NCBI GenBank assembly: GCA_030038475.1
Contig: JASHOU010000165.1
Location: 1-61,618, forward strand
DNA from: Terriglobales bacterium
GTDB taxonomy: Bacteria; Acidobacteriota; Terriglobia; Terriglobales; Acidobacteriaceae
Reading direction: 5' to 3'
Length of the DNA: 61,618 bases
A model generated the notes under the pieces. The model did not search any database and was not told the DNA's origin. It was given only the letters and a program-made list of their open reading frames with translations. Positions 1 to 61,618 of the stretch are shown here, in pieces (position 1 is the stretch's first letter; every line of letters begins with the position of its first letter). The translations under genes were made by a program, and so were the position numbers.

Positions 1-1
1 T

Positions 2-1270
2 GTCGACGGCTTTTCCGTGTGGCTGGTGGTGCTGACCACCTTCCTTACGCCATTGTGCGTGTTGATTTCGTGGACCTCGATTCACGAGCGGGTGAAGGAA
101 TTCTTCATTCTGCTGCTGATTCTTGAGACGGCGCTGATCGGCGTTTTCACGTCGCTTGATCTGTTCATGTTCTATTTCTTCTGGGAGTCGACGCTGATTC
201 CGATGGCGCTGCTGATCGGCATGTTCGGACACGGACGCAAGGTCTACGCCGCGGTGAAGTTTTTCCTCTTCACGTTCCTTGGGTCGATGTTCATGCTAGC
301 GGCGATTGTGTGGCTGTATTCGAAGACAGGCAGCTTCGACTTTGTCGTCATCCAAAACGCGATTCGCAGTGGCAACGTTTCCGGCTTTGAAGGCGCTTCG
401 CTGTGGCTTTTTCTTGGCTTCTTCATCGCCTTTGCAGTAAAGGTCCCAATCTTCCCGCTTCATACCTGGCTGCCAGATGCTCACGTGGAAGCGCCGACGG
501 CCGGATCGGTGTTGCTGGCCGGCGTGCTGCTGAAGATGGGCACTTACGGCATGCTGCGTTTCGACGTTGGCCTCTTTCCCGAGCAGGCGCACCGCAACGC
601 GTCCTGGATTGCGGTACTGGCGTTGATCGGCATCATCTATGGCGCGCTGGTTTCGCTGGTGCAGCCGAACCTGAAAAAGCTGATTGCCTATTCTTCCATC
701 AGTCACCTCGGGTTCGTCGTTCTCGGAATCTTCACTTTCACTACGGCCGGACTGAATGGAGCCGTTTTCGTCATGCTGGCCCATGGAGTCGCCACCGGCG
801 GGCTGTTCATGCTGGCGGGCATTATCTACGAACGCCGGCACACTTACGAGATCACCGAGTTTGGCGGACTGGCAACACCGATGCCCAAATATGCGACTTT
901 GTTTCTGATCACCGTTCTGGCATCGGTGGGACTACCGCTGCTGAACGGTTTCATCGGCGAGTTCCTGGTGCTGAGCGGAGCCTTCCAGGCGCGCCCGATT
1001 TATGGCATCCTCGGCGCGACCGGCGTGATCTGGAGTTCCTGTTATCTGCTCTGGATGTATCAGCGCGTTTTCTACGGGAAAGTAACACATGACGTCAATA
1101 ATTCGCTCCCAGATCTCAATCCGCGCGAAAAAGCCGCACTCTGGCCGATTGCAGTCGCGTCTTTGGTCATGGGCGTTGCTCCACTCCTATGGCTCAATGC
1201 CATAGACCCGGCAGTGCAGGCGGCTTTGGCTCCTGTCACACAAATTGCCAGTAAGTGGGTGGGCCAATAA
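2..1270 (+). CDS. nuoM: NADH-quinone oxidoreductase subunit M (5' end outside window)
   Basis: Membrane subunit of respiratory complex I, one of the three antiporter-like proton-pumping subunits. The frame is open from base 2 (V-D-G-F-S-V-W), which matches the conserved DG(I/F)S stretch inside NuoM, so the GTG at 17 is not the start and roughly 80-100 N-terminal residues lie outside the window. About 422 residues are visible with many hydrophobic helices. The proton_antipo_M signature is clear, including KVPIFPLHTWLPDAHVEAPT with its lysine and HTWLPDAH segment, and a later SSISHLGFV motif. The stop TAA overlaps the nuoN start (TAATG), so the two are translationally coupled. Identification is secure from motifs and from the following nuoN. 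Confidence 0.95.
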   Translation, partial: VDGFSVWLVVLTTFLTPLCVLISWTSIHERVKEFFILLLILETALIGVFTSLDLFMFYFFWESTLIPMALLIGMFGHGRKVYAAVKFFLFTFLGSMFMLAAIVWLYSKTGSFDFVVIQNAIRSGNVSGFEGASLWLFLGFFIAFAVKVPIFPLHTWLPDAHVEAPTAGSVLLAGVLLKMGTYGMLRFDVGLFPEQAHRNASWIAVLALIGIIYGALVSLVQPNLKKLIAYSSISHLGFVVLGIFTFTTAGLNGAVFVMLAHGVATGGLFMLAGIIYERRHTYEITEFGGLATPMPKYATLFLITVLASVGLPLLNGFIGEFLVLSGAFQARPIYGILGATGVIWSSCYLLWMYQRVFYGKVTHDVNNSLPDLNPREKAALWPIAVASLVMGVAPLLWLNAIDPAVQAALAPVTQIASKWVGQ

Positions 1271-2826
1271 TGCCAATCATAATGACGAGCATATTCTGGC
1301 AATCCTTGCCGGTCGCACTGGCGCAGACGCAGGTGTTGCCCCAATTCGCCGACTACATCCGCATTCTGCCGGAGCTGGTGCTCTCCGTCTTCGGAATGCT
1401 GATCATGGTCGTCGATCCTCTGCTGGACGAAGAGAACAGTCCGCAGGTGCTCGGCGGCATCGCGCTGGTGGGCACTCTGGCCGCGCTGGCATCAACCTTC
1501 TGGATGGCGCAGTACCCTGGAACCGCATTCTGGAACATGGTGCGGGTAGAAGGATTCAGCGTTTTTTTTCATGTCCTCATTATCGCGATCGTAGCAGTGG
1601 CCATTCTCAGTTCCTTCGAGTATTTGCGGGTGCAGCGCATTCGCGCCGGGGAATATTACGGGCTGATTCTTTTCGGCGCGGTGGGCATGTGCCTGATGTC
1701 GTCCGCAATTGAACTTGTACTCATCTTCATTGCTCTCGAGATTTCATCGATTTCCACCTACGTGCTGGCCGGTTTTCGCAGGCGCGAGGCCGCGAGCAGC
1801 GAAGCGTCGCTGAAGTATTTTTTGCTGGGATCATTTGCCACGGCGTTTTTTCTTTATGGCGTTGCGCTCATGTTCGGCGCAACCGGATCGACGAATATCG
1901 ATGCCATCAAACAGGCGTTGACCTCCGGCAACGTGCCTGCACCGGTTCTCGCGTATGTTGCGACAGCGCTCATGTTTGTGGGGTTGGGCTTCAAGGTGGC
2001 ATCTGCGCCGTTCCAACTGTGGACTCCCGACGTGTACGAGGGAGCGCCCGCGCCGGTCGTGGGATTGATGTCGACCGGCCCCAAGGCGGCGGCTTTCGCG
2101 GTTTTGCTGCGCGTCTTGTTCCAGGCGAACGCTCCCGGACGCTTCTGGCTAATCTGGATCTCGGCCGCGCTGACCATGACACTGGGAAATATTGGCGCGC
2201 TGGTGCAAGACAACATCAAACGGCTGCTGGCCTATTCGTCCATTGCTCACGCCGGTTATATCCTGGTGGCGTTTGCCGCGCTGCCAGAGTTGGGCACATC
2301 CGCGGTCCTGTTTTACGTTGCCGCTTATGCTGCCATGAACGTGGGAGCTTTTGTCATCGTTAGTCACGTTGCCGCCGCGGGCGAACGCTACGTCAGCGTG
2401 GAAGATTATGCGGGCCTGGGCAGGAAGTCGCCCGTGCTGGCCGCGACTTTCACTTTTTTCCTGATGTCTTTGATCGGTATTCCGATCACGGGCGGGTTCT
2501 TCGCCAAGTTCTATGTGTTGACGGCGGCGCTGAAATCGAATGTGGTTTTGCTAGCGGTCATTCTCGTGCTGAATAGTGCCATCGGCGCTTATTATTACCT
2601 GCGCATCGTGGTGATGATGTACATGCGCGAGCCGCGCGGCGAGATTGCCATTAGTCCGGTCACTGCGGCGCCGGGACTCGCAGTTGCGATTTGCGTGCTG
2701 GCTACGCTTTTCCTCGGAGTTTGGCCAGGATATGTGCTAGATTACGCCGGCAGTTCCGCACACCAACTTATGAACGATACAGCCTCTCCGATGGCATCGT
2801 CACGCTCTTTTGCCGCAGGACGTTAA
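1270..2826 (+). CDS. nuoN: NADH-quinone oxidoreductase subunit N
   Basis: Complex I antiporter-like membrane subunit of about 518 residues, the usual NuoN size. It is hydrophobic throughout. The signature FKVASAPFQLWTPDVYEGAP near the middle and AYSSIAHAGYILV after it are typical of NuoN. The ATG at 1270 is chosen because it overlaps the nuoM stop (TAATG). A GTG at 1255 and an ATG at 1282 are alternatives, and no strong Shine-Dalgarno decides between them. Gene order nuoM-nuoN is the standard end of a nuo operon. No obvious intrinsic terminator follows. Confidence 0.96.
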   Translation: MPIIMTSIFWQSLPVALAQTQVLPQFADYIRILPELVLSVFGMLIMVVDPLLDEENSPQVLGGIALVGTLAALASTFWMAQYPGTAFWNMVRVEGFSVFFHVLIIAIVAVAILSSFEYLRVQRIRAGEYYGLILFGAVGMCLMSSAIELVLIFIALEISSISTYVLAGFRRREAASSEASLKYFLLGSFATAFFLYGVALMFGATGSTNIDAIKQALTSGNVPAPVLAYVATALMFVGLGFKVASAPFQLWTPDVYEGAPAPVVGLMSTGPKAAAFAVLLRVLFQANAPGRFWLIWISAALTMTLGNIGALVQDNIKRLLAYSSIAHAGYILVAFAALPELGTSAVLFYVAAYAAMNVGAFVIVSHVAAAGERYVSVEDYAGLGRKSPVLAATFTFFLMSLIGIPITGGFFAKFYVLTAALKSNVVLLAVILVLNSAIGAYYYLRIVVMMYMREPRGEIAISPVTAAPGLAVAICVLATLFLGVWPGYVLDYAGSSAHQLMNDTASPMASSRSFAAGR

Positions 2827-2994
2827 TTCGCAGGATTCTTAGTTGCTTAGTTTCGAGTGGCAAAAAGGGGATTTTGCACACATATCTCGGGTTAAATGGA
2901 AAGCGATGTTTGTTCGTGCGGTATCTAAGTCTTGTCCGCGGCCGGGTTTCTGAATGCAGGTGTTCGAGCAGTGGAAAACCTCTTTTATCGGCGA

Positions 2995-3023
2995 TTGACA
3001 TTCCCCGTCCGAGTGGGCATTAT
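2995..3023 (+). promoter_or_regulatory. Probable sigma-70-type promoter for the Flp pilin gene
   Basis: A perfect TTGACA at 2995-3000 is followed after 17 bases by CATTAT at 3018-3023 (four of six consensus bases). A start point near 3030 would give a leader of about 44 bases before the pilin ATG at 3074. The 247-base gap after nuoN holds no credible gene, so the pilin is probably transcribed on its own. Confidence 0.5.
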
Positions 3024-3073
3024 TACCTACAGAATTTTCTTTGAGAATTATCCAGGGGCTCCGGGAGGAATCT

Positions 3074-3238
3074 ATGGTTGAGCTTTTTCGAAGCATTTGC
3101 GCAGACGATCAAGGACAGGATATCGCCGAGTATGCCGTCATGCTAGCCGTCATCCTGGTATTAGTGATTGGCACGGTTCGTCTGATCGGCGGGAACGCCA
3201 ACAATGTGTTTTCCCAGGTTGCGAGTGCAGTGCAATAA
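3074..3238 (+). CDS. Flp/Fap-family type IVb pilin
   Basis: Small 54-residue pilin. The start is set by a strong GGGAGGAA Shine-Dalgarno at 3063-3070; an upstream TTG at 3041 in the same frame is less likely. The N-terminus is followed by D-D-Q-G-Q-D-I-A-E-Y-A-V, the Flp prepilin pattern: a peptidase cuts after the Gly, leaving a mature protein with Glu-Tyr near its start and one hydrophobic helix (about residues 18-40). Family knowledge: such pilins form tight-adherence (Tad) fibres. No tad assembly genes are visible here, so it is an orphan pilin locus whose machinery must lie elsewhere. Confidence 0.85.
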   Translation: MVELFRSICADDQGQDIAEYAVMLAVILVLVIGTVRLIGGNANNVFSQVASAVQ

Positions 3239-3282
3239 TAAGGCTTCCACAAGTTGCATGAAGGAGTTTGATTTCGCCGTCA

Positions 3283-3314
3283 AGTCAGCTAGTCCCATAG
3301 TCAGTTAGTCCCAT
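3283..3314 (+). repeat. 16-bp tandem repeat, two copies
   Basis: AGTCAGCTAGTCCCAT (3283-3298) is followed directly by AGTCAGTTAGTCCCAT (3299-3314), 15 of 16 bases identical. The second copy ends inside the ATG of the Phe-rich leader peptide. Confidence 0.9.
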
Positions 3315-3402
3315 GAGACGATTTGACACCTTCGACCGATTTATCCGCTTTGGGTTTCGCTCTGCGGCGAAGGTGAAGAATCGGAGCCATTCACTAATGT
3401 AA
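3313..3402 (+). CDS. Phe-rich leader peptide of a putative attenuator
   Basis: A 29-codon reading frame, ATG at 3313 and TAA at 3400-3402. Residues 2-16 read RRFDTFDRFIRFGFR: five phenylalanines at positions 4, 7, 10, 13 and 15 (four TTT, one TTC), with no Trp or Tyr anywhere. It ends 25 bases before a strong intrinsic terminator (3428-3460), which itself ends just before the DAHP synthase gene. This is the layout of amino-acid operon leaders: stalling at Phe codons would report Phe shortage to an aromatic-pathway gene. No Shine-Dalgarno is obvious. The role is inferred from composition and position. Confidence 0.65.
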   Translation: MRRFDTFDRFIRFGFRSAAKVKNRSHSLM

Positions 3403-3427
3403 GATCGATCGCTCAAGATTCCGACCC

Positions 3428-3460
3428 AAGCCGCGACTCCATCGCGGCTTTTGTTTTTTT
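3428..3460 (+). terminator. Intrinsic terminator/attenuator before DAHP synthase
   Basis: A perfect 9-bp stem, AAGCCGCGA (3428-3436) with TCGCGGCTT (3442-3450), has a CTCCA loop and is followed by a U-rich run TTGTTTTTTT. The 5' arm (GCCGCG, 3430-3435) can instead pair with TGCGGC at 3363-3368 in the leader. The leader segment can also fold locally (TTCGC 3356-3360 with GCGAA 3367-3371). This allows mutually exclusive terminator and antiterminator folds. Confidence 0.75.
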
Positions 3461-3483
3461 ACGGCAAAGGAAAGGTCATAACC

Positions 3484-4518
3484 ATGATTGTGAACATGTC
3501 CGACGGCGCAACAGAACGGCAGATCGAACACATCATTCAACGCATCCGCGAGGCCGGATTCCAACCTCACGTTACGCGCGGAACCGAGCGCACCATCGTT
3601 GCTGCGGTTGGCAGCGGCGGCCGTCGCCATGAAATTGAAGCTCTCTCAGTGGCGCCCGGTGTAGACAACGTGGTGGCAATCGCCCAACCTTTTAAGCTCG
3701 TCAGCCGGCAAACGCGGCCCCAGCCATCGGTTGTCGTTGTGGGAGGACAGAAGAATGGCGGCGTAAAAATCGGAGCTGCCGAGGTGGTGGTGATCGCCGG
3801 TCCGTGCTCGGTTGACTCGCGTGAGCAGTTGCTGGAGACGGCGCAGGGAGTGAAGCGAGCAGGCGCAACCATGCTGCGTGGCGGAGCCTATAAGCCACGC
3901 ACTTCCCCGTATGAATTCCAAGGTTTGGGAATCGAAGCGCTGAAGATTTTGCGTGAGGCTCGCGAGCTCACCGGCTTGCCTGTGGTAACCGAGGTTATGA
4001 GTACCGAAGATATGGATTTGATCTGCGAGTATGCCGACATGCTCCAGGTGGGCGCGCGCAACATGCAGAATTTTGCCCTGCTGCGAAGGCTTGCAACCGT
4101 CAAAAAACCGGTCCTGCTCAAACGCGGGCCCTCAGCCACGGTGAAGGAATGGCTGCTGGCCGCGGAATATCTTCTCTCGGGCGGAAACGACCAAGTCGTG
4201 CTCTGCGAGCGAGGAATTAAGACTTTCGAGACTGGCATGCGCAACACCTTCGACTTGGCCGCCATCGCTCTCGCCAAAGAACTGTCGCATCTGCCGGTAA
4301 TCGCCGACCCGTCGCACGGCACCGGCAAACAAAGCCTGATCGGTGCGGTTTCACGTGCCGCGGTTGCCGTCGGCGCTGATGGCATTATCGTCGAAGTGCA
4401 CCCCTGCCCTGAGCGCGCTCTGTCCGACGGACCCCAATCTCTTGACCTGACTCAATTCGAGGCCGTAATACGCGGATTGAGCGCCCCTTTGCGGCCGGTG
4501 CTCGCTCCCGCACTCTGA
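3484..4518 (+). CDS. aroF: 3-deoxy-7-phosphoheptulonate synthase (DAHP synthase, type I-beta)
   Basis: First enzyme of the shikimate pathway, condensing phosphoenolpyruvate and erythrose 4-phosphate. It has 344 residues: an N-terminal ferredoxin-like/ACT-like domain (about 1-80) and a TIM-barrel catalytic domain. Visible motifs include [29 protein letters not shown], the metal and PEP site LLKRG, and IADPSHGTG. The ATG at 3484 is preceded by an AAAGGAAAGG Shine-Dalgarno; an in-frame TTG at 3451 lies in the terminator U-tract and is rejected. A Phe-rich leader and terminator lie directly upstream, so regulation by Phe-dependent attenuation is inferred. The symbol aroF is used loosely; aroG-type naming is equally possible. 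Confidence 0.93.
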
Positions 4519-4827
4519 CCCCCGTCGAGGCGACGCACAGCCGCGTGTACACGCTGGTTTTAGGCTAAAACCAGTTGTCTGCCGAGAGGCGATGATCTCA
4601 AAGAATGGGCCAATTTGTCCCCGAACTAGGTTTCATGGTGGCTCAGCGTTTGTTTCAAATGAGTTAGGCGTTGTTGCCGGTGTCTCGTCCCGGCCATTGA
4701 GACAGGTTGTCCCAAGTTTCGCCTCCGGCTTATATCCATAAAATATTGTAAACAATAGGCTTAACTGTAACTAGGTTGGCCTCCCGATTGCCCATTATAG
4801 GCTAGGCACGAGGGCGTGGTTTATGCC
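4519..4827. other. Intergenic region with two perfect palindromes
   Basis: No gene was seen in these 309 bases. A 10-bp inverted repeat CTGGTTTTAG / CTAAAACCAG (4554-4574, one central base) follows the DAHP synthase gene and lacks a U-run. TATTGTAAACAATA (4744-4757) is a perfect hyphenated palindrome 71 bases before the protease start and looks like a dimeric-repressor operator. No convincing -35/-10 pair was found. Confidence 0.5.
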
Positions 4828-6639
4828 ATGTTCTCGCGAGAACCGACAAAAAAACTTATGAACAACGGCGACAAATCGCAAATTACAAGCGGACGCAAAA
4901 ACAGTCCGCTCCATTCCCTGGCGTTTAGCGCTGCTTGGGGCCGAGCTTTGGGAGTGGCATTGCTGCTGCTTTCAGCAATGCCGTCCTATGCCAGCGGCAA
5001 GGCTGCGTCGAACAAATTTTCTCCAGATCTGCTGCAACGGACGGGCACGAATAGCATGGTGACGATTATCGTTCAACATCACCAGATGCCCTCGGAAGCG
5101 CATTTAAAGACTTTGAAAGGTCGGGGCGCAGCGATCAAATCGCAGTTCCACACGATCCATGCGGTAACCATGACCGTGCCGGCGAGCATGCTGGCGGAAT
5201 TGGCGAACGATCCCAACGTTAAATACATCACGCCCGATCGTCACCAAAAAATGGCTGCCAATCCTGTGACCGAAGAATATGCGACTGCAGTCGAAGCCGA
5301 TGTTGCTGCCTCGCAATATGGTTTCACGGGCGCTGGCGTCGGCGTAGCGGTCATCGACAGCGGAATTGCGCCACACCCTGATCTGAACAATGCCAGTGGT
5401 GTCAGCCGGGTAGTTTACAGCCAGAGCTTTGTGGCTGGCGACAGCACGACTTCCGACGAGTTCGGACACGGAACTCACGTGTCGGGTTTGATCGGCGGCA
5501 CGGGCGGCGACTCCGGTACGGCTAATGGTTATGCAGCCACTTATGCCGGCATGGCTCCCGGCGTCAACTTTATCAACCTCCGCGTGCTGGATGAGAACGG
5601 GTCGGGCACGGACAGCGGGGTGATCGGCGCGATTGAAGAAGCAATCGCGCTGCAGAGCACCTACAACATCCGCGTCATCAACATGTCACTGGGACGTCCG
5701 ATATACGAGAGTTATACGCTCGATCCGGTCGACCAGGAGGTGGAAGCGGCGTGGAAGGCTGGCATTGTAGTGGTGGCAGCGGCGGGCAACAATGGCCGTT
5801 ACGCCCCAACCGACGGTTTCGGCACCATCGTGGTTCCGGGCAATGACCCCTCCGTTATCACGGTGGGGGCAACGATGACTATGTTAACGCCGACGCGGAC
5901 TGACGACCAGATTGCCAGCTACAGCTCCAAGGGGCCGACCACGCTCGATCACATTTGCAAACCCGACATCACCGCCCCGGGAAACCGTCAGGTTTCCTTG
6001 CGCGTTGCGGGCAGTACGCTGGATACGACTTATCCGCAATATGAGATTTGGCCAACCAGCGGAACCTCCATGTACTACGAATTGAGCGGCACCAGCATGG
6101 CGACGCCGCTCGTGAGCGGTGCGGTGGCGCTGATGCTGCAGCAGACTCCCTCGCTGACCCCCGATCAGGTGAAAGCGCGCTTGATGATGACAGCATGGAA
6201 AGGCATCGGGCAATTCACGTATTCCTACGACAGTCTCGGAAACCTCTACAACAACGAATACGACCTTTTCACCTATGGAGCTGGCTATCTGGATGTCGAT
6301 GCCGTTCTCGGCAGCACGGCCCTCGCCACAGGACTCGCGCTTTCCCCGACCGCAGTTCTTAACGCGAATGGTACGGTCACGATCGAGAATACCACTCCTG
6401 ACTCCAACTTCGCCGGCACTAGCGTGGTTTGGGGTGCCACTTCAACTCTCTTCGCAGATTCAGTGGTTTGGGGTTCAAACGTGCTTTCCGCCGATTCGGT
6501 AGTGTGGGGCGCCACCAGCGTTGTCTGGGGGTCAACCTCCGTTACTGGCGACAGCGTAGTCTGGGGTGCAACTTCCAACGTAGCCACCGCGACGTCAGCA
6601 CTTAGCGATGGTGATCCGGGGGACAGCAGCAGCAACTAG
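4828..6639 (+). CDS. Secreted subtilisin-like (S8) serine protease with C-terminal VVWG repeats
   Basis: About 603 residues from the ATG at 4828 (GTG 4816 and ATG 4858 are alternatives). A long basic N-region precedes a hydrophobic signal segment ending near MPSYASGKAA. An inhibitor I9-like propeptide follows (about 60-140). The catalytic triad is visible: Asp177 (VIDSG), His214 (GHGTHVSG) and Ser423 (SGTSMATP), with oxyanion Asn321. Just before the Ser motif is a decoy GTSM sequence. The last about 70 residues contain five VVWG units (SVVWGATS, DSVVWGS and similar; 6421-6570), a repeat I associate with acidobacterial S8 proteases. A membrane-protein gene follows after 32 bases, probably in the same transcript. 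Confidence 0.93.
   Translation: MFSREPTKKLMNNGDKSQITSGRKNSPLHSLAFSAAWGRALGVALLLLSAMPSYASGKAASNKFSPDLLQRTGTNSMVTIIVQHHQMPSEAHLKTLKGRGAAIKSQFHTIHAVTMTVPASMLAELANDPNVKYITPDRHQKMAANPVTEEYATAVEADVAASQYGFTGAGVGVAVIDSGIAPHPDLNNASGVSRVVYSQSFVAGDSTTSDEFGHGTHVSGLIGGTGGDSGTANGYAATYAGMAPGVNFINLRVLDENGSGTDSGVIGAIEEAIALQSTYNIRVINMSLGRPIYESYTLDPVDQEVEAAWKAGIVVVAAAGNNGRYAPTDGFGTIVVPGNDPSVITVGATMTMLTPTRTDDQIASYSSKGPTTLDHICKPDITAPGNRQVSLRVAGSTLDTTYPQYEIWPTSGTSMYYELSGTSMATPLVSGAVALMLQQTPSLTPDQVKARLMMTAWKGIGQFTYSYDSLGNLYNNEYDLFTYGAGYLDVDAVLGSTALATGLALSPTAVLNANGTVTIENTTPDSNFAGTSVVWGATSTLFADSVVWGSNVLSADSVVWGATSVVWGSTSVTGDSVVWGATSNVATATSALSDGDPGDSSSN
6421..6570 (+). repeat. Coding repeats: five VVWG motifs
   Basis: Five copies of S/D-S-V-V-W-G within about 50 residues at the protease C-terminus, separated by short Ser/Thr/Ala linkers of irregular length. 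The Trp-Gly core is invariant. Confidence 0.9.
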
Positions 6640-6671
6640 ACAACCGACTGAAACCATATTCGGAGACTACC

Positions 6672-7391
6672 ATGACAAATACATTACCAGTTAGAGCAAA
6701 AGTCATGATCGGAATGGTGGCCGTTGCGAGTCTGTGCGCCCTGTCTTTCGGCGCTGTTAGATGGCAATCGCAGGCCTGGCCACAGTTGCTGCTCCTGGCG
6801 GGTGCAGCCGTACTGAGCTCACGCTTCAGGGTGAAGCTGCCTGGAATGACGAGCTCGATGTCGGGAAATCTGCCGGTGATTCTGCTGGCAGTCACGCAAC
6901 TGGGATTGTTCTCTAGCCTGCTCGTTGCGGTTACGGCGGCAATCGCACAATCCTATTCCGGCGGGAATAAAACCAAACCGGTCCAGTTTGTATTTAATGC
7001 ATGCACACTGCTGAATGCGACCGGACTTGCGTATCTGGTGTATCACAGCCAGCTCTTCGCAGCCCATGCGGCAGCGCACACGATGTCTCTCGCACTGGCG
7101 TCGGCCACCTATTTTGTGGCGAATACCGTGCCGGTAGCGAGCATCATCGGTCTAACCGAAGGCGGCAATGCCTTTGCTCTCTGGCATAAGGTCTTTCTGT
7201 GGTCGTTCCCGAACTACGTAATCGGTGCGGGATTGACCGCGATTGCTTCCGCCTTTACAACTCTTAGCGGCCTGACAACCGTGGCAGCTCTGATGGCCGT
7301 GCTCTTCGCCGTCTATCAGTCTTACAAGATGTATGTAAGCCGAGCCGAGCAGACACAGCCACAGGCGATGGCAATGGCTACCGGAAGATGA
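6672..7391 (+). CDS. Multi-pass membrane protein, stand-alone sensor-like membrane domain
   Basis: 239 residues with about six hydrophobic helices and no soluble output domain. The pattern (SGNLPVILLAVTQLG, QFVFNACTLLNATGLAYLVY, ATYFVANTVPVAS) resembles N-terminal membrane sensory regions found ahead of GGDEF or HD-GYP domains in acidobacteria, but here the gene ends after the membrane part. The ATG at 6672 has a GGAGA Shine-Dalgarno at 6662-6666. It lies 32 bases after the protease and just before a strong terminator, so a two-gene operon is likely. The function is unknown; partnership with the protease is an inference from spacing. Confidence 0.75.
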   Translation: MTNTLPVRAKVMIGMVAVASLCALSFGAVRWQSQAWPQLLLLAGAAVLSSRFRVKLPGMTSSMSGNLPVILLAVTQLGLFSSLLVAVTAAIAQSYSGGNKTKPVQFVFNACTLLNATGLAYLVYHSQLFAAHAAAHTMSLALASATYFVANTVPVASIIGLTEGGNAFALWHKVFLWSFPNYVIGAGLTAIASAFTTLSGLTTVAALMAVLFAVYQSYKMYVSRAEQTQPQAMAMATGR

Positions 7392-7425
7392 CTGCAGGCT
7401 AGTAAACCTCCAGTAGTTTTTCTCT

Positions 7426-7459
7426 GCGCGCAGCCGGGCTGGCTGCGCGCTTTTTTGTT
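7426..7459 (+). terminator. Intrinsic terminator after the protease operon
   Basis: A perfect 10-bp stem GCGCGCAGCC (7426-7435) / GGCTGCGCGC (7441-7450), loop GGGCT, followed by TTTTTTGTT. Confidence 0.92.
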
Positions 7460-7498
7460 CCGGCCACAACGATCTTGCGCCTGGTTAGTTGAGCGATC

Positions 7499-8038
7499 TT
7501 ACTTAATGTCGCCGCAGTCCGGGCCGAGATACTTCGAAGCAAAAGTCGAATCCGTGGTCTTGGAACCGCTGCTGCTGGTGATAACTAAGTGCGTGCTCCC
7601 CTTAACACTGTCCGCACCGACCACATCGACAAGTGTGGTGCCGTCGACTGTCGAGGTCTCGTCGCCATTCTTATTCTCACAATGTATTTTGAATTCCATA
7701 TGGCTGGCTGAAGACTTGACGACAGTGGGTGTGCAGTTACCCTTCTTCTCGCTGAATGCGGTTCCCTTGGCGAGCTTATCTTTGGTGACGCAGCTTTTGA
7801 CCGTAATGCCGTTTCCGTTCATGCTGATGCCCCGCTGCTTCATCACCTCTTCCATCCGGGCGCGCGCCTCGGGAGGCATTTGGGCCAAGGCATCCGGAGA
7901 CATGCCTGGCATTCCGCCACCACTCTGATTGAAGGTCATCTGCCACAGACCTTCTTTAACGTTGAGTGATATATTCTGCGCGGCGCAGAATGCAGACAGG
8001 CAAACAGCAATCACAGCGAAGAACAAGGTAGTTCGCAT
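7499..8038 (-). CDS. DUF3617 family secreted protein
   Basis: 179 residues. An N-terminal signal peptide ends near FCAAQN. The body has the DUF3617 pattern: an early GLWQM strand motif, a segment PEARARMEEVMKQRGI, paired cysteines (SCVTKDK, NCTPTVV, IHCENK) and a Thr/Ser-rich end. The ATG has a GGGAGAA Shine-Dalgarno (complement of the bases just after 8038). The family is periplasmic or secreted and of unknown function. It sits 118 bases downstream of the S9 peptidase on the same strand. Confidence 0.85.
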   Translation of the reverse strand: MRTTLFFAVIAVCLSAFCAAQNISLNVKEGLWQMTFNQSGGGMPGMSPDALAQMPPEARARMEEVMKQRGISMNGNGITVKSCVTKDKLAKGTAFSEKKGNCTPTVVKSSASHMEFKIHCENKNGDETSTVDGTTLVDVVGADSVKGSTHLVITSSSGSKTTDSTFASKYLGPDCGDIK

Positions 8039-8156
8039 CCATTTCTCCCGTGGTGTTCAGACTCTATTGCGTTGAACAGCATTACATACCGTGAACTGCG
8101 GAGCAAACAAATTATGCCGTGAGATGGGGCGTTTGGACCCCTCCAATTGCGCAGTT

Positions 8157-10442
8157 CTACGGAGAAGATTTCGTCGGCTTCGGATTGACATCGTATTCCG
8201 GATGCGGAACGCCCATCGTCCATTGATCGAACCAGCCCACGATGTTGTCGAGGCGCTCGATGCGGTGCCAGGGCTCTCCAGAACGCGAAAGCTCGTGCGT
8301 CTCACGCGGAAACACGACCATGGTGGTTGGGCGCTTGAGAAACTTAAGGGCGCGAAACAGCTGCTCGCCGCCGGAATCCTGGGGCGTCCGATAATCGGAC
8401 TCACCGAGCACAAACAGGACCGGCGTGTGGATGTTCTGCACAAAGGTGATCGCCGATCGGGTGGCGTATTCCTGCGGATCTTCGAAGGGCGGCTTTTGAA
8501 ACCATTCCGGCTGAAACAATGTAAAGTCGGCCGTGTACCACCACGAAGCCCAGTTCGAAATATCGCGTTGCGATACGGCCGCGGCGAAACGATCCGTTTG
8601 CGTGATGGTCCAATCCGTCAGCACGCCGCCGCCGCTGCCGCCGGTGACGCAAAGTTTTTTCGGATCGATGTACCCGCGCTTGATAAGTTCATCGACGCCC
8701 ACCATCAGGTCGCGATAATCGTCGCCCGGGTAGTGATACTGAATAATGTTGCCAAAATCCTGTCCGTAACTGGTCGAACCGCGCGGGTTGGGATACAAAA
8801 CTACATAGCCTCGGGCCGCCATCCATTGAAACTCGTGATCGAAGACCCACCCGTAAGCGGCGTGCGGTCCGCCATGAATATCGAGAATGAGCGGATATTT
8901 CTTCTTCGGATCGAAATCGGGCGGCTTCTGAATCCATCCCTGAATATTTTTGCCGTCGAAGCTTTTGTAATTGATCTCCTCCGGTTCCGTCAGGTTGAGC
9001 TGCGACCAGAGCTTGCGGTTGAAATCGGTGATCCGAGTTTGCCCGCCGTCAGTGGCAACCGTGAACAGATCGCCAATCATCACCGGCGTAGATACGAGCG
9101 CAACCATGGTGCGGGCATCCGGCGAAACGCTGTAATCGAGCACCGCCTGATCGCCGCGGGTGATTTCAGTTACAGCGCCCGATTGTGTATCGACGCGAAC
9201 CAGGGGCGATCGGCCTTGCTTCTCGACCACGTCGTAGAGCGATCGGCCATCCGGCGACCAGTAGAGAAAACGCCCTCTGCCGCCGCGCGGAGCGGCATTA
9301 TCGCCAAAAACCGTGCTGCCCACATCGAAATCGTAATCGGCTGTCAGGTTTCTGGGTTGCGCGTTCGCTGTCGCATCCATCACCCATAAATCGGGTTGTG
9401 AGTACGATCGGACTGGATGCGTAATCGAGCCGTGAAAAGCAAACTGGCGGCCGTCAGGGCTGAGCACGAAATCGTAAATGCCCATGGGAATTATGGAAAG
9501 CTTTTCCGGAGTTCCGCCCGTTGAGGAAACCGAATCGATCTCGGTGCTCGCCGTTTCGTAATAGGGCTCCGGGTTGTGATCGGTCAGAAAGTAGATGCGC
9601 GAATTGTCGAGACTCCAGACTGGCGCCTCCTCGTCAAAATCGCCGCTCGTAAGCTGCACCGGCTTCGTCGTTTCATCGGAGGTTGCAGGAACATCCAGCA
9701 CCCAGATGTGCCCGTGACGCGTGAGATCCATATAGCCTTCGTCGTTGCTGCGATAAATGGCGCGGCTGATGATGTGAATATCGGATTCATGCTCGCTCTC
9801 CGGCTCTGCCGCCTGCGCCGCGCTGGTCGCGGGCTTTCCGTCTTTGTTTTCACCAGGTTTGTTCTCGCCGGCCTTCGCGGAGTTCTTCTTGCGTTCGGCC
9901 TTTGCGATATCGTCCGGAGTCGTCTCGCTCATGAATGCTATGCGCTTGCTGTCGCGTGACCAGACCGGGCCCGCCGCACCTTTGGGCAGGTCGGTGACGA
10001 TGCGTGCTTCCCCGCCCGCGAGCGACAGTATCGCAATCTGCGGTGGTTTGGGCTTGCCCGTTTCATCTTTGTCTCCGCCGCGAACAAACGCCAGGCGCTT
10101 GCCGTCGGGCGACCACCGCGGTTGCCCGTCATGCTTGCCGTTCGTCATTTTGATCGGCGCTTCGCCGCCCGAGGTTGCGACCGTCCAGATCGACGTTTCA
10201 TATCCCGTGCGCTTGTCGTCCACGTTGACTCGCGTGAAGGCAACGCGCAATCCGTCGGGCGAAACTTGCGGATTCGCAACCCAGATGAAATCGAACAGAT
10301 CCTTCTCGGTGATCGAACGTTTGGGGTTGTTTGCTGGTGAACTGGAGCTTTGTGCAGTGGAGTTCTGTGCTACCAGAGAATCGTCAATTGTCAAACCAGC
10401 GATCACAACCAATACGACCACAACCATGAAGCGGAATTTCAT
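8157..10442 (-). CDS. S9 family peptidase (acylaminoacyl-peptidase/DPP-type) with signal peptide
   Basis: A 761-residue exported serine peptidase of the prolyl-oligopeptidase clan. The start at 10442 begins a good signal peptide (MKFRFMVVVVLVV) behind a GAGGA Shine-Dalgarno; an upstream in-frame start would bury that signal. The N-terminal two-thirds is a beta-propeller with repeated SPDGR and W-S-P-D-G motifs. The alpha/beta-hydrolase domain carries Ser603 (GGSGGG), Asp683 (GESDYRTPQD) and His716 (ETHELS). It probably releases short peptides in the periplasm. A charged Lys/Glu insert (around KAERKKNSAKAGENK) interrupts the propeller and is likely a surface loop. Confidence 0.95.
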   Translation of the reverse strand: MKFRFMVVVVLVVIAGLTIDDSLVAQNSTAQSSSSPANNPKRSITEKDLFDFIWVANPQVSPDGLRVAFTRVNVDDKRTGYETSIWTVATSGGEAPIKMTNGKHDGQPRWSPDGKRLAFVRGGDKDETGKPKPPQIAILSLAGGEARIVTDLPKGAAGPVWSRDSKRIAFMSETTPDDIAKAERKKNSAKAGENKPGENKDGKPATSAAQAAEPESEHESDIHIISRAIYRSNDEGYMDLTRHGHIWVLDVPATSDETTKPVQLTSGDFDEEAPVWSLDNSRIYFLTDHNPEPYYETASTEIDSVSSTGGTPEKLSIIPMGIYDFVLSPDGRQFAFHGSITHPVRSYSQPDLWVMDATANAQPRNLTADYDFDVGSTVFGDNAAPRGGRGRFLYWSPDGRSLYDVVEKQGRSPLVRVDTQSGAVTEITRGDQAVLDYSVSPDARTMVALVSTPVMIGDLFTVATDGGQTRITDFNRKLWSQLNLTEPEEINYKSFDGKNIQGWIQKPPDFDPKKKYPLILDIHGGPHAAYGWVFDHEFQWMAARGYVVLYPNPRGSTSYGQDFGNIIQYHYPGDDYRDLMVGVDELIKRGYIDPKKLCVTGGSGGGVLTDWTITQTDRFAAAVSQRDISNWASWWYTADFTLFQPEWFQKPPFEDPQEYATRSAITFVQNIHTPVLFVLGESDYRTPQDSGGEQLFRALKFLKRPTTMVVFPRETHELSRSGEPWHRIERLDNIVGWFDQWTMGVPHPEYDVNPKPTKSSP

Positions 10443-10635
10443 GCGCGTCCTCGGGCCGCAGTGCAGCGGCAAAACAGCCATTGTGCACGCGGAGTCACCG
10501 ATGGTCAATCGGAACCGACGCTAGTGGCGTTCGTAAGAGCAAATTTGAACGTGACGGATGCACCGCTGGCGCAAAGCTGTGGAGATTGGCCGTTCCCTGC
10601 CGTAAAATTTGAGTTGGCACCTTTATCGAGAAGAA

Positions 10636-11784
10636 ATGAGGACTATGAGCGCCATCGACCAGGCACCAGCTGCGATTCAATTTCCCACCCTCGCACCGCC
10701 CCGCCGCTATCTTTTCGGACCAGGCCCCAGCATGGTGCACCCTCACGTCTACGAAGCTCTCTCGAAGCCCATTGTCGGGCATCTCGATCCCTACTTCATC
10801 CAGGTGATGGGAGACGTCCAGCAACTGCTCAAACCTGCCTTCGGAACCAGCGACGGCGCGACGCTTGTGATTTCCGGCACCGGCAGCGCGGGCATGGAAG
10901 CCGCGGTCACGAACTTCGTCGAACCCGGTGCCAAATTCGCGGTCTTCGCCAACGGATATTTCTCTGACCGGCTCACGGAGATGGCGAAACGCAACGGCGC
11001 AAACATTGTGCGCTTCGAAAAGCCGTGGGGCGAGACCTACACCGACGATGAAGCGAAAGATTTCATCCAGCGCGAAAGGCCCAAAGCGGTGGCTTACGTT
11101 CACGCCGAAACATCGACCGGAGCGTTGCAGCCGGGCCACGCCATTTGCGCCGCGGCCCATGAAGTTGGCGCTCTGGTCATCGCCGATTGCGTCACCTCCC
11201 TCGGCGGCGTCCCGGTGGAATTCGATCGAACCGGCATCGACATCGCTTACAGCTGCACGCAAAAAGGGTTGAGTTGTCCTCCGGGCCTATCGCCGATGGC
11301 CATGTCGCCGCGTGCAATGGAGTGGCTCCGCGCTCGCACAACGCCATCGCGCAGCTGGTATTTGGATCTCAAGCTCATTCACGACTACTCGACCGTATCC
11401 CACCGTTATCATCACACCGCGCCAATTTCCATGTTCTACGCGCTGCGCGAGGCGTTGCTCGTCATCGCCGACGAAGGAATCGAGAACCGCTGGGAACGGC
11501 ATCGCCGTTGCCATAAGTCGTTCGTCAAGGGAATCGAAGCGATGGGCCTGAGCCTGTTCGTTCCCGAACCGCATCGCATTGCGACTCTGAATACGGTGCG
11601 CGTTCCGGACGGCATCGATGAAGCTAAAGTGCGCAAACATCTTTTGGATGGTCCCGGCATTGAAATCGCCGGCGGCTTCGGTCCGCTCGCCGGCAAGATC
11701 TTCCGCATCGGCGTGATGGGTCCGCTGGCTACGGAAGACAATGTGCAATTCTTCCTGACGGAATTCAAGAAAGCGTTACACTGA
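10636..11784 (+). CDS. Class V aminotransferase (alanine/serine-glyoxylate aminotransferase-like)
   Basis: A 382-residue PLP enzyme. It opens with the family motif FGPGPSMVHP and has ISGTGSAGMEA for cofactor phosphate contacts, AETSTG, ADCVTSLGG (the Asp that contacts the PLP ring) and SCTQKGLSCPPGL with the Schiff-base Lys210. These fit alanine- or serine-glyoxylate aminotransferases, which make glycine from glyoxylate. The ATG at 10636 has GAGAAG just upstream; ATG 10645 is the alternative. glcDEF, which makes glyoxylate, follows on the same strand, so a glycolate to glycine module is likely. The amino donor cannot be read from sequence. Confidence 0.9.
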   Translation: MRTMSAIDQAPAAIQFPTLAPPRRYLFGPGPSMVHPHVYEALSKPIVGHLDPYFIQVMGDVQQLLKPAFGTSDGATLVISGTGSAGMEAAVTNFVEPGAKFAVFANGYFSDRLTEMAKRNGANIVRFEKPWGETYTDDEAKDFIQRERPKAVAYVHAETSTGALQPGHAICAAAHEVGALVIADCVTSLGGVPVEFDRTGIDIAYSCTQKGLSCPPGLSPMAMSPRAMEWLRARTTPSRSWYLDLKLIHDYSTVSHRYHHTAPISMFYALREALLVIADEGIENRWERHRRCHKSFVKGIEAMGLSLFVPEPHRIATLNTVRVPDGIDEAKVRKHLLDGPGIEIAGGFGPLAGKIFRIGVMGPLATEDNVQFFLTEFKKALH

Positions 11785-11930
11785 TCGGGTCAAAGACCAT
11801 CGGGTCATCTGATCATCGGGACATCGGGTCATCGAGGTTCAAAAGCGGTTAATTCTTAAATGGCCCGATGATTCGATCGCCCGATGGCCCGATCATTCGA
11901 TCACCCGATGGCCGATCATTCGATCACCCA
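11785..11930. repeat. Degenerate repeat region, unit ATCGGGTCA and its inverse
   Basis: The 146-base gap before glcD is almost entirely short repeats. The first half (11785-11835) carries copies of CATCGGGTCAT. The second half (11862-11930) carries the inverse type, GATCACCCGATGGCC and relatives, so the two halves can pair. It leaves an in-frame extension upstream of glcD that should not be taken as protein. The same unit recurs near 60400-60454. Confidence 0.9.
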
Positions 11931-13382
11931 ATGCCCCTAGACTCCCGCATCCTCGACAAATTCCGCGCGGTTGTTGGCCGCGGTCTGATCACTGAAGATT
12001 CGCAACTGCACACCTATGAATGCGATGGGCTGACGAACTTCCGCGTCCTGCCTCAAGCCGTTTTACTTCCCACTTCAACCGAAGAAGTGCAGGCGATTGT
12101 GCGCATCTGCCAACGCGAAAAAATTCCCTTTGTAGCTCGAGGATCGGGCACCGGACTGAGCGGCGGCGCTTTGCCCGTAGAAAAAGGTATTGTCATCAGT
12201 TTAGCCCGCATGAATCGCATCCTTGAGGTCGACCTGCCCAACGCACGGATGGTTGTGGAGCCGGGCGTAATCAACGCGGATGTGACACAGCGCGTGGCTC
12301 CGCATGGCTACTTCTACGCCCCCGATCCTTCGTCGCAATCGGTATGCAGTATTGGCGGAAATGTGGCCGAGAACTCAGGCGGCGCGCATTGTTTGAAATA
12401 CGGATTCACCACGACCCACGTGTTGGCGCTCGAAGTTGTGCTCCCCGATGGATCCATCGTGCATCTCGGCAGCCGCACTCTCGACCGCCCCGGATACGAT
12501 TTGCCGGGAATTTTTGTGGGATCGGAAGGAACGCTCGGCATCGCCACCAAAATCGTTCTGCGTATTGTCAAGAAGCCCGCCGTGATTCAAACTCTGCTCG
12601 CAGCTTTCAATAGCACTGAAGAGGCGGGCGCGGCGGTCAGCGGAATTATCGGAGCGGGAATGCTTCCCGCCGCGATCGAAATGATGGATAACCTCGCCAT
12701 TCAGGCAGCGGAGGCGTCGGTACACGCCGGATACCCCAACTGCGGCGGATTGCTGTTGGTGGAGCTCGACGGCCCGGCCGCAGAGGTCGAGCACCTGATC
12801 GATGAGGTGGGCAAAATTTGTACGCAATGCGGCGCGTGGGAAATTCGCGTCGCCCAGTCTGAAGCGGAACGCGCTGTCGTGTGGAAAGGTCGCAAGGCCG
12901 CCTTTGCGGCAATGGGACACATCTCGCCCAATTACATTGTGCAGGACGGTGTAATTCCACGCACCGCACTGCCTAAGGTGCTCAGCGAAATGGAACGAAT
13001 GAGCGCGGCCCAGGGTCTGCGCGTGGCCAATGTCTTTCATGCCGGCGATGGCAATCTGCATCCGCTCGTGCTCTACGACGGGCGCATTCCCGGCCAGGAG
13101 GAGCGCGCGATGGAGCTTTCCATCGACATTCTGCGGCTCTGCGTAAAGTGCGGCGGCTCGATCACCGGCGAGCACGGCGTGGGCGAGGAGAAAAAATCGA
13201 TGATGCCGGAGATGTTCGCCGAACCCGACCTCGAAACCATGCAACTGGTGCGCTGCGCTTTCGATCCCGAACATCTTGCGAATCCCGGCAAGGTTTTCCC
13301 GCGCACGCGGCTCTGCGCGGAGAGAACTGGGCCATACCATCCGCATCCCTTGGAAGCGGCTGGAGTCGCGCAGTTTTTCTGA
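11931..13382 (+). CDS. glcD: Glycolate oxidase subunit GlcD (FAD-linked oxidase)
   Basis: A 483-residue FAD-binding PCMH-type oxidase that converts glycolate to glyoxylate with GlcE and GlcF. Motifs: PFVARGSGTGLSGGALP for FAD pyrophosphate, SVCSIGGNVAENSGGAHCLKYG, GSEGTLGIATK and the C-terminal FHAGDGNLHP and TGEHGVGEEKK (FAD/metal site). The ATG at 11931 is chosen because residues upstream in frame come from the intergenic repeat and match nothing in the family. glcE starts 5 bases after the stop. Confidence 0.95.
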   Translation: MPLDSRILDKFRAVVGRGLITEDSQLHTYECDGLTNFRVLPQAVLLPTSTEEVQAIVRICQREKIPFVARGSGTGLSGGALPVEKGIVISLARMNRILEVDLPNARMVVEPGVINADVTQRVAPHGYFYAPDPSSQSVCSIGGNVAENSGGAHCLKYGFTTTHVLALEVVLPDGSIVHLGSRTLDRPGYDLPGIFVGSEGTLGIATKIVLRIVKKPAVIQTLLAAFNSTEEAGAAVSGIIGAGMLPAAIEMMDNLAIQAAEASVHAGYPNCGGLLLVELDGPAAEVEHLIDEVGKICTQCGAWEIRVAQSEAERAVVWKGRKAAFAAMGHISPNYIVQDGVIPRTALPKVLSEMERMSAAQGLRVANVFHAGDGNLHPLVLYDGRIPGQEERAMELSIDILRLCVKCGGSITGEHGVGEEKKSMMPEMFAEPDLETMQLVRCAFDPEHLANPGKVFPRTRLCAERTGPYHPHPLEAAGVAQFF

Positions 13383-13387
13383 GAATT

Positions 13388-14737
13388 ATGGGAACCGATT
13401 CAGCATCGGACGCGCCAGCTGTCGGGACGCCGCGATCATCGTTCCACGATCGAGCATCTCTCGCCGACATGGACGCTGCATGGAGTGATCTACAGGCACT
13501 GGTCGGCGCGGAGAATATGCGTGCCGCGACCGCGGAGGACGCGGTCGATGGCGTCGTCCCGCAGATGGTGATCGAGCCCGGCGGTGCAGAAGAAGTTGCT
13601 GGCGTGCTGAAAATCGCGACGGGTGCCGGGTTGGCAGTGATTCCGCGCGGCGGCCGAACCAAGATGGATTGGGGCAATCTGCTTCGTAATAGCGAACGCA
13701 GTGGCACATTGATTCTTTCCACCAGCCGCTTGAACCGCGTCGTGGAACACGCCTGGGGCGACATGACCGCAACGGTCGAAGCCGGGTGCACGTTTCAACG
13801 CGTGCAGGAAACTCTCGCGCAGCATGGCCAGCGGCTGGCGCTCGATCCTCTCTGGCCGGAACAGGCAACGATTGGCGGAATTCTCGCGACCAACGACACT
13901 GGGCCTCTGCGGGTTCGTTTCGGCAGCTTGCGCGATCTCATTATCGGCATCACGCTCGCTCTGCCCGACGGCACGTTGGCAAAAAGCGGCGGCAAGGTTG
14001 TAAAGAACGTTGCCGGATATGATCTGCCGAAGCTGGCTACAGGGTCACTCGGCACGTTGGGAATTATCACGCAGACGATTTTCAGGCTTCATCCTGTCCC
14101 GCGCGAAACGCGGACTTTGAGCTTCTCAACTGCCGACGGCGCAGCCGCGAACGCCCTGGTTCTGGCGATTCAGGACTGCAACATTGTCCCTACCGGCGTG
14201 CAGATTCGCGCCGCGAGTTCAGCGATGCCGGAAGTCGATCTCCGTTTTGAAGGCACAGCACCAGGTTGCGAGGCGCAGATTGAGCAGACGCTGCGCATTT
14301 GCTCCGGCGCACGCCGTGTTGAGCCTCCCGAAAACGTTTGGAATGCGCGCTCCGAGCTGTGGAGCGGAACCGAGTCTCTTATAGTGTGCAAGTTCACGCT
14401 GTTGCCCGCGGAGCTGGGAACCTTCTTAACTTCAATCAGGAAATTGTCCGAGGCGCTGCAATGGTCGTGGCGGCTCGTCGCTCAATCTGTCGGCGTTGGC
14501 TATCTCCGGCTCGACGGCGGAAATAGCGGCAACGTCGTGAGCGCGCTCCAGAATTTGCGTGAGGAACTGGAATCTCGTGGCGGTTCGCTCGTTCTCTTGC
14601 GCTGCCCTCTGGCAATCAAATCGAAAATAGATGTTTGGGGAAGCGCGGGCGATGCGCTGCCACTTATGAGAAACATCAAAGCGCAATTCGATCCCGAGGG
14701 AGTCTTGAACCCCGGCCGGTTTATCGGGGGAATCTGA
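13388..14737 (+). CDS. glcE: Glycolate oxidase subunit GlcE (FAD-binding)
   Basis: 449 residues, paralogous to GlcD. The FAD-binding half shows IPRGGRTKMDWGN, TIGGILATNDTGPLRVRFG, GGKVVKNVAGYDLPKLATGSLGTLG and a C-terminal FDPEGVLNPGRF. The ATG at 13388 follows the glcD stop by 5 bases. A much longer in-frame extension overlaps glcD and is spurious. It is somewhat longer than enterobacterial GlcE, with an N-terminal segment (about 1-45) of unclear role. Its place between glcD and glcF supports the subunit assignment. Confidence 0.93.
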   Translation: MGTDSASDAPAVGTPRSSFHDRASLADMDAAWSDLQALVGAENMRAATAEDAVDGVVPQMVIEPGGAEEVAGVLKIATGAGLAVIPRGGRTKMDWGNLLRNSERSGTLILSTSRLNRVVEHAWGDMTATVEAGCTFQRVQETLAQHGQRLALDPLWPEQATIGGILATNDTGPLRVRFGSLRDLIIGITLALPDGTLAKSGGKVVKNVAGYDLPKLATGSLGTLGIITQTIFRLHPVPRETRTLSFSTADGAAANALVLAIQDCNIVPTGVQIRAASSAMPEVDLRFEGTAPGCEAQIEQTLRICSGARRVEPPENVWNARSELWSGTESLIVCKFTLLPAELGTFLTSIRKLSEALQWSWRLVAQSVGVGYLRLDGGNSGNVVSALQNLREELESRGGSLVLLRCPLAIKSKIDVWGSAGDALPLMRNIKAQFDPEGVLNPGRFIGGI

Positions 14738-14753
14738 TGATGGGAAAATCGAA

Positions 14754-16097
14754 ATGACGGAGCCCGTCAGCATGTCCGAAAGAATTCCCTCCAGCGCCTT
14801 TGACGCTCACCACTCGCCCTCGCCCGATTTGATCGACAAGTGTGTGCATTGCGGTTTTTGCCTGCCGACTTGTCCCACCTATGCCCTTTGGGGCGAAGAG
14901 ATGGATTCGCCGCGTGGGCGAATTTATTTGATGAAACTTGGCCTGGAGGGGCAAGTTCGCCTCGATCCTACGTTTGTCAACCACATGGACAACTGCCTCG
15001 GATGCATGGCTTGCATGACGGCGTGCCCTTCTGGTGTGCAATACGACAAGCTGATCGAAGCAACGCGCGCGCAGATCGAACGCAACTTCTCTCGGCCCGC
15101 ACCGGATGGGCTTTTGCGCCGAATGATCTTCGACATCTTTCCGCGGCCCGATCGCCTTCGTCTGCTGCTTGGACCGTTGCGCTTGTACCAGCGCTCGGGA
15201 TTGCAGTCGCTCCTACACAGCAGCGGCCTCACCAAGCTGCTCCCTGCGAGCATGCGCGCCATGGAAAATCTTGCGCCGCCGGATCCGCGCAAAAACGGCC
15301 ACGCGCTGCCTGACCGCGTAGCAGCACAAGGCGAAGCGCGCCTCCGCGTAGGGTTGCTCCTGGGGTGTGTGCAGAGCGTCTTCTTCCCCGAGGTCAACGC
15401 TGCCACTGCCCGCGTGCTTGCCACCGAAGGTTGCGAAGTGATCATCCCCGGCGATCAATGTTGCTGTGGTGCGCTCATGATCCATGCCGGAGAAGAAAAA
15501 GCCGCGCTCGATTATGCGCGGCGCATCATTGACACATTCGAGCGCGTGCCGCTTGATGTCGTCGTGATCAATGCCGCCGGTTGCGGATCGAATATGAAAG
15601 ACTACGGCTACTTGCTGCGCGACGATCCGAAATATGCCGACCGGGCAAAAGCGTTCTCCGCCAAGTGCCGCGACATTTCTGAAGTCCTTGCCGGCCTCGA
15701 GCCGCGCGCTCCGCGCCATCCGCTTCCGCTGAGGGTCGCCTACCACGACTCCTGCCATTTGCAGCACGCGCAGGGCGTGAAAGCGCAACCACGCGATGTT
15801 CTGGCGAAAATCCCGCAACTGCAAATCCTGGAAACTGCGGAAGCTGCGCTGTGCTGCGGCTCAGCCGGAATCTATAACCTGGTGCGTCCCGGCCCCGCGC
15901 AGGAGTTGGGTGATCGCAAAGTGCGCAATGTGCTGGCGACGGCTCCCGATATTGTTGCTTCAGGAAATCCCGGTTGCCTTCTTCAGTTGCGCAGCGGAAT
16001 TCGCCTCGCCGGCAAACAGGTACCGGTCGTTCACACGATAGAAATTGTGGATGCTTCGATTCGAGGCGTACCGGCACAAGCGCTGCTTCAGCGCTAA
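14754..16097 (+). CDS. glcF: Glycolate oxidase iron-sulfur subunit GlcF
   Basis: 447 residues. There are two 4Fe-4S motifs: Cys30/33/36/40 (CVHCGFCLPTCP) and Cys81/84/87/91 (CLGCMACMTACP). Two CCG domains follow, with CCCGALMIHAGEE and CCGSAGIYNL. The protein passes electrons from the FAD subunits toward the quinone pool. The ATG at 14754 lies 16 bases after glcE. It is the last gene of the glc group; a convergent gene follows. Confidence 0.95.
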   Translation: MTEPVSMSERIPSSAFDAHHSPSPDLIDKCVHCGFCLPTCPTYALWGEEMDSPRGRIYLMKLGLEGQVRLDPTFVNHMDNCLGCMACMTACPSGVQYDKLIEATRAQIERNFSRPAPDGLLRRMIFDIFPRPDRLRLLLGPLRLYQRSGLQSLLHSSGLTKLLPASMRAMENLAPPDPRKNGHALPDRVAAQGEARLRVGLLLGCVQSVFFPEVNAATARVLATEGCEVIIPGDQCCCGALMIHAGEEKAALDYARRIIDTFERVPLDVVVINAAGCGSNMKDYGYLLRDDPKYADRAKAFSAKCRDISEVLAGLEPRAPRHPLPLRVAYHDSCHLQHAQGVKAQPRDVLAKIPQLQILETAEAALCCGSAGIYNLVRPGPAQELGDRKVRNVLATAPDIVASGNPGCLLQLRSGIRLAGKQVPVVHTIEIVDASIRGVPAQALLQR

Positions 16098-16145
16098 TCC
16101 GGCCAGTTGAGCCCAAGGCCAAAGAACCTGCCTCGGCTAAGGAAC

Positions 16146-17564
16146 CTACTTCACCACGCTGAAGGTCGTCCAGGCGTAGGCATCCATATCCCGCTGCAAA
16201 TTCTTTTGCCACGCGAACTCCGGATGCGCCCGCAGATGCGCCGCGGCTTTGAAGTCCATGCCGCAGGCATGGCCCGCGGCGGCCGTAAAGCTCATTTCCG
16301 CGGCCAGTGTCGCATCCGCGGCTTTATTCTGCACCGCGCCAGCCATTCCGAAAGGTGGTTCCCATGGCTCGGAACCGCGCGGCGAAAGGTCGATGTGGCC
16401 GTCGAGCGTTCGTTCATCGGGATCTTCTTTATTCTCGAAGGTGTCGTAGTGGTCGGCTAAAAAGCGCTGCGCCGCCGCCAGATCGATCTTGCCTTTGTTC
16501 TCCGACATTAATTGTTCCCAACGAACGTGCCGCGCATTAGCGCTCAAACTCATATCGTGCGGGTCGAAGTCGGTCTCTTCACGAATGAGCTTTTCGTTGA
16601 TGGGAAAATTCGAGCCCACAAAATAGCCATCCTTCTTTGTCTCCAGCGTAACGTTCTTCAATCCCAGTTCGAGGCGGCCGATTTCGTTCCTCTCGGAATC
16701 GGCAACCAGCCACGTATTGGCGTAACCGCCGTTGTTGCCCTCTTTCATGATGCGGGCAAAATCGTCGATCGACGCCGCATATTGCGCCGCCTTGCGCGCC
16801 CGCACAAATTCGGGAATCCCGGCCGGATCGTATCCCGAGAAATGTCCGATCGTGGTTTCCGTAATGACGATGCCCGCCGAGTTCATCACAAAATCGTCGG
16901 CGCTGTGAATGATGCCGGGCAGACCATCCATCAGCATGCGTTTGCCGCGCGCCGGGACAATGTCGTAAATAATCGTCCACCGTTCGCCGTCCAGGTACTC
17001 GGTCCAATTGTTGTGGGCGATCACAATTTTGCCGTCTTTCGTATAGCTGCCGGTGGCGACAAATGCGCTGCAATGCTCGGGGACCGTGCGCGAAGCTGTC
17101 GTAGCGCCGTGCGCCTTATCGTATTCTTTGACGTAGTACTCCCACTCTTCGGCGCCATTCAACGCCACTACATCCCAGAGATCGATTTTCATTCCGTGGG
17201 CATTTGCGCCGTCGGCGATTCCCTGCAACTCCTCGCGATATTCCTGCTCAATGTGCGGCCACATCATGTTCTGCGCGGCATCGCGGAAAAACTGCCAATC
17301 TTTCTGGTTTTCGTGCGTCGTCTCAAGCATGACGACTTTCAGCGTGTCTTGAATCTCCGGCGTCAGCAGATAGCCGTTCTGAAAGCCGACTTGATGGGGC
17401 GTCCCTTCGAGATGCACAAACGTCCAACCATTTTTGGCGGGACGGCGGAAAGCGTTCTTCAATTCGGTATCTTGCGTGGATGCGTGAACCGAAGACGCAG
17501 GCAGAAAAGACGACGCAACTCCCGACAAAACGAGTACCGCCAGAACCGGCAACCATCGGCGCAT
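16146..17564 (-). CDS. Secreted phospholipase B-like / C45-type Ntn hydrolase
   Basis: 472 residues from the ATG at 17564 (GTG 17576 possible). The signal peptide MRRWLPVLAVLVLSGVAS is followed by a mature protein with GTPHQVGFQNGYLL, DVVALNGAEEWEYY and EHCSAFVATGSYTKDGKI. The Cys in HCSAF is the expected N-terminal nucleophile of a self-processed Ntn fold, as in phospholipase B-like proteins and acyl-CoA:6-APA acyltransferase relatives (peptidase C45). The downstream AHNNW and NSAGIVITETT agree. The substrate is unknown: an amide or a phospholipid acyl bond. It follows hisA by 84 bases on the same strand but is functionally unrelated. Confidence 0.8.
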   Translation of the reverse strand: MRRWLPVLAVLVLSGVASSFLPASSVHASTQDTELKNAFRRPAKNGWTFVHLEGTPHQVGFQNGYLLTPEIQDTLKVVMLETTHENQKDWQFFRDAAQNMMWPHIEQEYREELQGIADGANAHGMKIDLWDVVALNGAEEWEYYVKEYDKAHGATTASRTVPEHCSAFVATGSYTKDGKIVIAHNNWTEYLDGERWTIIYDIVPARGKRMLMDGLPGIIHSADDFVMNSAGIVITETTIGHFSGYDPAGIPEFVRARKAAQYAASIDDFARIMKEGNNGGYANTWLVADSERNEIGRLELGLKNVTLETKKDGYFVGSNFPINEKLIREETDFDPHDMSLSANARHVRWEQLMSENKGKIDLAAAQRFLADHYDTFENKEDPDERTLDGHIDLSPRGSEPWEPPFGMAGAVQNKAADATLAAEMSFTAAAGHACGMDFKAAAHLRAHPEFAWQKNLQRDMDAYAWTTFSVVK

Positions 17565-17648
17565 GCGCGACCCCACAGAGTTTGACTTTGGCGTATTTTA
17601 GCAGAGTTCAACGGGAGCACAGCGAAGCTGTCGCCGGGAACGGCTTTG

Positions 17649-18323
17649 TTATCCCCGAATTTTCCCGGAATACAACGCCATGCCCACGACGGCGTCAATC
17701 CCCAACGCGTCGAGACTGTCGATTTCGTTTTGTTCGGTGATACCGCCGGCCACCACCAAATGCCGACGCGTGGCGCGCCGAATGGCATGAACCGTCTCCA
17801 TCGGAATACCGCCCATCAAGCCCTCGGTGTCGATATGCGTATAAAGAAATGTCTCGCAGAAAGGCTCCAGCTCGCGAATCATGTCGAAGGCAGTGACAGC
17901 AGTATCCGTGCGCCATCCGTCGATTGCAACCCGGCCTCTGCGCGAATCCAGAGCAAACACCAGCGCCGCCGGCCGAATTGTGGCGGCCAGCGCACGCGCA
18001 TGGTCGCAGTTGATGCAGCCTTCGCGCAATAATGCAGAACCGATGATCACCTTGCGTGCGCCCAGGTTCAGAATTTCCTGTGCTGTTTCCACGTTGCGAA
18101 TGCCGCCACCAACCTGGCAATTGAGCCGGCCGACGATCCGCTTCACCAACTCGCGGTTATCACCAACGCCGCGCGCTGCATCAAGATCGATGAGTTGGAC
18201 TATGGGGTACTTCGAAAAGCGCTCGATCCAATAATCGAAATTGTCGAATTCCAGTTTCTTTTTTTCACCCTGCACCAACTGCACGATCTTGCCGCCCATC
18301 AGATCGATCGATGGAATCAGCAT
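17649..18323 (-). CDS. hisA: ProFAR isomerase HisA
   Basis: A 224-residue (beta/alpha)8 barrel that isomerises ProFAR to PRFAR, the fourth step of histidine synthesis. The N-terminal catalytic Asp lies in [10 protein letters not shown]; the phosphate sites are VGGGIRN and VVAGGITE; the second acid lies in FALDSRRG. It is slightly shorter than typical HisA (about 240). The ATG at 18323 is favoured by a GAGGTG Shine-Dalgarno and lies inside the hisF end (7-base overlap); GTG 18329 is the alternative. It is the last biosynthetic gene of the his operon. Confidence 0.93.
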
Positions 18324-19087
18324 GGCCACCTCACCGGCACATTAGCGGCCTGCAGTTCGCGTTTCAGCTGTCCGATATTCTCGAGACCGAAATGGAAGAT
18401 AGAAGCGGCCAAAGCGGCGTCGGCATGTCCATCGCCGAACACGTCGATGAAGTGTTGCGGCGAACCGGCGCCGCCCGAGGCAATCACAGGAATGGAAACG
18501 GCATCGGCCACGCTCTGCGTCAACTCGCAATCGAAGCCGGCTTTGGTGCCGTCGCGGTCCATCGAAGTAAGCAGAATTTCCCCAGCACCGCAATCGGCCG
18601 CCTCGCGCGCCCAGAGAATCGCGTCACGGCCAGTCGGCGTGCGCCCGCCGGCAACGAACACCTCGAAACCGCCGTGGTCATTTTTCTTGCGTCTGGCGTC
18701 GATCGCCACCACGACCGCCTGCGACCCGAATCGAGCTGCTATTCTTCCGATCAGCGCCGGATCCCTCACCGCTGCCGAGTTGATAGCAATCTTGTCGGCG
18801 CCGGCGTCGAACACCGCCTCGGCATCGGCGAGCTCTCGGATCCCTCCGCCCACGGTAAATGGAACAAATAAACGGCGTGCCGTGCGTGCAACCAGGTCGA
18901 GCATGGTGCTGCGGCGATCGCGGGTCGCCGTGATATCGAGAAAAACGATTTCGTCCGCGCCATCGCGGGCATGAGCGGCGGCACATTCTGCCGGATCGCC
19001 GGCATCGCGCAGATTCACGAACTGCACTCCCTTAACGACGCGGCCGCCATCCACGTCAAGACAAGCAATGATGCGCTTGGTCAGCAC
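18317..19087 (-). CDS. hisF: Imidazole glycerol phosphate synthase cyclase subunit HisF
   Basis: A 256-residue barrel enzyme that uses ammonia from HisH to convert PRFAR to imidazole glycerol phosphate and AICAR. Motifs: [12 protein letters not shown] with catalytic Asp11, [18 protein letters not shown] with the second Asp, and [11 protein letters not shown]. The start is GTG at 19087 with a GGAG upstream. A 51-base gap to hisH contains an 11-base repeat. Confidence 0.96.
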
Positions 19088-19120
19088 CGATCGACTCCAT
19101 AGATTTGCCCCAAACGACTG

Positions 19121-19146
19121 GCCTCAAAATTATTTGCCTCAAAATT
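19121..19146. repeat. Direct repeat GCCTCAAAATT, two copies
   Basis: Copies at 19121-19131 and 19136-19146. The second copy covers the hisH stop codon, so part of the HisH C-terminus is repeat-derived. Confidence 0.8.
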
Positions 19147-19762
19147 CGGCCTCGCAGAAATTGCTCAGAATCTGCAGTCCCACCGTCCAAGATTTTTCCG
19201 GATGAAACTGAACTCCGAAGATGTTGTCTTGCTCGACGACGGCAGAGAATTGCGTTCCGTATTCGGTCGCCGCAGTTGTGCAGCCGACCACCGGCGCGTG
19301 AAACGAATGCGTGTAGTAGACAAACGAATCGGGCGCAACATTGCGCAACAACCGCGACCCTTCACGCACCGACAACGAGTTCCATCCCACGTGCGGCGAT
19401 TTCACCGACGACGGAAATAGCCGGCATCGGCCGGCAAAGATTCCCGCGCCCGCACACTCGGGAGCTTCGTCACTGCCCTCGAACAGCCACTGCATTCCCA
19501 GGCAAATCCCCAGGAACGGCGTGCCGGATTTTGCCTTGTGCAGCACGGCTTGCCGCAGGCCGGTATTGTCAAGTCCGCTCAACGCCGAAAAGTGGCCGAC
19601 GCCGGGCAGCACGATCTTGTCCGCGGTGGCAACGATTTCAGGCTGCGTGGTTTGCACAACTTTGGCGCCGAGATAGTCCAGCGCCTTCTTCACGGAATTC
19701 AAGTTCCCGGCGCCGTAATCGACGAGCGCGATCGTGGAAGCGCGGGCGGATGAAACAGTCAT
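19139..19762 (-). CDS. hisH: Imidazole glycerol phosphate synthase glutaminase subunit HisH
   Basis: A 207-residue class I glutamine amidotransferase that supplies ammonia to HisF. The triad is visible: Cys87 (GICLGMQ), His187 and Glu189 (FHPEKS). The N-terminal [11 protein letters not shown] and VLPGVGHF are family signatures. The ATG overlaps the hisB stop as ATGA, indicating coupled translation. Confidence 0.96.
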
Positions 19763-20388
19763 AAAAGACCCTTGGTGCTCGGTAACATGCGCGCCAGGCG
19801 GCGGTCACGCGAGCATGCCACACGAAGAGCTCGAGCGAAAGCCTTGAACAATGCTTCGATCTTGTGATGGCTGGAGCGTCCGTAGAGCACTCGCACGTGA
19901 ACGTTTGCGCGCGCGCCGCGAGCGAACCCTTCAAAGAAATCGCACACCAGTTCGCTCTGTAAATCGCCGACTCGCGCCGCTCGTACCTTAGTCTGAGCCA
20001 CGGCCACCGCGCGACCGCCAAAATCGACTGCCGCGAGGCCTAAAGTCTCATCCATGGTCATCAAAAAATAACCCGCGCGCAGAATTCCGCGCCGGTCGCC
20101 CAAAGCGCGATCGAACGCCTCACCCAACGCGATCCCAACGTCTTCCACGGTGTGGTGCTGGTCAACATCCAGATCGCCGCGAGCGGCGAGTTTCAAGTCA
20201 AACGCGCCGTGACGTGCGAATAGTTCGAGCATGTGGTCGAGAAAACGGATTCCGGTAGAAACTTCATATTTGCCGCGACCATCGATGTTCAGCGCAATCT
20301 GAATCTCTGTCTCGGTGGTTGTGCGATGGAGTTTCGCCTTCCTCACACTCGCATGCAAATTTCTTACCGCTGCGCGCGCCTCAAGCAT
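19759..20388 (-). CDS. hisB: Imidazoleglycerol-phosphate dehydratase HisB
   Basis: A 209-residue single-function HisB (dehydratase only, no phosphatase domain). Metal-binding motifs: [25 protein letters not shown] and [20 protein letters not shown]. The start has a GGAG Shine-Dalgarno; the first about 15 residues extend beyond the usual R-x-T-x-E-T start. It overlaps hisD by 8 bases and hisH by 4. Confidence 0.95.
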
Positions 20389-21670
20389 GGGAACTCCTCA
20401 CTCGGAACGCCTCGGCATGTCCGCGCAGGCCTTCTGCGGTCGCCAGCACTATGCCGTGAGCCCCAATGCTTTCGATTCCCTCGCGCGAGAGTTGCTGGCA
20501 GCCGATGACGCGGACAAAATCGAGCACGCTGAGTCCGCCACGTATCCGTGCCATCGCTGCCGTCGGCAACACATGGTTGGTTCCGGAGACGTAGTCGCCC
20601 GCAGCCTGAGGAGTGAACTCGTCGAGAAAAATCGCGCCCGCATGTTGCACGGCGGGCGCCAGTTCCGCCGGGACCGTGAGATGCTCCGGGGCGATGCGAT
20701 TCGCCATTTCGACCGCCTGCTCGAGCGAAGCGGCCAAAAGAATTGCCCCGCGAGTCGAGAGCGATTGGGCAGCGATCGGATTCGCCCTGGTACGCATCTG
20801 CACTTCACTCTGAACGCTCTTCGCTAAAGCTTTCGAAGTCGTGATGAAGACGCAGAGCGCGTCGGGATCGTGCTCCGCCTGCGCCGCCAGATCGCAAGCA
20901 ATGCAAGCAGGATCGCCGTCCGCACTGATAACAACGGCTTCGGTAGGACCGGCGAGAAATTCGATGGCACAGTCGAAGGCCACTATTTTCTTGGCAGCAG
21001 TTACGTAGCGATTGCCGGGACCGACAATCTTGTCGACGCGCGGAATTTCTTCCGTGCCATAAGCCAGAGCGGCGATGGCCTGCGCTCCGCCAATCCGGTA
21101 GAACTCTCGCACGCCGAGGAATGCGGCCGCCGCCAAGGTAGCCTGCCCGGGATGTGGAGAGACGACTCGAATCTGCCGGACACCGGCGACTTGCGCCGGA
21201 ATCACGGTCATCAGCACCGTCGATGGTAAAGGATAGCGGCCGCCGGGGACATAACATCCTACCGACTCCAGCGGACGCACCAATTGCCCGATGCTGACGC
21301 CGGGCTGAATTTCGCGGCGCCACTCCTCTGGCGTCTGCCACTCCGCATAACGGCGGATATTGTCCGCAGCCAGTTTGATTGCTTCTCGTAATTCTTGATC
21401 CGTCTGCTCCCACGCATTGTGGAGTTCTTCCTCGGGAACACGCAGCGGCTCGCCCTTGGCCAATCCGTCCCAACGCGTGGCGTAGCGGCGCACCGCACGA
21501 TCGCCGTTACGGCGGACGTCATTCACAATGCGGCGTACCGCCGGCTCGACTTCTGCGAGATCGGTGGCGCCGCGCGAGGCAAGCGCCGTCAGCAAACGAT
21601 CCCGCTCATCGCCCTGAAAAATTCGCATCACGCTATTGCGCCGTGGATGATGGCGCGCCGGCTTCCGCAT
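20381..21670 (-). CDS. hisD: Histidinol dehydrogenase HisD
   Basis: A 429-residue zinc enzyme performing the last two oxidations to histidine. Signatures: [61 protein letters not shown] and SGTNHVLPT. The ATG at 21670 has a GGGGAAA upstream; ATG 21628 (MRIFQ) is an alternative. The open frame continues into hisG but those residues do not look like HisD. A 14-base gap separates it from hisG. Confidence 0.94.
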
Positions 21671-21684
21671 TAATTTTCCCCGCG

Positions 21685-22554
21685 TCACAAGACCACCTTG
21701 TTGAGCGGATATTCGACGATGCCCTGAGCGTTGGCTTGTTTCAGTTTCGGAATCAGCGACCAGGCTGCTTGCTCCTCGATGACGGTGTTCACTGCGACCC
21801 ATTCGCCATCGGCTAGCGGAGCCACAGTTGGATTTTGCAGCGCGGGCAAAAGACGAAGAACCGCAGGCAAGTCTGGTTTGCGCACGTTGAGCATCAGTCC
21901 CACGCGTCCCAGCGCGGCCATCGCTCCGTTCAGCATCACCGCCAGGTTCTCAATCTTTTGCCGCCGCGTCGAATCGGCCCACGCGGCCTTGTTCGCTACC
22001 AGCTGCGTATTCGACTCGAGCACCGTTTGCAGAATTCTCAGATGATTCGCATGCAGCGAACTACCCGTCTCCGTAACCTCGACAATGGCGTCGGCCAGCA
22101 ATGGCGGCTTGACTTCAGTTGCACCCCAGGAGAACTCAACGCGGACGTCAACGTTCCGCTGCGCAAAGTAATTGCGCGTAAAGCTCACCAGCTCCGTAGC
22201 AATGATGCGGCCGTTAAGGTCTTCCAGTTTCTGGAAAGGAGAATCCTCGGGAACAGCGAGCACCCACCTGACTCTACCCATGCTTTGTTTCGAATAAATC
22301 AGATCACTCACTTTCACGACCTCAAGGCCGCTTTCGAGCACCCAATCGAGTCCGGTCAAGCCGGCATCCAAAGCGCCGTGTTCGACGTAACGCGCCATCT
22401 CCTGCGCGCGAATCAACATGCATTCGATTTCGGGATCATCAGTGGCGGCGAAATAGGTGCGGGCGTTGGTGTACACGTGCAGGCCGGCGCGCGTGAACAG
22501 CTTCAACGTCGCCTCCTGCAAGCTCCCTTTCGGAATGCCAAGCCGCAGTTTCAT
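21685..22554 (-). CDS. hisG: ATP phosphoribosyltransferase HisG (long form)
   Basis: A 289-residue first enzyme of histidine synthesis. The N-terminal [26 protein letters not shown] and [11 protein letters not shown] define the catalytic domains. The about 75-residue C-terminal ACT-like domain marks the long hexameric form, which is feedback-inhibited by histidine and needs no HisZ. The start codon overlaps the hisI stop (ATGA). Confidence 0.95.
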
Positions 22555-22943
22555 CGCTCCACCTTTTGTTCCGCGGGCTTCGCTCGCTCAACCTGCGCAG
22601 AACCAGACGCCAATCTGGTGAGCGGGAGCTCCTCGGTAAAGCAGGAGCGCGTCCCCTTATGGCAAACCTTCCCATCGCCCAACACACGGACGCGCAGCAG
22701 CACTGTATCGCGGTCGCAGTCGGCGAAGGCATCAACAACTTGCAGGCGATTGCCCGACGTTTCTCCTTTGGTCCATAATTTTTTCCGGGTGCGGCTGTAG
22801 AAGGTCACAAATTCGCTGCGCAGTGTCATATTCAACGCGTCAGAATTCATGAACCCCACCATCAGCATTTCGCCGTTATCGGCATCCTGAATGACCGCAG
22901 GCACCAGGCCCTGCATCTTGTCGAAATCGATATCAATGTTCAT
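22551..22943 (-). CDS. hisI: Phosphoribosyl-AMP cyclohydrolase HisI
   Basis: A 130-residue zinc enzyme that opens the purine ring of PR-AMP. Motifs: [20 protein letters not shown]-type [10 protein letters not shown] and [10 protein letters not shown] (zinc-binding Cys and His). No HisE pyrophosphohydrolase domain is fused, so hisE, hisC and the histidinol phosphatase must be elsewhere. It is the first structural gene after the His leader and attenuator. Confidence 0.95.
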
Positions 22944-22985
22944 CGGATTAGCCTAAACGTCCTTATGAGATTTTGAAAAACTTCC

Positions 22986-23028
22986 TGAAAAGCAAAAAGC
23001 CCGCTGCGCATTCGCCGCCGGCGGGCTT
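22986..23028 (-). terminator. His operon attenuator terminator
   Basis: On the minus strand AAGCCCGC (23028-23021) pairs with GCGGGCTT (23004-22997), with a 16-base loop, followed by TTTGCTTTT. It lies between the His-rich leader peptide and hisI. The 5' arm can instead pair with GGCGGG inside the last codons of the leader, giving an antiterminator. Confidence 0.85.
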
Positions 23029-23055
23029 GGATTTCCTATTCTTACGATTGCTTGG

Positions 23056-23130
23056 TTATCCGTTGCCCCCCGCCGACACGCTCACCGTATGGTGATGATG
23101 ATGGTGACGGTGCTGGGTCAACTGATCCAT
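23056..23130 (-). CDS. hisL: His operon leader peptide
   Basis: A 24-residue peptide whose core is HRHHHHHH: seven His codons (residues 7 and 9-14), then TVSVSAGGNG and TAA. It ends 27 bases before the attenuator terminator and 112 bases before hisI. This is the classic his attenuation design: ribosome stalling at His codons favours the antiterminator. The ATG at 23130 is only about 4 bases from the predicted transcription start, with no room for a Shine-Dalgarno, so translation is probably nearly leaderless. Confidence 0.9.
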   Translation of the reverse strand: MDQLTQHRHHHHHHTVSVSAGGNG

Positions 23131-23140
23131 ACTAAGAACG

Positions 23141-23169
23141 ATACTAGGGAAGGCGCTGAGCATTGTCAA
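23141..23169 (-). promoter_or_regulatory. His operon promoter
   Basis: On the minus strand TTGACA (23169-23164), a 17-base spacer, then TAGTAT (23146-23141). The predicted start near 23134 sits just before the leader ATG at 23130. Confidence 0.75.
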
Positions 23170-23296
23170 TCCGTGGTTGTGTCCCAATCTGCTTTTCCAG
23201 CACGGCGACATAGAGATAGCAAACATCTTGAATTGGCAAAAAAGCAGAAATGAAATATCTGCCAAGAAGTTGAGTATCTTCGTGCCGGATTGGGCC

Positions 23297-23321
23297 TCTC
23301 CGTGTCTCTGTCCTCCGTGGC
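23297..23321. repeat. Dispersed intergenic repeat of the CACGGAGACAC type
   Basis: CTCCGTGTCTCTGTCCTCCGTGG lies between the his promoter and the beta-barrel gene. The same unit forms an inverted pair around 38098-38285. Confidence 0.6.
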
Positions 23322-23355
23322 AGAAAGGTGAATTACATGACCTGTGATCGCGCTG

Positions 23356-23976
23356 TTATCGCCTCCCAAAACGGTAAGCGATGCTGGTAACCAGGCGAAT
23401 ATTATTTTGGAACGTCATTTCCGCGTTGGAATTGGCGAAGGTAGTGCGCAGATAGTCGCCTCCGACTCGAATAGCAAAACGCCCCGGGAGATTGCGTTCG
23501 ACTCCGCCGCCAATGGCATAGGAAAATCGCATCACGGTTCCACCCAGGTAGTAAGTTCCTTTGACCGGAACGGCGCTGTTCACCACGCTGATGCCGGCCA
23601 GCGTATGAACAAAGACCCGAGTTCTTCCGAAGTCGACCGGGTGGAAGGTGGCGCCCGCCAGCAGACTCCCCACGTTGCCGCTGTGCGCGGTGCCAAGCAC
23701 GCTGCCTGCCCGCGCATAGCTTGAATCGACGGAGATTCCCCAGTGCGGACTCAGATCCATCAACGCATTGGCATCCAGTCCGCTCAAGCCGATGCGTTGC
23801 CGCGAGGGAGTATCCAGATCGAGATAGGTATAACCGGCGCTTGCTTCAAACTCGGGACCGGTAGCCGCCGCTCGCGCCGGCCCGAGTAAGGATTCCTGTC
23901 CGAGAAGCGGTGAGATCAGAACTAGAACCAGAAAGATACGTGTTAAGACCAGAAAGATGCGTACGATTCTCTTCAT
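23356..23976 (-). CDS. Outer-membrane beta-barrel protein
   Basis: 206 residues with a signal peptide followed by alternating strands (FEASAGYTYLDLD, YAIGGGVERNL, FAIRVGGDYLRT) and an end on VTSIAYRFGRR, typical of 8-strand OmpA/OmpW-like barrels. A GGGGATAA Shine-Dalgarno precedes the ATG. The signal peptide contains a duplicated RIFLVL unit from a 21-base direct repeat. The function is unknown. Confidence 0.75.
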   Translation of the reverse strand: MKRIVRIFLVLTRIFLVLVLISPLLGQESLLGPARAAATGPEFEASAGYTYLDLDTPSRQRIGLSGLDANALMDLSPHWGISVDSSYARAGSVLGTAHSGNVGSLLAGATFHPVDFGRTRVFVHTLAGISVVNSAVPVKGTYYLGGTVMRFSYAIGGGVERNLPGRFAIRVGGDYLRTTFANSNAEMTFQNNIRLVTSIAYRFGRR

Positions 23977-24478
23977 CGGCTTATCCCCGCAGCGATTTGA
24001 TCGAACGGCTTTGGTAAAGCATTTTTGTGACCACGCAGTTGCGACGCGTGATGAACGGTGAACACGCGAGTAAGTCGAACAATGGAAAGCAAATTGAGAT
24101 TAGCGGTGAACCGAAATCAACGATGCTCGTGCGATCCAGTTCTGGATTGGGAGTAATGGAGACCAAAACTGAAAAGGCTTTTCGGGCCTTTCCTGGGCGG
24201 ATTGTTGCGGGCCCGTTTGTCCGGCTTGGAGATCTTTCAATCCGGCGGCATTCGCCAGAGTGTCTCAGTCCAACTGGATCAAGCCGTTGCGCAGAGCCAA
24301 ATTTGGCGATGTACGTCCTAATTCCCGCTTGTTATCCTAGAGTCAGGCAGAAATGACCAAGGTCCAAGGCGCGCGGGATAAGTTAGCTCAGAACGCGCCC
24401 TTCGGGTCGGGCAGCTTACCAGTCGGTGCCAATCGCAGATCGTTCTCGACAGAGAGCAACATCGCGAACTATTAAACC
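23977..24478. other. Intergenic region, no gene recognised
   Basis: 502 bases between divergently transcribed genes. Short open frames exist on both strands but their residue composition is not protein-like. A hairpin AAAGGC/GCCTTT near 24172-24192 is the only structure noted. Promoters for both flanking genes should lie here; none was convincing. Confidence 0.5.
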
Positions 24479-25726
24479 ATGCAAACGGTCGTCGCCGTTT
24501 TCGGACAGATTTTCAGCACCCTCTGGGCGCACAAGCTTCGCTCGTTCCTCACCATGTTCGGCATCGCCTGGGGCGTTGGTTCGCTGCTGCTGCTGGTCGG
24601 CCTGGGCGAAGGTTTCCGAAGCGGCAGTAAGCGCAACCTCGCGGAGTACGGCGAAAACATCATCATGATCTTCCCCGGCCGAGCTCCGGCCGTTGCCGGC
24701 AGCATGAACTCCGCGCGCCAGTACCGCCTCACGTATCAGGATTACCTCGACATCCGCAAAGAGTCGCCGCATATCAAGGCCATTACTCCCATCCTCGCCA
24801 CTGACGACGTGCATGCCGTCAGCGAGTTCGCCAGCGCCAGCGGCCAACTCAACGGCGTCGAACCGCAGTACAAGGGAATCCGTTTTCTTCCGCTGAAACA
24901 GGGCCGCTGGTTCAACCAGCTCGACGAAGCTCAGAAACGCGACGTTGTCGTCCTCGGCGATGAGATGACCCGCAGCCTTTTTCCCGGACGGCCCGCCGTC
25001 GGCTCGTTCATCCTGCTCAATGACCATCGCTTTGAAGTCGTGGGCACTGTCAGCCGGGTCGGTCGCGGCGACGACAACTTAACCAACACCCGCTGCTATA
25101 TTCCATTCCAGGTCATGCGCAGCGATTTCCCGCTCAAAGGCGAGGAATCCTACGACGCCATCTCCATGATCTACTATCAGCCATTCAGCGCCGACGAACA
25201 CCTGGTCACGCAGAGTGAAGCCCGCCGCGTCATCGCCCGCAATCACGGCTTCGACTATCACGATGAAGACGCCTTCGAGGGCATCGACAGCGTTCAGCAG
25301 GCGCAAATGATGGGCACCATCTTCGACGCCATGAATGAATTCCTCGGCACCGTCGGCCTGGTTACGCTCGCACTCGGAGCGATCGGCGTCATCAACATCA
25401 TGCTCATTGCCGTGACCGAGCGCACTCGCGAAATCGGACTGCGGAAAGCGCTCGGCGCGACCAATCGCAGCATCATGCTGCAGTTTTTCGCCGAAGGCAT
25501 TCTGCTCACGCTGGTCAGCGGGCTCATCGGCATGGGACTGGCCGGGGGCTTCATGGCCTTGCTCAGCAATTACAATGGGCCCGGCGGATTCGATCCACCG
25601 CGCCTGGTCTTGAAGACTGCCGTCCTCGCTATCGCCAGCCTGGCTCTCGCCGGAGTCGCCGCCGGTCTCTACCCGGCACGTAAGGCCGCGCGCCTGGAAC
25701 CGGTCGAAGCATTGCGGCAGGAATGA
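24479..25726 (+). CDS. ABC transporter permease, MacB/FtsX family (first of a pair)
   Basis: 415 residues: an N-terminal helix (LRSFLTMFGIAWGVGSLLLLVG), a large periplasmic MacB_PCD domain, then three C-terminal helices of an FtsX domain with the typical AVTERTREIGLRKALGATN loop and the terminal LYPARKAARLEPVEALRQE. Such permeases act in mechanotransmission-type export of lipoproteins, peptides or macrolides. No ATPase gene is adjacent. The ATG at 24479 has no clear Shine-Dalgarno. Confidence 0.9.
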   Translation: MQTVVAVFGQIFSTLWAHKLRSFLTMFGIAWGVGSLLLLVGLGEGFRSGSKRNLAEYGENIIMIFPGRAPAVAGSMNSARQYRLTYQDYLDIRKESPHIKAITPILATDDVHAVSEFASASGQLNGVEPQYKGIRFLPLKQGRWFNQLDEAQKRDVVVLGDEMTRSLFPGRPAVGSFILLNDHRFEVVGTVSRVGRGDDNLTNTRCYIPFQVMRSDFPLKGEESYDAISMIYYQPFSADEHLVTQSEARRVIARNHGFDYHDEDAFEGIDSVQQAQMMGTIFDAMNEFLGTVGLVTLALGAIGVINIMLIAVTERTREIGLRKALGATNRSIMLQFFAEGILLTLVSGLIGMGLAGGFMALLSNYNGPGGFDPPRLVLKTAVLAIASLALAGVAAGLYPARKAARLEPVEALRQE

Positions 25727-25730
25727 AAAA

Positions 25731-25814
25731 CAATTTGCAATTGGTAATTGGTGATTTGTAATTTAAAACCCTGCGGAACGCCAATTACAAATTACAAATT
25801 GCCAATTACAAATT
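25731..25814. repeat. ATTACAAATT-type repeat in two inverted arms
   Basis: Arm 1 (25731-25764) is built of AATTGGTAATTGGTGATTTG units. Arm 2 (25781-25814) is built of CCAATTACAAATTACAAATT units. The arms are imperfect inverse copies with a 16-base G+C-richer centre. They fill the gap between the two permease genes. Related copies occur at 38552-38590 and 54176-54284. Confidence 0.9.
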
Positions 25815-25816
25815 CT

Positions 25817-27058
25817 ATGATTTCCGACCTGCTCCAGGAGTCTTACACCGCCATGCGCTACAACCGGCGGCGCACCGCGCTCACCATGCTCGGCATGGCC
25901 TGGGGCATCGCTACCGTCGTCATGCTGCTCGCCTATGGCGACGGTTTCGGCCGCGCTTGCGCCAACATCTTCGCCAACTTCGGAACTAAACTCATGATCG
26001 TGATTCCCGGCCGCTCCACCATGCAGGCTGGTGGCCAGAAGGCCGGCGCACAAATCCGCTTCACTCTCGACGACGTCGATCTGCTCACGACCAACATCCC
26101 GCAGATCGCACACATCACCCCCGATGTCTCCAAGAATGCGAATGTGGCCTACGACACTCGCTCTTACACCATGGACGTCAATGGCGAGTACCCCAACACT
26201 TTCGGCATTCGCGCTCTCAGCCTCGCCCAGGGACGCTTCTACAACCCTGAGGATGAGATCCAGCACGCGCGCGTCGCCGTCATCGGTTCCGACACCAAGG
26301 AAAAGCTTTTCTCCGGTCGCAACGCCCTGGGCGAGCGCATTCGCGTCGATGGCATCAGCTTTGAAATCGTCGGCGTTCTCGCCCCCAAGATGCAGGGTGG
26401 TGAAGATAGAATCAATCGCGTCGTCTACGTCCCGTTCACCACCATGGGCGACCTCAAGGACACTCACTACCTCGACGGCATCTGGTTCAACTACGAAACC
26501 AACGACTATGAACGGATCGAGCAATCTGTGCGCTACATGATGGCCGCGCAGCACAAATTCAATCCCGCCGACCGCCGCGCCCTCATGGTCTTCAATCTTA
26601 TGGAGCAGGTCCACCAGTTCGAGCTCATCACCATCGGCCTGAAGATCCTGCTCGGTTTCATTGGCACCCTCACTCTCGGCATCGGCGGCGTCGGTTTGAT
26701 GAACATCATGCTCGTCTCGGTTACGCAGCGCACCCGCGAAATTGGCGTGGAGAAGGCTCTCGGCGCGCGCCGCCGGCACATCTTTTTTCAATTTCTGGCT
26801 GAGGCTCTTACCATCACCTTCATGGGCGGACTGCTCGGCATTATCCTGGCTTACGTTGTTTCCCTCGCCGCCGGCAGGCTTACACTCTACAGCGCGATGG
26901 CGAAACATGCCGAGGCTGGCGACATTCGCCTGATGATCAACCCGCTCACTTTGATCGTCGCGATCCTCATCCTGACCGCCGTCGGATTGGTCAGTGGCAT
27001 GGTCCCGGCCATTCGCGCTTCCCGTCTCGATCCGATCGAAGCTCTTCGCTACGAGTAG
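25817..27058 (+). CDS. ABC transporter permease, MacB/FtsX family (second of a pair)
   Basis: 413 residues with the same plan as its neighbour: an N-terminal helix (ALTMLGMAWGIATVVMLLAYG), MacB_PCD and FtsX with SVTQRTREIGVEKALGARR and the final AIRASRLDPIEALRYE. The ATG at 25817 is chosen because the in-frame upstream residues (ITNYKLPITN) are read-through of the intergenic repeat. The two permeases are related but clearly diverged, so they could form a heterodimer. The ATPase must be encoded elsewhere. Confidence 0.9.
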   Translation: MISDLLQESYTAMRYNRRRTALTMLGMAWGIATVVMLLAYGDGFGRACANIFANFGTKLMIVIPGRSTMQAGGQKAGAQIRFTLDDVDLLTTNIPQIAHITPDVSKNANVAYDTRSYTMDVNGEYPNTFGIRALSLAQGRFYNPEDEIQHARVAVIGSDTKEKLFSGRNALGERIRVDGISFEIVGVLAPKMQGGEDRINRVVYVPFTTMGDLKDTHYLDGIWFNYETNDYERIEQSVRYMMAAQHKFNPADRRALMVFNLMEQVHQFELITIGLKILLGFIGTLTLGIGGVGLMNIMLVSVTQRTREIGVEKALGARRRHIFFQFLAEALTITFMGGLLGIILAYVVSLAAGRLTLYSAMAKHAEAGDIRLMINPLTLIVAILILTAVGLVSGMVPAIRASRLDPIEALRYE

Positions 27059-27222
27059 CCTCGCACCGGCGCCAACCCCGTTTCACCCCGAGTTCATTCG
27101 AAGCCCGCTGCGACAGGGTTGCCGTGCGCTTGCTCCGGCTCTCCTGCTAAAATCCTCAACAACCACCGAAACACCTCAACCGAAGTAGTGTTATTTCCTT
27201 TTGGAGGATGGAGAAATCAAAA

Positions 27223-27750
27223 ATGAAGAAACTGATTGCATTACTCGCGATATGTTTCGTGTTTTCTCTCTCAGCTCTCGCCCAACACGAGGAGCATGGC
27301 GCTCGGCCCGAGGTCGGCGGGAAGGCAAACATTCCCAAGCGCGGTCCTGCGAGAGTTACCAATCCGATCGCGCCCGTGGAAAACCGCCACTTCGATGACA
27401 AACCCGGTCACCCCGACGCTCCTCACGTGGACAACGGCAAGCAGTGGGTGGGCCATGATACCGGTCCCAACGACCCTCACTATCATCTCGACCATCCCTG
27501 GGAGCATGGTCACTTCACCGGCGGTTTTGGTCCCCACCATGTCTGGTATCTCGCCGGCGGAGGTCCGAGTCGCTTCTGGTTCGGCGGATTCTACTTCTCC
27601 GTGGCTCCGTATGATGTGGGTTTCTGTAACGGATGGTTGTGGGATTCCGACGAGATCATCATCTATGACGATCCCGATCACGTCGGCTGGTATCTCGCCT
27701 ACAACGTCAGACTCGGAGTCTACGTCCACGTGATGTATTTGGGAGCTTAA
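27223..27750 (+). CDS. Small secreted His/Pro/Gly-rich protein, unknown function
   Basis: 175 residues. The signal peptide is [20 protein letters not shown]. The mature region is rich in His, Pro, Asp and Trp ([34 protein letters not shown]), then a hydrophobic aromatic end ([18 protein letters not shown]). The ATG at 27223 has GGAGAA about 8 bases upstream; ATG 27208 sits directly on a GGAGG and is less likely. The many His could bind metal, but no known motif is evident. Confidence 0.75.
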
Positions 27751-27778
27751 ACCTAAGAATGTGAGGTCGCACGCCAAT

Positions 27779-27807
27779 GGAGAAACGGGTAAGCCAACCG
27801 TTTCTCC
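27779..27807. terminator. Hairpin between convergent genes
   Basis: A perfect 10-bp stem GGAGAAACGG (27779-27788) / CCGTTTCTCC (27798-27807). No U-run on either side, so termination is only possible. GATTCTCC-type repeats follow to 27845. Confidence 0.45.
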
Positions 27808-27856
27808 ACCGATTCTCGAGAGATTCTCCGGCGATTCTCCGCCGGATCAAGCATAG

Positions 27857-28735
27857 CTAATTCTTGGCGTCGCCTTTGTCGTCTTTCTTTTCCGGCGCCT
27901 TGCTCTGATTGTCCTTCTTACTCTTATCCACGATCGAGACCAATTCGACATCGAAAATCAGCGTCTCATTGGGCTCGATTCCGCCGCGCGGCTCCCCGCG
28001 CTCGCCATAAGCAAGGTTCGAGGGGATGAAGAGCTGCCATTTCGAGCCGACGGGCATAAGCTGTAGCGCTTCCGTCCATCCTTTGATCACCTGATTCACT
28101 CCAAACGTTGCCGGTTGCCCACGCTTGTACGAGCTGTCAAATTCGGTCCCGTTGACGAATGTGCCGCGATAGTTGCACACCACGGAGTCGGTCGCCGTCG
28201 GCTTCGGTCCCGTGCCGGCCGTCAAAATCTTATACTGCAAGCCGCTGGGCAATGTAACCACGCCTTCTTTCGTCTTGTTGGCAGCGAGAAACGCGTCGCC
28301 CTCGGTTTTATTCTTCGCCGCGTCCGCTTTCAGTTTTTCCTGCTGCTCTTTGACGACTTTTTCGTTGACCGCGGCGAGCAGGGTCTTGGCTTCATCTTCG
28401 GTCATACGGGTTTTAGCCCCCGTCGCAGCGTCTTTCAATCCCTGGATCAGCAAATTCCAATCAACTTCCACATTCTGCTTCTTCAAGCCCTGCGAATAAC
28501 CAGTGCCGATACTCATGCCCAGGGCGTAGCTGAATTTGTCTTTATCTGTGGTAAGCGGAGCGGGCGCTTTCGCTGCAGTAGCCGGTTTCTTTGCGGTAGT
28601 CGATTTTTGTGTTGTGGCTGTTGATGTCGATGGTGTCGGTGCCGGTGAGGGGTTGGCGGGAGTCTGCTGGGCGTAGCCATCTCCGGCCACGATTGTCGCG
28701 GCCAATAGCAAGGTTGCACTAAGGAATTTTTGCAT
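27857..28735 (-). CDS. FKBP-type peptidyl-prolyl cis-trans isomerase, exported
   Basis: 292 residues from the ATG at 28735 (GGGAGAA Shine-Dalgarno). After the signal peptide comes a Pro/Thr/Ala-rich linker, an FKBP_N dimerisation domain (about 65-160, KFSYALGMSIGTGYSQGLKKQ) and the FKBP catalytic domain (VTLPSGLQYKILTAGTG, VVCNYRGTFVNGTEFDSS, LQLMPVGSKWQLFIPSNLAYGERG). It ends in a Lys-rich tail. A periplasmic folding factor of the FkpA/Mip type. The linker resembles repeat-driven low complexity. Confidence 0.93.
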   Translation of the reverse strand: MQKFLSATLLLAATIVAGDGYAQQTPANPSPAPTPSTSTATTQKSTTAKKPATAAKAPAPLTTDKDKFSYALGMSIGTGYSQGLKKQNVEVDWNLLIQGLKDAATGAKTRMTEDEAKTLLAAVNEKVVKEQQEKLKADAAKNKTEGDAFLAANKTKEGVVTLPSGLQYKILTAGTGPKPTATDSVVCNYRGTFVNGTEFDSSYKRGQPATFGVNQVIKGWTEALQLMPVGSKWQLFIPSNLAYGERGEPRGGIEPNETLIFDVELVSIVDKSKKDNQSKAPEKKDDKGDAKN

Positions 28736-28842
28736 GTGTCTATTCTCCCATTGCCGCGCCTTCTGCGCCACAACAGAGATTACACGCGAATCAAATGGAT
28801 GACGCTGAATGAATGAATTCCGGCAGAAAGCTCAGCCGCTTC

Positions 28843-29055
28843 TCAGCCGGTGCTTCTCAGCCAAAGAGTCACAGCTATGTTCCCGGCCAGGATTGCGATC
28901 AGGCCCGAGATGAAGGCAACCAGGGTCGTACCCAAACCGCGCTCACGCTCGGGAAAGCTTTGGCAGATGATGCACGTGGCCCACCCGCCGACGGAACAGA
29001 ACAACCATCCCCACCACGGAAGTAGTCCCATGAGATCGGATGGACTGATCGCCAT
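28843..29055 (-). CDS. Small two-helix membrane protein, unknown
   Basis: 70 residues with two hydrophobic segments ([22 protein letters not shown] and [22 protein letters not shown]) separated by a charged turn (PERERG). The residue composition is typical of a real membrane protein. No Shine-Dalgarno is evident. It lies divergent to the SOD gene. It could be spurious. Confidence 0.5.
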
Positions 29056-29092
29056 GGCGCGAATTTTATCATCGAACGAAAACCGGGCGCGC

Positions 29093-29098
29093 TATAAT
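29093..29098 (+). promoter_or_regulatory. -10 element for a probably leaderless SOD transcript
   Basis: A perfect TATAAT ends 6 bases before the ATG at 29105. The usual start point would fall on the A of the ATG. No Shine-Dalgarno is present and no clear -35 was found. Confidence 0.55.
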
Positions 29099-29104
29099 CC
29101 CTGC

Positions 29105-29614
29105 ATGAAAACCAGCCGCTTATTCCCGCTCGCACTCCTCGTGATGGCCCTTGCCGCAGCCAGTTCAGCCAAGACCGTGGTTCAGCTCAAAGATGCCCAA
29201 GGCAAAGCCGTAGGAACGGCGGTCATTCTGGCATCGGGTATGGGGATCAAGATGGAGGTCAACGTAAAAGATCTGCCTCCCGGCGAGCACGCCATCCACT
29301 TTCATCAAAACGCAAAGTGCGAAGCGCCAGACTTCAAATCCGCGGGAGGTCATTTCAATCCGGATAGCAAAAAACACGGCCTGGAAAATCCTGAAGGCCA
29401 CCATGCCGGAGACGGCCCCAACTTCACCGTAGCCGCCGACGGCAAAGCGCGTTTCACGCGGCAGGATAACGACGTGAACCTCGGCTCCGACAGCCACTCC
29501 CTCTTCAGCAACGGAGGCACGGCCCTTGTAATCCACGCCAAGGCCGACGACCAGAAGACCGATCCGGCCGGGAACGCCGGGGACCGCATCGCCTGCGGTG
29601 TGATTACGAAATAG
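29105..29614 (+). CDS. Cu/Zn superoxide dismutase family protein, exported
   Basis: 169 residues with signal peptide [22 protein letters not shown]. All expected metal ligands are visible: copper His pair in HFHQNAKC, bridging His in GGHFNP, zinc His/Asp in KKHG and GHHAGDGPN, and the last copper His in LVIHAKADD. Cys in NAKCEAP and IACGVI form the conserved disulfide. It removes superoxide in the periplasm. The ATG at 29105 sits next to a TATAAT; in-frame codons upstream are not part of the protein. Confidence 0.93.
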
Positions 29615-29640
29615 GCGACTGGACAAGAGAAACGCGAACC

Positions 29641-30126
29641 CTACTTCGCCGCTGTCTCCTGGCTGAAGACGCACTGCCATTTGCCTTCCCGCTTCTGCCA
29701 CAACGCGGAAACATGCACCTTGGCCGTAAATTCACGGCCGTGGCTGGCGCCGCTCTCGGCAAGCGTATAAACAATCAGGCCTGAATCATCCGAAACCGGC
29801 ACGAACCGCACGTCAGTCATCGTGTAATCATGCAGCCGGAATGCGGCAGTATGTTCCACCACCTCCGATTTGGTCGCCGGACCTCGCTCGTCGACGAAGA
29901 TGGCGTTATCCGCGGTCGAAGCGGCAAAGTACGTCAAATCGCCGGTCTTCAGCGCATCTAATCCGGCGCGCTCCTTGGCAACGATCTGCTCCTGCAGAGA
30001 ATCGCGCTGAAATCCGGCTTCGGGCGCGCCAGCCGCAGATCGCGCAGTGCCCTGCGCTTGAGCGTAGCCCAGCGCGGCTAACGCTAAGACAATCGCAACG
30101 CGTTTAGACGAATGAAGAACCCTCAT
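29641..30126 (-). CDS. DUF4440/NTF2-like secreted protein
   Basis: 161 residues. The ATG at 30126 has a GGAAGGA Shine-Dalgarno and starts a signal peptide ending near GYAQAQ. The body fits the DUF4440 (SnoaL-like) fold: ERAGLDALKTGDLTYFAAS, then a cone-shaped beta sheet ending HVSALWQKREGKWQCVFSQ. No catalytic role can be assigned. It lies 48 bases downstream of the BNR protein on the same strand. Confidence 0.8.
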   Translation of the reverse strand: MRVLHSSKRVAIVLALAALGYAQAQGTARSAAGAPEAGFQRDSLQEQIVAKERAGLDALKTGDLTYFAASTADNAIFVDERGPATKSEVVEHTAAFRLHDYTMTDVRFVPVSDDSGLIVYTLAESGASHGREFTAKVHVSALWQKREGKWQCVFSQETAAK

Positions 30127-30174
30127 AAAATCCTTCCTGATCATCACGAGGATCATCGACCGCAAAAGCACCGT

Positions 30175-33100
30175 CTACTTCCCTGCCGGCACGTACAGCA
30201 GCGGAACGTTCTGCTTGTTCGCCATCTCATTCAGCGCTGGCAGATCCTTGGACATCAAATCGCGATACTGCGCCAGTAGCGGCTGCGCCTGTTTTTCCAG
30301 TTCGTCATAAACCGCATACTGCTGTTCGGTCGGAGCCGCATCGGCACTGTCCACGCTGAACAGCAAGCCGTGCAGCCGCTCATCGATCAGCACCGGATAG
30401 TTCAAGTTCGACTCCGAGCTTTTCGCATTCACCTGTAGCAACTGCGACTCTATGTCGAGGCTCTTTTTGTCGAAGTCTTTGGCCGCGGCAACCAGCGAAG
30501 CGTAGTGTTGGTCGTCACCCAGCCGGCGATCGAGCGCGCGAGTTTGCACTCGCACTTCGCGGATTTTTGTCACCGCATCGTGAATCTCTCCCACTTGCGC
30601 CACGATCTTGCGGCTCAGCTCAGTCTGTTTCTGCACGTCTTCTACCGACGCTTTCACCCGTGGATCGAGTTTCAGCTCCAGCGGCGCCGTGTAGGATTTC
30701 CCATCCACGGTCAGACGCACCTGATAGGAACCCGGCGCTACCAGCGGCCCACGATTGCGGAACTCCGCAAACGGTTCGCCCGGCAGCGGAGTCGGTCCCT
30801 GCGAACGCAAATCCCAAGTGAAGCGATTCAATCCCACGTCCGTAGGAATCTTTTCCTCGGGAGGCGTCAGATCGGGCCACTCCGGCGGCGTTTCCGCTTC
30901 TTTCTTTTCTTCATTGGAATTGCGCCGGATTACCTTCCCTGAGCTGTCGAGGATTTCGATGGCTGCTACACCTTTCGGTGCCGTTGGCAGATAGTAATAA
31001 AGAACTGCACCATTCGGCGGATTTTCTCCCACCGGCTGCCGCCGCTCGTAAAAATCGGGCCACCGATAACGGTACGTCAGGCGCGGCTTGTAGAGCACAA
31101 CATCAGTTGCGGCCGATGTCGTCGCTGCGCGCAGCGGAGTGAGATCGTCGAGAATCCAGAATGAGCGCCCATGCGTCGCCACCACCAGATCGTCATTCTT
31201 GACGATCAGGTCGTGAATCGGAGTGTTCGGCAAATTCAATTGCAGCGATTGCCAGTTGGCTCCGCCATCGAATGACACATAAATCCCGGTCTCAGTACCC
31301 GCGTATAAAAGATTCTTCCGCGCGGGATCCTCCCGCACCGCGTGCGTGTAAGCGCCATCCGGAATACCGTTCGTGATCTTCGTCCATGACCTGCCGAAAT
31401 CGGTAGTCTTGAAAATATACGGCTTCACGTCGTCGAGCTTATGCGTATCGACGACCGCATACGCTGTGCCCGCGTCAAACGGCGAGGCCTCGATGATGCT
31501 TACCAGGCTCCATTCCGGCATTCCCTTCGGCGTAACATTGGCCCAATTCTTTCCGCCATCGCGCGTGATCTGAATCAGGCCGTCGTCGGTCCCCGCCCAC
31601 AACAGATCTTTCTGCACCGGCGATTCGGCAATGGCAAACACCGTGTCGTAATACTCAACCGAAGTGTTGTCTTTGGTCAGCGGCCCGCCCGAAGAAACCT
31701 GCTTGCTTTTGTCATTGCGCGTCAGATCGGGGCTGATCGCCGTCCAGCTCTTGCCTTCATCGGTAGTCTTGAAGACGCGCTCGCCGGTGGTGTAGATCAC
31801 ATTCGGGTCATGCGGAGAAATCAAAATCGGCTGCGTCCATCCCAGGCGATATTTCATGTCGCCGACGCCGTGGCCCGAACTGTCTTCCGGCCAAACCGTA
31901 ATGTCCTGCTCCTGGTTGCTGCGCCGATCGAGGCGCGTAACAGTGCCGCCTCCGGAGCCCGCATAAATAATGTTCGAATCGCGCGGATCGGGCTGAATGT
32001 AGCCGCTCTCGCCGCCGCCCGCGTCGAACCAGTGCTGACGCCCGATGTAGCCGTCGTCGGTGCGGGTGGCGATGCCCACGGTCGAATTGTCCTGCTGCGC
32101 GCCATAAACTTTGTAGAGAACATCGTTATCGGACGCGACGTGATAAAACTGCGCCGTCGGCTGGTTGTATTCCGTCGACCAGCTCTTGCCGCCATCCACC
32201 GAAATCGTCGCTCCGCCGTCGTTGCCGTTAATCATGCGATTGGGATTTTGCGGATCGATCCAAAAGCCGTGATGATCGCCATGCGGCGCCGGCAGCAGAT
32301 TCAGCGTCTTGCCGCCGTCGCTCGAACGGAACGCGCCGGTGTTCAGCATGTAGACGGTGTCCGCGCTCTTCGGATCGGCAAAGATGTGCGTGAAATACCA
32401 GGCGCGCTGCGTGAGCCGTTGGTCGTCGTTGACGCGCGACCAGCTTTCGCCGCCGTCATCAGAGCGATAGAGACCGCTCTCCTTCGCTTCGATCAGCGCG
32501 TAAACGCGATTCGAATCCGCGCCCGACACGCTCACCCCAATGCGCCCCAGAATGCCCTCCGGCAGGCCTTTGCTTTCCAGATGCTTCCACGTATTTCCAC
32601 CGTCGGTCGAGCGATACAGCCCGCTGCCCGGCCCGCCGCTGTCCAGACTCCATGGCGTGCGCCGGATCTGATAGAGCGCAGCGAACATCACGTTGGCATT
32701 GTGCGGATCGACGGAGAGATCGATCCCGCCCGAGTTCTCATCTTTATAAAGAACCTTGTCCCAGGTTTTTCCGCCGTCATTGGTACGATAAATGCCGCGC
32801 TCGGAATTCGGTCCGTAAGCGTGGCCCAGCGCCGCAACCAGCACGTGATTGGAGTTGCGCGGATCGATCCAGACGCGCGCGATGTGCTGCGTGTCCTTCA
32901 ATCCGATGTTCTGCCAGGTCTTGCCGCCATCGGCCGTCTTGTACATTCCATCGCCGTAAGAGATATTTCCGCGCAGGCACGACTCGCCGGTGCCCACGTA
33001 AATGACGGCGGGATCCGATTCCGACACAGCGATGGCCCCGATCGAGGAGATCATGCCCTTATCGGAAATCGGCTGCCAGCTCACGCCGCCATCGGTGGTG

Positions 33101-33309
33101 CGCCAAACACCTCCAGCCACTCCGCCAAAATAAAAAGTGTAGGGATTGCCGACAACTCCGGTAACCGCGAGCACGCGGCCGCCACGATAGGGCCCGATGG
33201 CGCGCCATTTCATTCCCTTGAACTGCGCTTCGTTGTACGATTGCGCGACTGCGCAAATCGCCAGCGCCTGCACCAGAACGCACCACACCGCCAAGCCACG
33301 AACTTTCAT
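30175..33309 (-). CDS. Large secreted BNR/Asp-box beta-propeller protein (VPS10/sortilin-like)
   Basis: 1044 residues with a signal peptide (VWCVLVQALAICAVAQ). The first about 700 residues contain many Asp-box units (TTDGGVSW, TADGGKTW, TNDGGKTW, STDGGNTW, SDDGGESW), as in sialidase-like and sortilin-type propellers. The remaining part has an Ig-like strand region (GSYQVRLTVDGKSYTAPLELKLDP) and a helical end. Such proteins are common in acidobacteria and Bacteroidetes; their ligand or substrate is not known and no glycosidase active site is recognised. Good GGGAG Shine-Dalgarno. Confidence 0.88.
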   Translation of the reverse strand: MKVRGLAVWCVLVQALAICAVAQSYNEAQFKGMKWRAIGPYRGGRVLAVTGVVGNPYTFYFGGVAGGVWRTTDGGVSWQPISDKGMISSIGAIAVSESDPAVIYVGTGESCLRGNISYGDGMYKTADGGKTWQNIGLKDTQHIARVWIDPRNSNHVLVAALGHAYGPNSERGIYRTNDGGKTWDKVLYKDENSGGIDLSVDPHNANVMFAALYQIRRTPWSLDSGGPGSGLYRSTDGGNTWKHLESKGLPEGILGRIGVSVSGADSNRVYALIEAKESGLYRSDDGGESWSRVNDDQRLTQRAWYFTHIFADPKSADTVYMLNTGAFRSSDGGKTLNLLPAPHGDHHGFWIDPQNPNRMINGNDGGATISVDGGKSWSTEYNQPTAQFYHVASDNDVLYKVYGAQQDNSTVGIATRTDDGYIGRQHWFDAGGGESGYIQPDPRDSNIIYAGSGGGTVTRLDRRSNQEQDITVWPEDSSGHGVGDMKYRLGWTQPILISPHDPNVIYTTGERVFKTTDEGKSWTAISPDLTRNDKSKQVSSGGPLTKDNTSVEYYDTVFAIAESPVQKDLLWAGTDDGLIQITRDGGKNWANVTPKGMPEWSLVSIIEASPFDAGTAYAVVDTHKLDDVKPYIFKTTDFGRSWTKITNGIPDGAYTHAVREDPARKNLLYAGTETGIYVSFDGGANWQSLQLNLPNTPIHDLIVKNDDLVVATHGRSFWILDDLTPLRAATTSAATDVVLYKPRLTYRYRWPDFYERRQPVGENPPNGAVLYYYLPTAPKGVAAIEILDSSGKVIRRNSNEEKKEAETPPEWPDLTPPEEKIPTDVGLNRFTWDLRSQGPTPLPGEPFAEFRNRGPLVAPGSYQVRLTVDGKSYTAPLELKLDPRVKASVEDVQKQTELSRKIVAQVGEIHDAVTKIREVRVQTRALDRRLGDDQHYASLVAAAKDFDKKSLDIESQLLQVNAKSSESNLNYPVLIDERLHGLLFSVDSADAAPTEQQYAVYDELEKQAQPLLAQYRDLMSKDLPALNEMANKQNVPLLYVPAGK

Positions 33310-33376
33310 GGATCGCTCCCGTATCTACTACGTTAGATAGAAGACCGATAATAATAACCTAAGAGCAGTCTGCCCC

Positions 33377-34219
33377 TCAGTTTTCCGAGTAAAGAAACTC
33401 CAGCGCCTCCGGAAATCGCGCCGCCCATGCCGACTCGCTGTGCGTAGCTCCCTCGGTGACCCGGACCTTCAGCCGCTCATCGCCCAGTCCAGCCGCATGC
33501 AAAATCGATTCCAGTTCGCGCACATTGGCGACTGTCTTCGCATCTTTTTCCGCATCTCCCACTTCCCGCGTTCCCACCCCGAGATATATGCGCGCGGGCC
33601 AATCGTGCAGTTGGCGGTTCTGTTCGAGAATCTTCCCGTTCGCCACGAATAGCGATGGGCTTTCAATCAGCAGTCGGCCAAACACTCCCGGCGCAGCCAG
33701 TTGCGTATACAACGTAATCAGCCCACCCAGCGAGGAACCACCCAGCCCCGTATTCTCCGGCCCCTTCAACACCGGATAAAGCCCTTCAACGAGTGGCATC
33801 ACCTCACGGCGCAGAAAATCCGGATAAGACTTTCCCCTCGGCTTCAGAACCCTGGGATCTTTCGATCTGTACGGAATGTACTCACAAGCGCGATTCTTCG
33901 TGTTGTCGATGCCAACGATAATCAGCGGCCGAATCTTGCCTGCGGCGATCAGCCGCGCCGCAGTCTCGGCCACCTGCCAATGAATCCCGGCAAAAGCCGT
34001 TGCCGGATCGAACAAATTTTGCCCATCGTTCAGGTAAAGCACGGGATAACGCACCGCCGCCGTATCGTCATACCCAGGAGGCACCCAAACCCGCAGCAGC
34101 CGCGCGTTTTCGAAGATCCAGCTGCGCAACTCATGCGCAAACAGAGTACCAGCTGCAACCGGCAAGCGCGGAACGACCGTACGCTTTGTCTTGAGTTTTC
34201 GAGTTGTCGAAGGGGGCAT
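33377..34219 (-). CDS. Esterase, Fes/EsteraseD-like alpha/beta hydrolase
   Basis: 280 residues with no signal peptide. Motifs: LLRVWVPPGYDD at the start of the fold, PVLYLNDGQNLFD, LIIVGIDNTKNRACEY, the nucleophile elbow GLGGSSLGGL, and a catalytic His in EGATHSESAW. This matches the Esterase (PF00756) group that includes enterochelin esterase and S-formylglutathione hydrolase; the natural substrate is unknown. Confidence 0.88.
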   Translation of the reverse strand: MPPSTTRKLKTKRTVVPRLPVAAGTLFAHELRSWIFENARLLRVWVPPGYDDTAAVRYPVLYLNDGQNLFDPATAFAGIHWQVAETAARLIAAGKIRPLIIVGIDNTKNRACEYIPYRSKDPRVLKPRGKSYPDFLRREVMPLVEGLYPVLKGPENTGLGGSSLGGLITLYTQLAAPGVFGRLLIESPSLFVANGKILEQNRQLHDWPARIYLGVGTREVGDAEKDAKTVANVRELESILHAAGLGDERLKVRVTEGATHSESAWAARFPEALEFLYSEN

Positions 34220-34288
34220 GACTCAGTCGCGCTCTTCAGACGATTCCAGGTTTTCGGAAAAACACGTGGCACAAAGCGCGGGTACCGG

Positions 34289-34735
34289 CTACTGGCTACT
34301 GCTTTTCCGCCAAATCACCGCCGCCAGAATTGTCGTCCCGGCAATCAACGCCAGCGAAGTCAAACACAATATGCAGAACACTCCCAGCACCCGCGCTTCG
34401 ATGTAGGTGAGGCACAGCGCAAACGCAAGGCCCGCAACAGCGCCTCCAAAAAGCAGCGCCGGCGTCTCGCGCCTGCCGCGATACAGCGTCGCCAATCCCG
34501 CCAGCGCTGCATACCCGAGCATCCCAATTAGCGCCACCGGAATCCCCAGAATCGAAGAATATTCACTGCGGTTCACAATGTCGCAACTGAACGCCTCGCC
34601 GATATCGCAGTAGGCCGTCTTCGAGGTCGCATAATGATGCTGCAGCGCGACCGATGACACCACGACTCCGCAGACCGCCAGAATCGCAACCACGGTCATC
34701 AGCCGATTCGTCAGACCGGTCATCGCACTGGGCAT
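34289..34735 (-). CDS. Vitamin K epoxide reductase (VKOR) family membrane protein
   Basis: 148 residues with four to five hydrophobic helices. Conserved cysteines are present: the loop pair Cys43 and Cys51 (YCDIGEAFSCDIV) and the quinone-side pair CILC (Cys121/124), plus the conserved Ser in SEYSS. VKOR reoxidises DsbA-like thioredoxins using quinone. The ATG at 34723 overlaps the stop of the thioredoxin-like gene as ATGA; the ATG at 34735 is also possible. Confidence 0.92.
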   Translation of the reverse strand: MPSAMTGLTNRLMTVVAILAVCGVVVSSVALQHHYATSKTAYCDIGEAFSCDIVNRSEYSSILGIPVALIGMLGYAALAGLATLYRGRRETPALLFGGAVAGLAFALCLTYIEARVLGVFCILCLTSLALIAGTTILAAVIWRKSSSQ

Positions 34736-35151
34736 CCGGTGCGATCGCTCAACTCTTCCAGAGTGAAAACACGCTCCACGCGCTCACCGGTGGGCGGAAA
34801 CTGCCAGGTAGGATAATGCTTGATGCCGGCGTCCTTACAAACCTGCGACACTCCGTGCAGGTCGCCTTTGATGCCGCACTCCGTGTAAGGCGCGTACTCG
34901 AAAGACGCGCCGAACTTCTCCTTTTGCTCGGCGCAATGCGGACACCAATACGCACCATACATTTTTACGCCACGATCGCTCAGGCACTTCGCGAACCCAT
35001 CATATTTGTGCTGCGTGCGATTGCCGAGATAATAAGCCAGACCAAATAGAGCCGCGATCACCACCGCGTAGATCGCGATGCGGCCCCAATTGCGCTTCGG
35101 GGCGTGGGCATCCAGTTTTTGTTTTTGCCGTTCTCTGCGCTCTTGCGACAT
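34720..35151 (-). CDS. Membrane-anchored thioredoxin-like protein, VKOR partner
   Basis: 143 residues: a charged N-terminus, one membrane anchor (about 24-44), then a periplasmic thioredoxin-like domain with active site Cys70-Pro-His-Cys73 (YWCPHCAEQKEKFG) and an HYPTWQFP segment with the expected cis-Pro. In cyanobacteria and some other bacteria this domain is fused to the C-terminus of VKOR. Here the two are separate, overlapping genes. Likely role: oxidative folding in the periplasm. Confidence 0.9.
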   Translation of the reverse strand: MSQERRERQKQKLDAHAPKRNWGRIAIYAVVIAALFGLAYYLGNRTQHKYDGFAKCLSDRGVKMYGAYWCPHCAEQKEKFGASFEYAPYTECGIKGDLHGVSQVCKDAGIKHYPTWQFPPTGERVERVFTLEELSDRTGCPVR

Positions 35152-35262
35152 GGAGTTTTTATATCACGCGGCTTCGGTGTTTGTGCTGACGGGGCTCTGC
35201 CGCGTCTTCTCTTGCTCTGTGCACTTTCTCCGGGAGACGGGTTAACCGCGCTTCTAAAACAT

Positions 35263-36246
35263 TCACACCACGACTCGAAGCGCCGCAGGCAGCACATCGA
35301 TCGTTTGGCAGTCCACCGTCAGCACCTCGCCATCGATCATTACATCGACGGGACCATCGAGTTGAAATTCGACGTGCCTCACCGCTCGCCGCTCCGCCAG
35401 CGGATGCCGCGTGTGCGTGCCATCGTACAGCGTCGCCAGATTCCGAATCAGGCCAACTCGCCCAATCGGCCCCCAGCGCACATACTCAATCAATCCATCG
35501 TCGGTAACGGCGTCAGGAGCGATCATCATCGTGCCGCCGGTAAACTTGCTGTTGTTGAACGTGAGAAACAGGCAACGGCGCGCGTCGAACTCGGTCTCAT
35601 CGTCCACCCGCACCGGAAACGGCCGCCGATTGAGCCGCGCCAGACAAAGAAAAATCGACAGCAGATATCCGAATTGCCCGAGCGCCTGAAATCGCCGATG
35701 CCGCAAAGCGGCCACATCCGCAGCAAAACCCACGCTCAGCAGATTCGTGTAATAGAGAACCCCGTTTTTGTGCATTAGCCGCAAAACATCGCAGGACCGC
35801 GAACGCCGCGCCTCCAGCGCCCGGAGCGCGTACTCTAAATCGTCTTTGCCAGAGGTCCCATCGACGAAATCCCGCAAAAAAGAATTCCCGGTTCCCAGCG
35901 GAAGAAATCCGAGCGTAGGAGTCGACTCGCTTGGCGGTTCCTGGAACCTGACACCTGAGACCTGAGACCTGCTTTCCTGAGACCTGTCCTGCCGAGAACT
36001 GCTTTCCGGAAACAATCCGTTCACAACTTCGTACGATGTCCCATCCCCGCCCACCGCCAGAAACTTTCTGTAGCCGCGCGCATAAGCATCGCGCGCAATT
36101 CGAGTGGCCTCGCCGGCCGCGCTCGTCTCCGCTGTCTCAAGCGCGATTCCCGCCGCCCGCAGCCGATCCAGAGCCGCTCCAACGCGCGCCCTGCATCGCC
36201 CGCCGCCCGCCGCCGGATTGATAATGGCAAGAAAAGTCTCGTTCAT
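35263..36246 (-). CDS. Diacylglycerol kinase-family lipid kinase with a repeat-encoded loop
   Basis: 327 residues. NTP-binding motifs: IINPAAGGG, VGGDGTSYEVVNGL (66-78) and LPLGTGNSFLRDF (115-127), followed by the YegS/DgkB-type C-terminal domain (TFNNSKFTGGTMMIAPDA, VDVMIDGEVL). Between GGDGT and PLGTGN is a Ser/Gln/Arg stretch (about 80-109) not expected in the family. It is encoded by GGTCTCAG-type short repeats (35938-36010). It phosphorylates a lipid such as diacylglycerol or sphingosine; the substrate is unassigned. It follows the lipid cluster on the same strand. Confidence 0.9.
   Translation of the reverse strand: MNETFLAIINPAAGGGRCRARVGAALDRLRAAGIALETAETSAAGEATRIARDAYARGYRKFLAVGGDGTSYEVVNGLFPESSSRQDRSQESRSQVSGVRFQEPPSESTPTLGFLPLGTGNSFLRDFVDGTSGKDDLEYALRALEARRSRSCDVLRLMHKNGVLYYTNLLSVGFAADVAALRHRRFQALGQFGYLLSIFLCLARLNRRPFPVRVDDETEFDARRCLFLTFNNSKFTGGTMMIAPDAVTDDGLIEYVRWGPIGRVGLIRNLATLYDGTHTRHPLAERRAVRHVEFQLDGPVDVMIDGEVLTVDCQTIDVLPAALRVVV
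35938..36010. repeat. Short tandem repeats inside the lipid kinase gene
   Basis: ACCTGACACCTGAGACCTGAGACCTG-like units (period about 9, shown here only by type) with TGCTTTCC copies. They stay in frame and encode the extra loop of the kinase. Confidence 0.75.
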
Positions 36247-36250
36247 TGAA

Positions 36251-36368
36251 ACAGTTCTCAGTCGTCGGTTCTCAGTTCTCAGTCAAAACACACCGACAGA
36301 ACTGCACACGGACGTCCACTGCAATCCGGGTTCTACTGAGAACCGAGAACTGGGAACTGAGAACTGAC
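36251..36368. repeat. GTTCTCAG-type repeat in two inverted arms
   Basis: Arm 1 (36251-36284) carries GTTCTCAGT units. Arm 2 (36335-36368) carries ACTGAGAAC/GGGAACTGAG units in inverse orientation. It fills the gap between the AMP ligase and lipid kinase genes. Confidence 0.88.
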
Positions 36369-36374
36369 CTAGAA

Positions 36375-38084
36375 CTAGATTTCCACGACCGCCGTCCGCG
36401 CCGCGCCTGCCCCGATCTCTGCCGCCAATTCTCCGCGCTTGATCTTCAGCGCAGCCGTCCGCGGAAAATCCTTCTCCCAGATCAACAATCCACCCACCCG
36501 CTTGAAGTCCGCCAGACGCCGATTCCGCGCCACAATTCCCTCGCGCAATCCATCGTCGAGCTGCTGATTCGGCTCCAGCCGCACCACCAGCACTAGCATT
36601 TCGTTACCGAGCGTCTTTTGCGGCCACAAATAATTCGCCGCGAACACGCAAAACTCCTTCACCGGCAGCCCATCGAACACCGCTTCGATATCCTCGGGAT
36701 AAATATTCTTCCCGCCCGCGGTGACAATCATATTTTTCTTGCGCCCGAAGAGCTGCAAATGCCCATGTGCCTCGAACCGTCCCTGATCGCCGGTCAACAG
36801 CCAGCCTTCCACGATCGCCTGTGCCGTTTGTTCCGGATCGTCAAGATAATGCGACATGACCGCGCGGCTCCGCACCGCCACTTCGCCAATCCCGTCACTA
36901 TCGGGATTCAGCACGCGCACTTCGGTCCCCGGCAGCGGCTTGCCCACCGTATCGGCGCGAAACGGTTTCAGATCGTTGAGCGTCACCGCCGTGCACGCTT
37001 CCGTCAGTCCGTATCCGCAGGCCACCGGAATTCCCAGATCGTAAAAAAACTGCAAGGTCGCAGGATCGGTAAATGCCCCGCCAACAATCAACGCCAGCAG
37101 TTCCCCGCCAAACGCTTTGTGCACTTGCGGCAGCAACCGCCGGCTGAGCTTCGCATGCGGACGATTTCGCGTCAGCATTTTGTTCAACCCAATCAGCCGC
37201 TCCAGCATCCAGCGTTTTCGCGGGTGCAGTTCGTCGAATTTCGCGCGCAGGCCGCGCTCCAGGTTTTTCAGCACCATTGGCACCAGGCTCACATACGTGA
37301 TGCGATAGCGCACAAAAGCATCGCGCACAAACTCGGGACGCAGCGTCCGCAAATGAACCACGCACGCTCCACAAACGAATGGCCCGATAAACCCCACCAT
37401 GAAATCAATGGCATGATTGGTGGGCAGAATGCTCAAATACCGCACCCCCGGCCAAAACGGATACCACGCCGTCAACGCAGCGCACTGCTCGAGATAATTG
37501 TCGTGCGTGAGCACGCAGCCCTTCGGCCGTCCGCCCGTACCCGACGAATACACAATGCAAGCCATATCCTCGCGCTGCCGCGGCATGAATTGCGGTTCGC
37601 CTTTGCGCTTGAATTCCTCCCAGCGGTAAGCGCCCCGCAAATCTGCTCCAGCCGGCGCCTCCGTCACCAGGACAATCTGCGCCGTCAGTTTCGCGAACTC
37701 TGGCGTTTGAGTAATTGCTCGCCACAAGTAATATTCGACCACCAGGAACCGCGTTCGCGAATGCGTCAGCAGTTGCAGATGCTCCGCCGCGCTCAATTTA
37801 TAATCCAGTGGAACCAGCACTCCGCCTGAGAAGAAAATGGAGTATGCCGATATCAGCCACTTGGACTGATTGGTCATGATGATCGCCGCGCGATCTCCGG
37901 CTTTGAAATCCGCGTCCTGAAGCGCGCGGCACAGCGGACGCGCCATTTCTTTAAAGTCGGAGTAAGTAAGCCGCAACTTTTCGCGGTCGCGATCGGCCTC
38001 GATCAGGCAGGTTTCGTTGGGCCACCGATCGAGCGCGGCCGTTAGAGCCACACCCAGGCTGGCATATTGGCGAAGATCGAGCAT
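36375..38084 (-). CDS. AMP-dependent acyl ligase (ANL superfamily), ACP-linked
   Basis: 569 residues. The phosphate loop [12 protein letters not shown] is at 179-190; the A5-type motif is [11 protein letters not shown]; the A7-A8 hinge is [25 protein letters not shown]; there is a late Lys in [10 protein letters not shown]. It activates a carboxylic acid as acyl-AMP and passes it to CoA or to a carrier. It lies next to a stand-alone ACP and in a cluster with acyl reductases, so transfer of a fatty acid to that ACP is plausible but not proven. Confidence 0.9.
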
Positions 38085-38097
38085 TCAGAATTTTGTC

Positions 38098-38285
38098 TCA
38101 CCACGGAGACACTGAGAAAAGCAAGAGTGTATCAGAGCCTAACCTGGGGCCAGTTAATCCGCATGGATAAGTGGTGGCCTATTTTAAAATTCAGCTACAC
38201 GCATGAATACGTCCCGAAAGTTGCGAGCTGGCCGAAAAAGAATTAAGGACTGGGTCTTCTCTGTGCCTCCGTGTCTCCGTGGTGA
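38098..38285. repeat. Inverted repeat TCACCACGGAGACAC, 15 bp
   Basis: TCACCACGGAGACAC (38098-38112) and its exact inverse GTGTCTCCGTGGTGA (38271-38285) flank the 207-base gap between the ACP and AMP ligase genes. No gene was seen between the arms. Confidence 0.88.
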
Positions 38286-38291
38286 AAGCTC

Positions 38292-38540
38292 TTACAGCCG
38301 CGCCTGAATCCGGCTCGCCAGCGTCCGGAAATCCGACACGCCCTGCAGTTCATAGTCCGGCAACTCAATGCGGAAGTGATGCTCCAGCCGAGTCAGCAAA
38401 TCGAGCGCCTGCAGGCTGTCGATGCCAAGCGTCTTGAAAAAGTCGTCATCGGGCGTAAGCTTTTCCCGCGGCACCTTAAAATGCGACGCCGCCAGATTCA
38501 GAATTTCATCCAGCGTGTGATCGATCATAGGCGCCGACAT
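38292..38540 (-). CDS. Acyl carrier protein
   Basis: 82 residues, acidic four-helix carrier. Phosphopantetheine attachment at Ser42 in LGIDSLQALDLL, matching the DSL motif. It is distinct from housekeeping AcpP by sequence (DFFKTLGIDSLQ) and sits between an AMP ligase and an enoyl-CoA hydratase gene, so it is probably dedicated to this locus. The start is 38540; ATG 38528 is the alternative. Confidence 0.92.
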   Translation of the reverse strand: MSAPMIDHTLDEILNLAASHFKVPREKLTPDDDFFKTLGIDSLQALDLLTRLEHHFRIELPDYELQGVSDFRTLASRIQARL

Positions 38541-38551
38541 GATCTAAGGTC

Positions 38552-38590
38552 CTCAAATTACCAAATTAGAAATTACCAAATTACAAAATC
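38552..38590. repeat. AAATTACCAAATT-type repeat
   Basis: Three to four copies of AAATTACCA/AAATTACAA in the gap between the ACP and enoyl-CoA hydratase genes; same family as at 25731 and 54176. Confidence 0.8.
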
Positions 38591-39392
38591 AAGGTAAGTA
38601 TGGCTGCGCGTCCGTGCTCTCCACAAACTTACGCAGACCCTGCTCTACTGCGGGCCGCGAATAAAGATCGCAGAAAATGTCGATCTCGAGCTTCAACTCA
38701 TCATATGGAATGGGCTTCACGAACTTCTTCGCCGCCGCCGTCGTCCCTCGATCGAATTTTCCAACCTGACTCGCCGTAGCGCGCGCCACGCGCAGCGCCT
38801 CGCCCTCGGCGGCAATCTGGCTGACCAGGCCAATTTGCTGCGCCTTCATTACATTGAAGCTGCGTCCGGTCAGCAGCAGATCGCGCACCACCGCATTGCC
38901 CAAATCCCGCTTCAGCCGCGGAATTCCGCCGAATCCCGGAATCAGCCCCAGCCGCAGCTCCGGAAAACAAAATCGCGCTATGCGGTCGGCAACAATCATG
39001 TCGCAGACCAGCGCCAGTTCGAACCCGCCGCCAAAGGTCACTCCATGCACGGCCGCAATGGTCGTCAGCGGCGCCGCGTCAATTGCGTTCATCACGGCGT
39101 GAATGCGCTCCAGGAACTCCCTCACACCCCGCAAGGCCGCATTTTTGTCCATCGCCTGCCCGCGCTCGAACAACTCGCGCAGATCCGCGCCCGCGGAAAA
39201 CCCAGCCTTCATCGTTGAATAAACAATCAACGCCGGCGCTTCATCCGCCAAGCGGGGCAACGCATCGGCAAACTTCTCCAACTCGTCGAGCGTAAGCGAT
39301 CCGATTTCGTTGCACGGCTCGCGGTGCAATGCCAGTTCGATGGCCCCGTTCACCAGCTGCCACGAAAGCGTCTGCCCTTTGAAGTCCCTCAT
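38589..39392 (-). CDS. Enoyl-CoA hydratase/isomerase family protein
   Basis: 267 residues of the crotonase fold. Oxyanion-hole segments are visible: AGFSAGADLREL and HGVTFGGGFELALVCD. The catalytic Glu positions of classical hydratases are partly changed (FPELRLGLIPGFGG keeps one Glu). The ATG overlaps the upstream AMP ligase stop as ATGA, so the two are coupled. Substrate not assigned. Confidence 0.88.
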   Translation of the reverse strand: MRDFKGQTLSWQLVNGAIELALHREPCNEIGSLTLDELEKFADALPRLADEAPALIVYSTMKAGFSAGADLRELFERGQAMDKNAALRGVREFLERIHAVMNAIDAAPLTTIAAVHGVTFGGGFELALVCDMIVADRIARFCFPELRLGLIPGFGGIPRLKRDLGNAVVRDLLLTGRSFNVMKAQQIGLVSQIAAEGEALRVARATASQVGKFDRGTTAAAKKFVKPIPYDELKLEIDIFCDLYSRPAVEQGLRKFVESTDAQPYLP

Positions 39393-41107
39393 GCGTTTGT
39401 GGTGGCTGTTTGATTTTTCGAAGCCTGATCTTTCGAAACCTGATTCTTCGAACTTTTGTACATCGCATCGATCTCGTCGCGAAAACGTTGCGCAATCAAA
39501 TCGCGCTTCAGCTTGCCATTCGCCGTGAGCAACCCATTCTCGATCGTGAACGCTTCTTCCACCAGATGAAATGCCCGCACCTGTTTGTAATGCGGAAGCC
39601 CAGGATTCACGCGGTCAAGCGCGGCCTGCGTTTTTTCTCCGCTGACTTTGCCCGTCACCAGTGCCGCCAGATATCCGCGGCCGTTGCCAACGACGACCAC
39701 CTGAATCGTCTCCGGCAGCTCGCGTAGAATCTTATCTTCAATCGGCTCCGGCGCGACGTTATGTCCCGATCCAAGAATAATCAGATTTTTGATGCGGCCC
39801 ATAATCTTCCAGTTCCCGTTCGCATCCACTTCGCCCTGATCGCCAGTATGAAACCAGCCGTCGCGCAACACCTTCTCCGTTTCCTCAGAACGATTCCAAT
39901 ATCCCGGAAAAATGTTCGGTCCGCGAACCACGATCTCCCCATTCTCGGCGATTTTCATCTCGGTGCCCGAGATCGCCGGCCCCACGCGGCCGGGAGTGAC
40001 CGGCACCTCGGGATCATCCATGGTGCAGATCGCAGTCGTCTCCGTCAGCCCATACACCTGCAATACAGGAATGCCCAACATCATAAAAAACAGTTGCGTC
40101 TCTACGCTCAGCGGAGCGGAACCGCAAATCAATGCGCGCAATTTGCCACCAATCATTTTTTGGCGAATCGTTGGAAATACCAGCCGATTCGCCATCCCAA
40201 GCCAAATGCCGTCCCCGGCGCTCGATTTGCCCTCCTGCCGCCGCACCCACGCGCCCTTCGCCTTGCCGTAAACCTTCAACGGGAATCCGCCCGTCTTCCA
40301 AAGCTGTTCGTCAACTGCTTTGCGCATGCGCTCCAACAGCGCAGGAACATTCAGGAAATAATCCGGCGCAGCCAGCCGCATCTCCGCGGCAATTTTTCCC
40401 AGGTCCGTGTTGAGCGTGAGCTTGCTGCCGCGCAGCAGGCAGGTGAGCATCATGATCCACGATCCGGCAAAGCAAAGCGGCAAATAGTGAAACACAGCGT
40501 CCTGGCGCGCGTGTTTCTTCGCCGGATCATCTCGCATCAACTGATCCAGCCGCCCCGACGTGCAACCCAGCATGTATCCGATATTACCTGCGTTCAGCAT
40601 CACACCCTTCGCCTCGCCCGAGGTTCCCGAGGTGTAGATCACGGTCACCACATCCTGTTCTTTGACGGCTACCGCCGGGCTCTCCACCGGCTCGCGGCCC
40701 CTCACAAAAACATTCTCGAACAAAAAATGCGGAGGCGCTTCCGGCCACGCCTCGACAATCGCGTCGGCCAGCGATTTGTCGCCGCACGCGATCACCGACG
40801 GCCAGCAGTCTTTCATCATGGCAACCAATTCGGCCGGCGCTTGCCGCGCGTACAGCGGAACCACCGTCAATCCTTCCGCCATGATGGCGAGATCCATCGC
40901 CACCCACTGCATCGAGTTGTGCGCTAGGAGCGCACAACGGTCGCCCTTTCGCAGCCGCAATCGCCGCAGATACGCCCGCGCCGCCAGCACCTGCGCCAAC
41001 AACTGCCGCGCGCTGAGCGAAACCGTCTGCCCGTCGCGCAGCTCCTGTAGCACAATGGCATCTCCGCTGCGTTCGAGGCTGGCAAAAATTTGCTCGAGAA
41101 ATGGCAT
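39389..41107 (-). CDS. Long-chain acyl-CoA synthetase (AMP-forming)
   Basis: 572 residues. P-loop YTSGTSGEAKGVM (158-170), YGLTETTAICT, HTGDQGEVDANGNWKIMGRIKNLI and a late GKLKRD with the catalytic Lys: features of FadD15-type long-chain acyl-CoA synthetases. The last about 20 residues (SSKNQVSKDQASKNQ) come from a short DNA repeat and are unlikely to be functional. It is coupled to the enoyl-CoA hydratase gene. Confidence 0.92.
   Translation of the reverse strand: MPFLEQIFASLERSGDAIVLQELRDGQTVSLSARQLLAQVLAARAYLRRLRLRKGDRCALLAHNSMQWVAMDLAIMAEGLTVVPLYARQAPAELVAMMKDCWPSVIACGDKSLADAIVEAWPEAPPHFLFENVFVRGREPVESPAVAVKEQDVVTVIYTSGTSGEAKGVMLNAGNIGYMLGCTSGRLDQLMRDDPAKKHARQDAVFHYLPLCFAGSWIMMLTCLLRGSKLTLNTDLGKIAAEMRLAAPDYFLNVPALLERMRKAVDEQLWKTGGFPLKVYGKAKGAWVRRQEGKSSAGDGIWLGMANRLVFPTIRQKMIGGKLRALICGSAPLSVETQLFFMMLGIPVLQVYGLTETTAICTMDDPEVPVTPGRVGPAISGTEMKIAENGEIVVRGPNIFPGYWNRSEETEKVLRDGWFHTGDQGEVDANGNWKIMGRIKNLIILGSGHNVAPEPIEDKILRELPETIQVVVVGNGRGYLAALVTGKVSGEKTQAALDRVNPGLPHYKQVRAFHLVEEAFTIENGLLTANGKLKRDLIAQRFRDEIDAMYKSSKNQVSKDQASKNQTATTNA
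39405..39458. repeat. TTTCGAAACCTGA-type repeat at a gene 3' end
   Basis: Three degenerate copies of a roughly 15-base unit (TTCGAAGCCTGA, TTCGAAACCTGA, TTCGAAC). They encode the SKNQ/SKDQ tail of the acyl-CoA synthetase. Confidence 0.8.
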
Positions 41108-41200
41108 TCGATCTTCTCTTCGGCGGCCGATCTCCTTGGCGATCTTCTTTACGTCGATTCGCTTTACGGAGATCTTGCTTCCGGCGATCCGCCTTTCAGA
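41108..41200. repeat. GATCTTC-type repeat
   Basis: Degenerate copies of CGGCGATCTTCTTT / GGAGATCTTGCTT in the 95-base gap between the ABM-like and acyl-CoA synthetase genes. Confidence 0.6.
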
Positions 41201-41202
41201 AA

Positions 41203-41541
41203 TTATCTCGCCTTTGACGCGTCAAAAAGTTTGGAACCGCCAAGCTGGTAGTGGTCAACCCGGTCCGCAAAACGCGTCAGCATCGAATGGGCTTTTTCGG
41301 AAATGACAGGCGTCTCATATTTCTCGCCAGCAAACGAGCGTACACTCTCGATCGAATCGAAAAAGAGCATCGTCATAAACTCAACTTCCTCACCTCGGCT
41401 CAGCCGCAGAAGTTGATATCCGCGATAGCCTCGCGACCGTAGTTCCTGATCCAGGCGCGGAAACAATTCCTTCTGCAGATAATCGTCGTAATCCGGCGCC
41501 CGACCCACGCTCGTCCAACCACGCCACACCCGGCAAATCAT
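41203..41541 (-). CDS. Antibiotic biosynthesis monooxygenase-like protein (dimeric alpha/beta barrel)
   Basis: 112 residues. The N-terminal strand MICRVWRGWT and the EFMTMLFFDSIESVRSFAG segment fit the ABM/dimeric alpha-beta barrel fold. Members range from small-molecule oxygenases to proteins of unknown role; no cofactor is needed in many. It lies inside the lipid cluster, 45 bases after the pyruvyl-transferase-like gene. Confidence 0.75.
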   Translation of the reverse strand: MICRVWRGWTSVGRAPDYDDYLQKELFPRLDQELRSRGYRGYQLLRLSRGEEVEFMTMLFFDSIESVRSFAGEKYETPVISEKAHSMLTRFADRVDHYQLGGSKLFDASKAR

Positions 41542-41586
41542 GTCGTTCAGCGCTCCAATTGAAACTCGGCGTCAACCGTATAACTG

Positions 41587-42996
41587 TCAGCTGTATGCTG
41601 CGACCAACTGCCGCAAGCTCTCGCCCATCGGCGGCAGATAATCTTCCCAGCTCCATTCGCCGCGCCGCGTGGGAAAGTCAGGATAGCGCCGCTGCACTTC
41701 TTCTTCGAAATACACGCCCATGCGCGCCATCAGTTTCACATTGCGCACCACCGTCCGTGCGATCCCGTCGGCAATTCGCTCGCCATCGCGATCCAGGATT
41801 TCAAGCGCCGCCAGAATTCGCGGCTCCAAATCCCGGTCGTCCACACTCATCAGCAACTCCTGGTGCCCGCGTTCGTTCATCAGATTGCGGATGCGCTCAT
41901 CCATCGTGATCCCCGCCGACGCCACCAGCGCCGGCATCGAGGTCACAATCCCGTGATAGCGCGACGACAGCATCATGCGGCAAGCCCGCAGAATGCTGAC
42001 TAGCTCGTACATGTTGTAATCGTCCGAAGTCAGCACCGGAACCCCGCCCAGCTTCTCGGAAATGCTCCGGCACGGCCGCGCATCCATCCGTTCAGTCGCA
42101 GCCATAATCACAAACACATTTTTCTTCTGCCGAAACGCCGCTACCGCGTTGGCAATCGAACTCAAATAATGTTCGTAGGCGCGATCCGACTCCGGCCCCG
42201 AATTATGAAAATAAGGCCCGCGATAATGGCTCTTCTTGTATGCGCCGGTCAGGCTGTGCAGCGCCGCTTTCGCCACCGACGCCTTCACCGGCCACTCAAA
42301 CGGATTGATCGGACACACCACCAGCACCGGCGTCTTCCCATCCCAACCCACATCTCGCAGCGCCTTCTGCCCATACGCTGCGCCCAGCGGCTCAAACGTC
42401 CACGCCGTATCGGTGCCCAATTCTGTTGGCACTCCGAGCTCGCGCAGAATCTTCCTCGACTCCTCATTGCGCGTGATCACCAGCGAATTTTTGCAAAAGC
42501 GGCGACACATTTTCGCAACCATCGGATCCATGTGTCCCGCCTCGGCGCCGTAGCCGACTGAGAGCTTGTTCTCGGCCGCGGCAATTCCCAGCGATCCGAT
42601 CATCATGGTCGCCAGCGCATTGGCGAATTTCGATTTGAACATCGAACCTTCGCATGCCACTACACCGTGATGTTTGGGAACTTCATTCGCCAAAAATGGC
42701 GGGAAAATATCCGGCAGCCGCACCTGCGTCGTGCCTTCGAAATATCCGCGCGACCGGTCGAAGTTAAACGTCATCATAGTGAGGTCGACGTTTTGCGACC
42801 CAAGAATGCGCCGAATCTGTCGCAGCATCTCCTCCACACGCACATCGGAGCCGGTATTGCGCGTCCCGTTGTAGCCCGCGAACAGCAGCTTCAGTTTCTC
42901 GCCCGGCTGCCACGGCTCGCGCTTGTCCATCATCCACTGAATTTTCTTGCCCTCGATGATGCTCGAAACCCACGCTTCCAGAACGAAGTCCATCAT
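41587..42996 (-). CDS. Polysaccharide pyruvyl transferase-like protein
   Basis: 469 residues. The N-terminal [22 protein letters not shown] and C-terminal [18 protein letters not shown] are the hallmarks of the PS_pyruv_trans family (GT-B-like fold, PF04230). Known members move pyruvate from PEP to sugars of exopolysaccharides or cell-wall polymers; others have different acceptors. The ATG overlaps the SDR stop as ATGA. In a lipid cluster it might modify a glycolipid; this is inference. Confidence 0.85.
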
Positions 42997-44132
42997 GCGG
43001 CTGACCCTCCCGCTTTTAGGCTCTCGGGCCAGGGCCGGTACGGATATTCAAACTCATGCTCACGGCTGAAGCGCAGCAGCGGAAAACTATATCTCGAAAA
43101 CGGAGCCGGTTTGCGTCCCAGCTCCGTCGTGACTCGCGTGTTGTCGAACACCGTGTTCCAGGTCAGATACGGCAGGAAAACCTTCATCAGCGCCGCTTCG
43201 CGCCCGGCCGTTCCCTTGTAATTCGCCAGTAGGTTGACGATTGAAGTAAATGGCTTTTCGAGCATCGGCAAAAACAGCGGACCGCGCTTGTTCTGTTCCG
43301 CTGCCAGCGCAGCCGTCAGTTCTCGAAAAGTCTGCGAGCCCACGCCCGAAGAAAGGTGATAGGTATCGTGCTGCGGCTCCGCCTTGGTGTGCAAAGTCGC
43401 AATCGCATCCGCCACAAAATCCACATTCACAATGTCAATTTTGTCCTGCGGACGAAACGGCAGCACCGGCAATCCCGCCAAAAACACGAATGACCGCACC
43501 ATGTCGAACTGCGTCGTCTGCGGATAGCGGCTGTCTCCCAGCACAATGCTGGGACGAAAAATTGTCAGCGGCACATCCGGCAGCAACTCCCGCACCATGT
43601 GCTCGCAGAATTTTTTTGTCCGCGCATAAGGATCGTAATCCGAGCGTTCCCAGTCGATCGAGCGGCCTTCGGTAACGATCTCGTGGCTGCGCTTCCCGGC
43701 CACAGCCACGGTGCTGACATTCGAAAACCGCCGCAGCCCGTGATAGTACTGCGATCGCCGCGCCAGTTGAATCACTTCCAGCGTTCCGCGCAGATTCGTA
43801 TTCAGACAACTTTTTTCGGACTTTCGATTGAGCGATGCCGCGCAGTGGACAACCGAATCGGTGGTGTGCACCAGCCGGTCGTAATCGCCGCTCTCAAGCC
43901 CGAACTGTGGAGATGTGAGATCGCCGCAGAAGATGCGTATCTTCGCCTGCAGATATTCGTAGAATTTCGGAAACGGCAAGTGCAGTTGCAACGCCCGCCA
44001 GAGCCGCAACTCGGCATCGCGTGGATCGCGCCCGCGCACCAGCAGATTCAATGTCGCGTCATGTTGCTCCAGCAAATTCGCGGCGACATGCGCTCCGATG
44101 TACCCGGTTCCACCGGTCAGGAATATTGCCAC
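42993..44132 (-). CDS. Extended SDR / thioester-reductase-like NAD(P)-dependent protein
   Basis: 379 residues with Rossmann motif TGGTGYIG (6-13) and active site Tyr169-x-x-x-Lys173 (YARTK). The overall plan resembles NAD_binding_4 thioester reductase domains ([30 protein letters not shown]). It could reduce an acyl thioester or act as a sugar/sterol-type dehydrogenase. It overlaps the acyl reductase gene by 16 bases. Confidence 0.85.
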
Positions 44133-46591
44133 GTTGCTCCGTTCGTCCCTGTCCTTACCGCGGCGCCGGTTTCGCCATTTGCTGCCGCTGGCGCCGGCAT
44201 CTGCAGCACGCGTGGCGCGCGCGCCTCCAGCGGCCGCCCTTCAATCAGCGGATAGGTCCACCGCCGCAGCGCCGGAATGTGAATGTCGATCCAATACTCC
44301 CACCAGTCCAAACCCGCCGTGTCATATCCGAAGATCTCCCGCTCTTCCGGCGTAAGAGCCTGCGATAGCTTCTCCACATTATCGGCGACAAAATCGTGTT
44401 CGTTATGCAGAATAAACGGTTCGAATAACTCGATTAACTTTTCCACGCGCTCGAGGCTGCGCTCCCGCTTCTCCAGCGGCTTTTTCATCTTTGACGGCAA
44501 TGGCGCCATCACCCGCTGAATCGACTGGATAATCATCTTCTGCGCCGGCGCCGACATGCGGATATAACGCTCTTTCGAAACCGGGATCGCGTCCATGCGC
44601 AGGCGCAGCCAATATTCCAGGCCCTCCTGCGCGCGGTAGTGACGGCGGTGCCCGAGCGATGTCAGCTCAATCGACCGCCCCATATCGCAGGGATTCGTAA
44701 CCGAGGTCGCCAGCTGATACAGCGGATCATGCCGCCGCTCCACCAGCGCCGCGCCAATCAGCGTCATCCCAGCGCACACCGCATCCACCGGAATAATGTC
44801 GAGCCGCTTGCGTTCGTTCGAAGGCAATTGCCGGAACGCCGTTCCCAGCAGGTATGACAGCGATGCCGAAGTATTGATGCCCTCGTTCCAGCCGCGAAAC
44901 GGCTTCGCCACCGAGGTCTCGACAATCGCCGGACGCACAATCGCAATCGGCAGGCTGGCGCCGTGTTCCGCCATCGCCTTCACAATCATGGATTCGGCCA
45001 AGCTCTTCGTGAACGTGTAAGTGTTCGGCCAGCCTAGTTCCTGCGCTCGCTGTGTCGCCGCTTCGGTAAGAAAATTCTTCAGCCAGCGCACGCGATTCTT
45101 GCGGACTTGATTTTCGAGCGCTGCCCCGCTCAATCCTTTTGCTGCATGTTCTTTGCCCAGCGCCTGTTTTCGCAACTCTTCCGTGACTTCTGGTCCTTCG
45201 GCCTGCGCTTCCGCCGACTCGACCAGTTCATGCAGCCGACGCCATTCCTTTTCGGCCTCGAAATCGGCCACGCGAGCCGGAGTGTAATTCGGGCGTACGC
45301 GCTCACCAACGCGCCCGTCGCGCCCGCCAGCAACATAGCAAGTTGAAAGATGCAGCAGCGCGGCGTGGTCGGACCCGCGAATGAACTCGATCAGATGATG
45401 CGTCGAATCCACATTCACCGCCAGAGCGTCACGCAGATCGGGATTGAAATCCGTTAATCCCGAGCTGTTAACGATCAGATCGAGATCTTTCTGAAGCCGC
45501 GCCGCAGTCGCGGCATCCAACCCCAAGCCGGGTTGCGAAACATCGCCGTCCACCACTTCAATCTTTTCCGCCAGCAGCGCGCCCAACCGATCGCCATATT
45601 TTTCAAACAACGGATCGAAAACCGGCGAGCCTTCGATCATCTTCTCGAAGCGTTTCCGCGCCTCGCTCGACTTCTGCCGCCGGATCAGCAAATAGAGCTT
45701 TCCGATCTCCGGTAAATCGAGCAGCGTGTTCGCCAGCCACACCTTGCCGATAAATCCCGTAACGCCGATCAGCATCACGTGCTTGCCGCCCAGCGCCTTC
45801 CGCACCGAAAACGGCTCCCGATGACGCGTCTCGTCAAAATAAACAATCGGACGCACGCGCGGCGTCTCTACCCGCACCGCGGGCACAATCGCCGAAGCCA
45901 GCGCCTTCGGTCCGCGAAGCCCGAGCGCACGCACCCACCGCGCCGGACTCTGCTGTCCATCCGGTCCCGCTTCGCGAATGCGCGCAAAGATCCCCCGCGG
46001 CCGGATCACCGGACTCAGCAGCCGTCCCGTCGCCACCCCATCGCGGAAGTCGAGACGATTGGCGATAATCCATTGCACGCCCAAATGCCGCGCCAGCGGC
46101 CGCATCACATGATCCAGCCCCTGGCTCACCAGTACCACATCCGCGCCCGTGGCCTGTAAAGCCTTCAAATGGCGCACGCCTTCTTCTTTGAGCAGCGGCT
46201 TCAATTTGTATTCGAACTCTTCTTCGCCGAGCAGATCGAGCCGGTCGCGCGTAACCCCGCGAAGCACCGCGTGCACGATTCGCGTCGCAGCCACGCGATT
46301 CGCCGCATACAGAAAAGGCCGCAGTAACGCCATCAAAAGCGCCAGCCCGCGCCGCACCGCTCGCGCAATAAACGTCTGGCTGTTCCAGGTAAAAAATGCA
46401 ATTGGACGAACCGTGGTCAGCTCCAGCAGACTGCCTTCCACCCGCCAGTAAACTGGCGACGCAGGCCGCGAACGCGCCGGCACTCCCGCTCCGGAATGCG
46501 ACTTGGGAGACATCGGCGCCGTTGCCGCCGATGCGCTACGCTCGCGCGCCGCGCTGGTCCGGTCTTCTTCGAAAGTGGTCAAAGGTTCCAC
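44117..46591 (-). CDS. Fatty acyl reductase fused to a degenerate HAD-IB domain
   Basis: 824 residues from GTG 46591 (ATG 46513 is an alternative). Residues about 45-210 keep the shape of an HAD-IB phosphatase, but the DxDGT nucleophile motif reads R50-V-E-G-S and the motif III Lys is gone; only VLVSQ (Ser156) remains. Residues 270-640 are a fatty acyl-CoA reductase: GVTGFIG (276-282), [21 protein letters not shown] and Y525TFTK529. A helical sterile-type C-domain follows. It should reduce acyl-CoA or acyl-ACP to aldehyde or alcohol. First gene of the lipid cluster, 242 bases after chrA. Confidence 0.87.
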
Positions 46592-46833
46592 AGATCACTC
46601 ATCGGCTGGCTTCCCGGCAAACTTCGCCTCAACACCCAGCGTGGGCCGCGAACCGGGCCGAATTACCCATTTTAACCTCTTCATCCCCAAGGACGAAGCA
46701 GAACTGCACCCCCTAAGCAGACCCTGTTATCCCGCCCGTTCCAGCCAGCAGACGTCCCAATATTTGCCAAACTTTCTCCCATTTTCGCTGAAAACGCCCA
46801 CCACCTGGAGTCGTCCATGCCTCGAATTCGCAA

Positions 46834-47997
46834 CTACCGCAATACCCATCCCAGCACGCCCGCCGCCGCAATCACCCATGCCGGGTTCACGCGAAAGCGG
46901 AGCAGCGCGATCAGGCTGACGCCGAATATCAGCAGCGTGGTCCCGTCCACAATCGATACCCTCCCCAACTGCCACGTCACCACTGCCATTAGCGCGAGCG
47001 AACCCGCGACAACTCCATCCAGCGCAGCCGCGGCCAGCACTGATTTTCTCAGCCACGGAATCACGGGTCCACTCACCGCCACCAGCACGAATCCCGGCAG
47101 AAAGATTGCTATCGTCGCAATCGCCGCACCCCGCCAGCCAGCCACCAGATAACCGATGAACGTCCCAGTCGTAAAGACCGGGCCGGGCGTAAACTGGCCC
47201 ACCGCGACCGCGTCGATCAATTGCTTGTCGGTCAACCAGTGCAGACGGTGGACAAACTCGGATTGCAAAAACGCCAGCAAGACATATCCGCTGCCGAACA
47301 CCACCGACCCAATTTTCAGAAACGACAAGAACAACCGCAGCAATCTGCCCGGATAAGCCGCAGTCAAAATCGCCACTGCCGCCGCTCCGGCCACAACCTT
47401 CGGCAACACGGCGACCGCCAGCAACCGGCTTCGCGCCACCAAAGCCGCCGCCGAAAGCGCTCCCGCGAACACCAGCACCAGCAGCGGACTCAGTCCCACA
47501 AAACTCAACGCGCCCGCGAGCACGGCAATCACCGCCAGAAGCGGCGTCCGCACTCCCCCGCGTCCCAATTTCCAGAGCGCTTGAACGATAATTGCGACCA
47601 CCGCCGGTTTGAGCGCAAAGAATACGCCTTCAACTTTCGGCAGCGCGCCAAAGCGGACATAAGCCCACGCAATCGCCGATACAATCAGCGCCGCCGGAAT
47701 GATGAAACACGCACCAGCTACAATCAGCCCGCGCCAGCCGCGTTTCAGTTGTCCAACAAAAATCGCGACCTCCGTCGAACTCGGCCCGGGAATCAAATTC
47801 GCGGCAGCAATCCGATCCAGAAATTCGGCCTGCGTAATCCACTTGCGCCGCCGCACGAACTCGTCTTCCATCATCGCCAAATGCGCCGCCGGCCCGCCAA
47901 AGGCGATGGTCCCCAACTTCAGAAACACGAGCGCGATCTCACCGAGCGAAGCGTCGCGCATCTCCATACGATCGCGTATTTTCGAAGATTCAGCCAT
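46834..47997 (-). CDS. chrA: Chromate transporter ChrA, two-domain form
   Basis: 387 residues from the ATG at 47997 (an in-frame extension to 48075 is possible). Two CHR domains: FLKLGTIAFGGPAAHLAMM with NLIPGPSSTEVAI in the first, and FLKIGSVVFGSGYVLLAFL with VGQFTPGPVFTTGTFIGY in the second. These FGGP and PGP motifs define the family, which exports chromate or other oxyanions. It lies upstream of the acyl reductase on the same strand, without a shared function. Confidence 0.93.
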   Translation of the reverse strand: MAESSKIRDRMEMRDASLGEIALVFLKLGTIAFGGPAAHLAMMEDEFVRRRKWITQAEFLDRIAAANLIPGPSSTEVAIFVGQLKRGWRGLIVAGACFIIPAALIVSAIAWAYVRFGALPKVEGVFFALKPAVVAIIVQALWKLGRGGVRTPLLAVIAVLAGALSFVGLSPLLVLVFAGALSAAALVARSRLLAVAVLPKVVAGAAAVAILTAAYPGRLLRLFLSFLKIGSVVFGSGYVLLAFLQSEFVHRLHWLTDKQLIDAVAVGQFTPGPVFTTGTFIGYLVAGWRGAAIATIAIFLPGFVLVAVSGPVIPWLRKSVLAAAALDGVVAGSLALMAVVTWQLGRVSIVDGTTLLIFGVSLIALLRFRVNPAWVIAAAGVLGWVLR

Positions 47998-48117
47998 AAG
48001 CCCGTCTGGCGCGAAACTCAGCGAACTCCCAGCGGAAGCTGTGGCTTCGAGGTTATCGCAAATCAGACGATGCAAGAATTGGTAGGATGAGTCACCACGC
48101 CGGAGGCAGCGGGGTTG

Positions 48118-48357
48118 ATGACGTTCTTCAAGATGGATGCGCTCACGCTATTCGGACTGTTCGCCGTGACCGCGATGCTGGTCACGTATGCTCTCGAAAG
48201 CCGCAGCACGTGGTTCATCCTGGCCTTCGCCGCCGCCTGTGCGCTCGGCTCTGTCTATGGATTTCTGCAAGGCGCATGGCCCTTTGGAGTCGTCGAAGCG
48301 ATCTGGTCAGCAGTAGCCGTCCGCCGCTGGCATCAAGCCAGACAAAAACAAACGTAG
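48118..48357 (+). CDS. Conserved small membrane protein
   Basis: 79 residues with two to three hydrophobic segments (LTLFGLFAVTAMLVTYALE, WFILAFAAACALGSVYGFLQG, PFGVVEAIWSAVAVRRW). I recognise this pattern from small conserved proteins in Proteobacteria. The ATG at 48118 or 48133 could be the start. Function unknown. Confidence 0.75.
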   Translation: MTFFKMDALTLFGLFAVTAMLVTYALESRSTWFILAFAAACALGSVYGFLQGAWPFGVVEAIWSAVAVRRWHQARQKQT

Positions 48358-48397
48358 GAAAGCTGCAAGCCGCCCCCATCTGCCGATCGTCGCGTAG

Positions 48398-48419
48398 GGA
48401 CAGCCGCCCTCGGCTGTCC
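48398..48419. repeat. REP-like hairpin
   Basis: GGACAGCCG (48398-48406), loop CCCT, CGGCTGTCC (48411-48419), a perfect 9-bp palindrome. It lies between convergent genes and is similar in style to the hairpin group at 61198-61407. Confidence 0.75.
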
Positions 48420-48459
48420 AGGCGAAGCAGCTCGCCCAGGTTTTACGCGCGCCACCAAC

Positions 48460-49848
48460 TCACAGCTTGTTCAGCCCATCCAGCGCCGCAACCTTATACG
48501 CCTCGGCCAGCGTCGGATAATTGAACACCGTATCCCGGAAATACTCGATCGTCCCGCCCATCGCCAGCACCGCTTGCCCAATGTGGACGATCTCCGCCGC
48601 GCGATCCCCAATAATATGCACACCCAGCAGTTTCAGCGTATCCGGATCGAACAGCATCTTCAGCAGTCCCTGATCGTCGCCCAGCATCTGCCCTTTTGCC
48701 AGTTCCGAATAACGCGCCAGCCCGCTCTCATACGGCGTCTTGCTGCGCGTCAACTCCTCTTCGGTCGCGCCGACCATCGAAATCTCGGGGATGGCATAAA
48801 TGCCGTATGGAATCAGGTTCGGCAGCATCCGGCTGGGTTTGCCGAACATGTGACATCCCGCCAGCCGTCCCTGCTCCATCGAAGTGCTGGCGAGTGCCGG
48901 AAAACCAATCACATCTCCCGCCGCGTAAATGTGCGGCACCGCCGTCTGAAAATTTTCGTTGACCGACAATTTGCCGCGCCCGTCCGCCTGCAAACCTGCC
49001 GCTTCGATCTTGAGCTTGTCGCTATTGGCCTGCCGTCCAATCGTGTAGAGCAGCGCTTGCCCTCGAACTTTCTTGCCGCTCTCCAGCGACGCAAAAACTT
49101 TGTCGCGTTCTTCGTCAAAGCCCACCGAGACCACTTTTTCGCCCAGGCGGAAAACCGTTCCCAGTTGCCGCAACTGGAAACACAAACTCTCGATGATCTC
49201 CCGATCCACAAAATCCAGCAGCATCGGACGCTGGTCGAGCAGCGTAACCTTCACTCCCAACGCGGCAAACATCGACGCATATTCCAGGCCAATAATGCCC
49301 GCGCCCACCACAATCAGCTCGCGCGGAATCTCCTCCAGGCAATGAACCTGATCGGAATCAAAAATGCGCTTGCCGTCCACCGGAATCCCATCGATGTGCG
49401 CCGGCCGTGTGCCGCAGGCAATCAGGATTTTTTCTCCCCGCACCTGTTGCACGCCGTCCTCGGTCACAATGTCGACCGTATGCGGATCGGCAAAGTGCGC
49501 ATCCCCTTCGAGCGCGGTCACGTAATTCCGCCGCAGTTGCGCCTTGATGACATCAACCTCCCGCGTCATGACAGCCGTGGCGCGCAGCACCAGGTCCGAC
49601 ATCAGAATCCGGTCTTTTACGACATAACCGCGGCCGTAAAACGAGCGCTGCCGGAAACCACTCAGGTAGAGCACCGCTTCCCTCAGCACTTTGCTCGGAA
49701 TGGTGCCGGTGTGCACGCACACTCCGCCAATTGTGAGCCGCCGGTCGATGATCGCGACCTTCTTGCGCATCTTCGCCGCGCAAATCGCGCCCTTCTGCCC
49801 CGCCGGACCGCTGCCAATCACCACCAGATCGTATTCGTTAGCCTGCAT
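48460..49848 (-). CDS. sthA: Soluble NAD(P) transhydrogenase
   Basis: 462 residues, FAD flavoprotein of the pyridine nucleotide-disulfide oxidoreductase fold. GSGPAG for FAD and VVGAGIIGLEYASMFAALG for NAD(P). The active-site segment GGVCVHTGTIPSKVLREA keeps only Cys44; the second redox Cys of lipoamide dehydrogenases is missing, which marks the soluble transhydrogenase. It balances NADPH and NADH. The C-terminal dimerisation domain is complete. Confidence 0.92.
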   Translation of the reverse strand: MQANEYDLVVIGSGPAGQKGAICAAKMRKKVAIIDRRLTIGGVCVHTGTIPSKVLREAVLYLSGFRQRSFYGRGYVVKDRILMSDLVLRATAVMTREVDVIKAQLRRNYVTALEGDAHFADPHTVDIVTEDGVQQVRGEKILIACGTRPAHIDGIPVDGKRIFDSDQVHCLEEIPRELIVVGAGIIGLEYASMFAALGVKVTLLDQRPMLLDFVDREIIESLCFQLRQLGTVFRLGEKVVSVGFDEERDKVFASLESGKKVRGQALLYTIGRQANSDKLKIEAAGLQADGRGKLSVNENFQTAVPHIYAAGDVIGFPALASTSMEQGRLAGCHMFGKPSRMLPNLIPYGIYAIPEISMVGATEEELTRSKTPYESGLARYSELAKGQMLGDDQGLLKMLFDPDTLKLLGVHIIGDRAAEIVHIGQAVLAMGGTIEYFRDTVFNYPTLAEAYKVAALDGLNKL

Positions 49849-49895
49849 AGACTGTCACATCAGACTGCATATTTGGACTGCCATGTTGGACTGCA
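49849..49895. repeat. TTGGACTGC-type repeat
   Basis: Four degenerate copies of a 12-14 base unit (AGACTGTCACATC, AGACTGCATATTT, GGACTGCCATGTT, GGACTGC) directly upstream of the transhydrogenase gene. Confidence 0.85.
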
Positions 49896-50010
49896 AAGAT
49901 GTGTGCGCACAAAAAACTAACACTTTCCTTCCGGGCGCGGAAGTGACTTTGGTGCGGAAATGCGAAATTAAGAATCTCTTAACAATAGGGGATTCAACTA
50001 CGGCGGGAGG

Positions 50011-50038
50011 GTTCACAAAAGAGAGTTCACAAAAGAGG
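50011..50038. repeat. 14-bp tandem repeat GTTCACAAAAGAG(A/G)
   Basis: Two copies, 50011-50024 and 50025-50038, differing only in the last base. Confidence 0.9.
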
Positions 50039-50129
50039 TAGTGGCGAATTCCGTGTTATGCCACTACGCAAACTGAAATAGAGGGGCGATCCATATAAGA
50101 AAGTATATGAAAGTCGGACTCGCCCCTCT
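50038..50129. other. Two consecutive stem-loops between genes
   Basis: Stem 1: GTAGTGGC (50038-50045) / GCCACTAC (50060-50067). Stem 2: AGAGGGGCGA (50080-50089) / TCGCCCCTCT (50120-50129) with an inner stem CATATA/TATATG (50092-50109). No U-run of note. The region could be a terminator for the small minus-strand gene or a structured RNA. Confidence 0.5.
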
Positions 50130-50154
50130 TTACGCAAAACGAGTAACTGAATGA

Positions 50155-50322
50155 CTACTTACTGCAGCCCTGTCCGCCACCGTTGGCACTGCTCAACGTA
50201 ACTGTGTCCTGCGGAAGCGCGGTGCTCGTCGAAGTTTGTGTCTGTTGTTGCGGCTGGCGAACAGCCGTTTGCGACTGTTGGTAGGGTTGGCTCGAAGTGC
50301 TACCGCTAATCGGAGTTGTCAT
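50155..50322 (-). CDS. Small Gln/Thr/Ser-rich protein, hypothetical
   Basis: 55 residues from the ATG at 50322: a low-complexity Q/T/S region (QPYQQSQTAVRQPQQQTQTS) then ALPQDTVTLSS. The LPQDTVTLS ending resembles small acidobacterial proteins I have seen, but no function is known. No Shine-Dalgarno is visible. Confidence 0.45.
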   Translation of the reverse strand: MTTPISGSTSSQPYQQSQTAVRQPQQQTQTSTSTALPQDTVTLSSANGGGQGCSK

Positions 50323-50527
50323 AATAAACAGCAGATCGGATCGATCAGAAAAAACTTTAGCGGGCGTCCATCCCGTTCGAGTAACCGTTACCACAACCCG
50401 AAAGATTTTCCGGAAGTCCCGAAAGCGATCAGAACGCCAACGACTATCTCGTTCGCCACGCCAACGCTGACTCGCCACACGGCTGCTACAATTGTTTGTC
50501 TCTACTCATCTCGAAAGGAACTCCCCC

Positions 50528-50995
50528 ATGCTTTCAGCCGGAAACCCTTTCCCAAATTTCTCGCTTCCCAACCAGGACGGCAAAATTACCAAGCTCTCGG
50601 ATTTCGCCGGCCGCTGGCTCGTCGTCTACTTCTATCCCAAAGACGACACGCCGGGCTGTACTGCGCAGGGCAAGGCATTCACCGCGGCTAAGGCTGATTT
50701 CGACGCCGCCGGGATCACCGTCGTCGGTGTCAGCGCCGATGACGTTACATCGCATAAGAACTTCACGCACAAGTTCGCCTTTACCATCGACCTGCTCTCA
50801 GACACCGACTCCAAACTGATGAAGACCCTCGGCATCAGCCAGGCTGAATGGAAAGGCATGAAATTCTGGGAGCGCACCAGCTTTGTGGTCGATCCCAAAG
50901 GCATCATTCGCAAGGTTTACGAAAAGGTGAATCCGGAAGGTCACGAGAAGGTGCTGCTCGACGATATCCAGGCAATGAAGGAAAAAGCAGCGTAG
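50528..50995 (+). CDS. bcp: Thiol peroxidase, BCP/PrxQ family
   Basis: 155 residues. Peroxidatic Cys44 in YPKDDTPGCTAQGKAF. The resolving Cys five residues later in many BCP proteins is absent (Gly-Lys-Ala here), so it is a one-Cys type. The remaining motifs VVGVSADD, HKFAFTIDLLSD and RTSFVVDPKG are standard. A GAAAGGA Shine-Dalgarno precedes the ATG. It reduces hydrogen peroxide and organic hydroperoxides. Confidence 0.94.
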   Translation: MLSAGNPFPNFSLPNQDGKITKLSDFAGRWLVVYFYPKDDTPGCTAQGKAFTAAKADFDAAGITVVGVSADDVTSHKNFTHKFAFTIDLLSDTDSKLMKTLGISQAEWKGMKFWERTSFVVDPKGIIRKVYEKVNPEGHEKVLLDDIQAMKEKAA

Positions 50996-51167
50996 CATCC
51001 CGACGGCTTGCCGAGCGATAGCCCGCCGAGCCGGCCAAAGATCGTCCGCAGAGGATGCCTTACAAAGAATCGCCCATCAGGTCGCGGAGCTCCCGTTTGG
51101 GCAGCGAGAGAACGTGCCCGGGCGCGTGGGCAAGGACTCGGACGCCGCCCGCGTTTTTCGCTCCCGT

Positions 51168-51449
51168 CTACTGCAGCGTGGTGGCGCTCGTCAATCCCTG
51201 GTAGATAAACAATCCCGCAATGATTAGGATCATCACCCCCGATAACGCGCCAAGCACTTTGACAATCGGAGTGATCTTCTTCATCTTGGCGAGAACTTCG
51301 GTTTGATCCTTGTGCATCTGCGATTCGGTGTCATGCAGGAAGATGGAATCGTCCTCGTGCATACTGAGGGTACTTTTATAGATCAGGAGAATAATCAGAA
51401 TCCCGGTCAGAATACCCCATGCGATTAGCAGCCCGACCATCGGAGTCAT
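51168..51449 (-). CDS. Small membrane protein with two helices, unknown
   Basis: 93 residues from the ATG at 51449, chosen for its strong GAGGTG Shine-Dalgarno. Two hydrophobic segments (GLLIAWGILTGILIILLIY and VLGALSGVMILIIAGLFIY) bracket an acidic/basic soluble loop of about 40 residues. The shape suits a small signalling or stress membrane protein, but no family is recognised. Confidence 0.7.
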   Translation of the reverse strand: MTPMVGLLIAWGILTGILIILLIYKSTLSMHEDDSIFLHDTESQMHKDQTEVLAKMKKITPIVKVLGALSGVMILIIAGLFIYQGLTSATTLQ

Positions 51450-51808
51450 GCGCCACCTCGGAGCTGAGATCGAGCCTGTTTGCGAAGTTGCCGTCTTCTC
51501 AGGAACAATTTTTCCGGAACAATTTCGGAAAATGTTCGGCCCCGGCAAAACTTCATGGTTTTCGCCGGCTTCGGGTACAGACCCCCAACTCGCCCAATTA
51601 TAGCCCCGTTGGCAAGAGGGAGCCGTAACTTCTTGTCGACGTCACCTAGCGGAGCGCAATTTTGGCAATTGCTTTAGATCCATATGACAAAGTGCCTGGT
51701 CACCGGAGCTACTGTTTTTGCGGTCTAAACAATCCTGAACCCACGCGGCAATCCGCTCTGGCAGTAGGAGGCCAGCACGTCTCGGGAGTATGATGTTTTC
51801 GGCTTCCA
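51450..51808. other. Intergenic region, divergent promoters expected
   Basis: 359 bases with no gene seen. GGAACAATTT occurs twice (about 51501-51526). A minus-strand TATAAT lies at 51602-51597, with no matching -35 found. Confidence 0.45.
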
Positions 51809-52495
51809 ATGCGCCCCTCGCCGATCATCCTCGGGCTCATGCTGGCGGGTCTCGCCGTTGTCTATCTGGGATTGCTGTTATGGCTGTCTGGCGATTGGCG
51901 GTGGGTGGAGGGATGGATCTTCGGCGGCTGGTTTGTCTGCTTCGCGACTGCCATTCTCGTGTGGCTTCGCTACCGTGACCCCGGACTGTTGGCCGAGCGC
52001 TTCCGCATGCCTGGCACTGGCGGTGAATCGCGCTCCGATGTCGCTATCGTCATCGCGTTGAAGGTGTGTTGGATAGCTTTGTTCATTGTGGCACCGCTGG
52101 ATGTTCGCTACGGTTGGACACGCCACCTGCCGCTGTGGTGCGAAGTATGCGGAGGCATCCTGCTCCTCGGGGGTAGTTTTCCCTTCTTCCGTGCGTTCAC
52201 CGATAACACGTATGCGTCGCAGTTGGTGCGGATTCAGACCGAGCGCGGCCAGCACGTCATCGACACCGGCGTCTACGGCTTTGTTCGCCACCCCATGTAT
52301 CTTGGGGGAAGTCTGGCGTTCGTCGGTGGCGCGTTGCTCCTCGGCTCCATTCCCGGCCTTTTCATCGCCCTCGCCATGGTCGGGCTGCTCGTGGTGCGCA
52401 TCTTTGCCGAGGAGAAGCTGTTGGCACGCGATCTGGAGGGCTACCAGGAATATCGCCAGAAGGTCCGTTACCGGTTGGTACCACACGTCTGGTAA
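51809..52495 (+). CDS. Isoprenylcysteine carboxyl methyltransferase-like membrane protein
   Basis: 228 residues with four to five helices. The C-terminal half has the ICMT/PEMT signature: TGVYGFVRHPMYLGG and a final EEKLLARDLEGYQEYRQKVRYRLVP, which bind S-adenosylmethionine at the membrane. In bacteria the acceptor is usually unknown. No Shine-Dalgarno before the ATG. Confidence 0.88.
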   Translation: MRPSPIILGLMLAGLAVVYLGLLLWLSGDWRWVEGWIFGGWFVCFATAILVWLRYRDPGLLAERFRMPGTGGESRSDVAIVIALKVCWIALFIVAPLDVRYGWTRHLPLWCEVCGGILLLGGSFPFFRAFTDNTYASQLVRIQTERGQHVIDTGVYGFVRHPMYLGGSLAFVGGALLLGSIPGLFIALAMVGLLVVRIFAEEKLLARDLEGYQEYRQKVRYRLVPHVW

Positions 52496-52575
52496 GCACC
52501 CCGTCACCGAATCCGCGCTCTCGAGAAGGTGTGGATGGTATCCGGTAGCGTCTTAACTTGGTTTGCCGAAAAGCC

Positions 52576-52606
52576 TTGCTGAGCCGGTTGCAACCTTTGC
52601 TATAAT
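52576..52606 (+). promoter_or_regulatory. Promoter of the A-type Fe-S carrier gene
   Basis: An extended -10, TGCTATAAT (TATAAT at 52601-52606), is preceded by TTGCTG at 52576-52581 with a long 19-base spacer. The gene starts at 52631 behind AAGGAG. Confidence 0.6.
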
Positions 52607-52630
52607 GCTAATTACAAGGAGATAAAACCG

Positions 52631-52993
52631 ATGGCAACTACCACCCTACCCGAGACACAACCGAAGAACGCACCCGTCCTGACGCCGGCCGCTGTCGCCA
52701 AGGTCAAGGAGATCATGGCTACCCAGTCACCGCTCCCGGCCGGGTTGCGCCTGTCTGTCGTTGGCGGAGGTTGCTCGGGCTTCCAATATTCCATGGCCTT
52801 CGAGAACGGCGCTGGAATGATGGACAAGGTTTTCGACTTCGACGGTTTGAAGGTTTTCGTTGACGCCACTTCCCTCATGTATCTCGGCGGAGCACACGTC
52901 GATTACATCGAGACCCTCGAAGGTGCCGGGTTTAAATTCGATAATCCGAACGTGAAGAGCACCTGCGGTTGCGGCTCCTCGTTTAATGTTTAA
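52631..52993 (+). CDS. erpA: A-type iron-sulfur cluster carrier (ErpA/IscA family)
   Basis: 120 residues. The three conserved cluster-binding cysteines are Cys48 (GGGCSGFQY), Cys112 and Cys114 (TCGCGSSF). AAGGAG Shine-Dalgarno. It delivers Fe-S clusters to apo-proteins such as the complex I and GlcF proteins of this organism. The ErpA versus IscA name cannot be settled from sequence alone. Confidence 0.93.
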   Translation: MATTTLPETQPKNAPVLTPAAVAKVKEIMATQSPLPAGLRLSVVGGGCSGFQYSMAFENGAGMMDKVFDFDGLKVFVDATSLMYLGGAHVDYIETLEGAGFKFDNPNVKSTCGCGSSFNV

Positions 52994-53026
52994 GCCTCAA
53001 CGTTTAAGGTTCAACGTCTATTTTTC

Positions 53027-53058
53027 AAAGCCCCGCACTATACGGGGCTTTGCTGTTT
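53027..53058 (+). terminator. Intrinsic terminator after erpA
   Basis: AAAGCCCCG (53027-53035), loop CACTATA, CGGGGCTTT (53043-53051), then GCTGTTTT. It also lies at the 3' side of the convergent pilin operon. An AACGTTTAAG-type repeat precedes it (52984-53020). Confidence 0.85.
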
Positions 53059-53111
53059 TCAGATAATAATAGTTGGGATAGAGAGAGAGACAGCTGTAGC
53101 TGCCGCGAGCC

Positions 53112-54236
53112 CTACTGCTGCTGCGTTGGTGCTGGGCTTTGCGGAGTCTGCGTCTGAAAACCTTGGCTTGGGCCTGCGCCCGGCGAGAGTCCCTGTCCCA
53201 ATCCTTGCCCGAACCCACTTTGCCCGAACCCACTTTGACCTTGCCCGCCAACCGGCTGAGCTCCAGCAATTCCGCCTAACGTCCCCGTTTGCACACCGGG
53301 ATTGATCGGCCCCTGCAATAGCCCGCCGCGGTCGCCCGTCGGCATGTAAACAAATAACCAGTCGTTGTAATGGTCTTTTGTGTAGTAGATATGGATGGCC
53401 TTTGCTTTGCTCGTGCTGGCCACGCCCAGTATCGGTCCTCCGCCGAAGACCTGGCCGCCAAGACCGGAGGAAGATATTGATGATGACGAGGAGGAGGAAG
53501 ACGACGATCCGGTCGAAGTCGAATCCCCTTGCTGATCCCCTGAATTGCCCGAAGACGAACTGTCGGATGGCGAGCTACCGGATGACGAACTGCTGGAAGA
53601 ACTGGCAGAAGAAGAACCGCCGAAAGACGATGAACCGCCCGAATTGGCTCCGCCCGGACCTGTACCTGGTTGAGGTCCGAAGCTAAACCCACCCAAACCA
53701 CCCGGTCCGCCGCCAAAACCACCTTGGCCGCCAAAGCCGCCCTGCGATCCTCCAAACCCACCCGAACCACCGAACCCGCCCTGCGATCCTCCAAAGCCAC
53801 CCTGTCCGCCAACCCCGCTTTGCCCCGCCGTCTGCCCTAAAACGGGCCCGTTGTTCAAGGAGATATCCTGCTGATGCAGAAATTTGAAATCCATCTCCTT
53901 GCCCGTGACCTTGTCAAAATTAACTGGATCGGTATAGCGCTTGCGCAGGAAACGAACGTTATTGGTGTTCTCCAAATCTTCAATTTTCGTCGGATAGCGG
54001 CCAAACTTCTTGTAGAAATGCTGAATGGCCCGCATGTAGGCTGTGCCGCGGTGCCTGAGCTCGTCTTCGCGGTCGCGTTTGATCTGCTGGCCGATATCCG
54101 GCAGCACCGCCAGCAGCGCCAGCGTGATCAGCGCCAGCGCCAGCATCAGCGTGATCATGATGTAACCGCGTTGAGGAATTTGTGATTTGTAATTTGTAAT
54201 TGGTAATTGGGCCGATCTCGAACGACTGCGCCTCAT
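53112..54236 (-). CDS. Prepilin-like protein with a long Gly/Ser-rich tail (GspG-like)
   Basis: 374 residues from the ATG at 54236 (GGAAGGCGAG Shine-Dalgarno). A short basic leader ends QRGY, then a hydrophobic helix (MITLMLALALITLALLAVLP) as in class III prepilins, and a pseudopilin head with FYKKFGRYPTKIEDLENTNN and RKRYTDP. After about residue 130 it becomes Gly/Phe/Gln-rich (GGFGGSQGGFGG), then poly-Ser, then a short folded stretch and a second Gly/Gln region. The leader residues QLPITNYKSQI are encoded by an AATTAC-type DNA repeat. Last gene of the pil/gsp operon. Confidence 0.82.
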   Translation of the reverse strand: MRRSRSRSAQLPITNYKSQIPQRGYIMITLMLALALITLALLAVLPDIGQQIKRDREDELRHRGTAYMRAIQHFYKKFGRYPTKIEDLENTNNVRFLRKRYTDPVNFDKVTGKEMDFKFLHQQDISLNNGPVLGQTAGQSGVGGQGGFGGSQGGFGGSGGFGGSQGGFGGQGGFGGGPGGLGGFSFGPQPGTGPGGANSGGSSSFGGSSSASSSSSSSSGSSPSDSSSSGNSGDQQGDSTSTGSSSSSSSSSSISSSGLGGQVFGGGPILGVASTSKAKAIHIYYTKDHYNDWLFVYMPTGDRGGLLQGPINPGVQTGTLGGIAGAQPVGGQGQSGFGQSGFGQGLGQGLSPGAGPSQGFQTQTPQSPAPTQQQ

Positions 54237-54284
54237 AAACTCGCCTTCCAATTACCAATTACAAATCGCAAATTACCAATCACC
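54176..54284. repeat. AATTACAAATT-type repeat in two inverted arms around a start codon
   Basis: Arm 1 (54176-54210) lies within the prepilin-like gene. Arm 2 (54248-54284) lies in the gap before it. The arms are inverse copies built from the same 9-10 base unit as at 25731-25814. Confidence 0.9.
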
Positions 54285-54285
54285 G

Positions 54286-54876
54286 TCATCCCTGCGTCAG
54301 CGGCAGGCTCTGCCGGTTGTTGTAGAGAACGTCTTCCACGTCCACCGTAGTAGGCGAGATGCGCAGCACTTTATAGCGCCGGTCGACGATGTCGCCCTCG
54401 GCGGCGATAAAAATGTCTTCGCCCTGCGACAAAAATACTTTCTTCGTCTCTCCCGGACGGTTGGCAAAACCATAAAACTTGAGCGTGATCGGCGGCGGCG
54501 GCGCAACCGGCGGAGGCTGTCGAATACTACCGACCTGATCGTTACCCTGTGCTGTTCCGTTCTTCTTAGGCGTCTCAATCGGCACCGACCCCGCGGCAAA
54601 GATATTCCTTCCGTTGCCCGCGTATTTGATTTCCTCACTCTGCGCCAGCAGCGTCAAGTCCAGCGTTGGATCAAGCCGCGGCTCAACCACCGGCACCATT
54701 TTTCCCGAAGCCGTGCGCCGCATCGTCGGTTTCGTCGTTGTCGCCGCTCTCTGCTCCGCTGCCGGCGCGGCCGTTTGCGAAGCCGGCCAGAATTCATACG
54801 CCATCGTGCCAATGGCAATCGCGCCCAAAACTCCCAGCACGATCAGCTGCTTCCGATTTTCGACTCCCAGTTTCAC
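54286..54876 (-). CDS. PilP/GspC-like inner-membrane protein
   Basis: 196 residues: an N-terminal anchor (LIVLGVLGAIAIGTMAYEFW), an Ala/Thr-rich linker, and a C-terminal beta domain with ITLKFYGFANRPG, KKVFLSQGEDIFIAAEGD and RYKVLRISPTTVDVEDV. This resembles the HR domain of PilP/GspC, which links the inner-membrane platform to the secretin. The GTG start follows the pilO stop directly. Confidence 0.75.
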   Translation of the reverse strand: MKLGVENRKQLIVLGVLGAIAIGTMAYEFWPASQTAAPAAEQRAATTTKPTMRRTASGKMVPVVEPRLDPTLDLTLLAQSEEIKYAGNGRNIFAAGSVPIETPKKNGTAQGNDQVGSIRQPPPVAPPPPITLKFYGFANRPGETKKVFLSQGEDIFIAAEGDIVDRRYKVLRISPTTVDVEDVLYNNRQSLPLTQG

Positions 54877-55416
54877 TTATGCACCCAACCGCAGATAACT
54901 GTGGATCGTGATTCCCAGCTTCACCGGTCCCGCTCCTTCGCCCGCCAGGTCCACTCCGTCCACTTCAAAAAACATCTTCGATCGTTCCAGCGTATTGATG
55001 AACCGCACCAGTTGCAGGTAGTCGCCGGAAAAACTGCCCTCGATTTCCACCGGAATTATTCCAGGTATTTCCGATTCCTCTTCTTTATATCGCGCCTGCT
55101 GGATCCGAACTCCGTTCTGCGACGCCATCTTGCCCAGTTCATCGGCCAAGTCGGAATCTGTGGCCGCAAACCGGTCCTTATAGAACCCACCGATCTGCGT
55201 CTTCGCCAGCTTGATCTTATCGGGCATGCCGCGCAGCGGTTGCACCTCTCGCGTTTTCTTCGTCAGTTCCGCTTTCAATTGGTAGATTTGCGTCCGCCGC
55301 GAACTTTCCGACCCTACCAGCGGCGAGAAATAAACGCCCATCGCAATCACATCGGCAGCCAGCATCGCCCCAATCACAATCTTCAAGCCGCGCCGCGATT
55401 TCCGTAGATCCGGCAT
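54877..55416 (-). CDS. pilO: Type IV pilus assembly protein PilO-like
   Basis: 179 residues: a single membrane helix (about 12-30), coiled-coil region (QIYQLKAELTKKTREVQPLRGMP) and a ferredoxin-like C-domain (VEIEGSFSGDYLQLVRFINTLER). Its start overlaps the pilN stop (TGATG). It partners PilN in the alignment subcomplex. Confidence 0.87.
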   Translation of the reverse strand: MPDLRKSRRGLKIVIGAMLAADVIAMGVYFSPLVGSESSRRTQIYQLKAELTKKTREVQPLRGMPDKIKLAKTQIGGFYKDRFAATDSDLADELGKMASQNGVRIQQARYKEEESEIPGIIPVEIEGSFSGDYLQLVRFINTLERSKMFFEVDGVDLAGEGAGPVKLGITIHSYLRLGA

Positions 55417-55997
55417 CAGTCGTCGCTCCTCACGCCGCTATCGGGAATATAAATCGAATCTACCACCGCGGCCACGCCGGCTCCGGTATCCGAGCCTCCT
55501 TCTTGCACCAGTTGCGCTCCCTGAAAATGTTTTGATCCTTCCATGCGATGCACCAGTTCCACCGCCGCCGCTCGCGTGTCGCACGCCACTCTCATCTCCA
55601 GCTGCATCTGACCCTGCTCGTTCAATTCCGGACGCAGCGACACCACGTGCAGGTTCGAAGGCATCACCTGTTCCAGCTCTTCAAACACGCGGGTCCATGA
55701 AAACGACTTGCGCTGAATCAATCCATTCAGAAACTGCGACTGGTCCCGCGTGCTGCGGTTGGCGCTCAAATCGAGGAAAGCCTGCGCCTGGGCGCGCTCG
55801 CGATCGCGTTCGCCGATCTGCGCGTTCAGCCGCGCGATTTCCTGGCGATCCCGGCCGGCGTTCCTCCATCCGTTCAACGCTAAGCCAATGAGGAATAGCG
55901 TCAGCAGCGCCAGCGCTCCAACCCCCAAGCCCCATCGCGCCCAGAATTCACGGGCATCCTCATAAGGCCGGGTCGCGAGATTGATATCCAAACGCAT
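55416..55997 (-). CDS. pilN: Type IV pilus assembly protein PilN-like
   Basis: 193 residues. The short cytoplasmic N-terminus DINLATRPYED is the PilN motif that binds PilM. It is followed by one helix, a coiled coil (RQEIARLNAQIGERDRERAQAQ) and a ferredoxin-like domain. Confidence 0.88.
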   Translation of the reverse strand: MRLDINLATRPYEDAREFWARWGLGVGALALLTLFLIGLALNGWRNAGRDRQEIARLNAQIGERDRERAQAQAFLDLSANRSTRDQSQFLNGLIQRKSFSWTRVFEELEQVMPSNLHVVSLRPELNEQGQMQLEMRVACDTRAAAVELVHRMEGSKHFQGAQLVQEGGSDTGAGVAAVVDSIYIPDSGVRSDD

Positions 55998-56025
55998 ATT
56001 GATGAAATCCGCTTCAAGCTTACCG

Positions 56026-56080
56026 GCTCTTGGCTCTTCGCTTTTAGCTAGGAGCTAAGAGCTAATAGCTAGCAGCCTCT
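56026..56080. repeat. AGCTAAGAGCTAA-type repeat
   Basis: Multiple copies of GGCTCTT and AGCTA(A/G)GAGCTAA between pilN and pilM. Confidence 0.8.
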
Positions 56081-56083
56081 TCT

Positions 56084-56980
56084 CTACGAAATCAGCGCGC
56101 CCACCACTCCCGCCATGCGCCAGCGTGGAACCGTTCCCGTGCTCGATCCAATCTGCGTTGCCGACACCAGTTCCTCGACCACCGCGCCTGACTGGTTCTT
56201 CAGCGCAGGGGCCGCGCCGCCCGATTCCGGCAATCCCGCGATATACACGCGCTCAATGTTCAGGTTGTAAGTGTCCTGAAAAAACACCACCGAAGGATAA
56301 ACTTCCTCCGCCAGTTGCTCGCCGGTAATGGTCACGCCGCGCACATTTTCGAGCGTGCGGAAAAGCACCAGCTGTTCCTGATCGAGAATCGCAATACTGA
56401 TCGTGCGCGCGTCTACCTTGACGACCAGCGTCGGGCGTTCCGCATCGGCTGCACCCAGCGCCGCGAGCATCGACGGCATGACCACTCCCGGGTTGTAGCC
56501 TGCGTCGCGGAACGCCGATTCATATTCCTCCAGCACCGTGTTCAGCACCACCGCAGCCACCACCTGCAGCCCTTTTGCCATCGACTGCGTGTGATAGGAA
56601 ATGCGCGCCTGATCGGGATCGAAGGGCAGCGACTTTTTCAGCCGAAACCGCACCACCGCTTCCGCTTCTTCGCGCTTAGCGGGCAGGGTTTCGAAATCGA
56701 GAAAGGCGACCCGCACAGACGTATCGGGCAAAATCGCAATCACGTCCCGCGATCTCCCGCCGACACCCGCCAGCGCGCTCGTAATCGCCTGCCGGATAGC
56801 CGCGCCATCCCGCAGATTCGCTTCCATCAAATCGGGCACCACTGAGCCCGGCGCCAGTTCCCGCGCCGCGGCCAATTCCACCATTCGCCCCGCATCCGCG
56901 GCGCGGCCCGCCAGCACTCGGTCAGCCGCAATTTCGCAAGCGAGCGTGGGACGGCGAACGTGTTTGGCAGTGGAAGTCAT
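56084..56980 (-). CDS. pilM: Type IV pilus assembly ATPase-like protein PilM
   Basis: 298 residues of the actin-like PilM fold: PTLACEIAADRVLAG, VAFLDFETLPAKREEAEAVVRFRLKKSLPFD, VVAAVVLNTVLEEYESAF and VLVVKVDARTIS-type sheet (PTLVVKVDARTISIAIL). It binds the PilN tail at the cytoplasmic face. Several motifs are weaker than in model PilM proteins. Confidence 0.85.
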   Translation of the reverse strand: MTSTAKHVRRPTLACEIAADRVLAGRAADAGRMVELAAARELAPGSVVPDLMEANLRDGAAIRQAITSALAGVGGRSRDVIAILPDTSVRVAFLDFETLPAKREEAEAVVRFRLKKSLPFDPDQARISYHTQSMAKGLQVVAAVVLNTVLEEYESAFRDAGYNPGVVMPSMLAALGAADAERPTLVVKVDARTISIAILDQEQLVLFRTLENVRGVTITGEQLAEEVYPSVVFFQDTYNLNIERVYIAGLPESGGAAPALKNQSGAVVEELVSATQIGSSTGTVPRWRMAGVVGALIS

Positions 56981-57211
56981 CGGCTGATGGAAGTTACATT
57001 AAGGAAATTCTGATTGGATCCTCGGAATCCTCCGTGCACCGCTGTGTACCCTGTGGTTATTGGTTTATGTTTTCCGCCGACACTGAATCAGAGTTTCCTT
57101 AAATAATATCCCGCACTCTCATGGCCAGAATAGTTACCTCGGCAGATGCCAGACTGGACTTTCGGCCCTCGCGGAAGGTAACAACCCAGGTAACTATCCT
57201 GAGCCTATGCC
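56981..57211. other. Structured gap between pilB and pilM with two inverted repeats
   Basis: TTAAGGAAATTCTGATT (56999-57015) and AATCAGAGTTTCCTTAA (57086-57102) form a 17-bp inverted repeat with one mismatch. ATAGTTACCT (57130-57139) and AGGTAACTAT (57188-57197) form a perfect 10-bp one. No gene was seen. Confidence 0.7.
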
Positions 57212-58897
57212 TTAGCGCATGGTCTCGATAAACGTGACCTTATTGATCTCTTTCAACGTGGTAAACCCGCCGCGCACCTTATCGAGCGCCGATTCGCGCA
57301 GGAAGCGCATGCCCTCTTCGCGGGCGGCGCGCCGGATCTCCGATGTCGGCCTCCGTTCCAGAATCATCTCACGGATACGATCGGTCAAATCGAGAAGCTC
57401 GTGGATCGCGGTTCGGCCGCGGAACCCTGTGCCCGCGCACTCGATGCAACCCTGTCCTTCATACAAAGCAACCTGCGACCACACCGCTGGATCAAGGCCG
57501 CTCGCTTCGAGCACATCGTTCGGATAATGCACCGCTGTGCGGCAGGAATCGCAGATCACCCTGACCAGCCGCTGCGCCAGAATGCAGTTGAGCGCGGAAA
57601 CGAAGTTATAGGGCTCGACGCCCATGTTCAAAAAGCGTCCGAGCACGTCGACCACGTTATTGGCGTGCACCGTCGTGAATACCAGGTGGCCGGTCAGTGC
57701 CGATTGGATGGCGATCTGCGCCGTTTCGTTGTCGCGGATTTCGCCCACCATGATCTTGTCCGGGTCGTGCCGCAGAATCGACCGCAGTCCGCGCGCGAAC
57801 GTCAACCCTTTTTTCTCATTCACCGGAATCTGCGTAATGCCGCGGATCTGATATTCGACCGGATCTTCGATGGTGATGATCTTGTCTTCGTCGGTCTTGA
57901 TCTCGTTGACCGCCGCATACAGAGTCGTCGTTTTGCCGCTGCCCGTCGGCCCCGTGACCAGCACCATGCCGTACGGTTCCTTGATGTAGCGGCGAAAGCG
58001 CCGCAGGTCTTCTTCGTCAAACCCCACCACTTCGAGCGTGAGCTTCTTGAACTTCTCGCTCATCGACTCTTTGTCGAGTACGCGCAGCACGGCGTCTTCG
58101 CCATGAATCGACGGCATGATGGAAACGCGGAAGTCGATGGCGCGCCCGTTGTACTTCACGCGGAAGCGCCCATCCTGCGGCACGCGGCGCTCGGAAATAT
58201 CGAGCTCGCTCATCACCTTGATGCGGGAAATAATCGTCGAATGGTGCTCTTTGCCGATCGGCGGCATGGCGTTCGTCAGCACGCCGTCGATGCGAAACTT
58301 GATCGCCACTGAGCTGTCGCCGGTTTCAATATGAATGTCGCTTGCCCGCCGCTGCAACGCCGTAAAAATCGTGGTGTCGACCAGGCGGATGATCGGGCTC
58401 ATATCCTGGCCCGCCGTCGCCGTCAGCTTGTCGATCGAAATGGTTTCGTCGTTACCGGCTTCGTCCTCGCGAATCACGTCGAGCGTGAACCCTTCGCTCG
58501 CGTCTTCCAGCACGCGTTTGGACTGCTCGGTCTTTTTCAGAATGTCGGAGATTTGCTTGAGCGTCGAAACCTTGGTGAGAATGCGCTTCCCCAGCAGCAG
58601 GCTGATCTCATCGATCATCATCAGCTGGCTGGGATCGGCAATCGCAATCGCCAGGCGCCCGTCCGAGGTCTCGTCGAGCGGAACGAAGTTATAGCGGAAC
58701 ATCAGGTGCACCGGGATCTTCTCGAACAGATCGTGGTGCAACTGAAAGTCGCTCAGATCGATGAACTCGCAGCGGTAGCGCCGCGCAACATCGCGCGCGC
58801 GTTCCAGTTCGTCGGGAACCGACGCCGCTTCCGGCATCAGCTTCCCGCCGTTCCCCCCGCTCACCACCACTGTTGTTTTCTTATCCGCCATGCCCAT
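57212..58897 (-). CDS. pilB: PilB/GspE-type assembly ATPase
   Basis: 561 residues. An N1 domain, then the secretion ATPase core: Walker A GPTGSGKTT (316-324), Asp box ITIEDPVEYQ, Walker B HDPDKIMVGEIRD, His box GHLVFTTVHAN, and a tetracysteine zinc motif (Cys449/452 CDSC; Cys486/489 CIEC). It powers pilus extension or pseudopilus assembly. Start at 58897 or 58891; neither has a clear Shine-Dalgarno. Confidence 0.95.
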   Translation of the reverse strand: MGMADKKTTVVVSGGNGGKLMPEAASVPDELERARDVARRYRCEFIDLSDFQLHHDLFEKIPVHLMFRYNFVPLDETSDGRLAIAIADPSQLMMIDEISLLLGKRILTKVSTLKQISDILKKTEQSKRVLEDASEGFTLDVIREDEAGNDETISIDKLTATAGQDMSPIIRLVDTTIFTALQRRASDIHIETGDSSVAIKFRIDGVLTNAMPPIGKEHHSTIISRIKVMSELDISERRVPQDGRFRVKYNGRAIDFRVSIMPSIHGEDAVLRVLDKESMSEKFKKLTLEVVGFDEEDLRRFRRYIKEPYGMVLVTGPTGSGKTTTLYAAVNEIKTDEDKIITIEDPVEYQIRGITQIPVNEKKGLTFARGLRSILRHDPDKIMVGEIRDNETAQIAIQSALTGHLVFTTVHANNVVDVLGRFLNMGVEPYNFVSALNCILAQRLVRVICDSCRTAVHYPNDVLEASGLDPAVWSQVALYEGQGCIECAGTGFRGRTAIHELLDLTDRIREMILERRPTSEIRRAAREEGMRFLRESALDKVRGGFTTLKEINKVTFIETMR

Positions 58898-58920
58898 ACC
58901 AGTTTACCAATACAGAAACG

Positions 58921-59035
58921 TTGCAAAGTTTCAAAGTTTCAAGGTTTCAAGGTTTCAGGGTTTCGAGATTCGCATCGCCGAGCACTTTTCTGCAGTCCTT
59001 GCAACCTTGAAACTTTGAAACTCTGCAACCTTGCC
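58921..59035. repeat. TTTCAAGG-type repeat in two inverted arms
   Basis: Arm 1 (58921-58964): five to six copies of an 8-9 base unit, AAAGTTTC to AAGGTTTC. Arm 2 (58997-59035): inverse copies (CCTTGAAACTTTGAAAC). It fills the gap between pilC and pilB. Confidence 0.92.
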
Positions 59036-59036
59036 C

Positions 59037-60236
59037 TCAATGCACATTCGCTCCCAACGTAAAGATCGGCATATACAACGAAATCAATATCCCTCCCACA
59101 AAAACCGCCATAATAATCAGGATCATCGGCTCAATCAGCGCCATGGCAGCGCCCAGCGCCGTCTGCACATCTTCTTCGTAAAACTCCGCCACCGAACTGA
59201 GCATCGCGGGCAGTGCGCCCGTCGATTCGCCCACCTCCAGCATTTCCACCGCCAGATCGGGAAACAGTTTCTGCTTCTCCAGCGCATGCGCCAGGCTCTG
59301 GCCTTCCTTCACTCGCTCCGCCGCCGCCGCCACCCCATTCAGCATCTGCCGGCTGCTCATCGATTCGCCCGCCGTCTCCATCGCCGGCACCAGCGGCAAT
59401 CCGCCCTGCAGCAGCGTCGCCAGAACGCGCGAAAAATTCGCCACCTGATACTTGAGCCGAATCTCCCCAATCAGCGGCAGCGACAGCAAAAAGTGATCGA
59501 TGCTCTCCGCCCCGCGATCGCTCTGCTTCCAGCGCCACAACAAAATCCCACCCCCTACCAGCACCAGCGCCACAATCCATCCATATTTCTGGGCATTCAG
59601 ACCGAGCGACAGCATGAACACCGTGATCGCCGGCAACTGTGCTCCCAGGTTGTTGAACAGGTCGGCAAATTTCGGCACCACGTAGGTGATCAGGAAAATC
59701 AGCATCACCGTCACCACCGAAACCAGCAGCGCCGGATACACCAGCGACACCAGCAGCTTCTTGCGAAACGTCTGCACCATCCGCTGATAAGTGATGTAGC
59801 GGCTCAACACCTCTTCCATGTTGCCGCTCTTTTCGCCCGCCATCAGCGTGGTCGTGTACATCTTCGGAAACACATGCTGCGCGGCAAACGAATCCGACAG
59901 CAACTCGCCACCCTTCACCCGGTCGCGCACATTTTCCAGCAGTTGCAGCATCGATTTATCCCGCTGCCGCTTGATCAGCAGATCGAGCGCCGTCAGGATC
60001 GGCAGCCCCGCCTTGATCAGCGTGAGAAACTGCTGATTGAAAATCAGAAACGTCCCCTGCCGCAGCTTCCCTCGCCGCCCCGGGCCCGCGCTCAAAATCG
60101 ATCGCGGCTTGACCCAGTACACCAGGTATCCCTGCTGCGTGAACCGGTCCTTGACCTCCGCTTCCGAATAGCCGTGTTCCACCTGCTGCCGCAGATGCCC
60201 CTGCTCGTCGGCGACTTTGACCAGGAATTGTGCCAT
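59037..60236 (-). CDS. pilC: PilC/GspF-type inner-membrane platform protein
   Basis: 399 residues with two T2SSF domains and three membrane helices. Motifs: FNQQFLTLIKAGLPILTALDLL, LMAGEKSGNMEEVLSRY, VANFSRVLATLLQGGLPLVPAMETA, MLEVGESTGALPAML, and the final IEPMILIIMAVFVGGILISLYMPIF. First gene of the pil/gsp operon; the secretin and prepilin peptidase are not in the window. Confidence 0.95.
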   Translation of the reverse strand: MAQFLVKVADEQGHLRQQVEHGYSEAEVKDRFTQQGYLVYWVKPRSILSAGPGRRGKLRQGTFLIFNQQFLTLIKAGLPILTALDLLIKRQRDKSMLQLLENVRDRVKGGELLSDSFAAQHVFPKMYTTTLMAGEKSGNMEEVLSRYITYQRMVQTFRKKLLVSLVYPALLVSVVTVMLIFLITYVVPKFADLFNNLGAQLPAITVFMLSLGLNAQKYGWIVALVLVGGGILLWRWKQSDRGAESIDHFLLSLPLIGEIRLKYQVANFSRVLATLLQGGLPLVPAMETAGESMSSRQMLNGVAAAAERVKEGQSLAHALEKQKLFPDLAVEMLEVGESTGALPAMLSSVAEFYEEDVQTALGAAMALIEPMILIIMAVFVGGILISLYMPIFTLGANVH

Positions 60237-60399
60237 GCGCTAGCGCGTCGCTGCTTACGCTTCCGACTCTCTAATTCTCGACCACGTGGGTATTTCAGCC
60301 TAGTCTAACACTCTGTTCCCAAAGCTCTTACCCGAACCTGTCTATCCGTGTGGTACCGAGGTAACTCGCCATCCTACAATGGACTATGAGCGTCGGTCT

Positions 60400-60454
60400 T
60401 CAATCACCCAATGATCAGATCACCCGATGACCCGATGTTTCAATGACCCGATTC
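60400..60454. repeat. GATCACCCGATGACCC-type repeat
   Basis: Copies of CACCCAATGATCAGAT and CACCCGATGACCCGATG in the gap between LolA and pilC; same unit as at 11862-11930. Confidence 0.88.
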
Positions 60455-60457
60455 CTC

Positions 60458-61141
60458 CTACGGTCCCAACTCCCCCTCCACCGTCTCCACTCCCGCGGGA
60501 GGACGAAACTGAAACCGGCCATCGCCGATCTCCAAATTCTCTTTCCATCCGGCAAAACGAAACTCGGTCGTCGCCCCATCCGCATCGGTTAATACGATGC
60601 GAACAATCTTGTCCGCCGGAGTAATCTCCAGCAGCACCTCGCTCAGCTGTCCCATCGGCGCCCGCGGAACTCCGCGCAAAACCGTGTCGCCCGCCTCCAG
60701 CGGAGTTTGATCCACCGCCCGAGATAGCCCCTGTAATTCCTTCTCCAGCTTGGTCTTGCCGAGCAGAAACGCCAGCGGAGAGCGAATATCGTCCAGCTCC
60801 TTCAGCGTCGTCTTTCTGACTTGCCGTTCCTCCGGCAGGTAAAACCACACAACCTGGCCGTCGCTGATAAACAGCTTCTCTTTCGGAGAACGGTACTCCC
60901 ACCGCATCTTGCGCGGCTTTTTCAGCCACAGCGTCCCCGCTTCCACCCGCTCCGGCCCATCCCCGCGATAGATTTCGGTGAAATCCGATTGCAGCGTGCG
61001 CAGATGGTTGTAATGCTCATCCACCGCCCTCGCCAACGCGGACACATTCTCCGCCCGCACCGGAACGGCGAAGGCCACGAACGACAAACACACGAAGGAC
61101 AGGCAACTGAATAAAACCCAACAAGAGATGCGGCGATTCAA
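60458..61141 (-). CDS. lolA: Outer-membrane lipoprotein carrier LolA
   Basis: 227 residues. The TTG start at 61141 has GAGGAAAA upstream. The signal peptide contains a duplicated CLSFV unit. The LolA fold motifs are clear: LRTLQSDFTEIY, GTLWLKKPRKMRWEYRSPKEKLFISDGQVVWFY, and SPLAFLLG. It shuttles lipoproteins across the periplasm, confirming a two-membrane envelope. Confidence 0.93.
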   Translation of the reverse strand: MNRRISCWVLFSCLSFVCLSFVAFAVPVRAENVSALARAVDEHYNHLRTLQSDFTEIYRGDGPERVEAGTLWLKKPRKMRWEYRSPKEKLFISDGQVVWFYLPEERQVRKTTLKELDDIRSPLAFLLGKTKLEKELQGLSRAVDQTPLEAGDTVLRGVPRAPMGQLSEVLLEITPADKIVRIVLTDADGATTEFRFAGWKENLEIGDGRFQFRPPAGVETVEGELGP

Positions 61142-61197
61142 ACCTGGTTTTCCTCTGCTCGATTCTACCGCCGAAGACGCCGGGGGTGCCCCATCCT

Positions 61198-61407
61198 AAC
61201 GTCGCGCTCTTTGCGACGTTGAGCCTGCCCCGAGCGAAGCCGAAGGAGTGGGGACTTCCTATACCCGAGCGACGGGCGTCCGCGCCCGTCACCCGATTTG
61301 TCGAGATGGATTCGGGAAGGGCACGACCTTGGTCGTGCCGTAACTACTGCACAAGCAATGCGGCTTTCAGCCGCTGAGGGCCACAGCCGGGCAGCAAGGG
61401 ACCCTCA
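61198..61407. repeat. Cluster of REP-like hairpins
   Basis: Five hairpins in 210 bases: AACGTCGC/GCGACGTT (61198-61220), GACGGGCG/CGCCCGTC (61271-61290), GGCACGACC/GGTCGTGCC (61320-61339), GCGGCT/AGCCGC (61360-61374) and TGAGGG/CCCTCA (61375-61407). All arms are perfect. No gene was seen in this gap (61142-61479). Confidence 0.85.
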
Positions 61408-61479
61408 CAGTACCTGGCAAGGGCAACAAATCACTACACTCACCCAATCGTGTAGAATATTAAGCGAGGTTTCCCGACC

Positions 61480-61618
61480 ATGCTTGACACTCTACTCGAC
61501 TGGGTGGCAGTGTTTCTGCCCACAATTCTATCCATTGCAGGGGTGCTTGTGTCAGTAAAAGCACCTCATTCCAAACACCACACGGCGCTCCGCGCTGGCT
61601 TGATTGCGTTGGGTGTCC
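61480..61618 (+). CDS. Small membrane protein, 3' end outside window
   Basis: An ATG at 61480 with a GAGG Shine-Dalgarno (about 61466) opens a frame that runs to the window end (46 codons). A hydrophobic helix WVAVFLPTILSIAGVLVSV is followed by a short basic segment (KHHTALRAG) and a second hydrophobic start. A TAGAAT at 61453-61458 may be the -10. Function unknown. Confidence 0.55.
   Translation, partial: MLDTLLDWVAVFLPTILSIAGVLVSVKAPHSKHHTALRAGLIALGV

Follow-up and report, generated by a model that had tools for sequence, protein, structure and literature searches.

The his operon of the soil bacterium examined here appears to be controlled by a ribosome-mediated transcription attenuator whose transcript would start 0 to 5 nt before the AUG of a His-rich leader peptide and on which the ribosome would load without a Shine-Dalgarno sequence. 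We place the probability of this reading at about 0.82. Sequence analysis and comparison with relatives bring out its predicted components, namely, the leader ORF, the position of its promoter, the absence of a Shine-Dalgarno sequence, the terminator, and a covarying antiterminator; by its makeup the attenuator would respond to histidine. Judged from these comparisons, the his leader is probably translated in a leaderless or nearly leaderless manner in most of the lineages examined. In the DNA described here, the leader AUG probably lies a few nucleotides from the 5' end and not exactly at it.

Organization of the his operon head

The window, i.e., the whole stretch of DNA that was analyzed (61,618 nt), is contig 36 of a 4.46-Mb assembly that is 98.4% complete. 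The entire leader feature and the operon lie on its minus strand, with the genes in the order hisI-G-D-B-H-F-A situated 3' of the leader and terminator. Among 76 HisI loci compared, the nearest relative of the HisI encoded in the window is that of an Acidobacteriaceae metagenome-assembled genome (75%). The features are as follows.

23164..23169, minus strand: -35 element TTGACA, from the sequence; TTGAC is kept at the same place in relatives
23141..23146, minus strand: -10 element TAGTAT after a 17-nt spacer, from the sequence and a promoter scan in relatives
23133..23134, minus strand: predicted transcription start, 3 to 4 nt 5' of the leader ATG, placed from the -10 position
23056..23130, minus strand: his leader peptide ORF, MDQLTQHRHHHHHHTVSVSAGGNG, 24 codons plus stop (ATG at 23130, stop at 23058-23056), from the ORF and its conservation in the family
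23089..23112, minus strand: sensor codons, His-Arg-His6, from the sequence
23070..23079, minus strand: predicted antiterminator strand GTGTCGGCGG, within the final leader codons, from pairing and covariation
22999..23026, minus strand: predicted terminator hairpin GCCCGCCGGCGGCGAATGCGCAGCGGGC, with a 5' arm that would also pair with the antiterminator strand, from folding
22988..22998, minus strand: terminator U-run TTTTTGCTTTT, from the sequence
22551..22943, minus strand: hisI, the first structural gene (ATG at 22943), from the ORF and HisI matches
17649..22554, minus strand: hisG, hisD, hisB, hisH, hisF, and hisA, the remainder of the operon, from ORFs named by reading their translations

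The earlier note on this DNA had reported seven His codons, a terminator with a U-run before hisI, and a TTGACA-17-TAGTAT promoter, giving no strand. All three are present on the minus strand: the codons at 23112-23089, the stem at 23026-22999 (-16.7 kcal/mol), and the two hexamers at 23169-23164 and 23146-23141. Farther upstream, between a beta-barrel-like gene and the his promoter, the intergenic stretch ccacggaggacagagacacggagagg (23295-23320, minus strand) resembles by look a dispersed repeat.

Conservation of the leader ORF

HisI matches were found in 111 of the 150 genomes of the window's GTDB family, the 39 genomes that have no such match falling outside the leader count. Five of the 111 (G051, G052, G100, G137, and G149) were left out as fragments or contig ends, and 106 loci were taken for analysis. 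A His-rich leader ORF occurs upstream of hisI in 105 of these, and the remaining locus is cut by a contig end that leaves only 63 nt before hisI. The 105 leaders all differ from each other over 75 nt and range from 19 to 30 codons. Their conserved start is an ATG located 9 to 18 nt before the first His codon, at -15 in 74 loci, -12 in 15, -18 in 11, and -9 in 6, in a tally in which one locus can hold more than one candidate ATG. The family thus displays the codon run for the product amino acid, in a short ORF 5' of the operon, that is typical of his-type attenuators.

Promoter position and predicted 5' end

The window promoter matches the consensus at 10 of 12 positions, and 10 nt separate its -10 hexamer from the leader ATG. 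Transcription starting at the 6th to 9th nucleotide after the -10 element would yield a 5' UTR of 2 to 5 nt; the 8th is an A at 23133, which would make the UTR 3 nt. As a prediction, then, the claim of the earlier note that the transcript starts about 4 bases from the leader ATG is right. The promoter match is not significant by itself, being the sole such site in 23000-24100, where shuffled sequences average 0.9; likewise, 22700-23600 holds two promoter-like sites versus 0.9 in shuffles. It rises above chance because it is conserved across the family loci.

Across the family loci, a blind scan ignored the start codon and searched a 250-nt stretch ending at the first His codon for sigma-70 promoters. 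In 104 of 105 loci the -10 element of the best promoter ended 10 to 45 nt before the first His codon, a count that also holds with limits of 15 to 40 nt; the gap between the -10 element and the start was 8 to 10 nt in 62 loci and 4 to 16 nt in 101. The mean score was 10.4, versus 5.8 for dinucleotide shuffles, and the real score was reached in 86 of 2,100 shuffles. When the search was anchored at the start, a TANNNT ended 5 to 12 nt 5' of the leader start in 92 of 105 loci; mononucleotide shuffles do so at a rate of 13%, and among 91 hisI starts 3 do. With the further demand of a TTGAC 16 to 19 nt upstream of it, 91 of 105 leaders still qualified, versus 0.08% of shuffles and none of the 91 hisI starts. 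Outside the family set, the anchored test settles on whichever candidate ATG first shows a -10 element, which favors matches where several ATGs exist. A -10 element at a fixed short distance from the start codon, as expected of leaderless transcripts, is accordingly the rule, the exceptions being families f17 and f21 and the leader L252.

The blind scan misses on Escherichia coli hisL, where the site that it chose lies 82 nt from the ATG. Among 32 leaders outside the family set, it gave a gap of 4 to 16 nt in 26, including L267, whose chosen promoter is 121 nt from the His codons. In view of these two picks, the start-anchored count is preferred outside the family set. No paper on mapped transcription starts in Acidobacteriota was found in the open-access literature searched.

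Absence of a Shine-Dalgarno sequence

Shine-Dalgarno strength was measured as the pairing of nucleotides -22 to -4 with the 16S tail. Leader starts averaged -1.33 kcal/mol (n = 105), no better than their shuffled counterparts (-1.86), and only 8 of 105 reached -5, as did 12% of shuffles. The hisI starts averaged -5.58 kcal/mol versus -4.27 for shuffles (n = 99), and 69 of 99 reached -5; the two classes of starts differ at p = 1e-24, with related genomes counted as independent. The window leader itself scores +0.7. Outside the family, 4 of 38 leaders reach -5, namely, L254 and L255 of family f44 and L325 and L326 of family f17, which makes f17 and this pair from f44 the exceptions to the absence of a Shine-Dalgarno sequence before the leader start. 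A Shine-Dalgarno sequence conserved in relatives, which the earlier note named as a finding that would speak against its reading, is not seen.

Terminator and antiterminator

The full-length leader of the window folds into the terminator. An automatic search detected a terminator hairpin with a U-run in 86 of 105 family loci (83 with a stability of at least -14 kcal/mol, three weak) and no terminator in the other 19. An intrinsic terminator between the leader stop and the first gene, the second hallmark of his-type attenuators, is therefore widely present in the family. A short motif like AGCAATCAT (alignment A1, columns 96-135) recurs in many leaders between the leader stop and the terminator.

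The antiterminator was analyzed in an alignment of 65 nonredundant leaders drawn from the 83 with a clear terminator. In the predicted helix, 92.4% of cells pair and 25 cells carry changes in both strands, with a covariation score of 0.235. None of 500 shuffles attained any of these three values. Two of the five measures are weaker: 3 pairs changed on both sides (45/500 shuffles) and 14 further pair types (13/500). Sliding the partner lowers pairing to 30 to 44%. The duplex scores -21.1 with a leader's own partner, -19.2 with swapped partners, and -13.9 with shuffled strands (n = 83), and the own partner outperforms the average swapped partner in 64 of 83 leaders and shuffled strands in 80.

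In folding predictions for all 83 leaders, a ribosome placed on the His codons leaves the 5' arm of the terminator more sequestered than does one on the stop codon, by a difference that exceeds 0.3 in only 39. Mean sequestration is 0.79 for the His stall, 0.49 for the stop stall, and 0.69 for the free RNA; given this last value, the folding model by itself does not predict termination without translation. Comparison and folding together thus suggest an antiterminator that would exclude the terminator and become accessible upon ribosome stalling at the sensor codons.

Distribution in Acidobacteriota

All 9 contigs with Acidobacteriota titles among the 76 HisI loci have the leader. Their titles include Acidobacteriaceae, Acidiferrales, Sulfopaludibacter, Bryobacteraceae, and Terriglobia, and none of these leaders repeats one from the other genomes sampled. 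The other 67 loci gave a single leader score, which was judged spurious since it lies within an apparent coding gene. The leader is also found in 20 of 20 loci from seven other families (f2, f15, f24, f33, f44, f46, and f75), picked mostly because HisI stands alone there. Model R1 matched 52 of 297 genomes of the phylum, once each, two of the matches (G226 and G299) being false; within the window's family it matched 29 of 31 genomes, and the two that it missed also lack a HisI match. Reading eight places with R1 matches added six leaders, the two false ones having none. Of 30 HisG loci, 7 have a His-rich leader (L267, L269, L271, L273, L277, L286, and L289) and the other 23 have none; five of the seven were added to the set, because L271 duplicates L323 and L273, at a locus edge, was not counted.

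A TANNNT lies 7 to 12 nt before the start in 34 of the 40 leaders outside the family set, and at 8 to 10 nt in 32 of the 34. Among the first 38, it is found in 33 (at 9 nt in 14, 8 nt in 9, 10 nt in 8, and 7 and 12 nt in one each), versus 9% of shuffles; of the remaining two, L289 has it at 10 nt and L269 lacks it. Together with the 92 of 105 leaders within the family, this means that the comparison of leader and promoter positions proposed in the earlier note for acidobacterial his operons agrees with its reading in most lineages.

The six leaders without a -10 element at the expected place are L325 and L326 (f17), L267, L269, and L323 (f21), and L252. Family f17 is an exception to the leaderless rule. 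In its two genomes (G177, with L325, and G189, with L326), the first leader has a -10 gap of 18 and 17 nt, respectively, which implies a longer UTR, and a GAGG motif; two His-rich leader ORFs and two terminators stand in tandem before the his genes. In f21, all three readable leaders lack a TANNNT 5 to 12 nt before the start, and two of them, L267 and L269, precede the hisG match by about 270 nt instead of preceding hisI.

In the 30 best-scoring HisI loci of other families, the coding strand was scanned over an interval that began 1.5 kb ahead of the HisI match and ended just past its start, and no His-rich leader was found there. Given these, the 23 HisG loci without one, and the majority of genomes negative for R1, the attenuator is widespread, and universality does not follow. 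R1, or looking beside hisI or hisG, may overlook some leaders.

Candidate leaderless starts elsewhere in the genome

In the window's own genome, a TTGAC promoter directly before an ATG was matched 44 times. Replacing ATG by GTA gave 14 matches (controls, 14 to 17), replacing it by CAT gave 34, and the backwards pattern, which holds an ATG, gave 42. GTA is rare, CAT occurs as often as ATG when both strands are counted, and many CAT matches are the same places seen via CATG. In light of the CAT and backwards controls, it is not established that leaderless promoters are in excess here, and the counts for three further genomes of the family did not exceed the control (G032, 23 versus 28; G119, 33 versus 43; and G117, 25 versus 32). 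For three Acidobacteria, the accessible portion of Zheng et al. 2011 (PMC3160421) gives a prediction of 9.7 to 19.4% leaderless genes.

Reading 30 of the 44 matches revealed 20 that are open for at least 50 codons. Those recorded are L214, L217, L219, L221, L222, L227, L230, L235, L238, and L239, and by reading they include putative MarR-like and ArsR-like regulators and threonyl-tRNA synthetase-like, antitoxin-like, and transposase-like proteins. The gap between the -10 element and the ATG is exactly 6 nt, the commonest value, in 8 of the 20 ORFs, with a median of 6; the median for his leaders is 9 (p = 0.0008 for the family and p = 0.0003 for 33 others, in a comparison where n = 20 is small and the pattern is limited to gaps of 5 to 11). 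In most lineages examined, the his AUG is thus 2 to 4 nt farther from the -10 element than that of directly promoted ORFs in the window's genome, which suggests that the his leaders are a few nucleotides longer than a 5'-terminal AUG would make them.

Proposed mechanism and alternatives

On the basis of these observations, a mechanism can be conceived in which RNA polymerase starts 0 to 5 nt before the leader AUG and, as the 5' end emerges, a ribosome would load at once on the terminal or near-terminal AUG without a Shine-Dalgarno sequence. When His-tRNA is scarce, the ribosome would stall on the seven His codons. The strand GTGTCGGCGG, located at the 3' end of the leader ORF, would then be available for pairing with the terminator's 5' arm, and RNA polymerase would read on into hisI. 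When His-tRNA is plentiful, a ribosome reaching the stop codon would cover the GTGTCGGCGG strand and the terminator would form.

The same attenuator could in principle be transcribed from farther upstream, with a normal 5' UTR or with translation from an in-frame ATG at 23163, inside the promoter spacer; indeed, 21 of 105 family loci have an in-frame ATG or GTG 20 to 150 nt upstream with no stop between. We regard such an arrangement as improbable, because the best promoter of the 250 nt adjoins the 5' side of the leader ATG in all but one locus, no other promoter-like site occurs in 23000-24100 of the window, the conserved start is the ATG shortly before the His codons, and that start shows no Shine-Dalgarno signal. 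The ATG at 23163 was specifically rejected as the true start on account of the conserved ATG and promoter positions. A regulator of a different kind, i.e., a T-box or a protein-sensed RNA in which the His-rich ORF is incidental, has precedent in that his genes of other bacteria are controlled by T-boxes or HisR according to the available text of PMC9413887. We consider it highly improbable here, as every complete family locus examined has retained the His-rich ORF and the antiterminator strand falls within this ORF, an arrangement shared with attenuators controlled by ribosomes. The entire window is devoid of Rfam hits at gathering score, on which ground a T-box or a known Rfam leader was rejected.

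Closer to the near-leaderless attenuator that we favor is the proposal that the 5' UTR, though very short, is entered by the ribosome in the ordinary 30S or 70S-scanning manner and not by true initiation at a 5'-terminal AUG. The median his gap of 9, versus 6 in the 20 ORFs of the same genome, predicts an overhang of a few nucleotides, and the f17 leaders do have a longer UTR with GAGG; against this, a Shine-Dalgarno helix could not fit in a UTR of a few nucleotides, nor is one seen. We judge this route unlikely, and retain near-leaderless loading as the preferred account of the window leader. Within it, the holding of the AUG at 8 to 10 nt from the -10 element in most lineages might reflect a slowed or conditional form of near-leaderless initiation that times the ribosome relative to RNA polymerase and ties histidine supply to the pool of 70S ribosomes or initiation factors, with f17 using a Shine-Dalgarno-like start and two serial attenuators instead; we put this forward tentatively and with more doubt than belief. 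Since attenuation needs a ribosome loaded before the polymerase reaches the terminator, the his leader is a natural system in which to test how leaderless initiation keeps pace with transcription. Further, gene finders that expect a Shine-Dalgarno sequence and longer ORFs may miss such leaders.

Comparison with known attenuators

The acidobacterial leader shares with the enterobacterial hisL (RF00514) a His codon run in a short leader ORF, a terminator before the first his gene, and a competing antiterminator. The RF00514 model nevertheless scores only 16.9 bits against the window (gathering score, 49; E = 1.9), and the first gene is hisI and not hisG as in the enterobacterial operon. The distance from the -10 element to the AUG is 10 nt here versus 38 nt in E. 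coli K-12 hisL, whose -10 element we take to be TAGGTT. The earlier note had set the leader against the Shine-Dalgarno sequence of classic his leaders. By the same crude measure that of E. coli hisL scores -2.9 and is itself weak, so that it is chiefly the length of the 5' UTR that sets the two leaders apart. As far as the text available in PMC9413887 goes, his attenuators are known in Proteobacteria and have been proposed in some Firmicutes. Neither a his attenuator in Acidobacteriota nor a leaderless his leader was found described in our search of the open-access literature, which leaves subscription papers mostly uncovered. A trp leader was also sought in 29 TrpE loci, with no convincing one emerging.

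The tie between attenuation and leaderless initiation drawn in the earlier note is supported, but it is not new in itself: leaderless attenuator leaders are already known, and it is the case of histidine in Acidobacteriota for which we found no report in the open-access literature. Judging from the portions available of the respective papers, a close parallel is the trpL attenuator of Sinorhizobium meliloti, a leaderless transcript whose 5' end is exactly the ATG (PMC7298713); it likewise starts at or almost at the leader ATG and differs in sensing tryptophan and in belonging to the Alphaproteobacteria. In Streptomyces lividans, 7 of 8 listed attenuator leader peptides, none of them for histidine, are described as transcribed leaderless (accessible text of PMC8079986), and the same is stated of the ilvBNC leader peptide of Corynebacterium glutamicum (passages of PMC11857589 and PMC4046766). 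These actinobacterial leaders, as far as those excerpts present them, resemble the his leader in being amino acid rich and leaderless but come from another phylum and have other RNA sequences. The mycobacterial poly-cysteine leaderless short ORFs (Canestrari 2020, as cited in available parts of PMC13236596 and PMC9031893) are similar in that the operon is controlled by a preceding leaderless ORF with many codons for the amino acid that is sensed; the amino acid there is cysteine, and the accessible text of PMC13236596 calls the process translation attenuation.
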